A stretch of 64,000 nt of DNA from a bacterium. Lineage in GTDB: Bacteria > Bacteroidota > Bacteroidia > B-17B0 > Aurantibacillaceae. Numbering within the stretch: position 1 is the stretch's first letter; every line of letters begins with the position of its first letter. A program made the position numbers and the translations under genes. This document shows, in pieces, positions 1 to 64,000 of this stretch. The notes below the pieces were generated by a model, which ran no database searches, had not been told where the DNA came from, and saw only the letters and a list, made by a program, of their open reading frames with translations. The stretch covers positions 248,001-312,000 of the forward strand of contig JAQSCW010000002.1 of the NCBI GenBank assembly GCA_029945625.1, written 5' to 3'.

Positions 1-1358
1 ACAAAACCTTTTGTACCCAGATGATTTGTTATATAATAAGAATCGTCTTTGGGTGAATTAATTGGTGCGTTTAAATTTACAGGTACCTGATACATCGAAT
101 CATCTACATTTAACGATGATTTAAGAACATCTAAACCACCCAGACCCGGGTGCCCGTTAGAACTGAAATAGAGTGTTTTGCTCAAATCGTGAAAAAAGGG
201 CGTTACTTCGTCGGCTTCAGTGTTTACGGGTACCCCAATATTTGTAGCTTCTCCTATAAATCCATTCTCATCGATGGGCGACATCCAAATGTCGAATCCT
301 CCCTTACCGCCCGGTCGGTTCGAAGAAAAGAAAAGATTTTTTCCGTCTTCCGACACAAATGGTTGCTGTGTTTTATATCCCGGTCGGTTCACGTTCGTGT
401 TCAGTTTCATGGCATCAAAAAACTTACCCCCCGAAGTTCTGGCCATATAAATAAATGCTTCGTTTCTGCTGTTGTTGCTCCAGCGGGTAAACAGCATCAC
501 TTCATCGGGTGTTACCACAGCTGCTCCTTCGTGCAACGATGTATTTATGGGTCGCCCAAAATTAATAGGTCTTTGCCAAATGGTATCGTCCAAGGTGGTG
601 AAATACAGATCGCAGAAGTAACGCGCGTCCTGTTTTTCAGGATCGGTAACCACCCCTCCTTTTCTTGCACTCGTAAAAAGCACCTTATCATCTCCACCAT
701 AATACATGGGCGCAAAATTACTGGTGCCGGCATTAAACACGAAGGTGTCCATCAAATGTATGCTTGCTTTTCGGGGGATTAAGCTGTCTAATGCAAAGAA
801 GCACCATGTTTCACGTTTGGCAGCAAGAAGCAACAAAGAATCAGTTCCTTTTCGTGCTTCCAAGTAGGTATCAAATGCGGTAAGTGCCTCCTGATACTGC
901 TTTTCATTCATTAACGACAACCCATAAAAATAACCCGCATCTGCATAAACGTTTCGTTCCACACAGGTTTTGAACGCCGGCACTGCATGTGAATAATCAA
1001 AGTTCAAACGATAGCTCTGGGCCAAGCGGTATAGTATAAAATCGTATTTGCTTGTTTTAGCTACATTTTCTTTCGCCAAATTTGTGCTGTCTTTACGCCG
1101 GGTTGAAGATAATTCGGGCACTTTAAAAAGGGAGGGCATGTTTAAATTCACCAATTGGGCCTGATAAGGTATCACGTAACTTCTGAGAGCCGATGTGTCA
1201 TCAACCACTTTTGAATAATAAAGAGCCGCATTTGCATAGTCCCGCCGACCATAAGCCTCATCGGCCAGATCGATCCAAACTTTTTTCGACTGCGAAAAAA
1301 TAAGCAATGGCCCTGCCAGGAATATGAAAAAATAAACGAGTTTTATGGCCGATTTCAT
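1..1358 (-). CDS. PorE-like T9SS-associated TPR / PD40 beta-propeller protein, C-terminus outside window
   Basis: An open frame runs from an ATG at 1358 to the window edge (452 codons, no stop), so the C-terminal part is missing. Residues 1-23 look like a Sec signal peptide (ending IFSQ). Residues about 24-190 are helical and TPR-like. From about 200 onward there are PD40/WD40-like propeller blades, with LFFSSNRPGGKGGFDIW and LYFSSNGHPG as typical blade motifs. In Bacteroidota this order (TPR, PD40 propeller, usually then a CarboxypepD-reg domain and OmpA peptidoglycan-binding domain) is that of PorE and related T9SS envelope anchors; the last two domains would lie off-window. It starts 9 bases after the stop of the upstream PorP/SprF gene and is the last visible gene of a five-gene run. 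The assignment to this superfamily is firm; calling it the true PorE is inference. Confidence 0.85.
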   Translation of the reverse strand, partial: MKSAIKLVYFFIFLAGPLLIFSQSKKVWIDLADEAYGRRDYANAALYYSKVVDDTSALRSYVIPYQAQLVNLNMPSLFKVPELSSTRRKDSTNLAKENVAKTSKYDFILYRLAQSYRLNFDYSHAVPAFKTCVERNVYADAGYFYGLSLMNEKQYQEALTAFDTYLEARKGTDSLLLLAAKRETWCFFALDSLIPRKASIHLMDTFVFNAGTSNFAPMYYGGDDKVLFTSARKGGVVTDPEKQDARYFCDLYFTTLDDTIWQRPINFGRPINTSLHEGAAVVTPDEVMLFTRWSNNSRNEAFIYMARTSGGKFFDAMKLNTNVNRPGYKTQQPFVSEDGKNLFFSSNRPGGKGGFDIWMSPIDENGFIGEATNIGVPVNTEADEVTPFFHDLSKTLYFSSNGHPGLGGLDVLKSSLNVDDSMYQVPVNLNAPINSPKDDSYYITNHLGTKGF

Positions 1359-1367
1359 AACAGGTAC

Positions 1368-2366
1368 CTATAAACGGGGGCAGTTTCGTAATTCATTTGT
1401 TTTTCCTTTTCTACCCAACCAGGTAAGGGTGAGCTCATAGGCCCCACGACCACTCGAAACTCCGCGCAAGGAAGAAGTATTAAAATCATACGCAATTTTA
1501 ATAATGTAATTGTCTTTCCTTAGTCCCCCATAAATTACACTGGCATCTTTTACACGAAGAGAATAACCGGCGAGTGCGAAAAACTTCTCTCCCTTGAAAA
1601 AATAACCCGCATCCATCGAATAACTCTGCTGTACTATTTTTGCCTGTGTATAAATAAGCACTTTTGGAATCAAATAAAATACTTCACTTACATTCACCCT
1701 TATTCCGGCATGCATATAATAACGTCGGGGCAGTCTAGAATTCCCACCCGAAAAACTATCTTTCGGCTTGGTGAGATCGAAAATACTGAGGCCTAGAAAA
1801 GGATTTAGTCGCGCTTGTTGTTTGGCATAATAATAAAGTGCTCCAAAATTCACCACCTCTGTATAAAAGGCCTGGCCGTTAAGTGCTTCATTACTTGGCA
1901 TTGAATTATCAAAAGAGCCCCCGTTGCTAGTGCTCCATTGTGAATCGAACGAGAGTAATTGATATTCGAGTTGTTTTTGTGTGAAACCTGCTTGTAAGCC
2001 TAAGGACAGATTATGAGATTTGGAAGGATCGAGAGGCACCCCGTACGAAGCTGAAGCAAGCAGTTGCAATACATTGTAATTAGCAACACCTGCTCTCATG
2101 TTGGTAATCTGGCCGCCAAAGCCCCACTTCTTGTAGGGTTTATCAAAACTAAAAAGGGAAGTTTTGAACGGCTTAAATGCCACAGCGTTCCATTGATTAC
2201 GATACTGTACATGTGCCCTCATCTTTGTATCAATAAGTCCGGTAGAAGCCGGATTTAAAAACAAAGGTGCTGCATCGTACATACTCAAATGAAAATCCTG
2301 CGCCTTTGGGAAGAGCTGCATTCCGATGAACAGAACAAGAAGATATGAACGCATCATTTGTTTCAT
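1368..2366 (-). CDS. PorP/SprF family type IX secretion outer-membrane protein (copy 1)
   Basis: 332 residues. A signal peptide (ends FPKAQ) is followed by the PorP/SprF barrel. The family hallmarks are the N-terminal stretch DFHLSMYDAAPLFLNPASTG and the early QYRNQWNAV motif, then alternating beta-strand-like segments. PorP/SprF proteins are outer-membrane barrels that work with T9SS; SprF in gliding flavobacteria is needed for surface delivery of the type B (CHU_C) adhesin SprB. This copy overlaps the upstream 1318-residue CHU_C adhesin by 4 bases (ATGA), so translation is probably coupled and the adhesin is its likely client. A second PorP/SprF gene with its own adhesin lies upstream in the same run. 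Family certain; client pairing inferred from context. Confidence 0.92.
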   Translation of the reverse strand: MKQMMRSYLLVLFIGMQLFPKAQDFHLSMYDAAPLFLNPASTGLIDTKMRAHVQYRNQWNAVAFKPFKTSLFSFDKPYKKWGFGGQITNMRAGVANYNVLQLLASASYGVPLDPSKSHNLSLGLQAGFTQKQLEYQLLSFDSQWSTSNGGSFDNSMPSNEALNGQAFYTEVVNFGALYYYAKQQARLNPFLGLSIFDLTKPKDSFSGGNSRLPRRYYMHAGIRVNVSEVFYLIPKVLIYTQAKIVQQSYSMDAGYFFKGEKFFALAGYSLRVKDASVIYGGLRKDNYIIKIAYDFNTSSLRGVSSGRGAYELTLTWLGRKGKTNELRNCPRL

Positions 2367-5300
2367 CGAATTAAGGTGACATCACCATTTTTTTTCACCT
2401 GCCGGTTATTATACATATCTACCACAATGGTCCAAACATACACCCCTGTGGGCTGATCCACACCCTTGTATTTACCATCCCACCCTGTATTTTGGTCGCT
2501 CGTTTCAAACAAGAGTTCACCCCAGTTATTATACACCCGAAAGAGAAGTTTCTCAAAAGGGCCACCCTTCACTAATAACACGTCATTGTAAGCATCGTTG
2601 TTTGGAGAAAAACCTGTGGGTACATTCGGTAATAGATTTACATCGATGTATTTCACCATCGTATCAACGCAGCCAGCATCGTCGATCACCGTGAGCTTTA
2701 TCGCATAGAGGCCGGCGCTCAAGTATGAATGCGTCGGCGTTTGTTCGCTGGAGGCATCATCATCCCCAAATTGCCAGTACCATGTTCGAATATTTTGCGG
2801 AGGAGTACTGAAATCAGAAAAGTAAACCGGTTCCTTTACCACACAGGGATTGTTTGTAAGTCCAAATTCTGCATGAGGTTTCACGTTTACATCTACACGT
2901 ATAAACTTCTGTTCCGACACACAACCCAACAAAGGGTTTGAACCAATTGGGCCTGCTGTAACAGTGAGTGCAGAAATATAGGTGCCCGGCGTTTTATAAG
3001 AATGGTACACCGCCACCCCTGCATTGGTTACAAACCTGTTTTTAGTAGTGTCGCTGTCACCAAACCCCCACTCCCACCAAATAATAGGATCAGAGCCGGG
3101 CGGTGAAAACGCTTTACTGGTAAACTGTGTAGCCTTATCCTGACAAGCGGTTGAAACAGTAAAGTCTGCAACCGGAAGGTCCTTGATGATTACTTCCTTG
3201 GTCTTTATATCGGGACAATTTATTCCTAGCAAGCTTACACCGGTAACCGTTAGTGTAACGAGATATTGACCTGAGGTCGTGTACGTTTTTAAGGGGTTAG
3301 ATGACGTTGCATTTCCGCTGGAAACTTTGTCGCCAAAATCCCAATTATAATTTAAGGACCCCGTGCCATTCTCACTGGAAGTACTCGAAAACGAAACCGG
3401 AGAATTCACACAGTGCTTTCCGATGGTAATGAATTCAGCTTTGGGCGCAGGAATAAAAGTAGCCGTAAAAGCCGCCGAAGAAGGAGGACAAATTCCATTA
3501 TTGGTAGATGAAAGCGTAAGAACTACAAATCCATTGTTGATATCCGTTGAACTAGGTTCATAAAAGCCAATGAGCGAGGTGGCACCCGGAGTAAAAGTGC
3601 CGGGACTTGATGTGGAACTGTTGCTCGACCATATTCCTGATGTCGTAAAACCTGTTATGGTACCGCTCACTGCCACGGCAGCATTTTTGCATACCGGAAT
3701 AAAATTCTGACTCACTTTCACCACAGGGGCTTGCAAAACAATTACATTCAATGTGGCCATATTAGCCGGACAAACCCCTCCTGTACTCACCATCGTGAAC
3801 GTAAGACTGCCGTTTAACGCATCGGGATTTCCCAGAAAATACGTCGCAGTGATGTTCCCTTTTTGTTGCCCCTGATTTATTGAACCAGTTCCTGCAGCCA
3901 GCCACGTGCCCTGACCATTTGAACCCGTGATGGTTCCCGACAAGGCCACCGATCCGGCGGCCGCACACACAGGCGGAAAGTTCTGGGGTACAATCAGCAA
4001 AGGTTCCGGAATTATTGAAATAAGCATGGTGGCACTTTGACTGGCACAGATGCCATTGTTAGTTGAAGTAAGGGTGAGTGTTACCATGCCCAGCGTATAA
4101 TCTCCGGGGCCCAATAAATACACAGGATTCAAAATGGCATTTCCGGGCGTGAAAGTGCCAGCTCCACCTATCCAACTGCCGCTGCCGGTTACGCCACTTA
4201 TGCTTCCGTTAAGTGCCACAGATGTAGTATTGGCGCATACCTGCGTGCCACTCGGTACAATGGATACCAATGGCGGATTTATGAAACTAACGGTTACGGT
4301 ATTTACGCTGTTTAGACAACCGGGCAGAGGTGCCTGACTCGTCAAACTAAGTGTGATCACATTCGAATTGGCATCCGCCTGAGAAGGTGTATAGGTGGTA
4401 ATGGGTCCCGGAACGCCGAAAATACCGCCATTGCCCCCACTCCATGAACCGGATAAGGCATTGGTAATAGTACCCCCCAAAGCAATAGGTAACAGGTTGT
4501 TTTTACACAAAATAGACCCCGAACTTACTGCCAGTTTTGGTCGTTGATTGATTACGAGTTTTACCGAATCTGTTACGTTCTTACATACACCTGTAGAGGT
4601 GAGATACAGTGTAATAGTTTTAGTTGGCGCAATGGAAGTGGTATCATTTGTAGAAACTGAGTAAATTGTTGAAATCACTCCAATGGAAGAGGTATACACA
4701 GGAGAAAATGTTCCGGATGCGCCTCCTGAAACACTAGTGGTGCCTGAAATGCCACTAGTAGCCCAAATGCCTGTTACTGCCGCTCCACTAATGGTGCCCG
4801 TAACCGCAACCGTTCCTCCCACCTGACCTGCACAAAGTGTTTGCAAGGTTTGTGTTTTCACTGCAGTGCGTCTTAAAAAAGAGGACATATAGTGAAACAA
4901 GGCACCACCCGTTTGTGTGCCATTAAAAACTCCCATTGCAAAAAATCCACTGCTTCCTGCCGAATTAAACAATAAATTGGAAGAATTCACCGGTATCTGG
5001 GTAGTGGTGAAAGGTCCAAGTTGGGCACCATAAAACGGACCGCCCTGCAACGTGGCGGTGGCTGGAATGGATGTAAATTGAGTGGCAGCGATGGCAATCG
5101 TGTTTGTACTATTTACAAGCGTAAAACCCGAAATTGCAGCCGCCTTGCATAATACATTCAGAAAAAATGCATTACCGTTATTCCTCGTAAAGGTAACACT
5201 GTCTGAACCGGCGCAGTTAAGCGGTGGCAACAGGGCTTCACCTAATTCACAACCGTACCCGGAGGCATGAAGTAAATAAATACTCTTATCTGATCTGATA

Positions 5301-6319
5301 TACGTGAGATCGGCATCGAGGTTGTGGGTATAGGTATCGCCTTTGTTTAGCAGCACAGTGGTAGTGACCGCTCCAACAATCTCAATCTTGGTGAAGTTGC
5401 GCGTCGCCACAGCAAAACAAGCTTCTCCGGTTTGTACATTTAATTGACCTCGGTTAACAATGTAATCGGTACCAACAAGATCTACGGGCACAATCTGGTC
5501 GCCCATAAGGTCGTAACAAGTTTGTCCCGGCCCGCTACCCGGGTTAACCGAATCGTCGCTAACGGTTACGGCAACAGGTTTATTGGAAACAACAATACTT
5601 CCTCCCAGATTTTGTCCCGGTGAACTGGTAAGCAGGCTCGTGTTTTCGGCCGTATAGCAGGCTCCTTCCACGGGTAAAAAAACGCTGTAGGTGACATTGG
5701 CCAAGTGCCCCACTACATTACATCGGGGTCTGATCCAAACAATTGTATTGGGCTGCGTCGCCACAATGTTGATCTGCGACTTAGGCATGGTAGTAAATCC
5801 GTCGCCATTAAGATCATTTACACCCAAATTCTTATTGTTCCATTTTGTTTGGAATGGGCAAAAGAATTCAATTCCCAACGCATTCTGGCCTTTGAGAGAA
5901 AAAGTTTCCGGATTATTGGGCGTGAGGGTAATTTCATCATACACCACCGTGATCTTCGAAGTGGATCGGATCCGCACACCATTTGTTCTCACTACGTTGG
6001 CGGGACGCGTCTCCAACGAATCGTAACCAAGGGATACACTTGATGACAAAGCTCCTCTCCAGTAGGTTATGTCTACCAATTGGCCGGGACCCATTACAAT
6101 AAATGTGTCCATAGATAGAGGGGAAGCCGGTTGTTTTATAAAAACGGTGGTGGATGGCGCCGAAAAACTGGAAATGTGAAACTTAATGGGTTGCTTTTGA
6201 TCATGATCGGGTGTTACCCAGGGTGGTGCGAAATAAAAAATCGTGTCGATCTGCGCATTTGCAACACCGCCGCAAAAAGCTGCAAAAAACATTACGATGA
6301 TTATTCTCCTGATCTTCAT
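2363..6319 (-). CDS. Giant secreted adhesin: IgGFc-binding-like N-terminus, Cys-paired repeats, PKD, CHU_C (type B) sorting domain
   Basis: 1318 residues. The signal peptide (1-22, ends ANAQ) is followed by a region to about 480 that resembles the bacterial IgGFc-binding-like N-terminal domain (FSLKGQNALGIEFFCP, later YLLHASGYGCELGEALLPPL). About five 85-100 residue repeats follow (490-985), each opening with a Cys, carrying G-x-W and G-x-F-x-P motifs and closing with LTSTNNGIC or a variant. Three PKD domains follow, with signatures WDFGD (~995), WGFGD (~1083) and WQFGDD (~1183). The end (about 1235-1318) is a gliding-motility-associated C-terminal domain (FSPNNDAYND, then NNWGELLF, TGWDGKYKG), the type B T9SS signal. 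The product should be exported to the cell surface by T9SS. It overlaps the downstream PorP/SprF gene and lies 2 bases after the next PorP/SprF stop. Ligand unknown. Confidence 0.92.
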   Translation of the reverse strand: MKIRRIIIVMFFAAFCGGVANAQIDTIFYFAPPWVTPDHDQKQPIKFHISSFSAPSTTVFIKQPASPLSMDTFIVMGPGQLVDITYWRGALSSSVSLGYDSLETRPANVVRTNGVRIRSTSKITVVYDEITLTPNNPETFSLKGQNALGIEFFCPFQTKWNNKNLGVNDLNGDGFTTMPKSQINIVATQPNTIVWIRPRCNVVGHLANVTYSVFLPVEGACYTAENTSLLTSSPGQNLGGSIVVSNKPVAVTVSDDSVNPGSGPGQTCYDLMGDQIVPVDLVGTDYIVNRGQLNVQTGEACFAVATRNFTKIEIVGAVTTTVLLNKGDTYTHNLDADLTYIRSDKSIYLLHASGYGCELGEALLPPLNCAGSDSVTFTRNNGNAFFLNVLCKAAAISGFTLVNSTNTIAIAATQFTSIPATATLQGGPFYGAQLGPFTTTQIPVNSSNLLFNSAGSSGFFAMGVFNGTQTGGALFHYMSSFLRRTAVKTQTLQTLCAGQVGGTVAVTGTISGAAVTGIWATSGISGTTSVSGGASGTFSPVYTSSIGVISTIYSVSTNDTTSIAPTKTITLYLTSTGVCKNVTDSVKLVINQRPKLAVSSGSILCKNNLLPIALGGTITNALSGSWSGGNGGIFGVPGPITTYTPSQADANSNVITLSLTSQAPLPGCLNSVNTVTVSFINPPLVSIVPSGTQVCANTTSVALNGSISGVTGSGSWIGGAGTFTPGNAILNPVYLLGPGDYTLGMVTLTLTSTNNGICASQSATMLISIIPEPLLIVPQNFPPVCAAAGSVALSGTITGSNGQGTWLAAGTGSINQGQQKGNITATYFLGNPDALNGSLTFTMVSTGGVCPANMATLNVIVLQAPVVKVSQNFIPVCKNAAVAVSGTITGFTTSGIWSSNSSTSSPGTFTPGATSLIGFYEPSSTDINNGFVVLTLSSTNNGICPPSSAAFTATFIPAPKAEFITIGKHCVNSPVSFSSTSSENGTGSLNYNWDFGDKVSSGNATSSNPLKTYTTSGQYLVTLTVTGVSLLGINCPDIKTKEVIIKDLPVADFTVSTACQDKATQFTSKAFSPPGSDPIIWWEWGFGDSDTTKNRFVTNAGVAVYHSYKTPGTYISALTVTAGPIGSNPLLGCVSEQKFIRVDVNVKPHAEFGLTNNPCVVKEPVYFSDFSTPPQNIRTWYWQFGDDDASSEQTPTHSYLSAGLYAIKLTVIDDAGCVDTMVKYIDVNLLPNVPTGFSPNNDAYNDVLLVKGGPFEKLLFRVYNNWGELLFETSDQNTGWDGKYKGVDQPTGVYVWTIVVDMYNNRQVKKNGDVTLIR

Positions 6320-6321
6320 GA

Positions 6322-7386
6322 TTACTTTGGTTCTTTAGTTGCTTCCGGTTCCTTTGGTTTTTGAGGATCCTCCGGCTTCTTATCTGTTTTCTCTTCCAGT
6401 TCCTTCTTATTTTTGATTGATGTCTTTATGCTATTGTCGATCGTGTTCAGTTCATCTTCATCGGCATCTCCCACTTGTTCGCTTTTGGATCTCTTTTTCT
6501 TGAGTGGTATATAATACGACAACATTATTTCATGAGTACCCGAACTATACTTATTCAAGGCGGTGAGAGCGTAATCATAAGCATAAGCAATCATTACCTG
6601 TTTTTCAATGGTGCATCCTATCAAAGCGCTTGAACTGGCATTGTTTCTGTAATTGAAACCTATCCAAATCATCTCCTTGTAGGTAGTACGTAAATTCAAC
6701 TCTACCTGGTAGGGTGCCGGCGAACTATTACGAACCAATACAGAAGGTTGAATCACCCATTCTTTTTTATCGCCAAAGCGAAAATTATAACCGGTATAAC
6801 CATAGAAACAAGAAGTTAATCGTCCTATTGAATTGTTCCATAAGATCTTCGCATTAGGCATGTGTTGATCGCTGAATCCGAAAAAGAAATTCTTTGTGTA
6901 AAAATAGAGCCCGGCATTGGCGTCGAAGGCCAGCGCATTGAGTAGCCCCGAATTCAAATAACTGTCGCCCTGATCATAGGGTTTTGCATTGTAAGCCTTC
7001 ACACTATATTGAACGGCCCCCGCACTTAAACCAAAATTGATGGCCGCCTTTTTGGTGAGCTTAAGATGGTACGCGTAGGTGCCATAAGCTGAGGTATAAT
7101 CGATCAGACCCAGATGTTCGGAAAAGATCATTCCTCCCAGCGCCACATTTGGTTTTTTCCTCAGGTTGCCATATCCGCTAAATACGGCGGTTGTGGGCGC
7201 CCCGTCAAATCCCACCCATTGATTGCGATAGCCCGCATTATACTGCTGACCGTTCACTCCTGCAATATAAGCAGGGTTATATAAATACTGATGCAGAAAA
7301 ATATTCGTATACAGTCCCTGCTGCTGTGCCTTAACATGGCACACCGTAAAAAGAAACAATACAATTATTTTTGCTTTAGTTACCAT
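6322..7386 (-). CDS. PorP/SprF family type IX secretion outer-membrane protein (copy 2) with charged tail
   Basis: 354 residues. A signal peptide (ends CHVKAQ) precedes a PorP/SprF barrel with the family motifs FLHQYLYNPAYIAG and AGYRNQWVGFDGAP near the N-terminus. It differs from copy 1 in carrying an extra hydrophilic C-terminal tail of about 55-60 residues (from KKKRSKSEQ onward) rich in Lys, Glu and Pro, which is not part of the barrel and would be periplasmic if the barrel ends where it appears to. It lies 6 bases downstream of the 1168-residue adhesin and 2 bases upstream of the 1318-residue adhesin, so it sits between two type B cargo genes. Its most likely client is the upstream adhesin. 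Family certain; the role of the tail is unknown. Confidence 0.92.
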   Translation of the reverse strand: MVTKAKIIVLFLFTVCHVKAQQQGLYTNIFLHQYLYNPAYIAGVNGQQYNAGYRNQWVGFDGAPTTAVFSGYGNLRKKPNVALGGMIFSEHLGLIDYTSAYGTYAYHLKLTKKAAINFGLSAGAVQYSVKAYNAKPYDQGDSYLNSGLLNALAFDANAGLYFYTKNFFFGFSDQHMPNAKILWNNSIGRLTSCFYGYTGYNFRFGDKKEWVIQPSVLVRNSSPAPYQVELNLRTTYKEMIWIGFNYRNNASSSALIGCTIEKQVMIAYAYDYALTALNKYSSGTHEIMLSYYIPLKKKRSKSEQVGDADEDELNTIDNSIKTSIKNKKELEEKTDKKPEDPQKPKEPEATKEPK

Positions 7387-7392
7387 TCAAAA

Positions 7393-10300
7393 TTATTTCA
7401 CCAGGGTAATACTTCCCTTTATTACCGGGGTCTCCCCATCATTTAAATTTATCATATAGAAATAAGCGCCCACCGGCAAAGGTTCTCCCTTGTAGGTTCC
7501 ATCCCAAGCATTCGAATACCCAACACTTCTGAACATTTTTTCACCCCAACGATTAAAAATCTCGATCTCTGCTTTTGGAAAAAATACATCAATAAAATCA
7601 AGACGCCACACATCATTCTTGCCATCGCCATTTGGCGTAATTACGTTGGGCACCAGTTTCACGATCTCGGTTACAATAGTGGCTATCTTCACCTCCAGCG
7701 AGTACGAGCTCGGGCAGGCGAAACGATCGGTAACAGTGAGCTTCACGGGGTACTTCCCGTTCTCTTTATAATAATACGAAGGATGTTGTACTCTGCTGCT
7801 ATCGCCATTTCCAAAACTCCAAATCCAGGTAACGGCATACGACGACGTATCTCTGAATTGAACAGTGGCGCCCAAACCTACCTGTGCATTACTTAAGTAT
7901 ATGAAGCGCGCCACAGGGCGGGGAGTGATCTCCAGAGTTTTTGAAATAACAGCTGTGCAACCTTTATCCGTGCTAACCCTATGCGAAATATTATAAATTC
8001 CTTCCGACGGAAAAATGACAGAAGTGTCTTTGGCCACTGAAAAACCAAATCCTCCAAAATCCCAATAATACCCGCTTCCGGGTATAACATCGGGTAAAGA
8101 AGTGCTCGAATTATCTGTAAAGTGAATCAATTGCGCCGAACCGCTGCAGTCGCGGGAGGTAAAAAACGCGGGCGTTGGTAAGGCATTTACCACGGCCACC
8201 TTCTGAACGGTATCGTAACAATCAAAATTATTTCGCACAATGAGCGTAGTGCTGTATGAACCTACTGTTGTATAAGCATGAAGGGGCTGCGTGGTATAAC
8301 TCATTGGCGAATTATCTCCAAAATCCCACGCCCATAAGTTGAGTGTCCCTAACGTGGAAGAGTTTACAGATTGATCGCTGAATTCACTGAGTTGTCCCAA
8401 ACATACAGCATTCACGCTAAAATTAGCAGTTGGTTTTTGCTGAAAATTGATCTGAAGCAGATCTTCCGTGCCAAAACAAACGCCATTGTTGGTGGTGCTA
8501 AGTGTGAGTGTAACAAATCCTGCTGCCACTTCGGCGGGAGAACCCGTATAAGTGCAGGTAAGTGCCGTGTTAGTTGGAGAGAACTGGCCTGACCCTCCCA
8601 GCCAAAGTACCGTATTGGTAAGTGTTCCGGTGATTACGCCGGCAAGCTCTGCGCGCGGATTATTGGTACAGGCATTCAGGTCTGAACCCGCATTCACGTA
8701 TGAGGGGTCAATGAACAGTACTTGAATACTATCGCGCGTAGGAAAACAAATTCCATTGTTGGTGCTTTCGAGAGTCAACCAAACAGATCCTGACGAAAGG
8801 TCGTTTGCACTGGGAAGATAATTACCCGCTAAAAATAAATTGCCCGGAGAAAATAGACCGGATCCCGTTGTGTGCCAAATACCGGTTGTACTAGCCGTAC
8901 CCGAAACCACCCCGTTTAATGCCAGGGTTGAGTTGTTTGAGCAGATAGTCAACGGACTGAGGGTGCCGGCTATGACAATGGGTGGTTTGTTAATAAAAAC
9001 TGTTACGCTAGCAGTGCCCGGGTTACAACCCCCATTATTGGTACTCGTGAGTACAAATTGCAATTGAGTTTGTGTAGTATCGTTTTGCGATAATTGATAC
9101 GTAGGAGTAAACGAAGTAGCGCCCGCTATGAAACTTCCCGATGCGGGTGGCAAACTGCTCCAAAACCCTTGATTAGTGGCACCATAAACATTTCCATTAA
9201 AATTAATGGTGGGAAAGTTACCACATATCACCGAACTGGAACCTGCCGTTACAATAGGTGGTTGAAGTACTTTTAATTTGAGGGTATCGGAAAGGTTCTG
9301 ACAATTTCCCGTAGAACTCAAAATAATCTTCACATAACGATTTCCCACAGGAATCGACAAATTATTATTGGTAGTATCGAGGAGACTTGGCACGTAAACA
9401 TTACTGGAATATTGGGTGCTTCCATTTAAGAAAGTTCCGTATCCGTCAACAAGCGACCAAAGTCCCGTTATTGGTCCGCCGCCTATAATACCATTAAGAG
9501 CAAATGGGTTATTGGCGCAGGTAGTCGCCGTTGGCGCGGTGTGCGCGTTCACATACGTGTTCGTTATAAAATTGCTGACTTGTGCGTACGCGCTGCCTCC
9601 CTGTGAGCCACCATTGTGCAAAGCAAGACCAAAGAGGTCCTTGCTATTCCTTAATTCGTTATAAGAACCAACTGTGATAGAAGATGCCGGGAAAAAAAGG
9701 CGTGCGGCCACCAATGCACCTGCGCTTCCTGGTACAACACTAAAGGCGTTTGCCGCCACATTAACGGTATTTCCATTGCTGGTGAGCGTGAATGAATTCT
9801 GAAATCCACTGCGCGTGCACACATTCAAATTGAGTGAATCGGAACTTAAACGAATGAATGCAGTGGAATACGAGCCCGCACAAAATACCGGAGCGAGCTG
9901 GGCTCCACTCAGTTTGCAGCCATATCCACTCAAATGAAAAAGATAAACAGGCTTATCGGTTACAATGTAAGTAATAGGATCACTGATGTTTACCGAAAAA
10001 GTTTCCGAGGAATTCACTAGCCAACTCAATGTCCCCGTTGAGGTGCTCAGGGTGAAACTTGTGGCGTTTTGAGGGGCTAAAATATAGGCAACATCCGTGC
10101 TTCCATCACCTCGTAAAACCACGTAGTTACTGCCAATCATGTCGCTGGGAGTGATTTGATCTGTAAAATAAGAAGGGCAGCCATTTGCACTTGCCCGTAC
10201 CGAACCTTTTACGGTAACACCTATAAGTTTATTGGACGAAATGATAGTTCCTGCCAATTCCGATGGATTGACTGAATTATTGTCCATCACCGAAAACGTT

Positions 10301-10899
10301 TCACCTTGCAACAATAATCTTGCAAAGGTGATGTTTTTAGGATGCCCCACACAATTGGCCCGCGGGGTACATAAAAAAACAGTAATTCCCGGTTCTGTGG
10401 CTACCACATCAAAACCAACACCCCCATCCGATAGGGTATGGGTTAAAATGCCGGATGCGGCAGGCATACTAAGGTAAAAATCGGTGCCAAGTGCGCGCTG
10501 ACCTTTGAGACTAATCATCTCCCTATTTGTAGTAGATTGATTTCCAATAGTATAATAGATCGAAATTGCTTCTTTTGAACTGATGTAAAACCCCTTTGCA
10601 CTGATGGTATTTACGGGTGCGCTTTCGGTGGAAAGCAAATACGGTGTAAGATTGAACGTGAGCGTACTCGCCGCATTCACAAACAAACTGGTGTTAACAG
10701 CCGCAGTAGCGCTAAGAGCAGGCTGGCGCAAAAACACAACACTGGGCTGCGAGTAGGTTTGAATATGAAGTATGATTGGGCTCTCCCCCATGAGGGCAGA
10801 TATGTCGGGAGCTACGAACCAAAAACTAGTATCTATCTGAGCCCGGAATTTACTGCATAACAAAACGAACAACAAAGGGATCAAAAGGCGTTTCGTCAT
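7393..10899 (-). CDS. Giant secreted adhesin paralogue: IgGFc-binding-like N-terminus, Cys-paired repeats, PKD, CHU_C domain
   Basis: 1168 residues, the first gene of the five-gene run. The signal peptide ends SKFRAQ. The architecture matches the 1318-residue adhesin: an IgGFc-binding-like N-terminus (MISLKGQRALGTDFYLS; YLFHLSGYGCKLSGAQLAPV), about four repeats (455-830) with G-x-W, G-x-F and STNNG-x-C motifs, PKD-like units (WDFGD ~858, a degenerate unit ~946, WSFGNGD ~1027) and a CHU_C sorting domain (~1085-1168; PNVITPNGDGKND, then FNRWGEKMF, AWDGTYKG). It is thus a type B T9SS cargo, probably anchored or retained at the surface. The two adhesins look like an ancient duplication together with their PorP partners: same domain order but different repeat number and only moderate similarity by eye. 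Ligand unknown. Confidence 0.92.
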   Translation of the reverse strand: MTKRLLIPLLFVLLCSKFRAQIDTSFWFVAPDISALMGESPIILHIQTYSQPSVVFLRQPALSATAAVNTSLFVNAASTLTFNLTPYLLSTESAPVNTISAKGFYISSKEAISIYYTIGNQSTTNREMISLKGQRALGTDFYLSMPAASGILTHTLSDGGVGFDVVATEPGITVFLCTPRANCVGHPKNITFARLLLQGETFSVMDNNSVNPSELAGTIISSNKLIGVTVKGSVRASANGCPSYFTDQITPSDMIGSNYVVLRGDGSTDVAYILAPQNATSFTLSTSTGTLSWLVNSSETFSVNISDPITYIVTDKPVYLFHLSGYGCKLSGAQLAPVFCAGSYSTAFIRLSSDSLNLNVCTRSGFQNSFTLTSNGNTVNVAANAFSVVPGSAGALVAARLFFPASSITVGSYNELRNSKDLFGLALHNGGSQGGSAYAQVSNFITNTYVNAHTAPTATTCANNPFALNGIIGGGPITGLWSLVDGYGTFLNGSTQYSSNVYVPSLLDTTNNNLSIPVGNRYVKIILSSTGNCQNLSDTLKLKVLQPPIVTAGSSSVICGNFPTINFNGNVYGATNQGFWSSLPPASGSFIAGATSFTPTYQLSQNDTTQTQLQFVLTSTNNGGCNPGTASVTVFINKPPIVIAGTLSPLTICSNNSTLALNGVVSGTASTTGIWHTTGSGLFSPGNLFLAGNYLPSANDLSSGSVWLTLESTNNGICFPTRDSIQVLFIDPSYVNAGSDLNACTNNPRAELAGVITGTLTNTVLWLGGSGQFSPTNTALTCTYTGSPAEVAAGFVTLTLSTTNNGVCFGTEDLLQINFQQKPTANFSVNAVCLGQLSEFSDQSVNSSTLGTLNLWAWDFGDNSPMSYTTQPLHAYTTVGSYSTTLIVRNNFDCYDTVQKVAVVNALPTPAFFTSRDCSGSAQLIHFTDNSSTSLPDVIPGSGYYWDFGGFGFSVAKDTSVIFPSEGIYNISHRVSTDKGCTAVISKTLEITPRPVARFIYLSNAQVGLGATVQFRDTSSYAVTWIWSFGNGDSSRVQHPSYYYKENGKYPVKLTVTDRFACPSSYSLEVKIATIVTEIVKLVPNVITPNGDGKNDVWRLDFIDVFFPKAEIEIFNRWGEKMFRSVGYSNAWDGTYKGEPLPVGAYFYMINLNDGETPVIKGSITLVK

Positions 10900-10938
10900 T
10901 TCAAAAGGCGTATTCGTCGAAGGTTTTCATTGTTTTAA

Positions 10939-10946
10939 CAAAAATA
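10939..10946 (-). promoter_or_regulatory. Probable -7 box for the adhesin/PorP operon
   Basis: On the minus strand this reads TATTTTTG, a perfect match to the Bacteroidota -7 consensus TAnnTTTG. It lies about 40 bases before the ATG of the first adhesin gene, in a 108-base divergent region shared with the DUF58 gene. No well-spaced TTTG -33 box is visible, so support is partial. Confidence 0.45.
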
Positions 10947-11007
10947 TATAAAAAATTCAGCATTTCAGCAAGTTATACGCATAAAAGAGGATATTTGTTG
11001 CATAAAT

Positions 11008-11916
11008 ATGGCGTTAAATCGTAGCAAAATAGAGCCTTTTAAGAACTTAGAGCTCCTGGCAAAAAAAGTAGTGGAAGGATTTATCACCGGATTGCACAAA
11101 AGTCCCTTCCATGGTTTTTCTGTTGAATTCGCCGAACACCGCCTCTACAATACGGGAGAGAGCACGCGGCATATCGATTGGAAACTCTTTGCCCGCACCG
11201 AAAAATTGTTTGTTAAGCGCTTCGAAGAAGAAACCAATTTGCGTTGCCAACTAGTTATTGACACCAGCGCAAGTATGCAATTTCCTGTAGATCAAGAGCT
11301 TAATAAATTGGTTTTTTCAGTGTATTCTGCTGCGGCGCTTTGTGAATTGTTAAAACGCCAACGTGATGCTTTTGGATTAACACTTTTTGAACAGGATATC
11401 ACCAAACATTTCCCCCCAAAAGGCAGTCCCTTGCACCAAAAGATGATCCTAGCAGCTCTTGAAGACGTGTTAGCGCAAAAGCATGAACGTACATCTACCT
11501 CCGCCACGGCGGCACTCAACCAAATTGCCGAAATCATTCACCAAAGGTCTCTCGTAATTATTTTCAGCGACATGTTTGAGTCGAATAGCGAAAACGAAGA
11601 ATTGTTTTCAGCTTTGCAGCACTTAAAATACAAAAAACACGAGGTCGTGCTTTTTCACGTGGTCGATAAATCAAAAGAACTTGAATTTGAATTTGACAAT
11701 AAACCCTATCATTTTATTGACCTTGAAACAGGTGATGAAGTAAAATTAAATCCAACACAGATCAAAGAACACTATAAAAACTCCATTCATAAATTTCAGG
11801 AAGCTCTAGAAATCAAATGCGGACAGTACCAAATTGATTACGTAGAAGCCGATATTCATAAGGGTTTTGATACTGTGCTTTACACGTATTTGGTGAAGCG
11901 GCAAATGATGCTGTAA
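11008..11916 (+). CDS. DUF58 domain-containing protein (von Willebrand A-like)
   Basis: 302 residues, cytoplasmic, no signal peptide. The N-terminal half carries the DUF58 signature around GESTRHIDWKLFARTEKLFVK (residues 50-70), followed by a vWA-type metal-site motif DTSAS (85-89) and a second conserved acidic segment IIFSDMFE. Members normally sit next to a MoxR-type AAA+ ATPase and membrane vWA/BatA proteins in aerotolerance-type operons. Here there is no moxR or bat gene within the window: it is divergent from the adhesin operon, and lpdA lies convergent on the other side. The encoded function is probably assistance in assembling or inserting cofactors into partner complexes, but that is family-level knowledge only. 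Family assignment certain. Confidence 0.93.
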   Translation: MALNRSKIEPFKNLELLAKKVVEGFITGLHKSPFHGFSVEFAEHRLYNTGESTRHIDWKLFARTEKLFVKRFEEETNLRCQLVIDTSASMQFPVDQELNKLVFSVYSAAALCELLKRQRDAFGLTLFEQDITKHFPPKGSPLHQKMILAALEDVLAQKHERTSTSATAALNQIAEIIHQRSLVIIFSDMFESNSENEELFSALQHLKYKKHEVVLFHVVDKSKELEFEFDNKPYHFIDLETGDEVKLNPTQIKEHYKNSIHKFQEALEIKCGQYQIDYVEADIHKGFDTVLYTYLVKRQMML

Positions 11917-12003
11917 CTCCGAAATCCCGATTTTATTTGGGGAAGAACTGACACGTCCTGAATTTGCGTAGCCTCAAACTTCTCATTTTCTTCCCTTACT
12001 TTC

Positions 12004-12036
12004 AAAAAAAAAATCCGGCTGGATGTCAGTCGGACT
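12004..12036 (-). terminator. Rho-independent terminator of lpdA
   Basis: Minus-strand hairpin with an 8-bp stem (TCCGACTG / CAGCCGGA, one G-T pair) and a 5-base loop, followed by a run of ten T. It lies about 45 bases past the lpdA stop. Confidence 0.8.
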
Positions 12037-12078
12037 CTTCTATAGTTTGAGACCTAGGGTATTTTCTGATGCACCAAA

Positions 12079-13467
12079 TTATAAGTGAATCACTTCGCCA
12101 TAGGCAGCAGCAGCCGCTTCCATAATGGCTTCACTCATGGTGGGATGCGGATGAATGGTCTTTATCAATTCATGTCCTGTTGTTTCCAATTTGCGAATGG
12201 CCACAATTTCAGCAATCATTTCGGTAACGTTTGCACCAATCATATGGGCACCCAATAGTTCTCCGTATTTCGCGTCAAAAATCAATTTTACAAATCCGTC
12301 AGCTGCCCCTGCTGCCTTGGCTTTGCCCGACGCGGAGAAAGGAAACTTTCCGATCTTTAAGGTATAACCCGCTTCTTTTGCTTTCTTTTCGGTGTAACCC
12401 ACACTTGCTACTTCAGGCTGACAATACGTGCATCCCGGAATATTATTATAGTCAATTGGATCCACATGCAAGCCCTTAATCTTTTCAACACAGGTAATTC
12501 CTTCAGCACTGGCCACATGCGCCAATGCCTGTCCCGGCACACAATCGCCAATTGCGTAATACCCGCTTACGTTAGTGGCATAAAATTTATCCACCACAAT
12601 TTTTCCCTTGTCCGTTTTTATGCCGGTTTCTTCCAGTCCCAAACCTGCAATATTGGCCTCTATTCCTACTGCCGACAATACAATGTCGGCCTCAAGAGTT
12701 ACCAAGCCTGTTTTTGTTTTGATGTTCACTTTGCAGCCGGTGCCTTTGGTGTCAACACTTTCCACCGAAGCATCTACCATCACATCAATACCTGCTTTTT
12801 TGAATGACTTTTCAAGTTGTTTGCTCACTTCTTCATCTTCAACCGGAACAATAGTTGGAAGGAACTCCACTACTGTTACTTTGGTACCCATCGTGGCATA
12901 AAAATAAGCGAACTCCACTCCTATTGCTCCGCTCCCCACAACTACCATAGTTTTGGGCTGTGAGGGCAAATTCATTGCTTCGCGGTAACCAATTATTTTC
13001 TTTCCATCTTGCGTTAAATTTGGAAGTTGTTTTGATCGTGCGCCAGTAGCAATAATGATATGCGGTGCGGTGTGAGTTGCAACCACTCCATCATTTCCTG
13101 TAACTTCAATTTTCTTTCCCGGCTTCACTTTTGCCGTCCCCATAATCACATCAATCTTATTCTTCTTCATCAAAAACTGAATGCCTTTGCTCATGCCATC
13201 GGCCACACCACGACTGCGTTTAATCACTTCCCCAAAATTGGCAGAAATGTTGCCGGCGGTTATTCCGTAATCGCTCGAGTGTTTTAAATATTCGAACACT
13301 TGGGCGCTCTTCAGCAAGGCCTTGGTGGGAATACATCCCCAGTTGAGGCAGATTCCGCCCAAACTCTCCTTCTCAATAATAGCGGTCTTAAATCCCAGTT
13401 GCGACGCACGAATCGCAGTAACATAACCACCCGGACCACTTCCAATTACTATAATATCGTAGTTCAT
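12079..13467 (-). CDS. lpdA: Dihydrolipoyl dehydrogenase (E3)
   Basis: 462 residues, the usual length. It oxidises dihydrolipoamide on the E2 (or glycine-cleavage H) protein, passing electrons via FAD to NAD+, in 2-oxoacid dehydrogenase complexes. Visible features are the FAD-binding GSGPGG (9-14), the redox disulfide in GGICLNWGCIPTKA (C40 and C45), the NAD-binding motif VVVGSGAIGVEFA (about 177-189), the second FAD motif YAIGDC, and the C-terminal catalytic His-Glu in HPHPTMSEAIMEA. No E1 or E2 genes are nearby, so this is a stand-alone E3 that could serve several complexes. A terminator follows it; the M16 protease gene lies 98 bases upstream on the same strand. All key residues are present. 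Confidence 0.97.
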   Translation of the reverse strand: MNYDIIVIGSGPGGYVTAIRASQLGFKTAIIEKESLGGICLNWGCIPTKALLKSAQVFEYLKHSSDYGITAGNISANFGEVIKRSRGVADGMSKGIQFLMKKNKIDVIMGTAKVKPGKKIEVTGNDGVVATHTAPHIIIATGARSKQLPNLTQDGKKIIGYREAMNLPSQPKTMVVVGSGAIGVEFAYFYATMGTKVTVVEFLPTIVPVEDEEVSKQLEKSFKKAGIDVMVDASVESVDTKGTGCKVNIKTKTGLVTLEADIVLSAVGIEANIAGLGLEETGIKTDKGKIVVDKFYATNVSGYYAIGDCVPGQALAHVASAEGITCVEKIKGLHVDPIDYNNIPGCTYCQPEVASVGYTEKKAKEAGYTLKIGKFPFSASGKAKAAGAADGFVKLIFDAKYGELLGAHMIGANVTEMIAEIVAIRKLETTGHELIKTIHPHPTMSEAIMEAAAAAYGEVIHL

Positions 13468-13565
13468 ATCTCTAAAAATTTTAGGGCACTAAATTACTAT
13501 TTTATCTTTAATCTTAAACACTGCAGTTATCCCTCTACTGCTAGCAGAAAACCGCAACTCATTGC

Positions 13566-16442
13566 TTATTCTTTCAACACATTTCCATTCGTATCAATCT
13601 CTATCACGTCGTAACCCAACTTTTTAACTTTTTCTAAATTGGTCGCCTTATCTCCCACCACAATTACAACCATTTTTTGATACGGCAAGAACAGTTTTGC
13701 GCGTTTGCTGATCTCTGGTTTTTGGATCTCATTCAACTGTTTAAGTTGTTGCGATACATAATCTCTTGGCAGATCGTAATCAAGTACCCGTTTTATAAAA
13801 CCTAATTTTTGTTGTGGTGACTCATACTTGAGTGCATCACTTTGAACCATGGCATTTTTTGTGAAATTTAATTCTTCGTCGGTGATTCCCTCTTCAGTGT
13901 ATTTTTTAAATTCTTTTAAAATCTCCACCAGCGTGCTATCAGTGGTGTTTGCCTTAAAGCCACCACTCATGGTATAGGGCCCCACAAATTTTGTACCATA
14001 AAATCCGGCACGTGTACCGTAAGTCCAGCCCTTAATCTCGCGAAGGAGGTAGTTTGTTCGGCTGTTAAACGCTCCTGCAAAAGGGAAGTTCATGATGGTA
14101 CCTTTGTAAAAATCACCATTTACGTCGAAGGGGAGAGCCAGATAACCAATTCTAATCTCACTTTGTGCAGCGTTCTTTTTATCGAGGAAATAGATCTTTG
14201 TTTTTTCGATGACAGGTGCCACCGAATTATCACCCGTATTCTCGGTTCCAAATCTCATTTTCGACAGGAAGGATAGTTCGTTTATGATTTGATCCTGCGT
14301 GATATCGCCACTCACAGCCACCGACAGCATGCCGGTATTGAGCGTATTATAATAGTTACGTACATTATCAAGCGTTATTTTGCCTACCGTTTCGGCGTTA
14401 CCACTTGGGGTGTACCCCATTACATGAAATGGACCATATAGTATTTTGCGGTATGCCATGTCGGCCAACGCTGAGGCATTTGTGAGTGACTGAGAAATAC
14501 CATCCAGTTGTTTCTTTTTCTCAAGTACAAATTCTGTTTCATCAAATTTTGGCTCCAGTAAATACTCCTGTACCACCTTTAATGTGGCATTGAGGTTTTG
14601 TTTCAAACAATTTACATTTAGGTTAATGTCCTCTTCACCGGCATAAATATTCACCGATGAACCCAAACGATTCAGTCGGTTCTCAAGTTCTTCGGCGCTT
14701 GTGTTTTTAGAGCTTTGCTGCATCATCGAAGCCACCAATTGGCTAAGTCCGGAAAGGTCGCGGGGTTCATAGCGATGCCCGGCCTTAAATGACATAAGGA
14801 TGTTCACTTTTGGAATCTCGTTTTCGTAAATGCCAATAAGCGGAATAACAGTGTTGAGTTTGGTTTTATAGAAATCAGGAACGGGAACAGCTGCGGCAGG
14901 TTTTGCAGCCGGCATTACCGATCGGTTAAAGTCATCTTTTGCTTCACTGTAGCTAAGATTCTTGTATTCAGCGCTTTCCGTTTCAATTTTTCGATCGTAC
15001 ATGGTCCAGTTGTCGGCCTGTGCCCTGAGATCGCCTTTACCTTTAGGAAGGCAACTCAATACCACGCAGGGTTTGTTTTTGATGTACGTGTTGTACACTT
15101 TCATCACATCTGCTTTCGAAAGAGACATTACGCGTTTGATTTCTTCTTTCAAATTATTCGCATTATGTGTAAGCGTGAAATAAGAAGCAAGGGTGGCGCC
15201 TTTGCCCTGCACCGTGCTTAAACTACCATATAAATTGCTCTCAAACTGTGCTTTGAATTTCACTAGGTCATCGTCAGTTACTCCTTTTTTCTCCCATTCA
15301 GCTAATATTTTCTGAAGGTCTTTTTCCGTTTCGGCAAGAGATGCGCCTTGATTGGCGCGGATCACAATCTGAAATTGCCCGGCCAATTCGCGGGTATACT
15401 CATAGGCGTTTGCACTCATCGCTTTCTTGCTTTCAATAAACCCTTTGTAGAGCGGGGAACCCTGACTGCCCGCCAAAACATCGGCCAGTAGATCCAAGGC
15501 GGCATCATCCTTCGTGTTTGCCGGTGCTGTTTTAAAAGCAAGATTCAGCATAGGAAATTTCACATTGTCTTCGTAAGAAATATAGCGCTTTGAATCCAGC
15601 TTAAAAGAGGGAACTACTTGCGGTTTAACTTCGGGACCTTTGTCGATTTTTCCAAAGTATTTTTGGGCCATTGCCAATACTTCTTCGGTATTCACGTCAC
15701 CGGCCACCGTTAACACGGCATTGTTGGCTCCGTACCAACGCATATAAAATCGTTTCAGGTCATTCACATCCACTCTGTCGAGGTCAACAATGTACCCAAT
15801 GGTGGTCCAGCTGTAAGGGTGGCCTTGCGGATATAAAGCCTCACCTATTTTTTCTCCCACAACCCCATATGGAGCATTATCGTAACGTTGACCACGTTCG
15901 TTCTTCACGGTGGCACGCTGTACTTCAAATTTGCGTTGTGTTACCGAATCCAACAAAAATCCCATACGGTCCGATTCGAGCCACAACATTTTTTCGAGTT
16001 GATTACTTGGTACGGTTTCAAAATAATTGGTACGATCAGTATTGGTGCTTCCATTCAGGGTTCCTCCCGCTTCTGTAATTATTTTAAAATGCTGTTCATC
16101 GGCCACGTTTTTTGAACCTTGAAACATCATGTGTTCAAAAAAATGCGCAAACCCACTTCGTCCTTGTTGCTCCCTGGCGCTTCCTACGTGATAGGTCACA
16201 TCTACGTAACAAATAGGATCACTGTGATCTTCATGAATAATAATATTGAGGCCATTGGCCAGTTTATAACGTTTGTACGGAATCACCATCTCATCGGGCG
16301 ATTTTTTGGTTACTTCTTCCACAAAAGTGGCACCGCTACTTGTTTTACTGTCGCCCGCTTTGGCTGCTGTTGTGGCCTTTTGAGCATCTATACTTCCGAA
16401 ACCTGCCAACAACAAGGCTCCAACAATGATCGATTTTTGCAT
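13566..16442 (-). CDS. M16 family zinc metallopeptidase, tandem two-domain, periplasmic
   Basis: 958 residues with a signal peptide (ends GSIDAQ). It has two M16 (insulinase/pitrilysin-like) units, about 50-480 and 530-950. The first holds the inverted zinc motif H-F-F-E-H (residues 100-104), with further acidic residues downstream, and is the catalytic half. The second lacks an HxxEH motif and should be the non-catalytic partner half, as in other two-domain M16 enzymes. It probably degrades peptides in the periplasm; the substrate is unknown. It has its own -7 box (16461-16468) and is divergent from the bacilliredoxin gene. The start is chosen because the signal peptide begins directly at this ATG. 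Confidence 0.95.
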   Translation of the reverse strand: MQKSIIVGALLLAGFGSIDAQKATTAAKAGDSKTSSGATFVEEVTKKSPDEMVIPYKRYKLANGLNIIIHEDHSDPICYVDVTYHVGSAREQQGRSGFAHFFEHMMFQGSKNVADEQHFKIITEAGGTLNGSTNTDRTNYFETVPSNQLEKMLWLESDRMGFLLDSVTQRKFEVQRATVKNERGQRYDNAPYGVVGEKIGEALYPQGHPYSWTTIGYIVDLDRVDVNDLKRFYMRWYGANNAVLTVAGDVNTEEVLAMAQKYFGKIDKGPEVKPQVVPSFKLDSKRYISYEDNVKFPMLNLAFKTAPANTKDDAALDLLADVLAGSQGSPLYKGFIESKKAMSANAYEYTRELAGQFQIVIRANQGASLAETEKDLQKILAEWEKKGVTDDDLVKFKAQFESNLYGSLSTVQGKGATLASYFTLTHNANNLKEEIKRVMSLSKADVMKVYNTYIKNKPCVVLSCLPKGKGDLRAQADNWTMYDRKIETESAEYKNLSYSEAKDDFNRSVMPAAKPAAAVPVPDFYKTKLNTVIPLIGIYENEIPKVNILMSFKAGHRYEPRDLSGLSQLVASMMQQSSKNTSAEELENRLNRLGSSVNIYAGEEDINLNVNCLKQNLNATLKVVQEYLLEPKFDETEFVLEKKKQLDGISQSLTNASALADMAYRKILYGPFHVMGYTPSGNAETVGKITLDNVRNYYNTLNTGMLSVAVSGDITQDQIINELSFLSKMRFGTENTGDNSVAPVIEKTKIYFLDKKNAAQSEIRIGYLALPFDVNGDFYKGTIMNFPFAGAFNSRTNYLLREIKGWTYGTRAGFYGTKFVGPYTMSGGFKANTTDSTLVEILKEFKKYTEEGITDEELNFTKNAMVQSDALKYESPQQKLGFIKRVLDYDLPRDYVSQQLKQLNEIQKPEISKRAKLFLPYQKMVVIVVGDKATNLEKVKKLGYDVIEIDTNGNVLKE

Positions 16443-16460
16443 GTGTTAAAAATATTTGGA

Positions 16461-16468
16461 CAAATATA
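16461..16468 (-). promoter_or_regulatory. -7 box of the M16 peptidase gene
   Basis: The minus strand reads TATATTTG, a perfect TAnnTTTG match, 18 bases before the ATG. A TTTTG lies 15 bases upstream, closer than the usual 19-base spacing. Confidence 0.5.
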
Positions 16469-16557
16469 GAAGAGAAATGCGGACAAAATGTGAATTTGGG
16501 TTGAAAGGTTTTAAAACAATTTAACAGCTTTCCGGTTCAGGATTTGGAAATGTACTG

Positions 16558-16565
16558 TAACTTTG
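16558..16565 (+). promoter_or_regulatory. -7 box of the bacilliredoxin gene
   Basis: TAACTTTG matches the Bacteroidota TAnnTTTG box exactly and ends 16 bases before the ATG at 16582. No clear -33 TTTG at 19 bases, so support is from one element only. Confidence 0.45.
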
Positions 16566-16581
16566 CCTAAAACAAAACGAT

Positions 16582-16992
16582 ATGTATCCTGAAGCAATAG
16601 TAAATCCCATGAAGGCCGAACTTACCACAGTTGGCTTTACAGAACTCACAAGCCCCGAAGACGTTGATAACATGATCAAGTCGGAAGGTACCGTGTTGAT
16701 GGTGGTAAATTCTGTGTGTGGATGCGCCGCAGGTGCTTGCCGCCCCGGAGTTAAAAAAAGTCTTGAAAATACCAAAAAGCCATCTAAATTAACCACTGTT
16801 TTTGCCGGCTTTGACATTGAAGCGGTGAATCAGGCCCGCAAGCATTTTACGCCTTATCCCCCAAGCAGTCCTGCTATTGCGCTGTTTAGAAATGGAGAAT
16901 TGGTGCACTTTATCGAGCGTCACAACATTGAGGGTCATAACGCCAACGCAATTTCTGAGCATTTAAAGGCAGTATACGACGAATTCTGCTAA
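16582..16992 (+). CDS. BrxA/BrxB family bacilliredoxin
   Basis: 136 residues. It is a thioredoxin-fold protein of the YphP/YqiW (BrxA/BrxB, DUF1094) family, with the defining C-G-C motif at C46-C48 inside NSVCGCAAGACRPG. In Firmicutes these proteins remove bacillithiol from S-bacillithiolated proteins; many Bacteroidota also carry the family and are thought to make or use low-molecular-weight thiols, but no bacillithiol biosynthesis gene is visible here. It is monocistronic: its own -7 box lies upstream and a strong terminator follows. Length and motifs are full. Family certain; physiological thiol uncertain. Confidence 0.94.
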   Translation: MYPEAIVNPMKAELTTVGFTELTSPEDVDNMIKSEGTVLMVVNSVCGCAAGACRPGVKKSLENTKKPSKLTTVFAGFDIEAVNQARKHFTPYPPSSPAIALFRNGELVHFIERHNIEGHNANAISEHLKAVYDEFC

Positions 16993-17012
16993 GCAGGTAA
17001 TATTTTAATAAT

Positions 17013-17041
17013 AAAAAAAGACGCTTAAGGCGTCTTTTTTT
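17013..17041 (+). terminator. Rho-independent terminator after the bacilliredoxin gene
   Basis: Near-perfect hairpin AAAAAAGACGC / GCGTCTTTTTT around a TTAAG loop, with A- and T-tracts on both sides, 21 bases after the stop. Confidence 0.85.
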
Positions 17042-17099
17042 ATTACATTTTTGTGTAATTTCGTAGATTATTCGGCGAAACTAAACACCAAGCCACTTT

Positions 17100-17960
17100 A
17101 TGAAAAACTTAAAAATTGTAACCGCAGCAGTTGTCTTATTTGTTAGCTGTCTCTTCGTTACCAATTGCAAAGACGACGAAAATAAAGGAAACCCCCTTGC
17201 GGATAGTTTAAAGAACGCTAATGGCTCTCTATCCGGTCAACTCAATGAAAAAGAAGCGGCACTTCAGGAATTTATTGCCTCTTTTAACGAAATTCAGGAA
17301 AACCTTAATACCATTAAAGAGAAAGAGAAGATCTTCTCGAGCATCAACAAAAAGGGCGATGTAAAGAGTAAGCAAGGTCAAATTCAAGAAGACATTCAGT
17401 CGATCTACGATCTGATGGAAAAGAATAAGAACCGAATTAATTCCTTGTCGCTAAAATTAAAAGACAGTAATCTTAAACTCGCCGGCCTCGAAAAAATGAT
17501 CGAGAACATGCAAATCTCGCTGAATCAAAAGGACGAAGAAATTACTGTTCTGAAGACCAAAATGGAAGGTTTGAATGTTGAATTATCCACTCTTAACACC
17601 AATTACAAAGTAGTGGAAGGAGAGCTCAATACAAAACAGGAAGAACTCAATACGGCCTATTATGCCATTGGCACCATGAAGGAACTTCAAGATAAAAAAG
17701 TAATCGCCAAAGAAGGTGGATTTATCGGCCTGGGCAAATCAACCAAAGTAACCACCGACTTTAATAAAGATTATTTCACCCGCATCAACATTGAACAAAC
17801 TACCAGTATCAATATTGGAGCAAAAAAGGCTAAATTATTAACGATTCACCCCAGCAAGTCCTATAAACTGGTGGGTCAAAAGCCTGTTGAAAAATTGGAT
17901 ATCACCAATCCCAAAGAATTCTGGGGTGCTTCAAAATATCTGGTGATCGTAATAGAATAA
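17100..17960 (+). CDS. Coiled-coil lipoprotein, probably surface-exposed, unknown function
   Basis: 286 residues. The N-terminus is a lipoprotein signal: a hydrophobic stretch, then FVTNC with the acylated Cys at about 23. It is followed directly by K-D-D-E, like the lipoprotein export signals (Lys plus acidic residues after Cys) that send lipoproteins to the cell surface in Bacteroidota. Residues about 35-205 are almost entirely heptad-rich coiled coil (many Leu/Ile with Glu/Lys/Asn; no Pro). The last 80 residues are a small beta-rich domain. I do not recognise a named family. The gene is flanked by terminators on both sides, so it is a single transcription unit. Lipoprotein status is well supported, surface location is inference, and function is unknown. 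Confidence 0.85.
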   Translation: MKNLKIVTAAVVLFVSCLFVTNCKDDENKGNPLADSLKNANGSLSGQLNEKEAALQEFIASFNEIQENLNTIKEKEKIFSSINKKGDVKSKQGQIQEDIQSIYDLMEKNKNRINSLSLKLKDSNLKLAGLEKMIENMQISLNQKDEEITVLKTKMEGLNVELSTLNTNYKVVEGELNTKQEELNTAYYAIGTMKELQDKKVIAKEGGFIGLGKSTKVTTDFNKDYFTRINIEQTTSINIGAKKAKLLTIHPSKSYKLVGQKPVEKLDITNPKEFWGASKYLVIVIE

Positions 17961-17983
17961 CAACGGCACCTTCAATTAAATAA

Positions 17984-18013
17984 GAAAATCGCTCCGAATA
18001 GCGATTTTTTTTT
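17984..18013 (+). terminator. Rho-independent terminator after the coiled-coil lipoprotein gene
   Basis: AAATCGCT / AGCGATTT stem, CCGAAT loop, then a T-run of nine, starting 24 bases after the stop. Confidence 0.8.
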
Positions 18014-18208
18014 GCATGAGGGTAACTCCAATGACCAAAAATTAGTATACTACCTAGTGGACCCTCAAAAACTCCAAAAGCCTTATCAATATTGAATCAT
18101 TAACGAAAGCACTATGGACTTAGAATGCAGGAAAGATAAATGATGGGAACTAAAGCTGGCAGATATTTATAAGTGTATTATTAAAAAACCTAGCTATTTG
18201 AAATTTTT

Positions 18209-18400
18209 ACAAAAGGCGATTTCGCGCCAGGGACAAGCGGCCAAAGCCCGGTGGGCTTTGGAGCGAGCATATTCGTTGGCCAGTTCTTTTCGGCCTTTTC
18301 GGCCGAAAAAACCACGGCAAAAGTTCAGTGAACTTTTGAGCAAGCATGTGCGAAAGCAGCGGAGCCCGAAGTGGCCCGCTCGGGCGCCCAAGAAAAAAAA
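18209..18400 (+). repeat. GC-rich palindromic intergenic element with four consecutive hairpins
   Basis: This block fills most of the 516-base gap between two lipoprotein genes and is far more GC-rich than its AT-rich flanks. It contains four hairpins in a row: CCAAAGCCC/GGGCTTTGG (18241-18261, 3-base loop), TTTTCGGCC/GGCCGAAAA (18287-18309, 5-base loop), AAAAGTTCA/TGAACTTTT (18319-18337, 1-base loop) and GCCCGA/TCGGGC (18364-18385). Three have 9-bp perfect stems. It looks like a REP/BIME-type dispersed element; copy number cannot be judged from one window. Non-ATG open frames cross it on both strands but are a by-product of the palindromes and GC content. The strand is arbitrary. Confidence 0.65.
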
Positions 18401-18476
18401 GACTTTTTGAGGTTCAACTACCTAGTTAATTAAATTATTTTTAAAATATTTGAAGCTAACCTAAAAAAATATATCT

Positions 18477-18740
18477 ATGAAAAAAATCCTATTCTTTGCA
18501 GCTTTGGCAAGTTTGACCGCAGTGTCGTGTAAAAAAGTTTACACCTGCGAATGTACTACCACGTCGTCTATTACTATTAATGGGGTTGTCCAATCAGGTA
18601 CGCCTGCAACCAGTTCGGGGGAGACAGCCAAAATGAAAAAAGATGATGCTAAAACTGAGTGTGAAAAAAACAATGGCACAACTACATCCGGTACGAGTCA
18701 AAATGGGACTTCGGTTACCATTGCCTGCGCCATTAAATAA
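18477..18740 (+). CDS. Small cysteine-containing lipoprotein, unknown function
   Basis: 87 residues. It begins with a lipoprotein signal peptide ending TAVSC (Cys at about 18). The mature part is short, Thr/Ser-rich and polar, with further Cys residues (TCEC just after the lipid anchor, then one Cys in TECEK and one in IACAIK), suggesting one or two disulfides. I do not recognise a family; similar short Thr/Ser-rich lipoproteins are common in Bacteroidota. It lies just downstream of the palindromic element and is followed by a terminator, so it is monocistronic. Reality is supported by the coherent signal peptide and the ATG. Confidence 0.7.
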   Translation: MKKILFFAALASLTAVSCKKVYTCECTTTSSITINGVVQSGTPATSSGETAKMKKDDAKTECEKNNGTTTSGTSQNGTSVTIACAIK

Positions 18741-18763
18741 AAAATAATTGTACTTTATTGACT

Positions 18764-18794
18764 TAAAAAACTGCTCCCAGGGGCGGTTTTTTTA
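18764..18794. terminator. Bidirectional terminator between a small lipoprotein gene and hutI
   Basis: Hairpin CTGCTC / GGGCGG flanked by AAAAAA on the left and TTTTTTT on the right, between two convergent genes. It overlaps the last bases of hutI. Confidence 0.75.
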
Positions 18795-20042
18795 TTTCCA
18801 AACTTTCCCGTTCAAAAGTAGGGTGTCAATTGCCTCCGTACCAAACGCGTACGATAAAGTTGCGTAAGAACTAAGGCTCTTGGTTATATACATATTGGCT
18901 TTGAGTCCGCGGCAGATGCAACCCACTTCATTTTGTAACTCCAAGGCATAGGCAGAGTTTATGGTGCAAGCATTGATCGCTTCTTCAGGCAGAAGTTTAT
19001 ATTGAATGCAGGCAAGACTCATCATGAGTTTCATATTTCCTGAAGGGCAACTACCGGGATTGTAGTCGCTGGCCAATGCAACCGCGAGACCGCCGTCGAT
19101 CATTTTTCGGGCTGGAGGCAAAGGCAAGCCGAGAAATAAAGCTGCACCCGGCAGAATGGTAGGTATGGTATGGCTCCCGGCCAGACACTTAATATCATCA
19201 TCACTGCAAAATTCAAGGTGATCAACGCTCAGTGCTCCATATTTTATTCCGGTTTTTATTCCGTTTGAATGGCTTAACTGCTCGGCATGAAGCCGACCTT
19301 TCAAGCCGTGCTTAATTCCCGCTTCCAGAATTCTTCCCGTATCAAATTCATCAAAATATCCGCGTTCGCAAAATACATCTAGATAATCGGCAAGACCTTC
19401 CTTTTTAATTGCCGGAAGCATTTCGTTGATGATCAAATCCAAATACCCTGCCTTATTGTTTATAAACTCGGGAGGAATGGCGTGTGCCCCCAAGAATGTG
19501 GCTTTCACAGGGATCCAGTCAAGTTTCTTCAAGCGCTGAATCACCCGCAACATTTTTAGTTCACTTTGAAGGTCCAAACCATAACCGCTTTTTATTTCAA
19601 CGGCTCCCGTTCCCTGCGAAATAATTTCCCTGAGTCGATTCTTTGATTGCTCAAACAAGTCGTCTTCCGACGTCTCGCGTAATTTTTTTGCCGAATTTAA
19701 AATTCCGCCACCCCTGTTTGCGATTTCTTCATACGACAACCCATTGATCCTATCTACAAACTCCTGCTCACGATTGCCGGCATATACAATATGGGTATGA
19801 CTATCTACAAAACTGGGCATCACAATTTTTCCGCTACAATCAATCACTTCCAGATCCTTCCAATCTTCAATTCCCGGAAAATCATCCATGCTTCCAAAGT
19901 CCACAATAATACCATTATCGCAAGCCAACCAAGCATCCGTGATGCAAGGCAATTTTTTCATGGCAGTGCCGGCCAAAATTTTTGGGGCCTCATCGTAAAC
20001 ACTCACTAACGTTTTTATATTTTTGAGCAGTAACTTTTGCAT
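18792..20042 (-). CDS. hutI: Imidazolonepropionase
   Basis: 416 residues from the chosen ATG at 20042. An in-frame ATG at 20099 would add 19 residues (rich in Lys/Phe) that are not part of the family fold; the family is about 405-415 long, so the shorter form is preferred. It hydrolyses 4-imidazolone-5-propanoate to N-formimino-L-glutamate, the third step of histidine degradation. Metal and active-site motifs of the amidohydrolase superfamily are visible: D-S-H-T-H near 79, GYGLD, AHAIPPE, HAEQLSH and ASDYNPGSCP. No hutH, hutU or hutG gene is adjacent, so the pathway is scattered or incomplete in this region. Function confident from the motifs. Confidence 0.95.
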   Translation of the reverse strand: MQKLLLKNIKTLVSVYDEAPKILAGTAMKKLPCITDAWLACDNGIIVDFGSMDDFPGIEDWKDLEVIDCSGKIVMPSFVDSHTHIVYAGNREQEFVDRINGLSYEEIANRGGGILNSAKKLRETSEDDLFEQSKNRLREIISQGTGAVEIKSGYGLDLQSELKMLRVIQRLKKLDWIPVKATFLGAHAIPPEFINNKAGYLDLIINEMLPAIKKEGLADYLDVFCERGYFDEFDTGRILEAGIKHGLKGRLHAEQLSHSNGIKTGIKYGALSVDHLEFCSDDDIKCLAGSHTIPTILPGAALFLGLPLPPARKMIDGGLAVALASDYNPGSCPSGNMKLMMSLACIQYKLLPEEAINACTINSAYALELQNEVGCICRGLKANMYITKSLSSYATLSYAFGTEAIDTLLLNGKVWK

Positions 20043-20159
20043 ACTAAAGTGTTTGTTTTTACGTTTAAACCCTAAAACAGTTCCGACTTTAAAAACCAAA
20101 ACTGATAGGAGATTTGTTTCGAAGGTAAAAAAATTAGTTTATTCAAATACGTAATACAC

Positions 20160-20894
20160 ATGAGCCTACAAAAATTAAGTTTCAGTCTCGCCTTCGTTTT
20201 TGCTGCTTCAGCGGCAAACGCTCAGGACAGTCTGAACGTTCATAATCCAAAACCTGAACATCCGCATGAACTGGGGATCAGCATTGCTACTCCGATTTGT
20301 TTACTAATGGGGGCTTCCGACTTTTCAGGAAGGTTCACCAACCTTACATACCGACATTGGCTCAGCGGAAAACATAATGTAAAGGCCTTTGTTGGCACAA
20401 ATTTCATGAAAGAAACAGATCCGTATTCTCAGCCCAATAATTCGGGAATTATTCCTACGACTCAAGAGCTTGTTTATTCTACAAAAATAACCACCACACC
20501 TACAAATTTCCAGATCGGTTTAGGTTACGAATACATGAAAGGAGGAAAATTTAAACATGGACCCGGCATTGATATTGTGTACAATAACGTGTTTGAAAAA
20601 ACTGAGTATTTTGATATGAAGGTGTACCAAACAATTGGCAAAGACAGTATCCGCACCGATCATTATGACCGCCTGGAAGCAGGAGCTTATGTGAAGGGGG
20701 TTACAATCACCAAAATTGGTTTTAATCTTTCGTATTCGCTTCGCTACCAAATGGCCAAACATTGGGTGCTTACTGCTTCTGCCATGGGATCATTTCGCCT
20801 GGAAACAAGAAATGAATCTCTTGGCAAAATTCATAATTTCGACTTCAATATAGTAGGCATAGTTAGTGACATAAGTCTTTTTTACCGGTTCTAA
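20160..20894 (+). CDS. Outer-membrane beta-barrel protein, unknown function
   Basis: 244 residues with a signal peptide (ends AANAQ). The mature part alternates short hydrophobic strands with polar loops and ends in Leu-Phe-Tyr-Arg-Phe; a terminal aromatic residue is typical of outer-membrane barrels. Its size suggests an 8-10 strand barrel. I cannot place it in a named family. It is divergent from hutI, and the aroC promoter starts within 20 bases of its stop. Envelope location is well supported; function is unknown. Confidence 0.8.
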
Positions 20895-20912
20895 TTCCTC
20901 AGGGTATTTTAA

Positions 20913-20920
20913 TATCTTTG
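20913..20920 (+). promoter_or_regulatory. -7 box of aroC (implies near-leaderless start)
   Basis: TATCTTTG matches TAnnTTTG exactly and lies just 6 bases before the ATG at 20927. Transcription would start at or within a few bases of that ATG. A possible TTG start at 20918 lies inside this box and is therefore unlikely. Confidence 0.5.
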
Positions 20921-20926
20921 CCTTCT

Positions 20927-22012
20927 ATGGCAGGTAATTCATTTGGCAATTTATTCCGACTCACTACATATGGCGAAAGCCACGGGCTTTCAATCGGTGG
21001 TATTATCGATGGTTGTCCCGCGGGATTAAAAATAGACCTTGCTTTTATTCAACACGAATTGAACCGTCGGCGACCGGGCCAATCGACGATTACTTCACAG
21101 CGCCAAGAGGAAGACCTCGTTGAATTTCAATCGGGAATGTTTGAGGGAGTCACCACAGGCACATCCATTGCTTTTCGTATAAAAAACAAAGACCATCATT
21201 CGGAAGATTATTCTCAGCTTGAGGACGCTTTTCGACCTTCTCACGCAGATTTTACCTATCAAGAGAAATTCGGGATCCGCGATCACCGTGGCGGAGGCCG
21301 AAGCAGCGCCCGTGAAACAGCAAGCAGAGTGGTTGCAGGCGCAATTGCCAAACTTATTTTGAAACAACGGAACATAGAGATTCACGCTTTTGTAAAACAA
21401 GTGGGAACGCTAAAACTGGAAAAGAACTTCGATTCTCTTGATCTTTCTACCACAGATTCAAACATGGTAAGATGTCCCGATCCGGTCCTTGCAGAAAAAA
21501 TGATCCTGCATATTGAGGAAGTAAAGAAGCAGGGTGATACAATTGGCGGCATTATCCAGTGTGTCATCCAAAATGCTCCAATTGGGTTGGGTGAACCGGT
21601 ATTTGATAAATTACATGCGGTGTTAGGACATGCCATGTTAAGTATTAACGCGGTGAAAGGATTTGAAATAGGCAGCGGATTCGACAGCGTGAATTTCAAA
21701 GGATCACAATTAAACGATATTTTTGCATCCTCCAAAAACAATCAAAAACCGGGTACTACCACCAATAACAGTGGCGGCATCCAGGGTGGTATCAGTAATG
21801 GCATGCCTATTTATTTTAACGTGGCGTTTAAACCGGTTGCCACTATTATGCGTGATCAAAACACAATTACCAAGGAAGGCAATGAAACAGTGTTAAAAGC
21901 CCAAGGAAGGCACGACCCCTGCGTATTACCAAGAGCAGTTCCCATTGTTGAAAGTATGGCGGCATTGGTGATGGTGGATTTTTTGCTTCTGGCAAACTGT
22001 AACAGAATGTAG
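20927..22012 (+). CDS. aroC: Chorismate synthase
   Basis: 361 residues from ATG 20927 ([16 protein letters not shown]). A TTG nine bases upstream would add three residues but falls inside the -7 box. The enzyme converts 5-enolpyruvylshikimate-3-phosphate to chorismate using reduced FMN, the last common step of aromatic amino acid synthesis. The three signature regions are present: [18 protein letters not shown] near the N-terminus, GGRSSARET (~128), and [15 protein letters not shown] near the C-terminus. It acts in the cytoplasm. No other shikimate genes are nearby. Nothing is missing and the length is normal. Confidence 0.97.
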
Positions 22013-22180
22013 TCGGCTTACGAATCGTTTTCATATCCAATTTATCACATCCATTTGGTTTTAATTGGTTCTACAATCAAACAAAATAGTACATTCGGCT
22101 TCGTGAAATGTGATTTATAATCCGTGTATTATTGAAAAATGATGAATCAATAACTTTCAGTTACATCCTAGAGTTTTAAA

Positions 22181-22579
22181 ATGGCTTCTCAAACCACATT
22201 GATTAAAGAAATTAGGATCCCGGAGGGCTTCATTCAATTAAGAAGCAATGGTATTGTGTATGTGAAGTTATTTGAAAACACGATCTTGGACGTACCTCTG
22301 CAATTGCGTATGCTCGCGTGTTATCAGGAGATCACGGAGCGAAAATTAACACCCTTTTTATTTGAGGGAGAGGGCGGAGTTACAGTTACGAAAGAAGCGC
22401 GTGACAATGCCGTTCATCTTGAAGATATTTCTCCTTGTAAAGCCATGGCAGTTGTGGTTACAACTATAGCCATAGCTATCATAGCCAACTTTTACTTCAA
22501 GTTCAATAAACCGAAAAGACCCTACAAGGTTTTCAAGAACCAGCAGGATGCCGTCACCTGGCTTCTGACGCAGGTATAG
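22181..22579 (+). CDS. DUF7793-like (STAS/SpoIIAA-like fold) small protein
   Basis: 132 residues without a signal peptide. The pattern (short beta strands near the N-terminus, a segment LDVPLQLRMLACYQEIT, then TPFLFEGEGGVTVTKEARDNA, a hydrophobic stretch about 88-105, and a C-terminal PYKVFKNQQDAVTWLL) matches the Bacteroidota family known as DUF7793, thought to adopt a STAS/SpoIIAA-like alpha/beta fold. In that family the hydrophobic stretch is a buried helix, not a membrane span, so I would not call it a membrane protein. Function unknown. It stands alone between aroC and aconitase. Family call is from memory of the motif order, so moderate. Confidence 0.75.
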   Translation: MASQTTLIKEIRIPEGFIQLRSNGIVYVKLFENTILDVPLQLRMLACYQEITERKLTPFLFEGEGGVTVTKEARDNAVHLEDISPCKAMAVVVTTIAIAIIANFYFKFNKPKRPYKVFKNQQDAVTWLLTQV

Positions 22580-22692
22580 AGCCGTCTTGGGTTCGGTGAT
22601 ACCCAACAAAACATTAACGTTTCTTTCTTTTTTAAATTCAGCTAGATTACATAATTTAGCAGACTCAAATTATCATCAATAAACCAAAATAT

Positions 22693-24960
22693 ATGGCATT
22701 CGATATTGAAATGATTAAGGAGGTATACAAAAACTTACCTTCACGCGTAACAGCCGCTCGCAAACTGGTGGGACGCCCCCTCACCTTGACCGAAAAAATA
22801 CTTTGTTCACACTTACATCACGATCAAAAAGCGCAGCTATTTGAGCGGGGAAAGTCTTACGTAGATTTTTCGCCCGACCGAGTGGCCATGCAGGATGCCA
22901 CGGCGCAAATGGCCTTGCTTCAATTTATGCAATCGGGTCGCCCGAAGGTAGCTGTGCCTTCTACAGTGCATTGTGATCACCTAATTACCGCACGCGATGG
23001 TGCCGCGAACGACCTTGCCTTTGCTAACAAAGAAAGTAAGGAAGTCTTTGATTTTTTAGGTTCCGTTTCCAATAAATATGGAATAGGTTTCTGGAAACCG
23101 GGTGCAGGGATTATTCACCAGGTAGTTCTTGAAAATTATGCGTTCCCCGGAGGCATGATGATTGGTACCGATTCGCATACTGTAAATGCAGGGGGTTTAG
23201 GAATGATTGCCATTGGTGTGGGCGGAGCCGATGCCTGTGATGTGATGGCCGGATTAGCATGGGAATTAAAAATGCCAAAACTAATTGGCGTGAAATTAAC
23301 CGGTAAATTGAGCGGTTGGACAGCCCCAAAAGATGTCATCCTCAAAGTGGCAGGCATTCTCACCGTAAAAGGTGGCACGGATGCCGTGGTGGAATATTTT
23401 GGCGAAGGTGCACTCTCTATGAGTTGTACAGGTAAGGGCACTATTTGTAATATGGGGGCCGAAATTGGTGCTACCACCTCTACGTTTGGATACGACGATT
23501 CGATGTCACGTTATTTAAAAGCTACAGGCAGGGCTGATGTGGCTGAATTGGCGAACGCCGTGAAAGAACATTTAACGGCAGATCCGGAAGTATATGCTGA
23601 TCCGGCTAAGTATTTTGATCAGGTGATCGAAATAAATTTATCGGAGCTCGAACCGCATGTAAATGGCCCTTTTAGTCCCGATTTGGCCACTCCTATTTCA
23701 AAATTAAAAGAAACCGCAATAGCCAACGGCTGGCCACTAAAAATTTCAGTGGGACTGTTGGGATCTTGTACTAACTCGTCTTATGAAGATATTTCAAGGG
23801 CAGTGAGTCTGGCCAAACAAGTTTCTTCCAAAAATTTAAAAGCAAAATCAGAATACCTGATCAACCCGGGTTCTGAACAAATTCGTTTCACCATTAAACG
23901 TGATGGGTTTCTGGACGTGTTTGATCAAATTGGCGCCAAAGTATTTACGAATGCTTGTGGCCCTTGTATTGGCATGTGGGACCGGATGGGTGCTGAAAAA
24001 CAAGAAAAAAACACCATCATTCATTCCTTTAACCGAAATTTTGCGAAACGCGCCGATGGCAATCCAAATACGTATGCCTTTGTTGCTTCACCCGAAATTG
24101 TAACCGCCATGGCTATTGCCGGCACCCTTACCTTTAATCCCTTAACCGATACATTGGTAAATGAAAAAGGAGAGGGCGTAAAATTAGATGCACCCTCAGG
24201 CGACGAATTACCAAAAAATGGATTTGCGGTGGAGGATCCCGGCTATCAAGCACCTGCTGCCGATGGTAGTAAAGTAACTATTGCCGTTTCTCCTACCAGC
24301 GATCGTTTACAATTGTTGGACCCGTTTACCGCGTGGGAAGGTTCTGATATTAAGGGTTTAAAATTGCTCATCAAAGCAAAGGGAAAATGTACCACCGATC
24401 ATATTTCCATGGCAGGTCCTTGGTTAAAATACCGTGGCCACCTCGATAATATTTCCAACAACATGCTGATTGGTGCTGTAAATTTTTTCAACGAAAAAAC
24501 TGATAGCGTAAAAAACCAATTAACTTCCAACTACGATTCCGTTCCAAAAGTGCAAAGGGCCTATAAAGCAAAGAGCATTGGTTCTATTGTGGTGGGTGAT
24601 GAAAATTATGGTGAAGGCTCTTCTCGTGAACACGCCGCCATGGAGCCACGGCACCTAGGAGTGAGGGCCGTTTTAGTGAAATCATTTGCACGGATTCACG
24701 AAACAAATCTGAAGAAACAAGGCATGCTTGCTCTCACATTTAATACAAAGGCTGATTACGACAAAATTAAAGAAGACGACGTGATTGACATTGTGGGATT
24801 AACCACCTTTGCACCCTCCAAACCTCTTACCATCGTTTTGAATCATGGAGATGGCAGTAAAGATGAAATTACCGTGAACCATACCTATAACCAACAACAA
24901 ATTGAATGGTTTAAAGCCGGCGGAGCACTTAACATCATTCGTGCCGGCATCAAGAAGTAA
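22693..24960 (+). CDS. Aconitate hydratase (mitochondrial-type)
   Basis: 755 residues. It isomerises citrate to isocitrate via cis-aconitate in the TCA cycle, in the cytoplasm. The 4Fe-4S ligands are seen as C359 ([10 protein letters not shown]) and C422/C425 ([11 protein letters not shown]), nearly the same positions as in mitochondrial aconitase. Other family motifs include [13 protein letters not shown] and the C-terminal swivel-domain [14 protein letters not shown]. The length and motif spacing fit the mitochondrial-like AcnA subgroup common in Bacteroidota, not AcnB. It is followed by a strong terminator, so it is a single transcription unit. No truncation seen. Confidence 0.97.
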
Positions 24961-24981
24961 ATAGTTTCAATCATCACCTAA

Positions 24982-25017
24982 TTAAAAAGCCCGATCAACA
25001 TTGAACGGGCTTTTTAG
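24982..25017. terminator. Bidirectional terminator between aconitase and an OmpA-family gene
   Basis: Hairpin AAAAAGCCCG / CGGGCTTTTT with a 14-base loop, between convergent genes; A- and T-tracts on both sides allow termination from either strand. Confidence 0.85.
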
Positions 25018-25072
25018 TTTTTTAGAATTGAATCCAAATCAATCCATATTATACGTTGGTTAATCGCAACTA

Positions 25073-26554
25073 TTAGAAATTCGTTTTAAGTTCCACTCTT
25101 CTGTTTTTTGCTTTACCGGCAGCAGTAGCATTATCAGCTATGGGTTTTGTTTCACCATAACCTATTGCCGTTAAACGAGTTTCTGAAATTCCTTTTTGGA
25201 TCAAATAATCTCTCACGCTCTCAGTCCTTTTTTGAGAGAGTTCGATGTTGTATGCATCTTCTCCATCACTATCGGTGTGACCTTCAATGGTAAGAGATAC
25301 CGCTTCATTACGAGTAAGTATTTCCGCCAGATCATCCAAAGATGAATTTGAAATTAATTTTAGTTTTGCACTGGCAGTCTCAAAATATATTTTACCTGCT
25401 ATGAGCGTGATTTTTTGAATATCCACCTTTGGAATTTCCGGACATCCCTTGTTAACGATTGGCCCAACTACTGTCGGACATCTGTCGTCATTATCAGCAA
25501 CGCCATCGCCATCTGTATCAGGACAACCTTTAAAGGCCAGAATTCCGGCTTTATCAGGACATACATCTTCTTCGTTCACTATCCCATCTTTGTCATTATC
25601 GAGGGTACAACCTTTCACATCTACTTTATATCCCGATTTAGTTCCCGGACATTTATCATCAATATCGGCCACTCCATCTTTGTCGCTATCTGGACACCCT
25701 TTAAATTCTGCCGGGCCGAAAACGGTAGGACACCGGTCTTCTTTATCGGTAATACCGTCCATGTCGGTATCAGGACAACCCTTAAGTCCTGCTAATCCCG
25801 GTACATCCGGACAAGCGTCCTGGTAGTCGGCTATTCCATCTTTATCCTTATCGAGCGGGCAACCGGTGAGATCCACCGAAATACCTGCCGGCGTATTCTC
25901 ACATTTGTCTTTTTTATCAGTAACACCATCATGATCGGTGTCTTTTTGTTTGCCAATGTTGAAGGTAATTCCGGCAGAGTGAAACAATTCCATGTCGTTG
26001 TCTCCTCCGGCAATTACACCGTCGATATGATCAGCGGTAGTTAGCAAAAGTGATTCCTGTAATTGAAGTGATACAATGGGTCCCATACGAATATTTAAAC
26101 CCGCACCAACGGTGGGTAATGAAAATACAAAATGTTCATCCTGCAAAGAATAAATACTCTCGTACCAAATTAGACCTGCGCCAACAAGTAGGTAAGGTCT
26201 GATTATAGCTTGAGATTTGGTGAGATAAAATCGTAAAGCGATATTACCGGTATTGTGTCGAATCAAAAAACTATTTGGACTATCGGTTGTGCTTTTTGCT
26301 GAATGATCAATATAGCCTAACTCTCCTCTTGAGAAAAACAGAGTGGCATCCATATGATTAGTCAAAAATCTAGAAACCGATAATCCCGCAAACGCATACG
26401 ATGCCTGATCGGTTTGATAAAAACTATTCCCCATGTCGCCGTAATATTGCGTGAGACCGCCATGAAATCCTATGTTCCATTTTCTTTCTTCCGTTTGAGA
26501 AAAGGCACTCAAGGACAGGAGTAGTGTCGCGTAAAAAAATATAAATTTTTTCAT
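25073..26554 (-). CDS. OmpA family protein with N-terminal barrel and thrombospondin type 3 repeats
   Basis: 493 residues. The signal peptide ends LSAFSQ. Residues about 20-200 are an outer-membrane beta-barrel. Residues about 205-370 are seven or so calcium-binding thrombospondin type 3 repeats, built on D-x-D-x-D-G motifs (DTDHDGVTD, DKDKDGIAD, DTDMDGITD, DSDKDGVAD, DTDGDGVAD) with regular Cys residues (GCP). The C-terminal ~120 residues are an OmpA-like peptidoglycan-binding domain (ISETRLTAIGYGETKPIAD; AKNRRVEL). It links outer membrane and cell wall, with a Ca2+-stiffened spacer. A small CsbD-like gene starts 38 bases upstream on the same strand and may be co-transcribed. Confidence 0.95.
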   Translation of the reverse strand: MKKFIFFYATLLLSLSAFSQTEERKWNIGFHGGLTQYYGDMGNSFYQTDQASYAFAGLSVSRFLTNHMDATLFFSRGELGYIDHSAKSTTDSPNSFLIRHNTGNIALRFYLTKSQAIIRPYLLVGAGLIWYESIYSLQDEHFVFSLPTVGAGLNIRMGPIVSLQLQESLLLTTADHIDGVIAGGDNDMELFHSAGITFNIGKQKDTDHDGVTDKKDKCENTPAGISVDLTGCPLDKDKDGIADYQDACPDVPGLAGLKGCPDTDMDGITDKEDRCPTVFGPAEFKGCPDSDKDGVADIDDKCPGTKSGYKVDVKGCTLDNDKDGIVNEEDVCPDKAGILAFKGCPDTDGDGVADNDDRCPTVVGPIVNKGCPEIPKVDIQKITLIAGKIYFETASAKLKLISNSSLDDLAEILTRNEAVSLTIEGHTDSDGEDAYNIELSQKRTESVRDYLIQKGISETRLTAIGYGETKPIADNATAAGKAKNRRVELKTNF

Positions 26555-26592
26555 GTTGTTTTGTTTTTCAGAAATTAAGTAGTTTCCGATGT

Positions 26593-26781
26593 TTATAATT
26601 CGGAAATAATTTTGTGAAGTTCTTCCTTACTTCTCCCCAATAGAATTTGAAGTTTTCCCAACATTTCATCTTCTTTTCCCTCCACCATCAAGAGATCGCG
26701 GTCGGTAAGAAGTGCAAATTTTTGTTTGAGTTTTCCTTTTTTTTCATTCCAGTCACCTTTTATTTCCAATGAATTTTTCAT
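26593..26781 (-). CDS. CsbD family stress protein
   Basis: 62 residues. A short, charged helical protein of the CsbD family, with the typical N-terminal pattern KGDWNEKKGKLKQKFALLTD and a Gly-Lys/Glu turn (VEGKEDEMLGKLQ). Members are induced by general stress or osmotic change in many bacteria; their molecular role is not established. It lies immediately upstream of the OmpA/TSP3 gene on the same strand (38-base gap), suggesting co-expression with an envelope protein. The length is normal for the family. Family call confident; role unknown. Confidence 0.88.
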   Translation of the reverse strand: MKNSLEIKGDWNEKKGKLKQKFALLTDRDLLMVEGKEDEMLGKLQILLGRSKEELHKIISEL

Positions 26782-26808
26782 AATGTTAGATTTTATTTTG
26801 AATTAGTT

Positions 26809-27060
26809 ATGAAAACAAAGGTGCGCACTCTAAATGTGAATGCACTTACATGGGAAGAGAGTTTTGTTGCAAAAATCACACCTGAATCTTCTTGTATATC
26901 AAGAGAACCATTACTAAAATACGATTGTTAGTGGTTAAGAATACCGCTTCAAATAAATGAACTGTTAGTCAAACAGTTTCCTCGGGAGGATGGTGTAGGA
27001 CGAGTTTTGAATAGTATTGCGCGCGCTGAGAAATTACTGAAACAAGGGACAAAAAGTTAA
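26809..27060 (+). pseudogene. Possible broken small gene: 84-codon frame interrupted by one TAG
   Basis: In the 359-base gap between the CsbD-like gene and the next gene, one + strand frame runs from an ATG at 26809 to a TAA at 27058-27060 with a single in-frame TAG at 26929-26931. The first part is 40 codons. The second has coding-like composition (helix-forming INELLVKQF, then GVGRVLNSIARAEKLLKQG). It resembles no family I recognise. The AT-rich sequence would be expected to hold about five stops over this length, so the openness is modest evidence, and the CsbD promoter must overlap its start. It could be a decayed gene, an amber-interrupted frame or chance. The rest of the gap holds nothing I can identify. 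Confidence 0.25.
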
Positions 27061-27140
27061 ATAAACCGCAAAGTCTATTTGGGGCACCTCCAATTTCTTA
27101 AGAAATTAAACAAGGCAAGGGTTTTTTTGGATTCTTTTTT

Positions 27141-27704
27141 CTAGATCCGAATATTAATCATGCCCCCCGAAATTTCGATGCCCACTTCCTTTTTAAAGAT
27201 CCCTTCAAGCCCTTTTACAGTAATGGTAGCGGCATCGATAGTGACCCTGAAATTCATCCTAAAATTTTTACTTTCACTTTTTTCTGCCAGCGAAATGGCA
27301 CTGTATTGCGCAATGCAGGGTATGGAGGCGCCACCAATTGACATGACACCCGGCAGGTTGTAACTTTTGCCATCGTTCATATGATCGTTGAATGCGGCCA
27401 TATCTTCTTCTATTTTACCAATAAATACAAAATTCTGATCCTTTTGCTTTTTAAGCAGCGTATCAAGTATGGGGTCGCTCGATCTTAATTTTGATACCCC
27501 TACTCGTAAGGTGAAATCACCGGTTGAAATATTTAAGATGATTTTTGCATTTTGACTCAGAAATTTCAATGTCTTCCCCGCAGTATCCAATGAGGTTAAC
27601 ACGAGCGGTGTTTCAACAAGTGCCTCGCTGATTACCTGAGCCCGCAAAGAACCTCCTACTAGTAGCGTGGCCAGCCAAAACAATATAATACTCTTCTTCA
27701 TCAT
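27141..27704 (-). CDS. Secreted protein, possibly YceI-like fold, unknown function
   Basis: 187 residues with a signal peptide (ends SLRAQ). The mature part is beta-rich, with alternating hydrophobic residues, and has a pattern reminiscent of YceI-like lipid-binding domains (FRMNFRVTIDAATITVKGLEG near the end), but no decisive motif. It is the last gene of a three-gene minus-strand run: its start lies 7 bases past the stop of the methyltransferase gene. It is probably periplasmic. I cannot assign a function. Confidence 0.75.
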   Translation of the reverse strand: MMKKSIILFWLATLLVGGSLRAQVISEALVETPLVLTSLDTAGKTLKFLSQNAKIILNISTGDFTLRVGVSKLRSSDPILDTLLKKQKDQNFVFIGKIEEDMAAFNDHMNDGKSYNLPGVMSIGGASIPCIAQYSAISLAEKSESKNFRMNFRVTIDAATITVKGLEGIFKKEVGIEISGGMINIRI

Positions 27705-27711
27705 AAATAGT

Positions 27712-28683
27712 TTATTTAGAATCGATCTTCTTCGCAGCCACCATCATCTCCTCACCAATGTGAAGGGCCGAAAGTGTATTGTAAATAATGTTATGAATAA
27801 ACACAAATAACTTTAGTTGCCACATGGGTCGTTTGGTGAATTTATTAAAGTACTGCTGCCTTTCCCCTGCTGTGATCTTGGTATTGGCTTCACGAAGACT
27901 TTCCTTACTTTTTCGTTTCAACTTTGTGAGGAGCGGTAAGACGGTATACATGATAAATAACTTAATCTCAAAAGAAGACTTAATTGCAACCACTTCGTAA
28001 CCGTTATTGGCAAGGATCCGTGTAATGGTTTCTTTTCCAAAATAATTTACATGGTCGAGTCCCATCATTTTCCAATCATCCTTATGGCGTTTCGCAAAAT
28101 AACTATCTATCTGCGGCACCTGAAGAAAAAGATATCCTCCCGGGAGAGTCAACTTGGCGCATTTAGCCAAAAATTCATCCGCCTTATCAATATGTTCCAA
28201 TACATCCCACATGGTGATGATGTCAAACTTCTTTGATTCATCCATGTCAAAAAAGTTAATGTGATCAACGGGTAATTTGAGATCATTTACACAATAAAGG
28301 TAAGGTTGCTCCGAGATCTCTACGCCATATACCTCATATCCGAGTTCTTTGCCCGCCAGCATAAAGTGCCCCCATCCGGCCCCCAAATCAAATAATTTCC
28401 CCCCCTTCTTAAATTTCTGAATAAATTTAAATCGCAGTTTGTGGCGTTGAATTTTTACCCAATTGTTTCCTGCACGCACAGCGGCGGTCACATCGGCATT
28501 TTTGTATTGGGTGTATTCGATTTTTTTACGGTAATACGAAGGAATAAAGTGGTGTGTGCAAGTGTTGCAGACCACCACTGCAAAATTTTCTTTTTCATAC
28601 TTAAGTGTGAACTCAGAAGGATTTTTGTTTCCGCAAACACAACAATAAATATCATCAGCCATAAAGGCGGGTACAGAGGCCAT
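27712..28683 (-). CDS. Class I SAM-dependent methyltransferase with N-terminal zinc ribbon
   Basis: 323 residues. Near the N-terminus, two Cys pairs (CVCG at ~15-18 and CNTC at ~39-42) form a zinc-ribbon-like module. It is followed by a Rossmann methyltransferase with SAM motif LFDLGAGWGHFM and a WDVLEHI motif at the post-I region. This arrangement is common in methyltransferases acting on small molecules or sugars in Bacteroidota; the substrate is unknown. It begins 3 bases after the stop of the coiled-coil protein gene upstream (30831-28687) and ends 7 bases before the next gene, so the three are likely one operon. It is probably cytoplasmic. Confidence 0.9.
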   Translation of the reverse strand: MASVPAFMADDIYCCVCGNKNPSEFTLKYEKENFAVVVCNTCTHHFIPSYYRKKIEYTQYKNADVTAAVRAGNNWVKIQRHKLRFKFIQKFKKGGKLFDLGAGWGHFMLAGKELGYEVYGVEISEQPYLYCVNDLKLPVDHINFFDMDESKKFDIITMWDVLEHIDKADEFLAKCAKLTLPGGYLFLQVPQIDSYFAKRHKDDWKMMGLDHVNYFGKETITRILANNGYEVVAIKSSFEIKLFIMYTVLPLLTKLKRKSKESLREANTKITAGERQQYFNKFTKRPMWQLKLFVFIHNIIYNTLSALHIGEEMMVAAKKIDSK

Positions 28684-28686
28684 TGT

Positions 28687-30831
28687 CTATTTTTTTGTTT
28701 CCTGTTCAAACACCAGTTCCGTAATTGGACTACCATCTCTAAAGCAAGCCGTACCTCCCCAATTAAACACCTTTTTCTCGTACACCCAGGCAGTTCTGTT
28801 TTTTACAAGAACACGTTTAATGATCACCACACCTTCGGCGGAAATAGTTTCCTCCGTCACGCCTTCGGGGTATTTGGCAAGGAGTTGTTTTTGTCGTTCA
28901 TCGGTGATTTGATTCGCGTCTGAACTGATCATCTTTTCGCACTCAAGTAAACGCTCTTTGGCATAGGCATCACCCCCTTTAAACGTTAAGGCTTCTTCGT
29001 AAGATCGCTTTGCATCCATATAACGTTTCAAGGCGAAGTAATTGTCTCCTTTACGAATTGCTTCTTTGTACTTGGGATCTTCTCCCAACAAAGGTAGAAT
29101 CGACTTGTCTTTTCCATCTGAAACATTGGCTGTTATGTTTTCACCGGAACTGACAGTAGAAGTACTCACTATTTTTTTATCCGCTTCCGATTTTGCCAGG
29201 GCCTCTGCCAATTCCTTTTCATTTTTTAAACGCTCAGCTTCTGCGGCCTGTTTTTTGGCCAGGTCTTCCGCTGCCGCTTTTTCTTTCGCGGCTAACAGCG
29301 CTTTCGCATCCTCGGCCTCCTTTTCTTTTGCCAGTTTATCAGCCAATTGCTGATCAGCAGCCACCTTGGCAATTATTGCTGCACTTGCAATTTTTGCCGC
29401 GTCCTCATCCGCTTGTTTCTTGGCAAGGGCCTCAGCATTGGCTTTCGCAGCCGCATCCATCTTCTCTTTCGACAACTGATCTTCTTTCACTTTTTTAGCT
29501 GCGCTAAGTGCTGCATCTTCAGTTTGTTTTTTAGTAAGTGAGTCCACCAGCGCTTTCTCTTTTACAATTCTTGCGGCATCTTCTTTTTCGGCTTTAAGTT
29601 TTGCTACCAGAGCCAGCTCTGCTGCTTCTTTTGCCAGCGCATCTTTGCGTGCCGTTAATTCTGCATCTGCTTTTTCTTTGGCCAGTCGGTCAGACTCGAT
29701 CTTTGCGGCGTTCGCCTTGGCAGCGGCCTCGTCGGCCAATTTCTTCTGTGTCGCTTCCTGATCAGCTTTCGCTTTTGTATCGGCTATTAATTTTGTTTTT
29801 GCCTCTTCATCTGCTTTCGCTTTTGCTGCCGCATCGGCTTTTTCTTTTGCCAATCGTTCTGCCTGCTCCTGTTCTGCTTTCGCTTTGGCCGCTTCAGCTG
29901 CTTTCACAGCGAGGAGAGCACTTGCAGCCTCTTTGGCGCGCAATTCAGCTTCAGCTTTGGTGCGGGCTTCCGCTGCTGCCTTTTCGGCGGCCAATTTGTC
30001 TGCAAGCTCTTTGTCTGCTTTCGCTTTGGCCGAAGCCTCTGCATCTCCCTTCAACTTGGCTGCCGCCTCGTCCGCCGCTTTCTTCGCCGCCAGTTCTGCC
30101 GCTAATTTGGTTTTAGCTTCGTCGTTCAATTTATTCTGTAAAGCAGTTTCTTCCATCATCTTGTTGATGGTCACGATCTGATCCTGAGGATAGGCTTCTT
30201 TTGGTTTCATGGCCGAGGCCTCCTTATAGCTGGCAATAGCAGTCTGCCATTCCTTTTTTCCAAACGCTTTGTCGCCGGACTTCATCAATGCGGCATATTT
30301 AGCTTCCTTTTCTTTTTCTTTATTGAGGATGGCCATTTCGGCCTGCTCAATCTGGTCTAAACCAATGAGCATCTCATCAAGGTGCTTTTTATCATATGAA
30401 AATGATTCCTTTTCAGGATCGTAATTAAATTTCATGATGGGTTGATTTAACAGGGAATAATCAACCCCTTCCACTTTCTTAAACAGAGAAATGGCAGCAC
30501 CAATAGGTTGAAACTTAAGCTCAGGATTGTCGGTGGGGATATTCATAGTGCTCACGGTGAAGCGTTTTGTAACGTATCCCTCACGCGAAACAACCGCTAG
30601 AAACTCTCCACCCTGCGGCAATTGAAATGAATATTCGCCATTTGGATCTGTTTTTGTGGAATTTACCAATTTTCCCCCCTGCGACACTTGAATCAACACT
30701 CCTACCAAATCACGATTTGCATCGGTCACATTTCCATATACTTCAATGGGCGGAGGGCCTTGAGAAGAAAGGCAAATACTCTGAAGTAACAGAAATCCAG
30801 AATAAATTACCTTTTTATAATTGAAAAACAT
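28687..30831 (-). CDS. Envelope protein: CarboxypepD-reg domain, long Ala/Lys-rich coiled coil, TPR-like C-terminal part
   Basis: 714 residues. The signal peptide ends LSSQ. Residues about 28-105 form a carboxypeptidase-regulatory-like beta domain (IEVYGNVTDANRDLVGV). After a short TPR-like segment comes a long (about 235-560) Ala/Lys/Glu/Asp-rich region with repeats such as AAEKAAAEARTKAEAELRAK, similar in composition to TolA and predicted to be an extended coiled coil. A TPR-like pair (KEAIRKGDNYFALKRYMDAK) and a C-terminal domain ending TELVFEQE follow. It would span the periplasm. It is the first gene of a three-gene run with the methyltransferase and the secreted protein. The repetitive coil is the reason many antisense open frames appear here. 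Function unknown. Confidence 0.85.
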   Translation of the reverse strand: MFFNYKKVIYSGFLLLQSICLSSQGPPPIEVYGNVTDANRDLVGVLIQVSQGGKLVNSTKTDPNGEYSFQLPQGGEFLAVVSREGYVTKRFTVSTMNIPTDNPELKFQPIGAAISLFKKVEGVDYSLLNQPIMKFNYDPEKESFSYDKKHLDEMLIGLDQIEQAEMAILNKEKEKEAKYAALMKSGDKAFGKKEWQTAIASYKEASAMKPKEAYPQDQIVTINKMMEETALQNKLNDEAKTKLAAELAAKKAADEAAAKLKGDAEASAKAKADKELADKLAAEKAAAEARTKAEAELRAKEAASALLAVKAAEAAKAKAEQEQAERLAKEKADAAAKAKADEEAKTKLIADTKAKADQEATQKKLADEAAAKANAAKIESDRLAKEKADAELTARKDALAKEAAELALVAKLKAEKEDAARIVKEKALVDSLTKKQTEDAALSAAKKVKEDQLSKEKMDAAAKANAEALAKKQADEDAAKIASAAIIAKVAADQQLADKLAKEKEAEDAKALLAAKEKAAAEDLAKKQAAEAERLKNEKELAEALAKSEADKKIVSTSTVSSGENITANVSDGKDKSILPLLGEDPKYKEAIRKGDNYFALKRYMDAKRSYEEALTFKGGDAYAKERLLECEKMISSDANQITDERQKQLLAKYPEGVTEETISAEGVVIIKRVLVKNRTAWVYEKKVFNWGGTACFRDGSPITELVFEQETKK

Positions 30832-30901
30832 GGCTATAATTGCAGGGAGAAATCAGGAAATAAATTTACGAAAAAAATTGAACCTGAGACTGATCTAACT
30901 C

Positions 30902-32035
30902 ATGCCATTAACGAAAAATAGTAATTACAGTTATTGGGAATACAAACATTATTTTAAGACATTCGATCTTATTGTGATTGGAAGCGGTATCGTGGGTCTG
31001 AGCACCGCAATTTCCTATAAACAAAAAAATAAAAAAGCAAGTGTCCTTATTTTAGAAAAAGGCTTTCTTCCCGACGGAGGAAGCACCAAAAACGCCGGCT
31101 TTGCCTGTTTCGGGAGTGCGGGTGAGTTGCTCGACGACCTTAAGAAAATGCCCGAAGAAAGTGTCTGGAAGACCGTTTCCATGCGCTGGGAAGGATTGCA
31201 ACTGCTCCGAAAACGACTGGGTGATAAACAGATCAACTTTGAAGAAGTAGGTGGTTATGAGGTATTTGAGGAGGAGGAAAAATACGCCGAGAGTTTTTAC
31301 AAGATCAATTCCCTCAATAAAAAGGTGGAAGAGGTACTGGGACTGAAAGGCTGTTACAATATGGTTAAACCTGCAAAACTGCCCCTTAACGCAGTACATG
31401 GCGTCATCCTCAACCGCTATGAAGGCCAGTTGGATAGTGGCAAAATGATGAATTCCCTGTTGAGTTTGGCTTCCAAACTTCAAATAAGCGTACTCAATAA
31501 CGTGAACATACTTTCACTGTCCGATCAGCGCACCTCTGTAACTCTGCAAAGCAATCGCGGCATGTTTCGTGGCAGTGTGGTGGTGGTTGCCACCAATGGT
31601 TTTGCAGCAGAATTACTGAACATCAAAGATGTAACACCCGCCAGAGCGCAAGTGCTGGTCACCAAACCAATCCCGAATCTTAAGTTAAAAGGGACCTTTC
31701 ATTTCGACAACGGCTACTATTATTTTAGAAATGTGGATGATCGTGTTTTGCTGGGGGGCGGCCGAAACCTCGATCTGAAAGGAGAAACAACGACTAAACA
31801 GGGTCTGAGTTCAATCATCCAAAACCAACTTGATCACTATTTAAAAAACATGATTTTGCCAAACATACCGTATGAGGTGGAACACCGTTGGAGTGGCATT
31901 ATGGGAGTGGGAAAAGAAAAAAAGCCCATTATTCAATTTGTGAGCAAAAATGTGCTGGCAGCCGTTCGAATGGGTGGCATGGGCGTTGCCATTGGATCAT
32001 GGGTGGGCGAAGCGGCCGCCAAAGAACTGTTGTAA
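30902..32035 (+). CDS. FAD-dependent oxidoreductase (DAO family)
   Basis: 377 residues, cytoplasmic. The N-terminal Rossmann motif is GSGIVGLSTA (about 29-38), followed by an acidic end of beta-2 (LILEKG) and a GGSTKNAGF segment typical of the D-amino-acid oxidase / glycine-oxidase family (DAO fold). A second motif near the C-terminus (RHRW... at the HRWSGIMG site) binds the substrate side. Members oxidise amino or imino acids; the substrate here is unknown. It is divergent from the coiled-coil gene (70-base gap). No partner genes for a known pathway are visible. Family confident, specific reaction not. Confidence 0.88.
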   Translation: MPLTKNSNYSYWEYKHYFKTFDLIVIGSGIVGLSTAISYKQKNKKASVLILEKGFLPDGGSTKNAGFACFGSAGELLDDLKKMPEESVWKTVSMRWEGLQLLRKRLGDKQINFEEVGGYEVFEEEEKYAESFYKINSLNKKVEEVLGLKGCYNMVKPAKLPLNAVHGVILNRYEGQLDSGKMMNSLLSLASKLQISVLNNVNILSLSDQRTSVTLQSNRGMFRGSVVVVATNGFAAELLNIKDVTPARAQVLVTKPIPNLKLKGTFHFDNGYYYFRNVDDRVLLGGGRNLDLKGETTTKQGLSSIIQNQLDHYLKNMILPNIPYEVEHRWSGIMGVGKEKKPIIQFVSKNVLAAVRMGGMGVAIGSWVGEAAAKELL

Positions 32036-32555
32036 CATTAAGAAGCAGAAAAAGCGCTGAACTTGAAATGGAATAATTTCTGACTTATACTCGAAGTTCC
32101 CAAAACATCTTATTCCTTGTTCTAAGACCCCTCAAACGGATATCAATGTTAAATTTAATCTCATTTTGGGGGTAGTCAAACCTTTTTGGGTCTTTACTAT
32201 AATTAGGCATCCCCGTGCAGGGCCCACAGGCATTTTCACGTGTTAGTGGACTAAAAGCAGTGGTTCGTCTAAAAGCTGAAAAAAACTGACAACCTTTAAC
32301 ATAAATGGACGTAAATAATAATTATAAATAATTTTCAAACACTTGAGCCATGAATAACAAAAAAATTAGTCATCCGCTATCCAAAAACGATTCATATTTT
32401 CTTATATTTAAACTCTGTTTAGGATTTATTTTAGCGGACCTATTCAATTTGATCTTTCTAAGTGCAATCTGTTTTTGAACCGAGCGGTTTTGGGGCAGGA
32501 AGCAAGGCCGGAAAACCAATTGAATTGTTGATACGATGGACCTAAATAATGCAGT
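32036..32555. other. 520-base gap before the PKD-array adhesin, one doubtful small ORF
   Basis: The gap is AT-rich in its second half and holds no clear promoter pair or terminator. The only coding candidate is a 42-codon ATG frame on the + strand at 32350-32478; I cannot see other conserved structure here. Confidence 0.5.
32350..32478 (+). CDS. Putative 42-residue hydrophobic peptide (doubtful)
   Basis: An ATG frame of 42 residues. The N-terminal 16 residues are polar and positively charged (KKISHPLSK), and residues about 18-41 form one hydrophobic segment (FLIFKLCLGFILADL then more hydrophobic residues) ending at a stop. The shape is that of a single-span small membrane protein with the N-terminus in the cytoplasm. 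There is no visible family, promoter or partner, and it lies in an otherwise non-coding region 78 bases upstream of the adhesin gene. Chance is quite possible. Confidence 0.25.
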   Translation: MNNKKISHPLSKNDSYFLIFKLCLGFILADLFNLIFLSAICF

Positions 32556-35500
32556 ATGAGAACAAAAATTTACCTGATCTTTATATTTTCTTTTTTTATT
32601 TCACGGAATGGGTTCTGTCAGTCAGACCTTATTTCAATTAAAACTGATACCAGCTCTTTTAATTACCGTCTCTGGGATAGCGTTGCTAACGCCGGGAATT
32701 ATTCAGGGTACGAAAAGGCAATCTATATTCAACATCAAAAGCTACTTCACGCTAATCTGCCATTCGAGAAATTTGATACGGGTGGCGATACCACAAAATA
32801 TGTCATTCCTCGTAAGGGAATTGGTGGGCAAAGCAGCATTAATGTGGTGAATGGACCCTGTACAAATATTGATTTCGAATCGGGTCTTTTAACCGGTTGG
32901 ACCCCTTCCTGGGGATTTAATCCAAATGCCACTAACCCTGCGTATGTGCCGGCATGTTGCCCTACACCCGGCGGATCACAAGTCATTGTTTCCGGTCCCG
33001 GCTTAGATCCCTACGGTGGATTTCCGGTTGTTTTTCCCGGCGGTTCCTTTTCCCTAAAACTGGGAGATGACTTAGGCGGGCCAAATTCTAATGACAACGC
33101 CCACTCCGACCGGGTTGAACAAACATTTTCGGTTACCGCAGCAAACGCCAACTTCACCTATCGGTACGCAGTAGTTTTGCAAAACCCCGGACATGCCGTA
33201 AATGAACAACCTTCCTTTGAAATACAAATGCTGGCCTTTCCTGCCGGTACTCCCATTCCTTGTACCTATTACCAAGTGGTTGCTTCTACCACAGCAGTTG
33301 GTTTTTCAACCTCCTCTGCAAATTCGGGAGTGTTGTATAAACCTTGGACCAGTGTGGCTGTAGACTTAACTCCTGTAATCGGACAAAATGTAACGATCCG
33401 CTTTACGACCAATGATTGTTCACTTGGCGGCCATTTTGGTTATGCTTATATAGATGGAACTTGTACAAATTTCGCCACCAATGTTGCAGATACCACTTGT
33501 CAGAATGTGCCTTATGTCATGTGTGGGCCAATTGGTTTTGCATCCTATCAATGGGATGGACCGGGAGTGGTGAGTAATACAAATGCTTGTATTAGTGTTT
33601 CCACCACCGGTGTTTATACCTGCCAAACAATTTTAGTTCCGGGATGTCCTGGCCCTACATTTACCCACACGCTCAATACCTACCCAATTCCTTCCATTAC
33701 GTTCACCCCTAGTACAAATGGAAATTGTTCCAACCAGTACACATTTGCGGGTACTTCTACCATATCGGCCGGTACGGTGCCCACGTATACTTACTCTTTT
33801 GGCGACAATGGCAGCGGCTTAGGTCCTAATGCCACGCACAGCTACCCGCCCCCCGGCGCAGGAACTTACACGGTAACTCTTAAAGCAACAACGAGTAGGG
33901 GCTGCAAGGATTCTACAAAACAAGTCATCACCATTTATCCATTTCCGGTCATAGCATTTAGTCCACCGTCGTATTGTGTGAATAGTCTGGTACAATTTAC
34001 CAATACCTCCGCTGTTCCTGTCGTAGTGGGTGTACCACCCGGCACAGTCAATACTTTTACGTGGAACCTGGGAAATGGACAAAGCTCTAATTTGCAGAAT
34101 CCAACAAGCACCTATAGCACCAACGGAACCTATACCATTACGCTTGGTGCCACCAGCGATCAGGGATGTACCACCACCTCCAGTCAAACCTTAGGCATAT
34201 TCCCGCCACCCGTTCTTAATTTCACTGCAAATCCCTTATGTGACATCAATGGCACCGGGTTCACACCCTTTACCTCAACAGCGGTTGCTTCGGGCAGTAT
34301 CATCAGTTACTTCTGGAGATTTGGCGATGGAGGAACTTCCACTTTACAAAACCCGATACATTTTTATACCGCCGCAGGAATATACACCATTACATATAAG
34401 GGCACTACCAATCATTTTTGCGTGGACTCTGTGTCGAAGACTTTCTCCATCTCACCTACACCTACTGTGGCCTTCAGCACCACTTCCTTAAATGCCTGCG
34501 CACCGCAATTTACTTTTACAAATAATTCGACAATACCTCCGCCGAGCTCAATTTCCTATAGCTGGAGTTTTGGGGGCACTAATACATCTACTCTCACCAG
34601 TCCTAGTTATTCATTTCCTTCGGTGGGAAATTACACGGTGCAACTCATCGGCACTTCCAATTTGGGGTGTGCAGATACCGCCTTGCAAGTTATTACCATC
34701 TATCCTTTCCCTGTAGTGAGTGTAAGCTTGCCTGTTTCGTGTGAGAACAATGTCATAACGGTAACCACCACGCCGCTAAGTGGCACCATAAGTGCATTTA
34801 ATTGGGATTTTGGTGATCCACTTTCCGGGGCGTTAAATACCTCAACACTGCAAAGTCCCGCGCATACCTATTCCACGGTGGCTATTTATACGCTCTCACT
34901 AGCCATGGTGAGTGCTCAGGGCTGTCCACTTAGCTATACAAATACCATTAGCGTGCATCCCAAACCCACGCCGGCTCTTAATTTTTTCCCGGCCGACGCG
35001 TGTACCACCACTTTTAGTTTTGTGAATAATTCGGGATTCTCACCTCCACCTCCGCCGGGCAATACCATTTCTTCGTATTCATGGAATTTTGGAGGAGTAA
35101 ATACAAGTACTCTCACCTCACCGGTTTATGTTTTTCCGGGACCGGGCTTGTACACGGTGACCCTCCTGGCAAGTAGTAATTTTTCATGTCAGGCCCTTGA
35201 TTCAAAAACACTGGCCATTTATCCGTATCCAACAGCATCTTTATCTGTACTAAATAGTTGTTTAAATATCCCCGCAGTTTTTAATGGCACTTTTTCTCTG
35301 TCACAGGTGCCTTTTCCAGGAACAGTTCCCTCTTATACCTGGAATTTTGGGGATGGTAATTCCGATAATACCTTATCTCCAACGCACAGTTATACCACGT
35401 TTGGTACCTACCCCATTTCTTTTGGCGTCACAAGTAATCAGGGGTGTGTACGCACAGTTACCGCCAACTTAACCATTCACCCCTTGCCCACTACCCTCAA

Positions 35501-37289
35501 CTTTAATTTTTTTAATCCTTGTTTTGGTACACCGGTAACATTTTCCAGCAATGTGCTAATGCCTCCCGGCTCTAGTATTACAGGGTACAAATGGGATTTC
35601 GACGACGATGGCAGCATCAATAGCACAGCCATTAATCCTGCTTATACCTATACCGCGCCTGGTTCATATACAGTAGAACTCCGCATCGTTACCAATAATA
35701 ATTGTATTGACTCTGTGCGAAAACCTCTCACGGTCTACGATGTGCCAACCTCTGTAATTTCTACCACGAACGTGTGTTTTAAAACCGGGACACCTTTCTC
35801 AGCCAGTTCTAGCAGTCCGGGCATTGGAAGCATCATGAGTAGCTATTTTTGGAATTTCGGTAACGGCCAGTTCGGTAATTCGCAAGCCGGTATTCACAAT
35901 TATACAAGTGCGGGAACATATACAATTTCGCTCACCACAGTGAACAACAACAGTTGTACTAATACTTCATCCGGCCTCGTTACAGTTCATCAATTGCCGG
36001 TGGCTGATTTTAATGCCAACCCTGTTTGTTTGGGCTCACTCACCTCTTTTACCAACATCAGTAGTATTGGGGTTCCTGACCTCATCCTCAAATACCGTTG
36101 GAACTTTGGCACAGGTTGGGAAGATTCGGTTAATTTTAATCCTACCAAAGCATTTCCGGCCAGTGGAAATTATTCAGTGAAACTTGAAATACAAAGCAAC
36201 CATCAGTGTAACGCAACCCAAACCAAAAATATTATCGTGTATGGCAATCCCATTGCCAATTTTGCAAATTCCACCATTTGTGTGGGCGATAATATTACGT
36301 TCTACAATTTATCCTCTACCAGTGATGGCACGATTAGCAGCAATATTTGGGATTTTAATGGAGATGGCATTGTGGATTATATAGGTGAAAGTCCAAAGTT
36401 TACCTATGGGATAAATGGTTCGTTTACTGCAAAACTGGAAGTAAAAACGAACTACGGTTGTACAGCAAGCAAGACCAAACAACTCTTTGCCAATCCCAAA
36501 GCAGTTCCGGTATTTACGAGTGATAAGAAAAGCGGCTGTCCCACTCTATGCGTGAACTTTAAAAGCTTGTCATACATTACAACCGGAACCTTTACCAGCC
36601 GATGGGATTTTGGAGATGGAGGGCCGGGTGGCACCTTTACCGACATGAACCATTGTTTTGATGCCGGAAGTTACGGCGTGTCGTTAAAGCTTACTACCGA
36701 TAGCGGATGCGTAAGTTCGCGCATTGAACCGGGCTTTATTACTGTGTATTCGAACCCTGTTGCCGCCTTTAGTGTTGATCCTCCTGAAATCGACGAAGAT
36801 GATCCAACGATCAATGTATACAGCGATGCTTCTTCTAACACAAGTTTTACCAAATATTTTATAAGCGATGGTACATCCTACGAGTCCAAAAACTTTACCC
36901 ATTACATCAAAAATATGGGGAAGAAAACAAAACCCATGATTGTGCAAATAGTAAGAACCCCGCAAGGTTGCGCCGATACTGTGTATAAGGTACTTGACAT
37001 TAAACCGGTATACGTGCTCTATGTACCCAATGTGTTTACGCCCAACGACGACGGGACAAATGATTTCTTTGTGCCAAAGGGAGTTGGAATCCTAAAATTC
37101 AGCATGCAAATTTTCGATCGTTGGGGCCACATGGTATGGGATACCAATGATTTCACCACTACCTGGGATGGTAGTGAAAAAGGAGGAACACAACCTATTA
37201 AGGAAGATGTATACACGTGGAAAGCACAAGTGACTGATATTTTTAATAAAAACCATTACCTCGTGGGTCATGTGTCGGTGGTCAGGTAA
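32556..37289 (+). CDS. Giant PKD-array adhesin with CHU_C (type B T9SS) domain
   Basis: 1577 residues. A signal peptide (ends RNGFCQ) is followed by a jelly-roll-like N-terminal region (to about 375). Then there are about twelve PKD-type units (about 380-1430), recognisable by central motifs such as YSFGDNG, WNLGNG, WRFGDGG, WNFGDGN, WDFDDDG, WNFGNGQ, WDFGDGG. Each unit has an N-terminal Cys (for example PSYC, PLCD, NPVC, STIC) and ends in Gly/Asn-Cys at the start of the next linker. A degenerate unit precedes the CHU_C sorting domain (about 1490-1577; PNVFTPNDDGTND, FDRWGHMVW, TTWDGSEKG). It is exported by T9SS to the surface. Unlike the adhesins at 2-11 kb it has no PorP/SprF gene beside it. 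A terminator follows. Confidence 0.93.
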   Translation: MRTKIYLIFIFSFFISRNGFCQSDLISIKTDTSSFNYRLWDSVANAGNYSGYEKAIYIQHQKLLHANLPFEKFDTGGDTTKYVIPRKGIGGQSSINVVNGPCTNIDFESGLLTGWTPSWGFNPNATNPAYVPACCPTPGGSQVIVSGPGLDPYGGFPVVFPGGSFSLKLGDDLGGPNSNDNAHSDRVEQTFSVTAANANFTYRYAVVLQNPGHAVNEQPSFEIQMLAFPAGTPIPCTYYQVVASTTAVGFSTSSANSGVLYKPWTSVAVDLTPVIGQNVTIRFTTNDCSLGGHFGYAYIDGTCTNFATNVADTTCQNVPYVMCGPIGFASYQWDGPGVVSNTNACISVSTTGVYTCQTILVPGCPGPTFTHTLNTYPIPSITFTPSTNGNCSNQYTFAGTSTISAGTVPTYTYSFGDNGSGLGPNATHSYPPPGAGTYTVTLKATTSRGCKDSTKQVITIYPFPVIAFSPPSYCVNSLVQFTNTSAVPVVVGVPPGTVNTFTWNLGNGQSSNLQNPTSTYSTNGTYTITLGATSDQGCTTTSSQTLGIFPPPVLNFTANPLCDINGTGFTPFTSTAVASGSIISYFWRFGDGGTSTLQNPIHFYTAAGIYTITYKGTTNHFCVDSVSKTFSISPTPTVAFSTTSLNACAPQFTFTNNSTIPPPSSISYSWSFGGTNTSTLTSPSYSFPSVGNYTVQLIGTSNLGCADTALQVITIYPFPVVSVSLPVSCENNVITVTTTPLSGTISAFNWDFGDPLSGALNTSTLQSPAHTYSTVAIYTLSLAMVSAQGCPLSYTNTISVHPKPTPALNFFPADACTTTFSFVNNSGFSPPPPPGNTISSYSWNFGGVNTSTLTSPVYVFPGPGLYTVTLLASSNFSCQALDSKTLAIYPYPTASLSVLNSCLNIPAVFNGTFSLSQVPFPGTVPSYTWNFGDGNSDNTLSPTHSYTTFGTYPISFGVTSNQGCVRTVTANLTIHPLPTTLNFNFFNPCFGTPVTFSSNVLMPPGSSITGYKWDFDDDGSINSTAINPAYTYTAPGSYTVELRIVTNNNCIDSVRKPLTVYDVPTSVISTTNVCFKTGTPFSASSSSPGIGSIMSSYFWNFGNGQFGNSQAGIHNYTSAGTYTISLTTVNNNSCTNTSSGLVTVHQLPVADFNANPVCLGSLTSFTNISSIGVPDLILKYRWNFGTGWEDSVNFNPTKAFPASGNYSVKLEIQSNHQCNATQTKNIIVYGNPIANFANSTICVGDNITFYNLSSTSDGTISSNIWDFNGDGIVDYIGESPKFTYGINGSFTAKLEVKTNYGCTASKTKQLFANPKAVPVFTSDKKSGCPTLCVNFKSLSYITTGTFTSRWDFGDGGPGGTFTDMNHCFDAGSYGVSLKLTTDSGCVSSRIEPGFITVYSNPVAAFSVDPPEIDEDDPTINVYSDASSNTSFTKYFISDGTSYESKNFTHYIKNMGKKTKPMIVQIVRTPQGCADTVYKVLDIKPVYVLYVPNVFTPNDDGTNDFFVPKGVGILKFSMQIFDRWGHMVWDTNDFTTTWDGSEKGGTQPIKEDVYTWKAQVTDIFNKNHYLVGHVSVVR

Positions 37290-37310
37290 TTAGTAATCTA
37301 TCTCATTTTA

Positions 37311-37341
37311 TAAATCCTCTCCTTAGTGGGGAGGATTTTTC
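37311..37341 (+). terminator. Rho-independent terminator after the PKD-array adhesin
   Basis: AAATCCTCTCC / GGGGAGGATTT, 11-bp stem with one wobble, TTAGT loop, T-run. It isolates the adhesin from the sigma-factor gene that follows. Confidence 0.8.
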
Positions 37342-37573
37342 TTTATCCGGTAACAGGTCCTAATTCAAATAGGCGGCCAAATGAGAAATGTTTATTCACT
37401 CATCAAAAAGGCCATTTCACCCAGAAATACATATCTTTCACTCATTGATTTAAAATAAACTGTAACTGATTATCAAGTACTTAATTATAATTGGAAAGTT
37501 ATTTGACATTTTGGCGTAACCCTTTGAGAAGATTACAGTTATACTACTTAAACACCTACTTTCGCAAACTCAA

Positions 37574-38149
37574 ATGGCTATAAACCCGCATTTTCATCAT
37601 TCGGACCAACAACTTAAAGAAGAGTTGATGGTCATTGAAGCCGCGAAGTTGGATCCCGAGCAATTTGGCACCCTGTATGAAAAGTATTACAAGCAGATTT
37701 TCAATTACGTGTACCAGCGCATGGATTCAAAGGACGCCGCTTTTGACATCACGGGACAAGTGTTTTTGAAAGCCATGACCAATCTTCAGAAGTATGAATA
37801 TAAGGGTGTTCCTTTTGCCAGCTGGTTATACCGTATTGCGCACAATGAAGTGATGCAATTGTTCAGAACCCAAAAGAACAAAAGAGCAATTAATTGCGAC
37901 ATCAGTGACTTGCGTTTTATTTGTGAGGAGCAGGAAACCCCTTTCTTTGAGGAGTACATTCCGGTGGTCAAAAAACTCATTCAGGAATTAAATCAGGATG
38001 ACCTGCACATGGTGGAGATGCGTTTTTTTGAAAAGAGACCATTTAAGGAAATTGCAGATATTCTCGATATCACCGAAGTGAACGCCAAAGTAAGAATGTA
38101 CCGCATCATAGAGAAACTAAAAAAATCAATCAGCAAAATACACGTGTAG
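37574..38149 (+). CDS. Sigma-70 family RNA polymerase sigma factor (ECF type)
   Basis: 191 residues. Region 2 is visible as FDITGQVFLKAMTNLQKYEYK with FASWLYRIAHNEVMQLFR (about 55-100). Region 4, a helix-turn-helix, is near the end (HMVEMRFFEKRPFKEIADIL, then AKVRMYRIIEKLKKSI). The size and lack of regions 1 and 3 fit an extracytoplasmic-function sigma factor. It is followed at one base by a membrane protein that looks like its regulator and then, with overlap, by an FGE-fold protein; the three genes form one operon. It probably controls an envelope regulon; the signal is unknown. Autoregulation is possible but no operator is seen. Confidence 0.92.
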   Translation: MAINPHFHHSDQQLKEELMVIEAAKLDPEQFGTLYEKYYKQIFNYVYQRMDSKDAAFDITGQVFLKAMTNLQKYEYKGVPFASWLYRIAHNEVMQLFRTQKNKRAINCDISDLRFICEEQETPFFEEYIPVVKKLIQELNQDDLHMVEMRFFEKRPFKEIADILDITEVNAKVRMYRIIEKLKKSISKIHV

Positions 38150-38150
38150 C

Positions 38151-39923
38151 ATGAGCCTCAAATTTAATATAGACCGACCAAAAGTAAAAGACGAGGAAAT
38201 TAAGAATCAGCAAGACTTTAAGTCCTTAGTTGATAAGTTCAAACAACAAAGTTTAAAAAAAGCACAAGGCGACGAGAGTTGGTGGACGAATAAGATAGTC
38301 CGCTATTCAACGGTGATCGCAGGAATAACGGTAATTTGTACGATCACTTACTTTTCTCTTTTCAATAATCAGCAAACCACAAAAATCAAACATGAAGAAA
38401 AAACTACTCTAAGTCCCCTCACAAAATCAAACAGTCAAAGTACAAAAACCAAATTCGTACAAGCGCCTTCCTCAACATTACGACGCCCCTACTCTACCTA
38501 TACCGTTAACAACGCAAAAGGCGGTAAAATTATACATCCTACAGCTTCGAAGATCAGCATTCCTAAAAACAGTTTTGTGGATAAAAACGGGAAAAGCATC
38601 ATTGGAGATGTTACAATCGAATACAAAGAATTTCACGATGTGGGAGATGTTATTGCAGAAGGCATTCCCATGTCCTATGACAGTGCGGGGAAAAAATACT
38701 CGCTTGAAACCGCGGGCATGTTTGATATTCGAGGGTATCAAAACGGCGAACCTGTGTACATCGCTCCCAACAAGAACCTGAACGTTGAACTAGCTTCTGC
38801 GAATGACGCGAATCGATTTCATCAGTACTACCTCGACACTAACGCCCGCAATTGGAACTATCTAAAACACGATGTGCCGGTGAGAATAAAAAAAGGAGAG
38901 AAAGAAGAAGCAGCGAACCTAAAGAAATTACAAGCCCTTCAATTAGAAATTGAAAAAGTAATTCCACAAAAGATTGATAGTGTGGGTATCGTATACAGCC
39001 ACAAAGCTGAAAAACTACCAAGGGCCAAAGAACCTGTAAAACCTGCCAAACCAAGTGCCGGGCGACCCAATTTTAAGCTGGATGGCAGTTATGAAGAATT
39101 TCCAGAACTCGCCGCGTTCACTAATGTTCTATTTGAAGTGGGTCTCGAAAACAAGAATTACAGTAATGATTTGCATGAGATAACCTGGAGCGATGTGAAA
39201 ATCAGTCAGGGACCGGTGAAAGGAGTGAATTATGTACTGAGTTTGAGCTATCGTAATCGCCATGAGAAATTGATTGTTTACCCGGTACTCACGGGCACTG
39301 AGTTTGATCAGGCACGGGAGCGTTACAACGCAAAATTTGAAATTTACCGGGCACTGGTGGAAAAAAGAACTGCAGATGAAAAACACCTCATGGATGAAAT
39401 GGCCGCAAAACAAGCTGTTTACCTAGCCGAGCAGCGCAGAAAACAAGATGAGTTCGAAAAAGAAAAGGCTAAGTTAGCAGAAAGCAGTAATGCCGTGGCA
39501 CTCAATGAACTTTCATCTAATTTCAATGCCATGTCCATTCAGGTGAAAGCGCAGCGAATTTTTACGGTGTCAAAATTCGGGATCTTTAATTCCGATTGTC
39601 CACATTCTTTACCCGAAGGCAAAACAGTTCGGCCGGTATTTGTTTTGAATGAAAAAGACAAACCACTACAACCCGACTTTATTTATATGGTGGATCATGC
39701 GAAGAAAACCGTATACACGCTCGATAAACAAACCGGGTATAGCATGGTGTACGATCCTAATCAACAGTATTCAATTTGCATTTTTAAAAACAATAAGCTT
39801 TTTATTTGTAGTAAAGCCATGTTCAAGGAGAGTGCGGAAACGGATTCAAACAAATTTTTCGTCAGCCCTGTTCTGCAAGGTTCTGATAATTTAATTGACT
39901 TTAAAAAGGCCTTAGAGATATGA
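38151..39923 (+). CDS. Single-span membrane protein, likely membrane-bound regulator of the preceding sigma factor
   Basis: 590 residues. About 60 cytoplasmic residues (charged, with FKQQSLKKAQGDESWW) lead to one transmembrane segment (RYSTVIAGITVICTITYFSLF, ~58-78), then a large extracytoplasmic part. The latter begins with a beta-sandwich segment like ZU5-type domains (KGGKIIHPTASKISIPKNSF) and contains a long Lys/Glu/Gln-rich coiled coil (about 415-470). Translation starts one base after the sigma-factor stop and overlaps the next gene by 4 bases. The cytoplasmic arm plus a sensing outside domain fits an anti-sigma factor or sensor, but I see no recognised anti-sigma motif. Role inferred from context. 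Confidence 0.75.
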   Translation: MSLKFNIDRPKVKDEEIKNQQDFKSLVDKFKQQSLKKAQGDESWWTNKIVRYSTVIAGITVICTITYFSLFNNQQTTKIKHEEKTTLSPLTKSNSQSTKTKFVQAPSSTLRRPYSTYTVNNAKGGKIIHPTASKISIPKNSFVDKNGKSIIGDVTIEYKEFHDVGDVIAEGIPMSYDSAGKKYSLETAGMFDIRGYQNGEPVYIAPNKNLNVELASANDANRFHQYYLDTNARNWNYLKHDVPVRIKKGEKEEAANLKKLQALQLEIEKVIPQKIDSVGIVYSHKAEKLPRAKEPVKPAKPSAGRPNFKLDGSYEEFPELAAFTNVLFEVGLENKNYSNDLHEITWSDVKISQGPVKGVNYVLSLSYRNRHEKLIVYPVLTGTEFDQARERYNAKFEIYRALVEKRTADEKHLMDEMAAKQAVYLAEQRRKQDEFEKEKAKLAESSNAVALNELSSNFNAMSIQVKAQRIFTVSKFGIFNSDCPHSLPEGKTVRPVFVLNEKDKPLQPDFIYMVDHAKKTVYTLDKQTGYSMVYDPNQQYSICIFKNNKLFICSKAMFKESAETDSNKFFVSPVLQGSDNLIDFKKALEI

Positions 39924-40705
39924 AAAGTAGAATAGGATTAATTGCCGGTGTTTTTGTTCTACTTTCCTTCACTTCCTACCATCACAAAATTCTTGTTCCT
40001 CCCGGTACTGTTCAAATCACCCAAAACTTTTTTGCCGACGAAATGGAGGTCTCCAATCGCTCATGGCAGGAATTTGAATATTGGACAAAGATAAAGTACG
40101 GCTACCATTCAAAAGAACATCTTGAAACTCTTCCCGACACGCTGGTATGGAGAAATGTGGAAAGCAAAAATGAACCTTATGTTATTTATTATTACCGCCA
40201 TCCCGCTTATCAAAATTTTCCGGTGGTGGGAATCAGCTATGAACAAGCCTTGGCCTTTTGTAAATGGCGCACCGAACGCGTAAAGGAGTTTTATAGCCTG
40301 GCGAATAAAAAAGATCTGGACATAACATACCGACTTCCCACCAAAGAAGAATGGGAATTCTTAAGCATAAGCAGTTCATCTGCTTTACGTAACGGTGGAA
40401 AAGACGAAAAGAATCATGCCCGTTTGAATTGTGCACGCGAAGCAGGTGATAGTGTAGTGAGAGACAAAAGAAACATAAATGGAAAATACCCGGATGTAAC
40501 TGCACCTGTAAACTTTTACGCGCCAAACCGCTTTGGACTTCACAATTGTTTGGGAAATGTATCAGAAATGATTTTGGAAAAAGGCATCAGTAAGGGAGGA
40601 GGCTGGCTACATGCGATTGAAGAATGTCGCGTGGGCAAAGACATAACTTATGCCAAAGCCAATGCATGGTTGGGATTTAGGTGCGTGTGTGTGCTTAAGA
40701 AATAA
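39920..40705 (+). CDS. FGE-fold (SUMF1/EgtB/PvdO family) envelope protein lacking the catalytic cysteine pair
   Basis: 261 residues with an N-terminal membrane or signal segment. Conserved FGE motifs in order: FADEMEVSNRSWQEF (~35), PVVGISYEQALAFCKWRTER (~103), YRLPTKEEWEFL (~145), NRFGLHNCLGNVSEM (~205), SKGGGW (~228), LGFRC (~250). A true formylglycine-generating enzyme needs a Cys pair with the GGSW/C-type copper site; here the motif is SKGGGW with no Cys at that place, so the enzyme function is probably lost. In Bacteroidota this fold is used structurally in gliding/T9SS proteins GldJ and GldK. The gene overlaps the regulator gene by 4 bases. Role inferred. Confidence 0.85.
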   Translation: MKSRIGLIAGVFVLLSFTSYHHKILVPPGTVQITQNFFADEMEVSNRSWQEFEYWTKIKYGYHSKEHLETLPDTLVWRNVESKNEPYVIYYYRHPAYQNFPVVGISYEQALAFCKWRTERVKEFYSLANKKDLDITYRLPTKEEWEFLSISSSSALRNGGKDEKNHARLNCAREAGDSVVRDKRNINGKYPDVTAPVNFYAPNRFGLHNCLGNVSEMILEKGISKGGGWLHAIEECRVGKDITYAKANAWLGFRCVCVLKK

Positions 40706-40967
40706 AAGCAGGAGATACAGTTTAAGATTCAACGAAGGCTAAGCACTCTCTGCAATCCTTCCTTTTCAATGTTCAGTAATGAAGACACTTGGTTCTTCTA
40801 CCAAATCATCCTCTTTCATTTTACATGTGCGAATCTAGTTTTACCTCGTGATGGTGTAGAATACTAGTTGTTCGGCCTGAAGTGCCCATGCCGGCAACCT
40901 GCTCAGCCTTTGGTTCAATTTGGTGCATTTTGAGGGCGTTCCATTCCCTTTTTTAGCGATTTAACCC

Positions 40968-40975
40968 TATATTTG
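40968..40975 (+). promoter_or_regulatory. -7 box of the gpmA operon
   Basis: TATATTTG, an exact TAnnTTTG, ends 14 bases before the ATG. No well-spaced -33 TTTG is visible. It would drive the four-gene operon gpmA to the EEP-family gene. Confidence 0.45.
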
Positions 40976-40988
40976 TGCCACTAAAATT

Positions 40989-41594
40989 ATGGCACAACTC
41001 GTTATTTTTCGCCACGGACAAAGTTTGTGGAACCTTGAAAACAAATTCACCGGCTGGATCGATATTGATCTTAGCCCCAAAGGTATTGAAGAAGCCAAAG
41101 ATGCCGGCTTGAAGCTCAAGGGTTTTCATTTTGACATTGCTTATTCTTCTGCCTTAAAACGAGCGCAAGAAACCTTAAGTCTTGCCATGGGTACAGCCGG
41201 TCATCCCCCAATTGAGACTATTTATGACAAGGCGTTGAACGAACGGATGTATGGTGATTTGCAAGGATTAAACAAAGAAGAAACCGCTGTGAAATTCGGT
41301 AAAGATCAGGTGAAAATCTGGCGCAGAAGCTACGATATTCCACCCCCCAACGGAGAGAGTCTTAAAGATACGGCTGCCAGAGTATTGCCCTATTTTGAGG
41401 CAGAGATTATTCCAAAACTACGTGCAGGAAAGAACGTCATTGTGGTGGCGCATGGCAATAGTTTGAGGGCCTTGATTATGTATCTCGAAAAAATGAGTCC
41501 CGAACAAATACTCGAATTTGAAATTGGAACGGGTCAGCCTCGTTTGTATGAGCTCAACACGAATCTTGAGATCTTATCGGTTAGAAATTTATAA
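40989..41594 (+). CDS. gpmA: 2,3-bisphosphoglycerate-dependent phosphoglycerate mutase
   Basis: 201 residues, cytoplasmic. It interconverts 3- and 2-phosphoglycerate in glycolysis and gluconeogenesis. The phosphohistidine motif FRHGQSLWNLENKFTGW is at residues 7-23, the second His is in VVAHGNSLRAL, and the Glu-containing segment is ALNERMYGDLQG. The protein is shorter than the E. coli enzyme (~250), which is normal for the compact dPGM forms in Bacteroidota. It heads an operon with a HAD-family phosphatase, methionine aminopeptidase and a membrane EEP protein, with gaps of 3 bases or overlaps. All catalytic residues present. Confidence 0.95.
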   Translation: MAQLVIFRHGQSLWNLENKFTGWIDIDLSPKGIEEAKDAGLKLKGFHFDIAYSSALKRAQETLSLAMGTAGHPPIETIYDKALNERMYGDLQGLNKEETAVKFGKDQVKIWRRSYDIPPPNGESLKDTAARVLPYFEAEIIPKLRAGKNVIVVAHGNSLRALIMYLEKMSPEQILEFEIGTGQPRLYELNTNLEILSVRNL

Positions 41595-41597
41595 ACG

Positions 41598-42059
41598 ATG
41601 AATGCGTTTCTTAATGAAAATAGCAAAGTAATCGCTGTTGATTTCGATGGCACTTTGGTAGAACACAAATATCCTGCGATTGGAAAGGAAATGTTGTTTG
41701 CGTTCGCGACCCTCAAAGCGCTTCAACAAAAAGGACATAAATTAATCTTGTGGACCATACGCACCGGTTCTTTATTGGATGACGCTGTTGAGTACTGTCG
41801 CCAAAACGGTGTGGAATTTTATGCCGTGAATAAAAATTATCCTGAAGAAATTTTGGATGAACGTACTTCGCGTAAACTGAATGCCGACGTTTTTATAGAC
41901 GACCGGATGTTAGGGGGATTTATTGGTTGGAGCGACGTGTGGCAAACCCTTCACCCCGAAGGGGGCGATTTTTCGCATCAACTGAAAAACGAAGAAGCTC
42001 ACCTAAATTACAAAAAAAACGAAGGCTCCTTTTTTAAAAATATATTTGGCAAAAAATGA
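41598..42059 (+). CDS. HAD-superfamily phosphatase (BT0820-like)
   Basis: 153 residues. The HAD motif I is DFDGTL (Asp 16 and Asp 18), motif II T in LWTIRTG, and motif IV FIDDRMLGG. This matches the short Bacteroidota HAD family related to BT0820 (hydrolase, metal-dependent). The substrate is unknown; phosphatase activity on a sugar phosphate or nucleotide is plausible. It starts 3 bases past gpmA and overlaps map by 4 bases (ATGA), so the gene is fixed in an operon with unrelated housekeeping enzymes. Family certain; reaction not. Confidence 0.88.
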   Translation: MNAFLNENSKVIAVDFDGTLVEHKYPAIGKEMLFAFATLKALQQKGHKLILWTIRTGSLLDDAVEYCRQNGVEFYAVNKNYPEEILDERTSRKLNADVFIDDRMLGGFIGWSDVWQTLHPEGGDFSHQLKNEEAHLNYKKNEGSFFKNIFGKK

Positions 42060-42853
42060 TCTACTTAAAAAACAGAGAAGAAATAGAATTGATGCGCGAA
42101 AGTGCCCTCATGGTATCGCGTACCCTGGGGATCATTGCCCGAGAAATAAAGCCGGGTGTTATTCCTGCCACCTTGGATAAGTTGGCGGAAGAGTACATTC
42201 GCGACAATGGTGGTATTCCTGCATTCAAAGGTTTTAAAGGCGCCAGAGGAGTTCCTGATTTTCCCGCTACATTATGTATCTCTATCAACGAAGCGGTGGT
42301 GCATGGTATTCCGGGCAATACGCCGTTAAGAAACGGCGATATCATTTCGGTTGATTGCGGTGTGAAGAAAAACGGGTTTTACGGAGATCATGCCTACACG
42401 TTTGGCGTGGGCGAAATTGCTCCCGAATTGCAAAAACTCATTGATGTCACCAAAGAAAGCCTGTATCTAGGCATTGCCCAAATGGTAAGCGGCAATCGTA
42501 TAGGCGATATTAGTTATGCTATTCAGCAGCATGCCGAAAAACATGGCTTCGGGGTAGTACGAGAGCTGGTGGGACATGGCCTCGGAAAAGTGATGCACGA
42601 AGAACCCGAAGTTCCTAATTACGGCAAACGTGGCGATGGACCCAAAATAAAAGAGGGTTTGGTGCTTGCTATTGAACCAATGATTAATTTGGGAACCAAA
42701 AATGTGAAACAACTTCCCGACGGATGGACCATTGTGACTGCCGACCGCAAGGCCAGTGCGCATTTTGAACACGACGTGGCGGTAGTCGATGGTAAACCGG
42801 AGATCTTAAGTTCGTATGCATTTATTGAAGAAGCCTTGGCTCTTATAAATTAG
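42056..42853 (+). CDS. map: Type I methionine aminopeptidase
   Basis: 265 residues, cytoplasmic. It removes the initiator Met from nascent proteins. Metal ligands of the pita-bread fold are visible: Asp in VDCGVKKNGFYGD (two Asp, about 100-110), His in RELVGHGLGKVMHEEPEVPNYG, Glu in LAIEPM, and Glu near the end (FEHDVAV). Length normal (~265). It overlaps the HAD gene by 4 bases and is followed 2 bases later by the longest possible frame of the EEP-family gene, so it is in the middle of an operon. Function confident. Confidence 0.96.
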   Translation: MIYLKNREEIELMRESALMVSRTLGIIAREIKPGVIPATLDKLAEEYIRDNGGIPAFKGFKGARGVPDFPATLCISINEAVVHGIPGNTPLRNGDIISVDCGVKKNGFYGDHAYTFGVGEIAPELQKLIDVTKESLYLGIAQMVSGNRIGDISYAIQQHAEKHGFGVVRELVGHGLGKVMHEEPEVPNYGKRGDGPKIKEGLVLAIEPMINLGTKNVKQLPDGWTIVTADRKASAHFEHDVAVVDGKPEILSSYAFIEEALALIN

Positions 42854-42915
42854 CTTTGGATAGCCGAGCCGGTACAAATAGATCTTCTGTTGGCGAACTT
42901 CGCAAGCTGATCGCC

Positions 42916-44037
42916 ATGCGCGAACAACGAAAACTCTCGGGATTTAACCGCTTTATCCTTTGGTTAAATTACCTGGTAATTGTGGCGCTTCTCATCAGTA
43001 TTCTGGCCAAATACATCTCACCTATTCTGTTTTGGTTCCCCGCGTTTTTTGGCTTGGCATTTCCCTTTTTGTTTATCTTCAACTGTTTGTTCATTGTATA
43101 TTGGTTGGCCCAATTCAAACGGGCCGTAATTTACGGCGCTATTCTTTTTGTGCTCTCCCTGCCAACGGCATTACGCTATGTGCAGTTCAGTGTGAACGCA
43201 AAGAAGAGTGAACGCAAGGTTCTGAAGGTTACTTCGTACAACAGCATGCTGTTTGATCTTTATAACTGGTCAAAAAACAAAGAAAGTCGTTCAAAAATAC
43301 TTAGCGGACTCAGCGAGATTAATCCCGACATCCTCTGTCTTCAAGAGTTCTACACCTCAGAAGAAAAAGGCGACTATAATAATATTGACACCATAAAACG
43401 CATTCTGAAAACCAATTATTTTCATTGTGAGTATACCATCACACTTCGTGACCTTGATCATTGGGGCGTTGCCACTTTCAGTAAATACCCCATCATAAAT
43501 CAGGGAAAAATCCTTTTTAATACCCGCTCCAATAATATTTGTATTTTTTCTGATATTGTTATAAAGAATGATACCATCAGGGTATATAATGTTCATTTGC
43601 AATCGGTGAGTTTCAGCAAGCGCGACAATAAATTTCTGGAAGACGTAATATCTGAAAAAGATGCCGCCAATGAAATGGAAAACAGCAAAAGTATTTTGCG
43701 TCGTTTAAAGCTGGCCTTTGTAAAACGCACCCAGCAAGTTGAGATGATTGTGGCGCACTTGCAAACCTGCCCCTACAAAATAATTATGTGCGGCGATTTT
43801 AATGAAACAGCCGCTTCCTATTCCTACCAAAAATTAGCACGTAATCTTGAAGATGCTTTTATTGAAAAAGGAATGGGATTTGGCCGAACCTATGCCGGCA
43901 AATGGCCAAAATTCAGGATCGATTACATCTTACATGACAAGACCTTACACTGCAGCGATTATCGCAGAAATGAGGAAACATACACCGACCACTACCCTAT
44001 TACCGCTTATTTTGACAATATTAATTGGTCAAAATAA
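42916..44037 (+). CDS. Membrane-anchored endonuclease/exonuclease/phosphatase (EEP) family protein
   Basis: 373 residues from ATG 42916. A TTG at 42856 (2 bases after map) would add 20 residues that do not resemble the family, so the ATG is preferred but not certain. There are three transmembrane segments in the first ~95 residues (RFILWLNYLVIVALLISILA..., then two more), followed by an EEP domain: CLQEFY (Glu), HWGVATFSKY, IMCGDFNET (Asp-Phe-Asn), and TDHYPI (final Asp-His). The catalytic side probably faces the periplasm. The substrate (DNA, lipid or phospho-compound) is unknown. It is the last gene of the gpmA operon. Confidence 0.88.
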   Translation: MREQRKLSGFNRFILWLNYLVIVALLISILAKYISPILFWFPAFFGLAFPFLFIFNCLFIVYWLAQFKRAVIYGAILFVLSLPTALRYVQFSVNAKKSERKVLKVTSYNSMLFDLYNWSKNKESRSKILSGLSEINPDILCLQEFYTSEEKGDYNNIDTIKRILKTNYFHCEYTITLRDLDHWGVATFSKYPIINQGKILFNTRSNNICIFSDIVIKNDTIRVYNVHLQSVSFSKRDNKFLEDVISEKDAANEMENSKSILRRLKLAFVKRTQQVEMIVAHLQTCPYKIIMCGDFNETAASYSYQKLARNLEDAFIEKGMGFGRTYAGKWPKFRIDYILHDKTLHCSDYRRNEETYTDHYPITAYFDNINWSK

Positions 44038-44139
44038 ATGATGAAAATCGCTACTATTAGTTTGCTTGTTGGCGCACCGGCTGTTAGGAACCTTGTTTTT
44101 TATTGAACATTTTTAACATTTAGCCCTTGAATTAAGCCT

Positions 44140-44147
44140 TATATTTG
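44140..44147 (+). promoter_or_regulatory. -7 box of the small Cys/Lys-rich protein gene
   Basis: TATATTTG, an exact match to TAnnTTTG, ends 28 bases before the ATG. No good -33 TTTG at 19 bases; partial support. Confidence 0.45.
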
Positions 44148-44175
44148 TATATAACCAATCAAAAAAAATTAGAAA

Positions 44176-44418
44176 ATGAAAAAATTGATTTTAATGGCTG
44201 CCTTCACTGGTCTATTGGTAAGTAGTGTTGCTGCAGGAACATACGGTGACGATAAAGGTAAAAAAAGCAAAAAAGAATGCTGCGCTGCAAAGTCTGAAAA
44301 AGCTTGCGCCGGCGAGAAAAAGGAAGCTTGTGCTAAAGGAGAGAAGTCTTGCTGCAAAAGCAAAACAGCCTCAACTACTCCGGCCGGGTCTACTGAAACT
44401 CCGGCTGAAAAAAAATAA
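44176..44418 (+). CDS. Small secreted Lys/Cys-rich protein, unknown
   Basis: 80 residues. The signal peptide (1-~20, ends VSSVAAG) is followed by a mature region of Lys, Cys, Ala and Glu: KKECCAAKSEKACAGEKKEACAKGEK, then SCCKSK, then a Ser/Thr/Pro tail ending PAEKK. It has six Cys in the mature part (two CC pairs and two single), which could bind metal or form disulfides. I recognise no family. It has its own promoter box and a terminator. The signal peptide, codon usage like neighbours and the isolated unit argue that it is real. Envelope location is likely; function is unknown. Confidence 0.75.
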   Translation: MKKLILMAAFTGLLVSSVAAGTYGDDKGKKSKKECCAAKSEKACAGEKKEACAKGEKSCCKSKTASTTPAGSTETPAEKK

Positions 44419-44436
44419 TAATTTTTTGAAAACCAT

Positions 44437-44471
44437 TAAAAGCGTTCTACTTTGTAGAGGGCTTTTTTGTT
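44437..44471 (+). terminator. Rho-independent terminator after the Cys/Lys-rich protein gene
   Basis: AAAAGCGTTCTAC / GTAGAGGGCTTTT stem (one mismatch, one wobble), T-run to 44467. Confidence 0.75.
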
Positions 44472-44523
44472 TTCAAGTCATTGTGAGAGAGTTCAGATTA
44501 GAAAAATTAGTGGCCACGTATTA

Positions 44524-44556
44524 AAAACAAAAAACCATCAATTTCTTGATGGCTTT
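44524..44556 (-). terminator. Rho-independent terminator of the small membrane protein (minus strand)
   Basis: CCATCAA / TTGATGG stem, 4-base loop; on the minus strand followed by TTTTTTGTTTTT. Confidence 0.8.
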
Positions 44557-44579
44557 AAAAAAATTTTGAAGATCTAAAA

Positions 44580-44846
44580 TTAGTGATGTTCTCCGGTGGG
44601 TGCTGCAATTGGTTCTTCGGTGGGCCCGCTCACCGCCGCATCAGAAGCACCTGCTTCAGGTACAGTAGCGGACGTGGCATGGTCGCCTGTCATAGTATGA
44701 GAAGCCGCATGATGCGGTTTTGGATCACATAAACTTAAAAATAACAGTGTAATTAATAAAACTACCGCCGCCAAAATGAATGGAACGGTGAATGAAATTG
44801 GTTTTTGTTCGTTAACATGGTAATCGTCCTGAGTATGTCCTGCCAT
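44580..44846 (-). CDS. Small single-span membrane protein with His-rich tail
   Basis: 88 residues. One transmembrane segment (FTVPFILAAVVLLITLLFLSL, ~20-40) followed by a Cys and a His-, Ala- and Thr-rich tail (PHHAASHTM...) ending EHH. The tail would lie outside the membrane on the side opposite the N-terminus, and its His residues could bind metal. No family recognised. It is transcribed away from the Cys/Lys-rich protein gene and has its own terminator. The small size and absence of homology signals make the function unknown; the reading frame itself is plausible. Confidence 0.65.
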   Translation of the reverse strand: MAGHTQDDYHVNEQKPISFTVPFILAAVVLLITLLFLSLCDPKPHHAASHTMTGDHATSATVPEAGASDAAVSGPTEEPIAAPTGEHH

Positions 44847-44974
44847 AAATTTTATTTTTTGATGTTGCTAAAATAAGAGAATAATTAGTTTTAAAAAAAT
44901 ATTTATTAAAAATGTAGGAGACAGCTTGTTGATACTCTGTTCAACCTATCCCTTTACTTTCCTGCCGGAGTACC

Positions 44975-46099
44975 CTATTCCATTTTAATAAACTTGCAGT
45001 AACTTTCTTTCTCGTTCATTGTCAATCGTAATACATACAATCCTGTTTCAAGCCCCGACACATCAACAGAACTAAGACTACCAAACACTTCCGGTTTTAC
45101 TGACTGAATCAATTTTCCATTCACGTCGTAAATAGTGAGATTGCAATTGCCGGAAAAGTCCTGATCAAACCATAATTTATCTTTTACCGGATTGGGGTAT
45201 AAATTCAAGGCACTGATATCTTCAATCGCGGAGATTCCTGTGGTGTTTACAGTATTTGTGGAGGCAGGCTTGAAGCCGCGGTACCTTGCCTGAGTAATTG
45301 TATAATTGTTTCCAACCAAATTACCCGTCACTTCAAAATAGGGGATTTTGCTTGTTAGGGTCATCCACTGGTAACTCCGCACATTGTTCTGGATGCCAAT
45401 TTTAATGGGTGGTAATGCAGGTAAGGGCGGAATAGCGGGCAGTGTTAAGGTAATCGTGTCTTTTGAATATTGTGTGGTGATTAACCTCAAACAATTATCG
45501 GTGCCGTAGGGCGTTTTTACTGTACCCCAGCCATCTACCTTGGTAGTTCTATACCCTTGCTTGGCATATTTAATGGGCAATACGCCCGCCGTAGTGGTAG
45601 AGAATTTAAACGTCGTGCTATCATACTTCGGAAAAGTCATAGGAAAGTTGTACAATTCATCCTTGTCAGAATAGTAACTTGGAACCGGAATTCCACTGAT
45701 ACTCATTCCCATACCATCGGCAATAAAAGCATTGGGAGAAGCTTGTTTCTTATAGAAATTATACACCTTAGTAATGGTAATGGTTCCAGTACCGCCTACT
45801 AAGGTGTCCGCTATTTTTTCACCATATTCATTGGCCGACAGAAAGAACAAAAAGTAGGGAGTTTGAGAAGCCGCTACAAAATCTCTTCGTCCTGCGGTAG
45901 TGGAGTTGGCAGTGCTAAAATCCCAGCTAAAATTAGTACCCGTTTGGGTATAATTTCCGATGGAAGCGGTTTGCACATTGGTATACCGTAAGGTGTCGCC
46001 AGCCCCTGGCATATTGCTGTTGCCGAGGGTGATTGGACTTTGGGCAATAAACACCGCACTCAGGGCGTTTAAAAGAAAAATGAGGTGATTTCTATTCAT
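44975..46099 (-). CDS. Secreted protein with type A T9SS sorting domain
   Basis: 374 residues. The signal peptide ends FIAQ. Residues about 20-290 are a beta-rich globular part with no family I can name. The C-terminal 75 residues are a Por-secretion (type A) sorting domain: LNLYPNPVKDKLWF at its start, NLTIYDVNGKLIQ, then LETGLYVLRLT. The protein would be exported by T9SS, have its C-terminal domain cleaved and be released or anchored to lipid. It is monocistronic, divergent from the TamA/BamA-like gene. The sorting domain is certain; the passenger function is unknown. Confidence 0.9.
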   Translation of the reverse strand: MNRNHLIFLLNALSAVFIAQSPITLGNSNMPGAGDTLRYTNVQTASIGNYTQTGTNFSWDFSTANSTTAGRRDFVAASQTPYFLFFLSANEYGEKIADTLVGGTGTITITKVYNFYKKQASPNAFIADGMGMSISGIPVPSYYSDKDELYNFPMTFPKYDSTTFKFSTTTAGVLPIKYAKQGYRTTKVDGWGTVKTPYGTDNCLRLITTQYSKDTITLTLPAIPPLPALPPIKIGIQNNVRSYQWMTLTSKIPYFEVTGNLVGNNYTITQARYRGFKPASTNTVNTTGISAIEDISALNLYPNPVKDKLWFDQDFSGNCNLTIYDVNGKLIQSVKPEVFGSLSSVDVSGLETGLYVLRLTMNEKESYCKFIKME

Positions 46100-46183
46100 G
46101 GGAGCTTCTTTTTATTTATTAACTGTGAATTATTTTCTTCTTTGTTATTTCAATTAACTTAGAGCGTTCAAAAACTGCTCAAG

Positions 46184-47938
46184 GTGTTGCCCCCACTGAA
46201 AACCTGCACTACATATTTCTTCAAAGTACTTTGCATGTTCAGCGCCTTGCAATTTACGGCCCAAACAATTTCCCTAAAAGTAATTCCAAAGGAACCCAAG
46301 GGCATTGTTTCGGAACTCAATTATAAGAAAAAATTCTCTAATAAGAAAGAGGCGTATAAGGAAATTGAGAACATCCTCATGAGCCTCCAATACAGGGGAT
46401 ATCTGCTGGCCACAACGGATACCATCCTGAGAGATAGCTTAACCGTTACGGCCATAGTGGCAGAAGGTGATTTATACCTTACCGCTACCCTTAAACTGGG
46501 TAACCTCAATCCCAATCTGGCTTCCAAACTAGGAATCAGTGAAAAACTCTATTTCAACAAACCTTTCAAATTTAAAGAAGTGGCGGAGAGTTTGGAGAAA
46601 ATTATTATTTATTATGAAAACACCGGGTACCCCTTTGCATCCATTAAACTCGATAGTGTTGTAACTGAACCCGGTAAATTATCGGCGGTTTTAAATGTGC
46701 AAAAAAATAAATTCTTTGTGATTGACTCTATAAAGGTAATCGGCAGCGCGAAATTGAATCAGGGTTTCATTAATCGGTACCTGGGAGTTAAGGAAGGAAT
46801 GGCCTACAACGAAAGTGCGTTTTCTGCCATTTCACAAAAAATAAGGCAACTGCCATTTGTTTCCGAAAAACAAGTTCAACGCGTGCAGCTCACCGAACGA
46901 ACAAATAAACTGCTGCTGTTTCTCGACAAAAAAGACGCCTCACAATTTGACGGAATCATTGGTTTTTTGCCCGATGCCGATACCAAAAAAACAATAATTA
47001 CCGGTGATCTTAAACTAAAGGTAGTAAACGGAGTATTCAGAAATGGGGAAACATTTGATCTGGAATGGCGACGCTTGCGTTCACAAACGCAGGACTTTAA
47101 CGGTAGGCTAATTTATCCCTTTCTGTTTGGTACTCCGCTGGGTGCCGATTATTCACTGAAGATCTACCGTAAAGACACCACTTTTATCGACATTAACAAC
47201 AATATTGGATTACATTATTATTTCAGCGGACTCAATAATTTTAAGGTGTTTTACAAGCAGCGGAACTCGAATTTAATTTCCACAAGTGGTTTAGATGTTA
47301 TCACCACATTGCCCGATTATGCCGACATTAGTTTACAAGCCTATGGCATGGGTATATTTTTTGAAAAACTCGACTACCGATTTAATCCGCATAAGGGAAC
47401 TGCCTTGACGCTGAATGCCCAAACGGGTGACCGAACGATTAAGAAAAATCCCGCTGTGAACCCCACTGCTTATGAAAACATTGACCTTCGTACCACTCAA
47501 TATCAGTTTGAAGGATCTGCGGCGGCCTATATCCGCTTGTATCAAAACCATGTACTTAAGTTAGGACTGCAAGCTGCTTCTGTTTTTGCCGATGCCACAA
47601 TTTACAGAAACGAACTCTTTCGTATTGGGGGACTCAAAACGCTCAGGGGCTTTGACGAAGAAAGTATTTATGCCAGTACCTATGTGATTCCCACAATAGA
47701 ATACCGGTTTCTTTTTGCTCAAAACTCTAACCTTTTGCTGTTTGCCGAAGGAGCTTGGTATGAAAATAACAGCAACGGCAGCTATATCAGCGATACTCCT
47801 GTAAGTATTGGCGCCGGGATGAATTTTGAAACCAAGGCAGGAATCTTAAGTTTGAATTACGGTCTGGGAAACCAATTCGGCAATGGCTTTGATTTGCGGA
47901 ATGGCAAGATCCATTTCGGCTTAACGGCCTTGTTCTAA
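46184..47938 (+). CDS. BamA/TamA-type outer-membrane protein (POTRA plus barrel)
   Basis: 584 residues. It starts with GTG (46184), or possibly TTG three bases later; the later ATG (46235) would leave too short a signal peptide, so the upstream start is preferred. The signal peptide ends QFTAQ. Residues about 28-215 are POTRA-like repeats (FVIDSIKVIGSAKLNQGFINRYL). A C-terminal barrel (about 240-584) has the family segment RIGGLKTLRGFDEESI and ends in LTALF, a terminal aromatic as in outer-membrane barrels. It lacks the five POTRA domains of BamA and is short, fitting a TamA/Omp85-like transport or assembly protein. Partner unknown. Confidence 0.88.
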   Translation: MLPPLKTCTTYFFKVLCMFSALQFTAQTISLKVIPKEPKGIVSELNYKKKFSNKKEAYKEIENILMSLQYRGYLLATTDTILRDSLTVTAIVAEGDLYLTATLKLGNLNPNLASKLGISEKLYFNKPFKFKEVAESLEKIIIYYENTGYPFASIKLDSVVTEPGKLSAVLNVQKNKFFVIDSIKVIGSAKLNQGFINRYLGVKEGMAYNESAFSAISQKIRQLPFVSEKQVQRVQLTERTNKLLLFLDKKDASQFDGIIGFLPDADTKKTIITGDLKLKVVNGVFRNGETFDLEWRRLRSQTQDFNGRLIYPFLFGTPLGADYSLKIYRKDTTFIDINNNIGLHYYFSGLNNFKVFYKQRNSNLISTSGLDVITTLPDYADISLQAYGMGIFFEKLDYRFNPHKGTALTLNAQTGDRTIKKNPAVNPTAYENIDLRTTQYQFEGSAAAYIRLYQNHVLKLGLQAASVFADATIYRNELFRIGGLKTLRGFDEESIYASTYVIPTIEYRFLFAQNSNLLLFAEGAWYENNSNGSYISDTPVSIGAGMNFETKAGILSLNYGLGNQFGNGFDLRNGKIHFGLTALF

Positions 47939-48072
47939 ATAAATTGTTCAACAGCTAAACATGCGGTGGCAATACTTCAAGCATTCGTGGCGTTGATTCA
48001 CGGAAATTTGAGAAAGAAACTCAACGTTGCGGCGATATGAAACGGTAATTCTTCGTCATGCCTACGTACTGC

Positions 48073-48102
48073 ATTGCAGTGGGTGAAAATAGATTATATT
48101 TG
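48073..48102 (+). promoter_or_regulatory. Promoter of the choice-of-anchor B gene pair
   Basis: TTG at 48074-48076 and TATATTTG at 48095-48102, 18 bases apart, close to the Bacteroidota TTTG-N19-TAnnTTTG pattern. The -7 box ends 17 bases before the ATG at 48120. Confidence 0.6.
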
Positions 48103-48119
48103 TAGCAAACCTTAGCAAC

Positions 48120-49544
48120 ATGAGAACTTTTTTAGCTGCACTATTACTCATCGTGGGTCTGTTGGCCAATGCTCAACCGTATCAAAAACAGAATATCAAT
48201 TTACTGGGCCTCATTGCCCCTAATAAAGACACCATCAAATCGCCGGTAGGGAATAAATACTCGGGCTGTTGGGGGTGGTATCAGGCTTCCAAAAACAAAG
48301 AGTATGCTATTTCGGGTGCCAGTAACGGAACTTATTTTATTGACGTAACAGCGCCCACGTCGCCCAGCGTAAGTGCATTCGTGCCCGGCAAACGGGGCTG
48401 CACCTGGAGGGAAATGAAGACTTATCAGAACTACTGTTACATTGTGAGCGATGATGGCTCACCCAATAAATTTACGATAGTGGATATGAAATACTTGCCC
48501 GACAGTGTACACGTGGTGCATAATGGAACGAGCTATTTCGAACGCGGTCATACCATCTGGATTGATAACAGCAAAATGTATGTAGGCGCCACCACCTATA
48601 CAAGCGGTTCATCCGCCATGACGGTATGGAGTCTCGCCACTCCCACCGCTCCTTATTTGTTGCGCCGTGTTGAACAAGATATCGCACCACCCGTATTCTC
48701 TTATGTGCACGATATGTTTGCACGAAATGATACGGTGTATGCCTCTACCGGGTGGCAGGGTTTACACATCTTAAAATTTAACAATTCCGATACTTCTTTT
48801 TCAGAACTAGGTTCTTATGTTGGATATCCTAACTCAGGTTATAATCATTCCAGCTCACTCACGCAGAATGGCAAATACCTTTTGTTTTGTGACGAAGTGC
48901 CAGCCGAACTTCCCATGAATTTGGTAAACGTTCAGAACCCCGGCAATTTTCAACCCGTTAATTCATTTCGTCCGGCAAGTCGCACCACCTCTCATAACCC
49001 ATTAATTATCGGCAATAAATGGGCGGTAGTAAGTTGTTATCAGGATGGATTGTGGATCTTCGATATTTCGAATCCTCCTCTGGTGACTCAGTTGGGCTTT
49101 TTTGACACATATCCCCAAGGTGGCGCCAATATTGGATCCTATCCCGACAATACCTATAGTGGAAATTGGGGAGCCTACCCCTATCTGCCAAGCGGCATTA
49201 TTATTGCTAACGATATGCAAAATGGTTTGTTTGTACTCGACCCAAGTGCCGCCTATAGCAATACGCTCACTAATCCGGTAGGATTATTAAATTACGCGGA
49301 AAAAAGTCCTGCTTTGAACTTATTTCCAAATCCTGCCGCAAATATCATTTCTCTGGATTATTCGGGCACGCAACACTCCATTATAGAAATCAAAAGCGTT
49401 TACGGGCAACTAATTTACAGAAATGAATTTGAAGGTCATGTGATCGAGAAGGTGGACGTGCGGAACTTTCAGAACGGAACCTATTTAGTTACTGTTTCGG
49501 AGAATGGGCAACACACCATCGGAAAGCTGATCATACTTCACTAA
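48120..49544 (+). CDS. Choice-of-anchor B family secreted protein with type A T9SS domain (copy 1)
   Basis: 474 residues. The signal peptide ends LLANAQ. The main part (about 20-390) is the choice-of-anchor B region: KYSGCWGWYQASKNKEYAISGASNGTYFIDVT, then repeated LVIVD-like segments with DMF and WQGLHILKF, predicted to form a beta propeller. The C-terminal part (about 395-474) is a type A T9SS sorting domain (LNLFPNPAANIISLDY; GTYLVTV). It is secreted to the surface or outside. The next gene is a close paralogue starting 10 bases after its stop. Binding target unknown. Confidence 0.92.
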   Translation: MRTFLAALLLIVGLLANAQPYQKQNINLLGLIAPNKDTIKSPVGNKYSGCWGWYQASKNKEYAISGASNGTYFIDVTAPTSPSVSAFVPGKRGCTWREMKTYQNYCYIVSDDGSPNKFTIVDMKYLPDSVHVVHNGTSYFERGHTIWIDNSKMYVGATTYTSGSSAMTVWSLATPTAPYLLRRVEQDIAPPVFSYVHDMFARNDTVYASTGWQGLHILKFNNSDTSFSELGSYVGYPNSGYNHSSSLTQNGKYLLFCDEVPAELPMNLVNVQNPGNFQPVNSFRPASRTTSHNPLIIGNKWAVVSCYQDGLWIFDISNPPLVTQLGFFDTYPQGGANIGSYPDNTYSGNWGAYPYLPSGIIIANDMQNGLFVLDPSAAYSNTLTNPVGLLNYAEKSPALNLFPNPAANIISLDYSGTQHSIIEIKSVYGQLIYRNEFEGHVIEKVDVRNFQNGTYLVTVSENGQHTIGKLIILH

Positions 49545-49554
49545 GCATCGGGCT

Positions 49555-50991
49555 ATGCAACGACTACTTCTACTTTCAGCTAGTTTGATACTCCTTTGTT
49601 CAGCAATGAAAGGGCAGGTATACCCTGCTTCCAATTTTACGTTGATAGGACATATTGATCCCGAAACAGGAGTAAACGCTGATGGGGATAAGTACTCTGC
49701 TTGTTGGGGTTGGTTTCAATCTTCCAAAAATAAAGAATATGCCATCGCCTGTTCCCAGTCGGGCACGTATTGGGTGGATGTGAGCAATCCTTCAACTCCC
49801 ACTGTATGCGCCTACAAAGCGGCCGTTCACGCCTCTGCTACGTGGAGAGAAGCAAAAACCTATTTACATTACTGTTATGTGATTAGCGACGACGCCGGTA
49901 CAAATTCCTTTCAGATCTTTGATATGCAGTATTTGCCCGACAGTGTGCATAAAGTACTCGATAATAAAAGTCTGTTTTCAAGAGGACATACGTTATGGGT
50001 AGATGGCGACAAATTATATGTTGCCTCTGTTACCTACAGCAACAGCTCGTACAGCAGCATGAATGTGTATAGTCTCACCAATCCCGAAAATCCGGTGTTG
50101 CTGCGGAGTTTGTCGCAAGATTACCCCTTTATTAATCGTGTGCATGATATGTTTGTAAGGCGCGATACCATTTTTGCTTCTTGCGAATACCAAGGTCTAT
50201 TTGTTTTTCGTCTCAGTTCTACCTACACGTTCACGCAATTGGGCTCCTTAGCGAGTTATACCGCTTCGGGATATAATCATAGCAGTGCACTCAGTACCAA
50301 TGGCAAAACGTTGGTGTTTACCGATGAAGTGCCCAACGGTTTACCCATCAAAGTAGCGAATGTGACTAACCTTTCCAATATTCAAGTCCTTAGCACCATC
50401 AATCAGTATCCTCAAACCACTCCTCACAATCCGTTTATTGTAAATGATCAATATTGTTTTATGAGTTCGTATCAGGACGGCTTGCAACTATTTGATATCT
50501 CAACACCTTCAGTGCCTCTGTTGGCCGGCTATTTCGATACCTACCCGCAGGGCGGCGGTAACAACAATTCCTGGGCCGATGCCTATAACGGCCAATGGGG
50601 TGCATATCCGTTCTTTCCGAGTAAAAATATTTTCGCACTTGATCAATTGAACGGGATTTTTATGCTGAGAACCTCGCTCTATGGAGGAGCGATTACAAGT
50701 TTGCAGCATGAAGACGGAGGTAATAACTTTGATTGGAGCATTTTTCCTAATCCCTCAACCGGAAGTCTGTTGTTTCATCTACCAGCGGCTGATACAGATC
50801 TAATTTCAAAACTTGTTATAAGTGATGTACAGGGTAATTTAGTGTTAGAATACCACAAAGACGATATGATAAAAGAGAGTGTTAGTTACCGACGAATTTA
50901 TTTACCGCCTTTGGCTCAGGGAGTATATTTTTTACAAGTATATTCGTGGGACAAATTGTTGGGAACAAAAAAACTCATTATCTCAAACTGA
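49555..50991 (+). CDS. Choice-of-anchor B family secreted protein with type A T9SS domain (copy 2)
   Basis: 478 residues, tandem paralogue of the upstream gene: shared segments include YSACWGWFQSSKNKEYAIA, CYVISDD, YLPDSVHKV, FDTYPQGG. The signal peptide ends MKGQ. The propeller part is followed by a type A sorting domain (FDWSIFPNPSTGSLLF; LAQGVYFLQVY). By eye about half the residues agree with copy 1, so this is an old duplication. It starts 10 bases after copy 1 and its stop is 3 bases from the start of a 3-hydroxyacyl-CoA dehydrogenase gene, so all three are likely co-transcribed. Confidence 0.92.
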   Translation: MQRLLLLSASLILLCSAMKGQVYPASNFTLIGHIDPETGVNADGDKYSACWGWFQSSKNKEYAIACSQSGTYWVDVSNPSTPTVCAYKAAVHASATWREAKTYLHYCYVISDDAGTNSFQIFDMQYLPDSVHKVLDNKSLFSRGHTLWVDGDKLYVASVTYSNSSYSSMNVYSLTNPENPVLLRSLSQDYPFINRVHDMFVRRDTIFASCEYQGLFVFRLSSTYTFTQLGSLASYTASGYNHSSALSTNGKTLVFTDEVPNGLPIKVANVTNLSNIQVLSTINQYPQTTPHNPFIVNDQYCFMSSYQDGLQLFDISTPSVPLLAGYFDTYPQGGGNNNSWADAYNGQWGAYPFFPSKNIFALDQLNGIFMLRTSLYGGAITSLQHEDGGNNFDWSIFPNPSTGSLLFHLPAADTDLISKLVISDVQGNLVLEYHKDDMIKESVSYRRIYLPPLAQGVYFLQVYSWDKLLGTKKLIISN

Positions 50992-50994
50992 TTT

Positions 50995-52167
50995 ATGGTA
51001 ACACAACATTCTGTCATCGGGGTTATAGGTTCAGGCGCCATGGGTTCAGGAATAGCCCAGGTAGCGGCAAGAGCGAATCACAAGGTAATTGTTTACGACA
51101 GTAACGAAGAAGCCTTAAAAAGATCTGAATCACAGTTAAAAGCCACCTTGCTAAAACTGGTAGAAAAACAGAAGATTACCGTTTCGGAACAAAATTCTAT
51201 TGTAACTAACATTCAGTTTTCAAAAAGTCTTGCCAGTTTTTCGGAATGCGAATTGATCATTGAAGCCATTGTGGAGAACCTCGAGGTAAAACAAAAATTG
51301 TTCGGCGAACTGGAAAACATATGCAGTTCTACTTGCCTCCTCGCCTCCAACACTTCTTCCTTATCCATTACTTCCATTGCCGCGGTATGCAAATTTCCTG
51401 CAAGAGTTCTTGGCATCCATTTTTTTAATCCAGCCACTCTCATGCCGCTCGTAGAAATTATTCCCGGAATCGCTACCGATCCTGCTCATGCGCCTGCGTG
51501 CAAAACGCTGATCGATTCCTGGGGGAAAGTAACGGTGGTTGCAAAAGATACGCCCGGTTTTATTGTGAACCGTGTGGCGCGTCCTTTTTACAGCGAAGCC
51601 CTGCGAATCTATGAAGAAGGAATTGCCGATATTGCTACAATTGATTGGGCCATGAAAGAGATCGGCGGCTTTAAGATGGGTCCATTTGAATTGATGGACA
51701 TGATTGGGCACGATGTGAATTATGTGGTGACCGAAACGGTTTGGAAGCAGTTTTATTATGATCCCAAATTTAAACCTGCTCTCAGTCAGAAACGCCTGCT
51801 TGAAGCCGGTTTTTTGGGCAAAAAAAGTGGGCAGGGATTTTACTCTTATGCAGAGGGCGCGAAACTGCCTGAAGCAACCAAAGACCCTCATCTCGGCAAT
51901 ACTATTTTTACGCGGATTTTGGTGATGCTGATCAACGAAGCGGCTGACTCCCTGTATTTAGGAGTAGCGTCGGCCGCAGACATTGATCTGGCCATGACCA
52001 AAGGCGTAAATTATCCCAAAGGTTTGCTCCAATGGGCCGACGACTTTGGTATTTCTCATGTGATAAGAGAATTAACCGCGCTTAACGATTTTTACGCGGA
52101 GGACCGTTACAGAATCAGTCCGCTTTTGAAACAGAAATTCATCAATAATGCCCATTTTACCAGATGA
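50995..52167 (+). CDS. 3-hydroxyacyl-CoA dehydrogenase (PaaH/Hbd type)
   Basis: 390 residues, cytoplasmic. It oxidises 3-hydroxyacyl-CoA to 3-ketoacyl-CoA with NAD+, in fatty-acid beta-oxidation or related pathways. The NAD-binding motif GVIGSGAMGSGIAQ is at 9-22, the catalytic His lies in HFFNPATLMPLVEII, and the C-terminal dimer domain is at about 190-285 with a second partial copy after it (KGVNYPKGLLQWADDFG). The length fits forms with a duplicated C-terminal domain. It starts 3 bases after a secreted-protein gene, an odd partner for a metabolic enzyme. Substrate chain length is unknown. Confidence 0.93.
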   Translation: MVTQHSVIGVIGSGAMGSGIAQVAARANHKVIVYDSNEEALKRSESQLKATLLKLVEKQKITVSEQNSIVTNIQFSKSLASFSECELIIEAIVENLEVKQKLFGELENICSSTCLLASNTSSLSITSIAAVCKFPARVLGIHFFNPATLMPLVEIIPGIATDPAHAPACKTLIDSWGKVTVVAKDTPGFIVNRVARPFYSEALRIYEEGIADIATIDWAMKEIGGFKMGPFELMDMIGHDVNYVVTETVWKQFYYDPKFKPALSQKRLLEAGFLGKKSGQGFYSYAEGAKLPEATKDPHLGNTIFTRILVMLINEAADSLYLGVASAADIDLAMTKGVNYPKGLLQWADDFGISHVIRELTALNDFYAEDRYRISPLLKQKFINNAHFTR

Positions 52168-52194
52168 AACGCTGAAATTAGCAGACCAATAATT

Positions 52195-52225
52195 TTTGCA
52201 GATCCGGTAGTTTTTCGTATTTTTG
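52195..52225 (+). promoter_or_regulatory. Bacteroidota-type promoter of the lipoprotein gene
   Basis: Best promoter in the window: -33 TTTG at 52195-52198 and -7 TATTTTTG at 52218-52225, exactly 19 bases between them, 17 bases before the ATG at 52243. Confidence 0.7.
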
Positions 52226-52242
52226 AATACAACAGAATACAA

Positions 52243-52776
52243 ATGAAGAAAAAACTCTTACTGGTTACCTCCGTGTTGATCGTTTTGGCCGTTAGTATGG
52301 CCTGTGAAAAGAAGGGAAACCCCGATGCTATTACACCTGACTACAGTGCTACCGGAAATCCTAATCCCAATAACCAAACGGTAACAGGAACCTCCAGCTA
52401 TACGAATCCCGCCACACAAAACTCTAGTTTACTGGTAGGCTCTTTAGGCTGGAGCAATTTAACCTGTGCCTCTACAAACAGTACTACACTTAAAGGAAAT
52501 AACGGTGTAACCGATGTAACACTTGCGTTCTCAAGTGCAGCGAAAACTGGCACCTATGCCATTGCTTCGCAGGTATCAATTGGCTCTTGCGTAATGACCA
52601 TTTTAAATGCACCCAACCAACCGGCAGGTATAGTTTGGCAAGGTTATAGTGGCAGTGTTTCGGTAACCACTTCCACGGCAGGAATAAATGCCATATTTGC
52701 AAATGTGGTTTGTACACAAAAAACATTCAACTTTCCAACGGTGGCCGCCAGCGGTACTTTAAGTTGTGGTAACTAA
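52243..52776 (+). CDS. Lipoprotein, unknown function
   Basis: 177 residues. The lipoprotein signal peptide ends AVSMAC (Cys ~21), followed by EKKGNPD. The mature part is Thr/Ser/Asn/Gly-rich, low in charged residues and beta-rich, with three further Cys residues (two spaced mid-protein, one near the end, SCGN). I see no known domain. It has a strong promoter and a strong terminator, so it is a single transcription unit. It is likely in the outer membrane or on the surface. Function unknown. Confidence 0.8.
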   Translation: MKKKLLLVTSVLIVLAVSMACEKKGNPDAITPDYSATGNPNPNNQTVTGTSSYTNPATQNSSLLVGSLGWSNLTCASTNSTTLKGNNGVTDVTLAFSSAAKTGTYAIASQVSIGSCVMTILNAPNQPAGIVWQGYSGSVSVTTSTAGINAIFANVVCTQKTFNFPTVAASGTLSCGN

Positions 52777-52795
52777 TCCTTCATCTCATTACTTG

Positions 52796-52822
52796 AAGCA
52801 GAAGAAATTCTGCTTTTTTTTT
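52796..52822 (+). terminator. Rho-independent terminator after the lipoprotein gene
   Basis: AAGCAGAA / TTCTGCTT stem, GAAA loop, T-run of nine. The T-run touches the earliest possible start of the next gene (TTG at 52821). Confidence 0.8.
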
Positions 52823-54263
52823 GCTTTTATTTTTGCGCACTGTTCAACAAATAATTTCCTTCCTTAAAAAGGCTTACTCTCCCGATCAAAGAGCTCTTGC
52901 ACTCATGCGCATTGGCATGGCATTAATCATTATTGCTGATCTGCTTATTCGTGGAGCTGACCTCAGCGCACATTATACCGATGCCGGAATATGGCCAATT
53001 AATCTGGTGAAGCACTTTGCCTGGAAAAGTGGATATTGGAGTATTCACACCCTCTGGGGCGAATTTACGCCAACCCTCGTGTTGTTTGTTCTGCATTTCC
53101 TTTTGGCAATTCTATTACTTATTGGTTCCAATACCCGACTCATCACTTTTCTGCTTTTTGTCTTTACCGTTTCATTGCACAACCGAAATTTATTTGTTTT
53201 GCAAGCCGGTGATGATTTGTTGAGATTGGTTTTGCTTTGGGGACTATTTTTACCCTGGGGTAATCACTATTCGCTGGACTCAAAAAGAAAGAAATATCGT
53301 ACAGTAGATAGTGCTTTTGCCAACGCCGGCTATTTACTGTTGGTTTCATCGGTTTATCTTTTTGCCGTCGCATTGCGCAATACAGCCGAGTGGCACGAAG
53401 AAGGCAGCGCCGTGTATTTTGCCCTGAGCCTCGAACAGATTAGGCTTCCTTTGGGCACAGTATTATACAATCATCCCGCTTTGCTAAAAATTCTCACCCG
53501 ACTTGTTTATTATACTGAATTTCTGATTCCTATTCTCATTCTTCTGCCCACAAAAAAACAGATCTTTCGTTTTGTCGCTTTTCTTTTGATCTTTTTTCTG
53601 CATCTTGGCTTTGGTCTCACGCTTTATGTAGGTTTGTTTTATCTCATTGGCATTGTTTCCGCATTCGGTTTGTTACCCTCCAATTTTTTTGATCGGCTCG
53701 ACGACTATGCCGGCGTGACACATAGCAGAACCTCCAATCCAAATTCTCCCGCTCTGTTTAAGATCCTTCTTAATGGATTTTGTGCAATGTTAATAGGCAT
53801 TTGTTTACTAATTAATTTAAGTAACCTGAAGTGGTTTAACTACAAATTAAAATCCGAGTTAAGCGTATTCGCTAACGGGTTGCGACTTGATCAATATTGG
53901 GGAATGTTCTCGCCGGGTGTGCTACGAAAAGACGGTTGGTACGTATATCATGGATTTGATTCTATTGGAAGGCAATGGGACATACGCTTGAATCAGGATT
54001 ATGTTGATTACGAAAAACCGCAATCGGTAGTGGGAATGTACACGAGTGACCGATGGCGTAAGTTAGCCGAAAATATGCAGGACGATCGGTTCACGTTTTT
54101 GCGGCCGCTTTATTGTAAATTCAGGTTGAATGAATGGAATCATGCGCATCCTGAAAGACAGCTTGCCGGAATGAATCTATACTTTATGGAGAAATTAAAT
54201 CTGCCGGATTACAAAACTAAAAAACCAACAAAACAACTGTATTGTGTTTGCACTAATTACTAA
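52821..54263 (+). CDS. HTTM domain membrane protein (vitamin K-dependent gamma-carboxylase-like)
   Basis: 480 residues at most, with a long multi-span membrane region (about 10 hydrophobic segments to ~325) and a soluble tail. The HTTM signature appears near the start (DQRALALMRIGMALIIIADL; later YWGMFSPGV). HTTM proteins resemble the membrane part of vitamin K-dependent gamma-carboxylase; their bacterial reaction is unknown. The start is uncertain: TTG at 52821 lies in the terminator T-run, TTG at 52833 lies in a TATTTTTG that could be a -7 box, and ATG at 52905 would lose part of the conserved segment. The end overlaps the next gene by up to 20 bases. Confidence 0.85.
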   Translation: MLLFLRTVQQIISFLKKAYSPDQRALALMRIGMALIIIADLLIRGADLSAHYTDAGIWPINLVKHFAWKSGYWSIHTLWGEFTPTLVLFVLHFLLAILLLIGSNTRLITFLLFVFTVSLHNRNLFVLQAGDDLLRLVLLWGLFLPWGNHYSLDSKRKKYRTVDSAFANAGYLLLVSSVYLFAVALRNTAEWHEEGSAVYFALSLEQIRLPLGTVLYNHPALLKILTRLVYYTEFLIPILILLPTKKQIFRFVAFLLIFFLHLGFGLTLYVGLFYLIGIVSAFGLLPSNFFDRLDDYAGVTHSRTSNPNSPALFKILLNGFCAMLIGICLLINLSNLKWFNYKLKSELSVFANGLRLDQYWGMFSPGVLRKDGWYVYHGFDSIGRQWDIRLNQDYVDYEKPQSVVGMYTSDRWRKLAENMQDDRFTFLRPLYCKFRLNEWNHAHPERQLAGMNLYFMEKLNLPDYKTKKPTKQLYCVCTNY

Positions 54264-55047
54264 AACGCACACGTTGCGTCAGTTCCTTAGACATTTCTTT
54301 ACAGCAAAAAGAAGGGGACATGGTGTACATTCTCCTTTTGCCTACCGTTTGTGTGAAGAGGTACTTTATAGTAAGGACGTATTTTACGATTTTGCGGTCC
54401 TTCAGCAAATTAGAGAAGAATTGCTACACGACAAACAATTGCTCGAGGTAGATGATTACGGTGCAGGTTCAAAAACCTTTAATGGTAAAAAGCGCTTGGT
54501 GAAAAACATTGTCAAAAAAGGAATCAGCACCCGGCGGCAGAGTGAATTCATTTATCGCCTCATCAACTTTTTGAATAGTAAAAACTGCTTGGAGATCGGC
54601 ACTTCACTTGGTTTAAACGCGCTCTATATGGCAAAAGCCAATCAGGCAGGAAGAGTTACCACCGTGGAAGGCAGTTATGTCTTATGGAAATTTGCCGTTG
54701 ATCTGGGATCAAGATACCACACGCCAACTATTAATTATCTCCATGGCACATTTGATGCGATCTTACCTGAGCTGCTGAACAGTTCTGTACCATTTGATTT
54801 CATTTATATTGACGGCAATCACACGTATGAAGCCACTCTTCGGTACTTTAAAATGGGACTTCTAAAGAACTCTGAGAGTAGCGTGTTTATGATCGATGAT
54901 GTTTACTGGAGTCCTGACATGACCAAGGCTTGGAACGAAATAAAATCAAATCCCTTAGTGAGCATGAGCATTGATTGTTTTTATTTTGGTTTGGTGTTTT
55001 TTAATCGGGAGATCAAAGAGAAGGTTGATTTGACTTTGTACTTCTGA
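54244..55047 (+). CDS. Class I SAM-dependent methyltransferase (O-methyltransferase-like)
   Basis: 267 residues from GTG 54244; a TTG at 54274 gives a plausible shorter form. It has an N-terminal helical part (FTAKRRGHGVHSPFAY), then the SAM-binding motif CLEIGTSLGLNALYMA (~115-130), an acidic residue in TTVEGSY, and FDFIYIDGNHTYEAT. This is a class I Rossmann O-methyltransferase-like family typical of Bacteroidota; the substrate is unknown. It overlaps the HTTM gene, so the two are translated together. It is cytoplasmic, despite the membrane partner. Confidence 0.87.
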   Translation: MFALITKTHTLRQFLRHFFTAKRRGHGVHSPFAYRLCEEVLYSKDVFYDFAVLQQIREELLHDKQLLEVDDYGAGSKTFNGKKRLVKNIVKKGISTRRQSEFIYRLINFLNSKNCLEIGTSLGLNALYMAKANQAGRVTTVEGSYVLWKFAVDLGSRYHTPTINYLHGTFDAILPELLNSSVPFDFIYIDGNHTYEATLRYFKMGLLKNSESSVFMIDDVYWSPDMTKAWNEIKSNPLVSMSIDCFYFGLVFFNREIKEKVDLTLYF

Positions 55048-55167
55048 ATTCCTCGCTATAAAGTATTGCCTAAATTTCATTTTTGCGAACGAATCCCCAT
55101 GGCGAAATAATAAGTGGAGAGCTTTAACTTGAACGCGCGATCTCTTTACTAGCAACACAATTATAAA

Positions 55168-55227
55168 ATGACTTATTGTGCAGGGTGTTCATGCGGTAAC
55201 TCCTTAGTACAGATTACCGAAAACTAA
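55168..55227 (+). CDS. Putative 19-residue CxxCxC peptide (doubtful)
   Basis: An ATG frame of 19 codons reads MTYCAGCSCGNS and on to the stop, with the Cys pattern C-x-x-C-x-C. It may be a remnant of a zinc-binding or GFA-like protein or a chance frame. There is no promoter or partner evidence. The surrounding 190-base gap between 55048 and 55237 holds nothing else I can identify. Confidence 0.15.
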   Translation: MTYCAGCSCGNSLVQITEN

Positions 55228-55237
55228 TAATTCTCAG

Positions 55238-55810
55238 CTAGTTTGCCACTAAGGCATTTACCTCAGCTTCCGTTAAGAATTGAAAATCACTGAATTTTGA
55301 ACCGCCCACTCCTCCGGTAAGAAATCGGTAGCCTACAATTGTGTCCAAAGGTGTTTTTACAATTTGAATCACTACTACAAGCTCACCTTTCACGGGTCCG
55401 CTTCTGATTTTGGAGGTAGCACCAACAAAACGTGCCAGCTTTGGCAATTCCATCGCATAAGGTTTTACATATCGGTTTTCCCTTTCACCGTAATGGTGAA
55501 TAGCGGTACCATTCATTGTTTCTTCATAGCTGGGCAAGCGGCCATTAACGGCAGAGACATGGTTCCATGATGCAAGTTCGATAGGCGGAAACTCTCTCTG
55601 TGCATCGGGACAATAGAAATTTTTAATAATCTCTCCGTTTTCCGAAAATCCTTTGGTGTTATTATAAGCGGCGGCAGTATAATTGCTTTTTGATTTTTCT
55701 GCCTTGACGTTCTGTTTGTCTCCTGCATTCGTTTTTGGATCAGGGTTGGTGCAAGACTGAGCAAAAACTAAGGCGCTTATGGCGAGCGCATAGAAATTAA
55801 GTGTTTTCAT
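55238..55810 (-). CDS. Lipoprotein, unknown function
   Basis: 190 residues. The lipoprotein signal ends VFAQSC (Cys 20), followed by TNPDPKTNAGDKQN, a polar linker. The mature domain (about 55-190) is globular, with PDAQREFPPIELASWN and LVVVIQIVKTPLDTIVG as recognisable hydrophobic segments, but I know no family name. It is a single gene between unrelated neighbours, with a TACCTTTG box upstream at 55884-55891. Likely periplasmic or surface. Function unknown. Confidence 0.82.
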   Translation of the reverse strand: MKTLNFYALAISALVFAQSCTNPDPKTNAGDKQNVKAEKSKSNYTAAAYNNTKGFSENGEIIKNFYCPDAQREFPPIELASWNHVSAVNGRLPSYEETMNGTAIHHYGERENRYVKPYAMELPKLARFVGATSKIRSGPVKGELVVVIQIVKTPLDTIVGYRFLTGGVGGSKFSDFQFLTEAEVNALVAN

Positions 55811-55883
55811 TTTTTCTTATTGATTTAGATTCCAGGTTCAGGCAGTGTGTGCGATTCTCCTAATATAATACCACTTCCGGTAA

Positions 55884-55891
55884 CAAAGGTA
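55884..55891 (-). promoter_or_regulatory. -7 box of the lipoprotein gene at 55238-55810
   Basis: The minus strand reads TACCTTTG, an exact TAnnTTTG, about 73 bases before the ATG. No -33 box is visible, so support is modest. Confidence 0.35.
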
Positions 55892-56051
55892 GATGTAATA
55901 TAGAGCGAACCTGTTACTCACTCGTTATTGTCCTGTTAATGGCGTGTTAACGGCAGGTCACTGCTTTTTACATGCCGGAAAGTTATTACTGGTGGTCGTT
56001 GAAAATAGAAAGCACTCTCATCATAGGCTGCAAAGGAGCACCCGTACAAAG

Positions 56052-56648
56052 TCAGAGGTCAGTTAATCCCTTTCCGGCGAGAATATGTTTCGAGTATTTT
56101 TCAATCCTCGATTCGCGGGTTTTGGCTTGTTTAGGGGCCGAAAAGTATAATAGGTATGCCCTTTGACGTCCCGGCGTTAATGTCTTAAACGCTGTTTTCA
56201 ATGCCGGAATCTTCTTTAATTTTATTTCAAATTCTTCGGGAACAGAAAATTCGGTGGCCTTCTTAAAATTCACTTTCAACCCCGCTTTTTCCACCTCAAT
56301 GGCTTCATGAATATAGGCAGTTAAAGTGTTTTTCATATCGACAATTTGACGAACAGCGGTGAAGCGGATCTGACGCGCTGCCTGAACATTTTTTGTTTGC
56401 TGAATTAATATTCCATCAACGTCCTGTAATAAGGAACCTTTGTGGAACAAAAGAGCACAGTACTCTTTAAACCCATGGATTAAAACGATGTTGTTTTTAT
56501 TATAAGTGTAACAAGGAACTCCCCATTTTAATTCTTCGTTTAACCCACAATCAAGCACGATCGCTCTCAATTTCTTAAATTCGTCTTGCCACTTTTTTTC
56601 CTTAGTAAAAAAGAAGTCTACCGCAGGATTCATGCTTCCAATTGACAT
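56052..56648 (-). CDS. YdeI/OmpD-associated family protein with DUF1801
   Basis: 198 residues. The first half is DUF1801-like (FKKLRAIVLDCGLNEELKWGVPCYTYN, then HGFKEYCALLFHKGSLLQD, residues ~23-75); the second is a YdeI/OmpD-associated region (EIKLKKIPALKTAFKTLTPGRQRAYLLYFSAPKQAKTR). The two-part layout is usual in the family. The start could also be the in-frame ATG at 56633 (MNPAVDFF), which is more like other members. The role is not established: YdeI proteins are linked to peptide or osmotic stress tolerance. It is cytoplasmic by lack of a signal. Family confident. Confidence 0.88.
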   Translation of the reverse strand: MSIGSMNPAVDFFFTKEKKWQDEFKKLRAIVLDCGLNEELKWGVPCYTYNKNNIVLIHGFKEYCALLFHKGSLLQDVDGILIQQTKNVQAARQIRFTAVRQIVDMKNTLTAYIHEAIEVEKAGLKVNFKKATEFSVPEEFEIKLKKIPALKTAFKTLTPGRQRAYLLYFSAPKQAKTRESRIEKYSKHILAGKGLTDL

Positions 56649-56926
56649 ATGCGTTACGCTCTATTCGTTTAATTTGCACACTAAATGTAAACAAAAAAAC
56701 AAAGTCCCCTCTAATAAGGATGAAGGTGTCTATTTTCATCAGCATCATCGCAGGTACATTCCACCGGTGGGGGTCAAATCTGCCCCTGAAGTAGTGCGGC
56801 AGGATTCAGACGGAGCCTCCTGCACTTTCATACAAATGGTAAAATTTGTTTAAAATTCAATCTGTAAAACAATCCCTCCTCTAAATACTTATCTTTAGTT
56901 CCTTAATATTAATTCAAACTATAACT

Positions 56927-57775
56927 ATGTTACACAAATTACCTTCACTCGGTCTTGCCCTGGCTTTCGCAGCCATTGGCACCACAACACTCAACGCACA
57001 GTTAAAAGTGCCGGCCCCCAGTCCTTTGCAAACGGTAAAACAAGCCTTTGCCCTATCTGACATTACCATTGAATATTCTCGTCCCAGTGCTAAAGGAAGA
57101 GTTATTTATGGCGACCTGGTACCTTTTGGAGCCATTTGGCGCACAGGTGCCAATGCATCCACTAAAATAACATTTGGCGAAGATGTGAAACTCGAAGGAA
57201 ATGTTGTGTTAGCAGGAACTTACGCCCTGTATACCATCCCAAACAAGGACAGCTGGGAAATTCTCGTTTACAAAGATCTTAAATTAGGAGGAAATGTGGC
57301 GGATTACAAGAAGGAAAATGAACTTTTACGATTTACAGTTCCTTCAAAGAAGCTAAATGATAAGGTGGAGACCTTTTCAATGGGCATCGCTGATGTGACG
57401 CCGAGTACCAGTAACATTGAACTCAATTGGGAAAACACCCGCGCATCATTCGCTGTGGTAGCCGACATTGATTCGAAGATTATGAAGGCGATTGAAACCA
57501 ATGTGGTAAATGATAACCGCCCGTATTTTCAGGCAGCCAGTTATTATTATGAAACCAACAAAGACCTTATCATTGCAGGCACCTGGGTTGATAAAGCCAT
57601 TGCCGGAAATCCTAAAGCTTACTGGATGGTGCTGTTAAAAGCAAAGATCCAGGCTAAACAAAAAGATAAAAAAGGAGCCATCGCCACAGCTGAGCAGGTA
57701 ATTGTATTAGCAAAAGAAGACAAGAACGACGACTATGTAAAGCAAGCTGAGAAGCTAATAGCTGAAAATAAATAA
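56927..57775 (+). CDS. DUF2911 domain-containing secreted protein
   Basis: 282 residues. The signal peptide ends TLNAQ. The DUF2911 domain (~28-180) is recognisable from QAFALSDITIEYSRPSAKGR, WRTGANASTKI and WEILVYKDLKLGGN. The C-terminal ~90 residues form a TPR-like helical part (YYYETNKDLIIAG; ATAEQVIVLAKEDKND). The family is widespread in Bacteroidota, secreted and of unknown function. It is monocistronic, with a strong terminator. Nothing is missing. Confidence 0.92.
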   Translation: MLHKLPSLGLALAFAAIGTTTLNAQLKVPAPSPLQTVKQAFALSDITIEYSRPSAKGRVIYGDLVPFGAIWRTGANASTKITFGEDVKLEGNVVLAGTYALYTIPNKDSWEILVYKDLKLGGNVADYKKENELLRFTVPSKKLNDKVETFSMGIADVTPSTSNIELNWENTRASFAVVADIDSKIMKAIETNVVNDNRPYFQAASYYYETNKDLIIAGTWVDKAIAGNPKAYWMVLLKAKIQAKQKDKKGAIATAEQVIVLAKEDKNDDYVKQAEKLIAENK

Positions 57776-57798
57776 TAATTCAAACCTTTATTTCATTG

Positions 57799-57827
57799 AA
57801 CCCGGCTCTTTTGCCGGGTTTTTTTTG
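57799..57827 (+). terminator. Rho-independent terminator after the DUF2911 gene
   Basis: AACCCGGC / GCCGGGTT stem, TCTTTT loop, long T-run. Confidence 0.85.
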
Positions 57828-58005
57828 TTTCATAAAGTAACGCAGATGGGGCAGACAGCTTAAGATATGTGCGAGGGTTCACTACATCACCTTATGAATT
57901 GGCTTTTTTTCTAGAGCTCTTCGTAACTCCTAATGCAAAGATATACTGGTGAGCTACGATGGTTCGGTAACGTAACAAATTTGAACAGTTCACTTCTTGT
58001 AAAAT

Positions 58006-58040
58006 GCAAAAACCCCGTCGCGGCTTACCGGACGGGGTTT
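58006..58040 (-). terminator. Rho-independent terminator of the cyclophilin-FKBP gene
   Basis: On the minus strand AAACCCCGTC / GACGGGGTTT flanks a GC-rich loop, followed by a T-rich run. It lies just after the stop at 58059. Confidence 0.8.
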
Positions 58041-58058
58041 CAAGTAGAGGAATGCCTA

Positions 58059-59120
58059 TTAATTTACTTTGACTAATTCCACTTCAAAAATCAAATCGCT
58101 TTTTGGAGGAATTACCCCCGACGGGTGTCCATTTTCACCGTACCCAATTTGGTAAGGAATGTAAAAGATTGCTCGTCCGCCCGGCTTCATCAATTGAAGT
58201 CCTTCTGTCCAACCCGGAATCACTTGATTTAATCCAAATGAAATTGGTGTTTTCCCGAAATTACCATCAAACTCTTTACCATTTGTAAACGTTCCACGGT
58301 AAAATACGGTCACTTGATCACTTGCTTTTGGAAAAGCACCCTCGCCCGGTTTTTCAATAATATATTTTAATCCCGAAGCCGTGGTGGTCGCATTTTCGAA
58401 ACGTTTTAAAGCCGCGGCGTTAGCTGCTGCCCTTGCTTCTTCATCCGCCTTGGCTTTGGCTGCTGCTTTAGCACCTACATTTCCTTTTTCAAATTCGAAT
58501 ACAGCAGGGGCATCAAATGCTTCTGCTTCTTTACCTTTTCTTAAGATCACCAAATGAGTCAATGTATCTCCCATCGCAATTTTATTCACCACATCCTGCC
58601 CTTGAATTACGTGTCCAAAAATAGTATGCTTGCCGTCTAACCAAGGAGTTTCAACATGGGTAATAAAAAACTGAGACCCGTTAGTACCGGGACCAGCATT
58701 GGCCATACTCAAGATACCGGGACCTTTATGTTTTAATGAGGTGTCTATTTCATCACCAAATTTATAACCCGGATCGCCGGTACCGGTGCCAAGTGGGCAA
58801 CCACCCTGAATCATAAAATTAGGAATTACCCGGTGAAATTTCAGGCCATCGTAATAGGGCGTGCCATCGGGTTTTGCTGTGTTTTTAATTTTACCTTCTG
58901 CCAGTCCAACGAAGTTGGCAACCGTCATGGGTGTTTTTTTGAATTCAAGTGCAGTGTAAATACTGCCTTTGTTTGTTTCAAACTTAGCATACATGCCATC
59001 AGCTTGTTTGCCTAAAAATTCCTTATCCATCTTACTTAATTTTTGTTTTTCTTTTTTCTGCGCCATTACCCCACTACTCAGAACGGATAAAGCAGAGATC
59101 ATGATTACTAACTTTTTCAT
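58059..59120 (-). CDS. Dual peptidyl-prolyl isomerase: cyclophilin fused to FKBP
   Basis: 353 residues. The signal peptide (ends GVMAQ) precedes a cyclophilin domain (~45-205; catalytic Arg in [36 protein letters not shown]) and then, after an Ala/Lys linker, a C-terminal FKBP domain (~250-353; [35 protein letters not shown]). Both active sites look complete. Such cyclophilin-FKBP fusions are known as dual-family immunophilins in some bacteria, including flavobacteria. It probably acts in the periplasm. It is the last gene of a run with two more FKBP-type proteins. A -7 box at 59150-59157 may give it separate transcription. Confidence 0.93.
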
Positions 59121-59149
59121 TGTTTTGGTTTTATGTGGTGTACCAATAG

Positions 59150-59157
59150 CAAAAATA
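59150..59157 (-). promoter_or_regulatory. -7 box of the cyclophilin-FKBP gene
   Basis: The minus strand reads TATTTTTG (exact TAnnTTTG), about 29 bases before the ATG, inside the short gap after the upstream FKBP gene. No -33 box. Confidence 0.4.
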
Positions 59158-59176
59158 CTGCCAAATTTATTAAACC

Positions 59177-60118
59177 TTAGTGTTGTGGTTGACCTTGAGG
59201 GGCTTGCTCTCTGGGAGGTGCCGGTTTAAAATCAATCAATTCAACTTCAAATGTTAAGGGAGAATAAGCAGGAATTGGTCCGCCGCCTCTTGGTCCGTAC
59301 GCCAAAGCGGAAGGTATGATTAATTGTGCTTTTCCGCCTTTTTTCATCAATTGCAAACCTTCTGTCCAACCCGGAATTACCTGGTTTAACACGAATTCAA
59401 CAGGACCGCCATTTTTCTCTGAACTATCAAAAATAGTACCGTCTAATAATTTACCGGTATAATTTACTTTTACCATGTCGGTAGCTAGTGGCGAATTGCC
59501 CGTACCCTTCTTTAATTCGATGTAATACAATCCCGACGCAGTAGGTTTTACCTTTACATTATTATCTGCCAGGTATTTTTCAAGAATCGGCATTTCTTTG
59601 CCTTGCGCTTCTTTTGCTGCCACTTCTGCTTCAGCCAATTGTTTCTTTTGATTTTCTTCTAATTCTTTTTTCGTGCGAATATCTTTGATTTTAAACACGC
59701 CGCGCAGGTGCTCTCCGGGTTTGAACCCTTTTGGCAACGCATTTTGTTGATTTGTTTTTAAGAAGAACGAATCGGCCGATACGATAAAGGCAGCGCTGTC
59801 GCCTTTGCTCATCATCATCATCCCTTCTTCAAAGCTGCCCACAAATGACGACTTACTCATCCCAAACTGCACGTAACCTGTTCCATCTTGACTCACTTTT
59901 TTAGAATCAACGATCACGGAATCGCTTCCTTCTTTGGTTATCACATACCCAATGGTGATTCCATCTCCAATATTGATCTTTTGTCCGTCTTCCGCGCGGT
60001 TAAAGAATTTATAATGCAAACCACTTTCAGACTTTTTAAAGCCATCAAATTGAGAATCGCTGCAAGAGCTCATGATCATAGCGATGGCTGCTGTTGCAAG
60101 TAATGTTACTTTTTTCAT
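59177..60118 (-). CDS. FKBP-type peptidyl-prolyl isomerase lipoprotein
   Basis: 313 residues. The lipoprotein signal ends IMSSC (Cys 19), so it is membrane anchored. Residues ~25-150 resemble a degenerate FKBP-like unit; residues ~195-305 form a full FKBP domain ([50 protein letters not shown]). The Pro-rich tail ends QAPQGQPQH. Its layout resembles GldI, an FKBP lipoprotein needed for gliding in flavobacteria, but I cannot prove orthology. It lies between two other PPIases. It probably helps fold exported proteins. Confidence 0.9.
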
Positions 60119-60147
60119 GTAATTGTTTTATGTTTTTTATTTCGAAT

Positions 60148-61020
60148 TTACTGATTCATGGCGTCTTTTCTCTCTTGAAATACTCTGATCGAATACATCA
60201 AAGGAGTAAAGGGTGGCACAGTTCCATTGCTGCTTCCTAATTCTCCAAAAGCAAGGCGTGAAGGTAAGATTATTTTTGCATTTTGGCCTAATTTTAGCTT
60301 TCCTATAACAATATTTAAACCTTTTAGGAGCTGATCGGGACTACCATAAATAAACTCCAACTGTTGAGCTGAACTTTCGAGGTAACGGCCATTCATGAAC
60401 TGCCCCCGGTACACCACTTTAATTTCCTCCCCCATTTTCACAGATTCACCCCGGGAAGGTGCCGGACGATCGAGCCAAAAAAAACCAGCCTCGTCCCTGG
60501 CCATTTCAAATTCCCGGGCATCTTTAAAGTGATTTTCGATTTGCTGCGTTTCCAGCACCCTCAAATTATCATTAACTTTTTGGAAGGTTTGCACGGTATA
60601 TATTCTCTCCACCTTCAAATTAACCCGCACCACACTGTCGTGTAGGCTGAAATAAGGCACTTTTTCGCTATTAAATTGCTGAACAAAAAAGTCACTTGGT
60701 TTAATCAGCAGGCAAGCGCTGTCTCCTTCAGAAAGTTTAGAAACATAATTTTGGAGAAAATTGCGCTTTTCCCCGGAGTCTACTCTGATAAAAAACTTAC
60801 TGCTCATATTATTGTGGGAATCCCAAAACACCGAATCCCTTTGTGTTTTAAACTCGGCGCTAACTCTGGCAATGCGATCTGCCATGTAATGTGACGAATC
60901 ATTCGCAAAGGCAATCAGGTGGTAATAATAACCAAGCCGGTCCTTTGAAAAGGTAATCTTTGCCGGTTTTTGCCGGCAGGAGATAAGAAAAAGCAACGCA
61001 ATATAAGGAGCAATTCTCAT
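60148..61020 (-). CDS. FKBP-type peptidyl-prolyl isomerase lipoprotein (second)
   Basis: 290 residues from the ATG at 61020. A longer frame to 61104 is possible but its first part is hydrophobic and unlike a lipoprotein start, and the -7 box at 61044-61051 would be inside it; so the short form is preferred. The lipoprotein signal ends FLISC (Cys 15). The first part (~20-190) is a degenerate FKBP-like unit, and the C-terminal domain (~195-290) has IKVVYRGQFMNGRYLES, then KLGQNAKIILPSRLAFGELGSSNG. The aromatic/Asp active-site pattern is weaker than in its neighbours, so activity may be low. First gene of the PPIase run. Confidence 0.85.
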   Translation of the reverse strand: MRIAPYIALLFLISCRQKPAKITFSKDRLGYYYHLIAFANDSSHYMADRIARVSAEFKTQRDSVFWDSHNNMSSKFFIRVDSGEKRNFLQNYVSKLSEGDSACLLIKPSDFFVQQFNSEKVPYFSLHDSVVRVNLKVERIYTVQTFQKVNDNLRVLETQQIENHFKDAREFEMARDEAGFFWLDRPAPSRGESVKMGEEIKVVYRGQFMNGRYLESSAQQLEFIYGSPDQLLKGLNIVIGKLKLGQNAKIILPSRLAFGELGSSNGTVPPFTPLMYSIRVFQERKDAMNQ

Positions 61021-61043
61021 TGATAAAAAACAGCAGATCTTCA

Positions 61044-61071
61044 CAAATATAAAGAGGAAACAGAGATCCAA
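61044..61071 (-). promoter_or_regulatory. Promoter of the PPIase gene run
   Basis: On the minus strand a TTG (61071-61069) is followed after 17 bases by TATATTTG (61051-61044), 23 bases before the ATG at 61020. It excludes the longer frame as the main product. Confidence 0.55.
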
Positions 61072-61149
61072 CTCTATTGTGGAGAAAAGAAAAAGTTCAT
61101 ACAATGATGGGCATTTTGGGTCAAGGGGAAAAGCTGGGGAGAAAGTTTT

Positions 61150-61325
61150 TGGGCCTGCCCCCTGAAGCAGGGCAGCAAGCCAGTGGCTTGATGAGCCAGT
61201 CTGTGCGGTGGCTGGTGATTCTTACCAAGTCCTTAGCTTCAGGGGTCGCGCTTTCCGTTGCAAGTCCTCGCCACGCAAAGAGACAGGCGTGGCTGTGGGC
61301 TTTCCACTACAATCGCTCAGGCAGC
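61150..61325 (+). repeat. GC-rich hairpin element of the flavobacterial GCTTTCC type
   Basis: This block in the 678-base gap between the PPIase run and groL contains hairpins CTGCCC/GGGCAG (61155-61175), CAAGCCA/TGGCTTG (61176-61190, 1-base loop) and GCCACGC/GCGTGGC (61270-61293). Around the last are two near-copies of one motif: GCTTTCCgttgCAAgTC (from 61250) and GCTTTCCactaCAATC (from 61299). The GCTTTCC...CAATC arms around a variable hairpin resemble repeats I recall from flavobacterial genomes, a recall-level match. It differs from the element at 18.2 kb. The rest of the gap (to 61698) holds only a terminator hairpin and no coding signal. Confidence 0.6.
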
Positions 61326-61599
61326 AAACAGTGTGTTTCCAGTAATAAAAAAATCCAAGGAATAAATAAAATACATTTCCCCAACAATTCGGATTGATCC
61401 GGCATTTTGGTTTCTGATATGAAAATCTCTATGCATTTGAAATGCGCCTCCATAAACACGTAAGGCGGAGCTCATGCACCAACCATGCAAGTGTGAATAT
61501 CGTAAGTGGGCCTTATCGCACTGGCAGATGATACAGATGTTCTTTGGGCATTGAACTTCGAAACCAGATCAATTGTACTGAAATAAACAAACATAAACA

Positions 61600-61636
61600 C
61601 AAAGAGCCCCCAAAATCCGGGAGCTCTTTTTTTTTC
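61600..61636. terminator. Terminator hairpin downstream of groL, usable on both strands
   Basis: AAAGAGCCCC / GGGAGCTCTTT stem. On the plus strand a T-run of nine follows; on the minus strand (groL side) the run is weaker. It lies about 65-100 bases past the groL stop. Confidence 0.65.
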
Positions 61637-61698
61637 AAAGTACAGTTTTTAGGGTGTACCGCCTCGGTGACCTTCGGTCGGCCGCAATAAACACAGCA

Positions 61699-63345
<1,647 letters not shown>

Positions 63346-63431
63346 TTAATTTTTGATGTTAGTTACTAGTTTAAGAGCGCATTCAAACCGGCGCCACGAT
63401 CCAAATCGTCACCCAATCTGAAAACCGATCC

Positions 63432-63731
63432 TTAGATGATCGCGTATATATCGCTTTCTTTCATGATAAGGTAATCTTTACCATCAATAGAAAGTTCAGT
63501 GCCTGCATATTTTCCATAAAGCACGGTATCACCCACTTTCACGGTCATTGGCTCTTCAGGCTTGCCATTTCCCACTGCCACGATTTTTCCACGCATGGGT
63601 TTTTCTTTTGCAGTATCGGGAATGATGATTCCCCCCGCTGTTTTTGTTTCAGCAGCTGCAGGTTCTACCAAAACACGGTCAGCCAAAGGCCTTACGTTTA
63701 CGTTTGATTTAGTCATTGTTGTCTTTGCCAT
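63432..63731 (-). CDS. groS: Co-chaperonin GroES (Hsp10)
   Basis: 99 residues. It caps the GroEL ring. Family features are [33 protein letters not shown] (seen as shorter blocks, e.g. [13 protein letters not shown]), the mobile-loop region ([10 protein letters not shown]), and the C-terminal [11 protein letters not shown]. The N-terminal extension [10 protein letters not shown] is slightly longer than E. coli's. Upstream there is a TAACTTTG -7 box, and no CIRCE inverted repeat is visible. Confidence 0.97.
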
Positions 63732-63794
63732 AGTATGATTGATTTATTTTTTTTATGGTTGCCGATACTGTCTACCGGTTCCGAAAATTTTTCG

Positions 63795-63821
63795 CAAAGT
63801 TAAAATCATAAACTGTGCCAA
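63795..63821 (-). promoter_or_regulatory. Promoter of groS-groL
   Basis: On the minus strand a TTG (63821-63819) precedes TAACTTTG (63802-63795) by 16 bases; the ATG is 63 bases further on. No CIRCE element is seen in this region, so the usual HrcA control may not apply, or the site lies elsewhere. Confidence 0.5.
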
Positions 63822-63923
63822 TGCACATTTTTTGACGTATTTCGCCATTAATTCACAAAATGATGGTAAAAACGAAAAAAATGACAGGAATAAATGACAG
63901 GCTGGCACTAGTTTTTTGAAGGA

Positions 63924-64000
63924 TTATTTCACCCTTATGCCACCTTCGTAGGTAACTACAAAACCATCTACGTTTTTGGAACCTAGTTCAGCTTTTTTCT
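63924..64000 (-). CDS. C-terminus of an unidentified gene entering from the right edge
   Basis: The last 24 codons and stop of a minus-strand frame (ending GGIRVK, stop TAA at 63926-63924). The visible part reads KKAELGSKNVDGFVVTYEGG and is too short to place in a family. Its stop is just upstream of the groS promoter, so it is a separate unit from groE. Confidence 0.5.
   Translation of the reverse strand, partial: KKAELGSKNVDGFVVTYEGGIRVK

Follow-up and report, generated by a model that had tools for sequence, protein, structure and literature searches.

The locus described here lies in the window (the whole 64,000-nucleotide stretch of DNA that was analysed) and comprises three genes on the forward strand, preceded by direct repeats and a tandem pair of candidate promoters:

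37395..37447, + strand: three direct repeats, TTCACTCA / TTCACCCA / TTCACTCA, 21 bp from start to start
37461..37488, + strand: candidate upstream promoter, TGTAAC-N16-AATTAT, a variant of the class-wide ECF-type promoter
37515..37542, + strand: candidate downstream promoter, CGTAAC-N16-AGTTAT, the second tandem copy
37574..38149, + strand: ECF sigma factor gene, 191 residues
38151..39923, + strand: membrane protein gene, putative anti-sigma factor, 590 residues
38151..38366, + strand: N-terminal module of the membrane protein, a sigma-linked, separable unit
38367..39923, + strand: outside part of the 590-residue protein, about 518 residues
39920..40705, + strand: gene for an exported FGE-fold protein, catalytic site incomplete, 261 residues

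The 191-residue protein is an ECF sigma factor, being short and having sigma-70 regions 2 and 4, both of which score above the Pfam cut-offs (Sigma70_r2, 49.3 bits, 4e-13; Sigma70_r4, 35.1 bits, 9e-9). A single base separates its gene from that of the membrane protein, which in turn overlaps the FGE gene by 4 bases; the same spacing had been given, exactly to the base, in an earlier interpretation of this DNA (the sequence-only reading).

Conservation of the pair and the trio in the host family

A sigma homologue is present upstream of the membrane gene in 60/60 testable host-family loci, i.e. those with room for a sigma gene. The FGE gene, as judged by length, is intact in 40 of the 64 resolvable loci (which leave out five interrupted by contig ends), absent from 22 and fragmented in two; one locus scored as intact (L023) is probably frameshifted, and one scored as having none (L063) retains a 3′ remnant. 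On a tree, its presence and absence require 21 changes, at least 17 of which are forced by well-supported branches, and at three loci (L008, L014 and L030) a different exported protein sits at the same 4-base overlap in its place. The FGE gene is thus an accessory that has been lost repeatedly, whereas the sigma/membrane pair is strictly kept. The proposal that all three genes are locked in one operon therefore holds for the pair, but not for the FGE gene. The order-level search covered the same family as the family search. The sequence-only reading had also suggested a search for the same trio elsewhere, which the 40 host-family loci provide; a further trio was found beyond the host family (L266), but with another type of exported FGE protein. 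The three-gene arrangement recurs in relatives and is therefore not a matter of chance.

The membrane protein and its N-terminal module

The 590-residue protein has one strong hydrophobic segment, near residues 49–72, and none past residue 90; by predicted topology it probably crosses the inner membrane once, with a cytosolic N terminus and an exported C terminus. The N-terminal module consists of about 45 predicted cytosolic residues, with the consensus KxNxNRxxxSxxEIxxxKNF, followed by the one membrane helix (approximately residues 49–72). It recurs across the class Bacteroidia, by itself or attached to varied outside domains. As a stand-alone protein it has 55–108 residues, and at L177, L179, L218 and L221 the outside domain is encoded by a separate, divergent neighbouring gene. 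Four homologues of the outside part that lack the module, inspected by eye, begin with segments resembling signal peptides or lipoprotein signals.

With identical sequences removed and all fetched stretches considered, 176 of 177 distinct module cases, including the sequences that built the module profile, have a sigma gene on the same strand within 400 nt upstream; the corresponding figure for outside-domain homologues lacking the module is 3/30. In a fresher test, on loci chosen mainly for having the module in an unusual protein, a sigma gene was directly upstream in 39 of 40, one of the 39 (L229) being interrupted by a contig end. At L165 the module is present and a sigma match is absent. 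The class searches considered no more than 3, 18 or 8 candidates per genome, hence counts of genomes are lower bounds. The module thus tracks sigma genes as an anti-sigma factor would, in line with the earlier description of the protein as an anti-sigma-like regulator. From its linkage and co-conservation with the sigma gene, the 590-residue protein is probably a membrane anti-sigma factor, an activity predicted from this gene context.

The protein itself has no Pfam match at E≤1 and no NCBIfam match. Of 29 Pfam families matched by 29 homologues (E≤1), the 25 that were listed include neither an anti-sigma family nor ZU5, and the suggestion of a ZU5-like outside domain accordingly lacks Pfam support in the window protein and in those listed families. 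The five NCBIfam families matched by 57 module sequences (E≤0.01) include no anti-sigma family, and among 27 PDB matches of the module profile (E≤10) similarity to a solved anti-sigma domain was not detected. Structure models of the membrane protein (from three sequences; pLDDT 42.9) and of the FGE protein (from two; pLDDT 38.4) were too poor for use.

The FGE-fold protein

The third protein matches PF03781 (3e-26) and has a hydrophobic segment at residues 3–19. To place its catalytic positions, the profile was aligned with chain 2aft of human SUMF1, a Cys-to-Ser mutant that has Ser at the first site. Across 42 orthologue rows (41 distinct, L015 and L036 having the same sequence), the first position is occupied by Asn (23), His (11), Ser (3), Thr (2) or Asp, Met and Phe (one each), and by Cys in 0/42. 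The second position, C236, is Cys in 37/42, and C114, C255 and C257 are each Cys in 41/42. Of the catalytic Cys pair previously said to be missing, the first is indeed absent, but the second is present; the protein does not have both of the active-site Cys residues that define a formylglycine-generating enzyme.

GldK/PorK and GldJ, to which the protein had been likened, are T9SS and gliding lipoproteins. They share the FGE fold, and among solved structures the PorK chains are nearest in sequence; unlike GldK and GldJ, the window protein has, as judged by eye, no lipoprotein signal. It scores 113.3 bits against the NCBIfam equivalog model for GldK (cut-off 350) and 84.9 bits against that for GldJ (cut-off 458.2), and the suggested tree comparison places it on a separate branch, outside both clades; identification as GldJ or GldK was rejected. 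At two loci of other lineages (L268 and L269), sigma-linked membrane proteins carry, as fusions, both a GldK-like domain and an FGE domain of the window clade. Outside the host family, 17 of 20 fetched FGE loci lack a sigma match by profile.

Promoters and upstream repeats

The direct repeats are a candidate site for a DNA-binding regulator, with a spacing of 21 bp that we take to be LytTR-like. Two overlapping pairs occur in the window versus none in shuffles; the repeat block is present in most of 17 aligned relatives, and a pair in 26/61 host-family loci.

The upstream promoter pattern, TGTAAC-N15/16-(A/C/G)2-TTAT, precedes 51 of 61 host-family sigma genes, with the reversed pattern preceding none. 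The downstream copy is present before 33/61, both copies before 30/61, and a pattern closely similar to it occurs once in the window, at 37515..37542. Across the class, the promoter precedes sigma at 39/94 loci at a spacing of 15 or 16 (near 0 in shuffles), and is found before 44/99 sigma genes versus 15/697 other open reading frames, the motif having been derived from the same sigma-upstream sequences used for counting. It also precedes 4/30 genes encoding the outside domain only (p 0.006, uncorrected) and 4/23 exported FGE genes (p 0.002, uncorrected). Four of these 23 (L180, L266, L268 and L269) have a link to a sigma or membrane gene; of the 19 unlinked ones, best matches assign 10 to the window clade and 9 to a different exported group. 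Promoters precede 4 of the 19, including two of the 10 in the window clade (L271 and L272); the other two (L183 and L267), like the FGE gene of the L266 trio, belong to the other exported group. No excess was observed before linked GldM-like genes (1/28; p 0.47), as expected if most lie within an operon. A scan of the host genome for GCGTAAC-N15-20-TTATA gave 4 matches versus 6 in a control, i.e. chance level, so a regulon is not shown in that genome.

GldM-like genes at loci of other lineages

GldM/PorM forms the T9SS motor shaft, and PorM domains 2–4 contact PorK in the T9SS machine. A GldM-family open reading frame is present at 29 of 96 module loci in other lineages, a count that includes weak or distant cases (L130, E 3e-4 and 439 nt away; L134, 1.6 kb; L177, 5.5 kb; L249, E 8e-5) and a fusion (L214, E 7e-5). 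When 21 sigma-linked third genes were combined into a profile, it aligned with columns 347–540 of GldM (hhalign probability 99.5, E 2.7e-22), and the 11 first picked as weakest give 98.1 against GldM by themselves; the FGE, membrane and sigma alignments, used as controls, give at most 2.3. Individual third-gene proteins are weaker, one of five scanned being above a GldM Pfam cut-off. By profile, therefore, the sigma-linked third genes of other lineages resemble GldM domains 3–4. Seven sigma/small-module pairs have a copy of GldM itself (E≤1e-115) next to them, three whole and four cut off by the end of a stretch. Six other third genes, L126 among them, form a second group, for which no match to GldM or to FGE was found. 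GldM was also considered for the window operon and rejected; the sole GldM match in the host genome is on another contig (C26), alongside GldK.

Discussion

The overall evidence is that the locus is likely to be an ECF sigma/anti-sigma switch that controls its own transcription and whose periplasmic sensor parts are interchangeable, several of them resembling T9SS parts. The short N-terminal segment of the 590-residue protein would bind the sigma factor and keep it at the membrane, while the large outside part, together with the accessory exported FGE protein, would read conditions in the periplasm or outer envelope. On a signal, the sigma factor would be set free to transcribe its own operon from the tandem TGTAAC/CGTAAC-N16-TTAT promoters; unlinked genes for outside parts would be further targets in some genomes. 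In this overall explanation the FGE protein, which may contact the membrane protein, is likely a binding component and not a formylglycine-generating enzyme.

The FGE protein could instead be unrelated to the signalling, an exported protein that is simply encoded on the same transcript; its repeated loss while the sigma and membrane genes persist, its replacement at three loci by a different exported protein that likewise overlaps by 4 bases, and the absence of a sigma link for most of its relatives outside the host family are consistent with this. However, the fusion of window-clade FGE domains to sigma-linked membrane proteins, the trio with another FGE type, and the sigma-type promoter at 4/19 unlinked exported FGE genes (2/10 in the window clade) argue for a signalling role, and render the proposal rather unlikely. 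A second alternative, that the membrane protein activates or positions the sigma factor instead of inhibiting it, with the FGE protein being a co-transcribed envelope factor, arises since gene order and module conservation reveal a partnership, but not its sign. It is improbable, because promoters of an autoregulatory type fit a sigma factor that is held back and because the layout fits the Bacteroidota pairs Dma1/Das1 and Dma2/Das2, for which the authors, in the available part of their report, conclude that the membrane protein restrains the sigma factor (PMC13088901). That the FGE protein acts as a modifying or oxidising enzyme through other chemistry, as its conserved second catalytic Cys and largely conserved fold core might indicate, is very improbable given the lack of the first Cys in 42/42 rows and the conserved C257, which may be an alternative disulfide partner for C236.

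The proposed sigma/anti-sigma switch is, in its layout, similar to Dma/Das of Bacteroides thetaiotaomicron, in which an ECF sigma gene adjoins that of a single-helix membrane protein; the portion of that work consulted describes the Dma proteins as Bacteroidota anti-sigma factors that bind sigma through an N-terminal domain and have a single membrane helix, and places dma2 in a three-gene operon (PMC13088901). By contrast with the window protein, and as compared by description, the Dma proteins have a C-terminal β-barrel as well as a disordered tether (PMC13088901, same portion). The approximately 45 cytosolic residues also recall the short sigma-binding segment of CnrY-type (class II) anti-sigma factors, which has two helices in CnrY according to the section used (PMC7406223); no CnrY chain is among the 27 PDB matches of the module profile (E≤10).

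It is possible, though as a tentative proposal only, that sigma switches in the Bacteroidia monitor the T9SS/gliding machine by means of outside sensors derived from the machine itself, i.e. a GldK-fold (FGE) protein in the window's family and GldM-like shafts or shaft ends elsewhere, and that, within the same joint proposal, these sensors pair with one minimal sigma-binding module that is unnamed in the curated libraries searched. Since PorM domains 2–4 touch PorK in the machine itself, the sensor might dock onto, or compete for, the contact between ring and shaft and so inform the sigma factor of its state. The proposed T9SS link draws on the GldM and fusion evidence. The PorX/PorY-SigP circuit of Porphyromonas gingivalis likewise joins T9SS parts with an ECF sigma factor, PorX binding to PorL, a subunit of the T9SS motor; that circuit, however, runs through a two-component system, and a membrane anti-sigma partner is not among the parts described in the portions of the reports drawn on (PMC4800418; PMC5005315). 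In Flavobacterium psychrophilum, the relevant extract assigns one class of ECF-type promoter both to T9SS genes and to an ECF sigma/anti-sigma pair (PMC9723704).

The relatives of this locus point to a little-described form of envelope-state sensing in these bacteria. A class I anti-sigma domain is found near only 6% of Bacteroidetes ECF sigma factors, for which broken synteny or other anti-sigma classes are possible reasons named by the authors in the part of the study cited here (PMC7406223). The module is a searchable candidate for part of this missing set of Bacteroidetes anti-sigma factors, and the promoter motif that accompanies it predicts targets. The T9SS ring-like and shaft-like partners in several lineages would make sensing of the secretion/gliding machine directly testable.

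Operon and membrane protein

The three-gene layout proposed by the sequence-only reading, together with its coordinates, is confirmed:

37574-38149, + strand, sigma factor gene, with Pfam regions 2 and 4 present
38151-39923, + strand, membrane protein gene, 590 residues
39920-40705, + strand, FGE-fold (formylglycine-generating-enzyme fold) protein gene, with a PF03781 match

The 590-residue protein has no match in Pfam or NCBIfam, and contains a single strong hydrophobic segment, near residues 49-72. The closest solved structure to the FGE protein, by sequence, is PorK, and its gene is a third, separate PF03781 copy of the genome, the other two being GldK (above the curated cut-off) and GldJ-like (377 bits versus a cut-off of 458). 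Just upstream of the operon (32556-37289) is encoded a 1577-residue protein with 12 PKD-domain stretches and a CHU_C type IX sorting domain, and at 44975-46099 on the - strand one with a Por_Secre_tail (PF18962) sorting domain; both are likely T9SS cargo.

Conservation within the family

The membrane protein has a match (E ≤ 1e-3), in some cases over part of its length only, in 75 of the 87 Aurantibacillaceae genomes, which are also all the genomes of the order searched. In 60 of 69 loci examined the sequence covers the membrane gene start and 600 nt or more ahead of it, and every one of the 60 has a sigma gene there. The expectation that the trio recurs in relatives holds in part, in that the FGE gene is intact by length at 40 of the 69 loci, but is absent at 22 and fragmentary at 2, with 5 undecidable at contig ends. 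Mapping FGE presence onto a tree of 62 membrane proteins takes 21 changes, of which well-supported branches force at least 17, and its clustering does not exceed that of shuffled labels; remnants are found in loci L029, L062 and L063. We read this scatter as repeated loss, with the sigma/membrane pair as the core and the FGE protein as an accessory. In L008, L014 and L030 a different exported protein follows the membrane gene at the same 4-base overlap; these exported-looking replacements (151, 263 and 153 residues, respectively) stand where FGE was lost, and the L008 protein matches that of L030.

Catalytic site and placement of the FGE protein

Cys occupies the first catalytic position in none of 42 family rows (41 distinct), where Asn occurs in 23, His in 11 and other residues in 8, and the second (C236) in 37, so the catalytic pair is broken by loss of one of its two Cys; the earlier claim that the pair is absent is thus correct for the first site but not for the second. 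C114, C255 and C257 are each Cys in 41 of the 42 rows. In a profile alignment to human SUMF1 (2aft), C236 coincides with the second catalytic Cys, and C114 and C255 each align with a further SUMF1 Cys; the 2aft chain is a Cys-to-Ser mutant with Ser at the first site. The FGE protein is not a formylglycine-generating enzyme of the known type. Phylogenetic comparison of 62 FGE domains separates the protein from GldJ and GldK: GldK forms one group (support 83/90) and GldJ another (98/93), and the window's FGE protein falls outside both, its lineage belonging to a distinct clade (93/86) that also includes exported single-domain proteins from other families.

A sigma-linked module across Bacteroidia

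An alignment search with the membrane protein matched at least 147 of 395 Bacteroidia genomes at E ≤ 1e-15. The ~82 residues at the N-terminus of the membrane protein are a separable unit, or module, comprising about 45 cytosolic residues (consensus KxNxNRxxxSxxEIxxxKNF) and then the membrane helix; a profile of this module found matches (E ≤ 1e-3) in at least 125 of the 295 class genomes searched, in frames of fewer than 60 to more than 700 residues. After removal of identical sequences, and counting cases with 600 nt or more of upstream sequence, 176 of 177 module cases in the stretches examined have a same-strand sigma gene no more than 400 nt ahead of them, versus 3 of 30 homologues of the outside part that lack the module. 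Forty loci were chosen mainly for the module occurring in an unusual protein, and 39 have a sigma gene directly upstream (that of L229 is truncated where the contig ends), the exception being L250, a weak module match. In L177 and L179 a small protein of 108 or 90 residues, encoded after the sigma gene, consists of the module, and the outside part has a divergent gene of its own; L218 and L221 look the same. The four outside-only versions inspected (L152, L153, L177, L179) start, by eye, with signal-like segments. The sigma-linked module protein looks like a membrane anti-sigma factor, and we infer that it binds sigma; the short module is not named in the curated libraries searched.

GldM-like and FGE outside parts

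Among 96 distinct module proteins other than the family orthologues, 29 are accompanied in the stretch examined by a GldM-family ORF (E ≤ 1e-3), always on the same strand. Seven of these are GldM copies (E ≤ 1e-115) beside a sigma/small-module pair, seen whole in L230, L236 and L237 and cut by the stretch end in four; genomes G091 and G095 have another GldM near GldK on a different contig, so their sigma-linked copies are paralogues. Two more, in L216 (E 2e-9) and L214 (E 7e-5), are fusions in which the module joins a C-terminal portion of GldM. Of the remaining GldM-like ORFs, 14 follow the membrane gene at a distance of no more than 20 nt, and the others are 94 nt to 5.5 kb distant. A profile of 21 proteins encoded by the third gene, i.e. 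that following the sigma/membrane pair, matched GldM columns 347-540 with a probability of 99.5 (controls ≤2.3); scanned singly against Pfam, one of five passed a GldM cut-off.

FGE proteins fill the third-gene position in the window's family; L266 also has one there, of another FGE type. L268 and L269 each have a different sigma-like gene (that of L268 with Pfam region 4 above and region 2 below cut-off), followed by the gene for a protein with two FGE domains and, by eye, a hydrophobic segment; the first domain is sister to GldK (100/99), the second within the window's clade. Three of the 20 FGE-centred stretches (L266-L285) have the FGE gene next to a sigma gene, none was detected by profile in the other 17, and GldM matches were found in none of the 20. 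A second family of third genes, in L126, L127, L129, L133, L140 and L145, matches neither GldM nor FGE. In the T9SS machine, PorM domains 2-4 contact PorK (PMC7463736).

Promoters of the sigma genes

K-mers over-represented ahead of non-family sigma genes led to the motif TGT(A/G)(A/T)C-N-(C/G)(A/G)TTA. Of 94 such loci, 39 carry it at a spacing of 15 (23 loci) or 16 (16 loci) and one at 23, among all spacings from 12 to 23; shuffled sequences yielded at most 0.25 matches per spacing, and reversed sequences none. Because the motif was learned on the same sequences, the sharp spacing is the main evidence for it. The window's family has a looser variant in two tandem copies: among 61 sigma genes, 51 have TGTAAC-N15/16, 33 have CGTAAC-N15/16, 30 have both and none the reversed form. 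The candidate copies in the window are:

37461-37488 and 37515-37542, TGTAAC-N15/16 and CGTAAC-N15/16 variants, respectively

The stricter motif precedes 12 of 60 family and 44 of 99 other sigma genes, against a background of 15 of 697 other ORFs (reversed motif, 2 of 697). It also precedes 4 of 23 exported FGE genes (uncorrected p 0.002), 4 of 30 outside-domain-only genes (0.006), 2 of 14 GldK genes (0.04), 1 of 28 linked GldM-like genes (0.47) and 1 of 45 operon FGE genes of the family, and none of 39 GldM or 15 GldJ genes. The promoter-bearing FGE genes belong to the window's clade (L271, L272; 2 of 10 unlinked genes) or to another exported group (L183, L267; 2 of 9). Some outside parts encoded at a distance from the operon, both FGE and outside-domain-only, therefore have the sigma-type promoter.

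Upstream of the sigma promoters, at 37395-37447, lie three direct repeats with a 21-bp period, a repeat pair being present in 26 of 61 family loci. Such spacing is that of LytTR regulators, and a second regulator may therefore act on the operon via these repeats. In L323, a T9SS gene cluster of G104, the class-wide promoter matches twice, before ORF 397-1311 (PorP/SprF-like by eye) and before gldK, making direct sigma control of T9SS genes possible in that genome. Small exported-looking proteins with the same motif upstream, in the sigma/module loci L127, L150, L154 and L226, are possible further regulon members.

Relation to known systems

Only 6% of Bacteroidetes ECFs are near a class I anti-sigma domain (PMC7406223). 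Dma proteins, an anti-sigma class of the Bacteroidota, are described as binding sigma through an N-terminal domain, which is followed by a single helix, a tether and a C-terminal barrel (PMC13088901). For Flavobacterium psychrophilum, T9SS genes are assigned to the same ECF-type promoter class as an ECF sigma/anti-sigma pair (PMC9723704), SigP controls T9SS genes in Porphyromonas (PMC4800418), and PorX binds PorL (PMC5005315). Among the literature matches listed for FGE or GldM together with sigma or anti-sigma factors, PMC9143113 and PMC5524665 contain both GldM and ECF sigma terms, and the passages concerned show no link between the two. The present sigma group may already carry a number in the main ECF reclassification.

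As judged from the genomic evidence, the operon probably encodes an autoregulated ECF sigma switch, the membrane partner of which would very probably be its anti-sigma factor. That the switch senses the T9SS is a tentative proposal, to which we give somewhat less than even weight. The switch would carry interchangeable outside parts, several of which resemble T9SS components.
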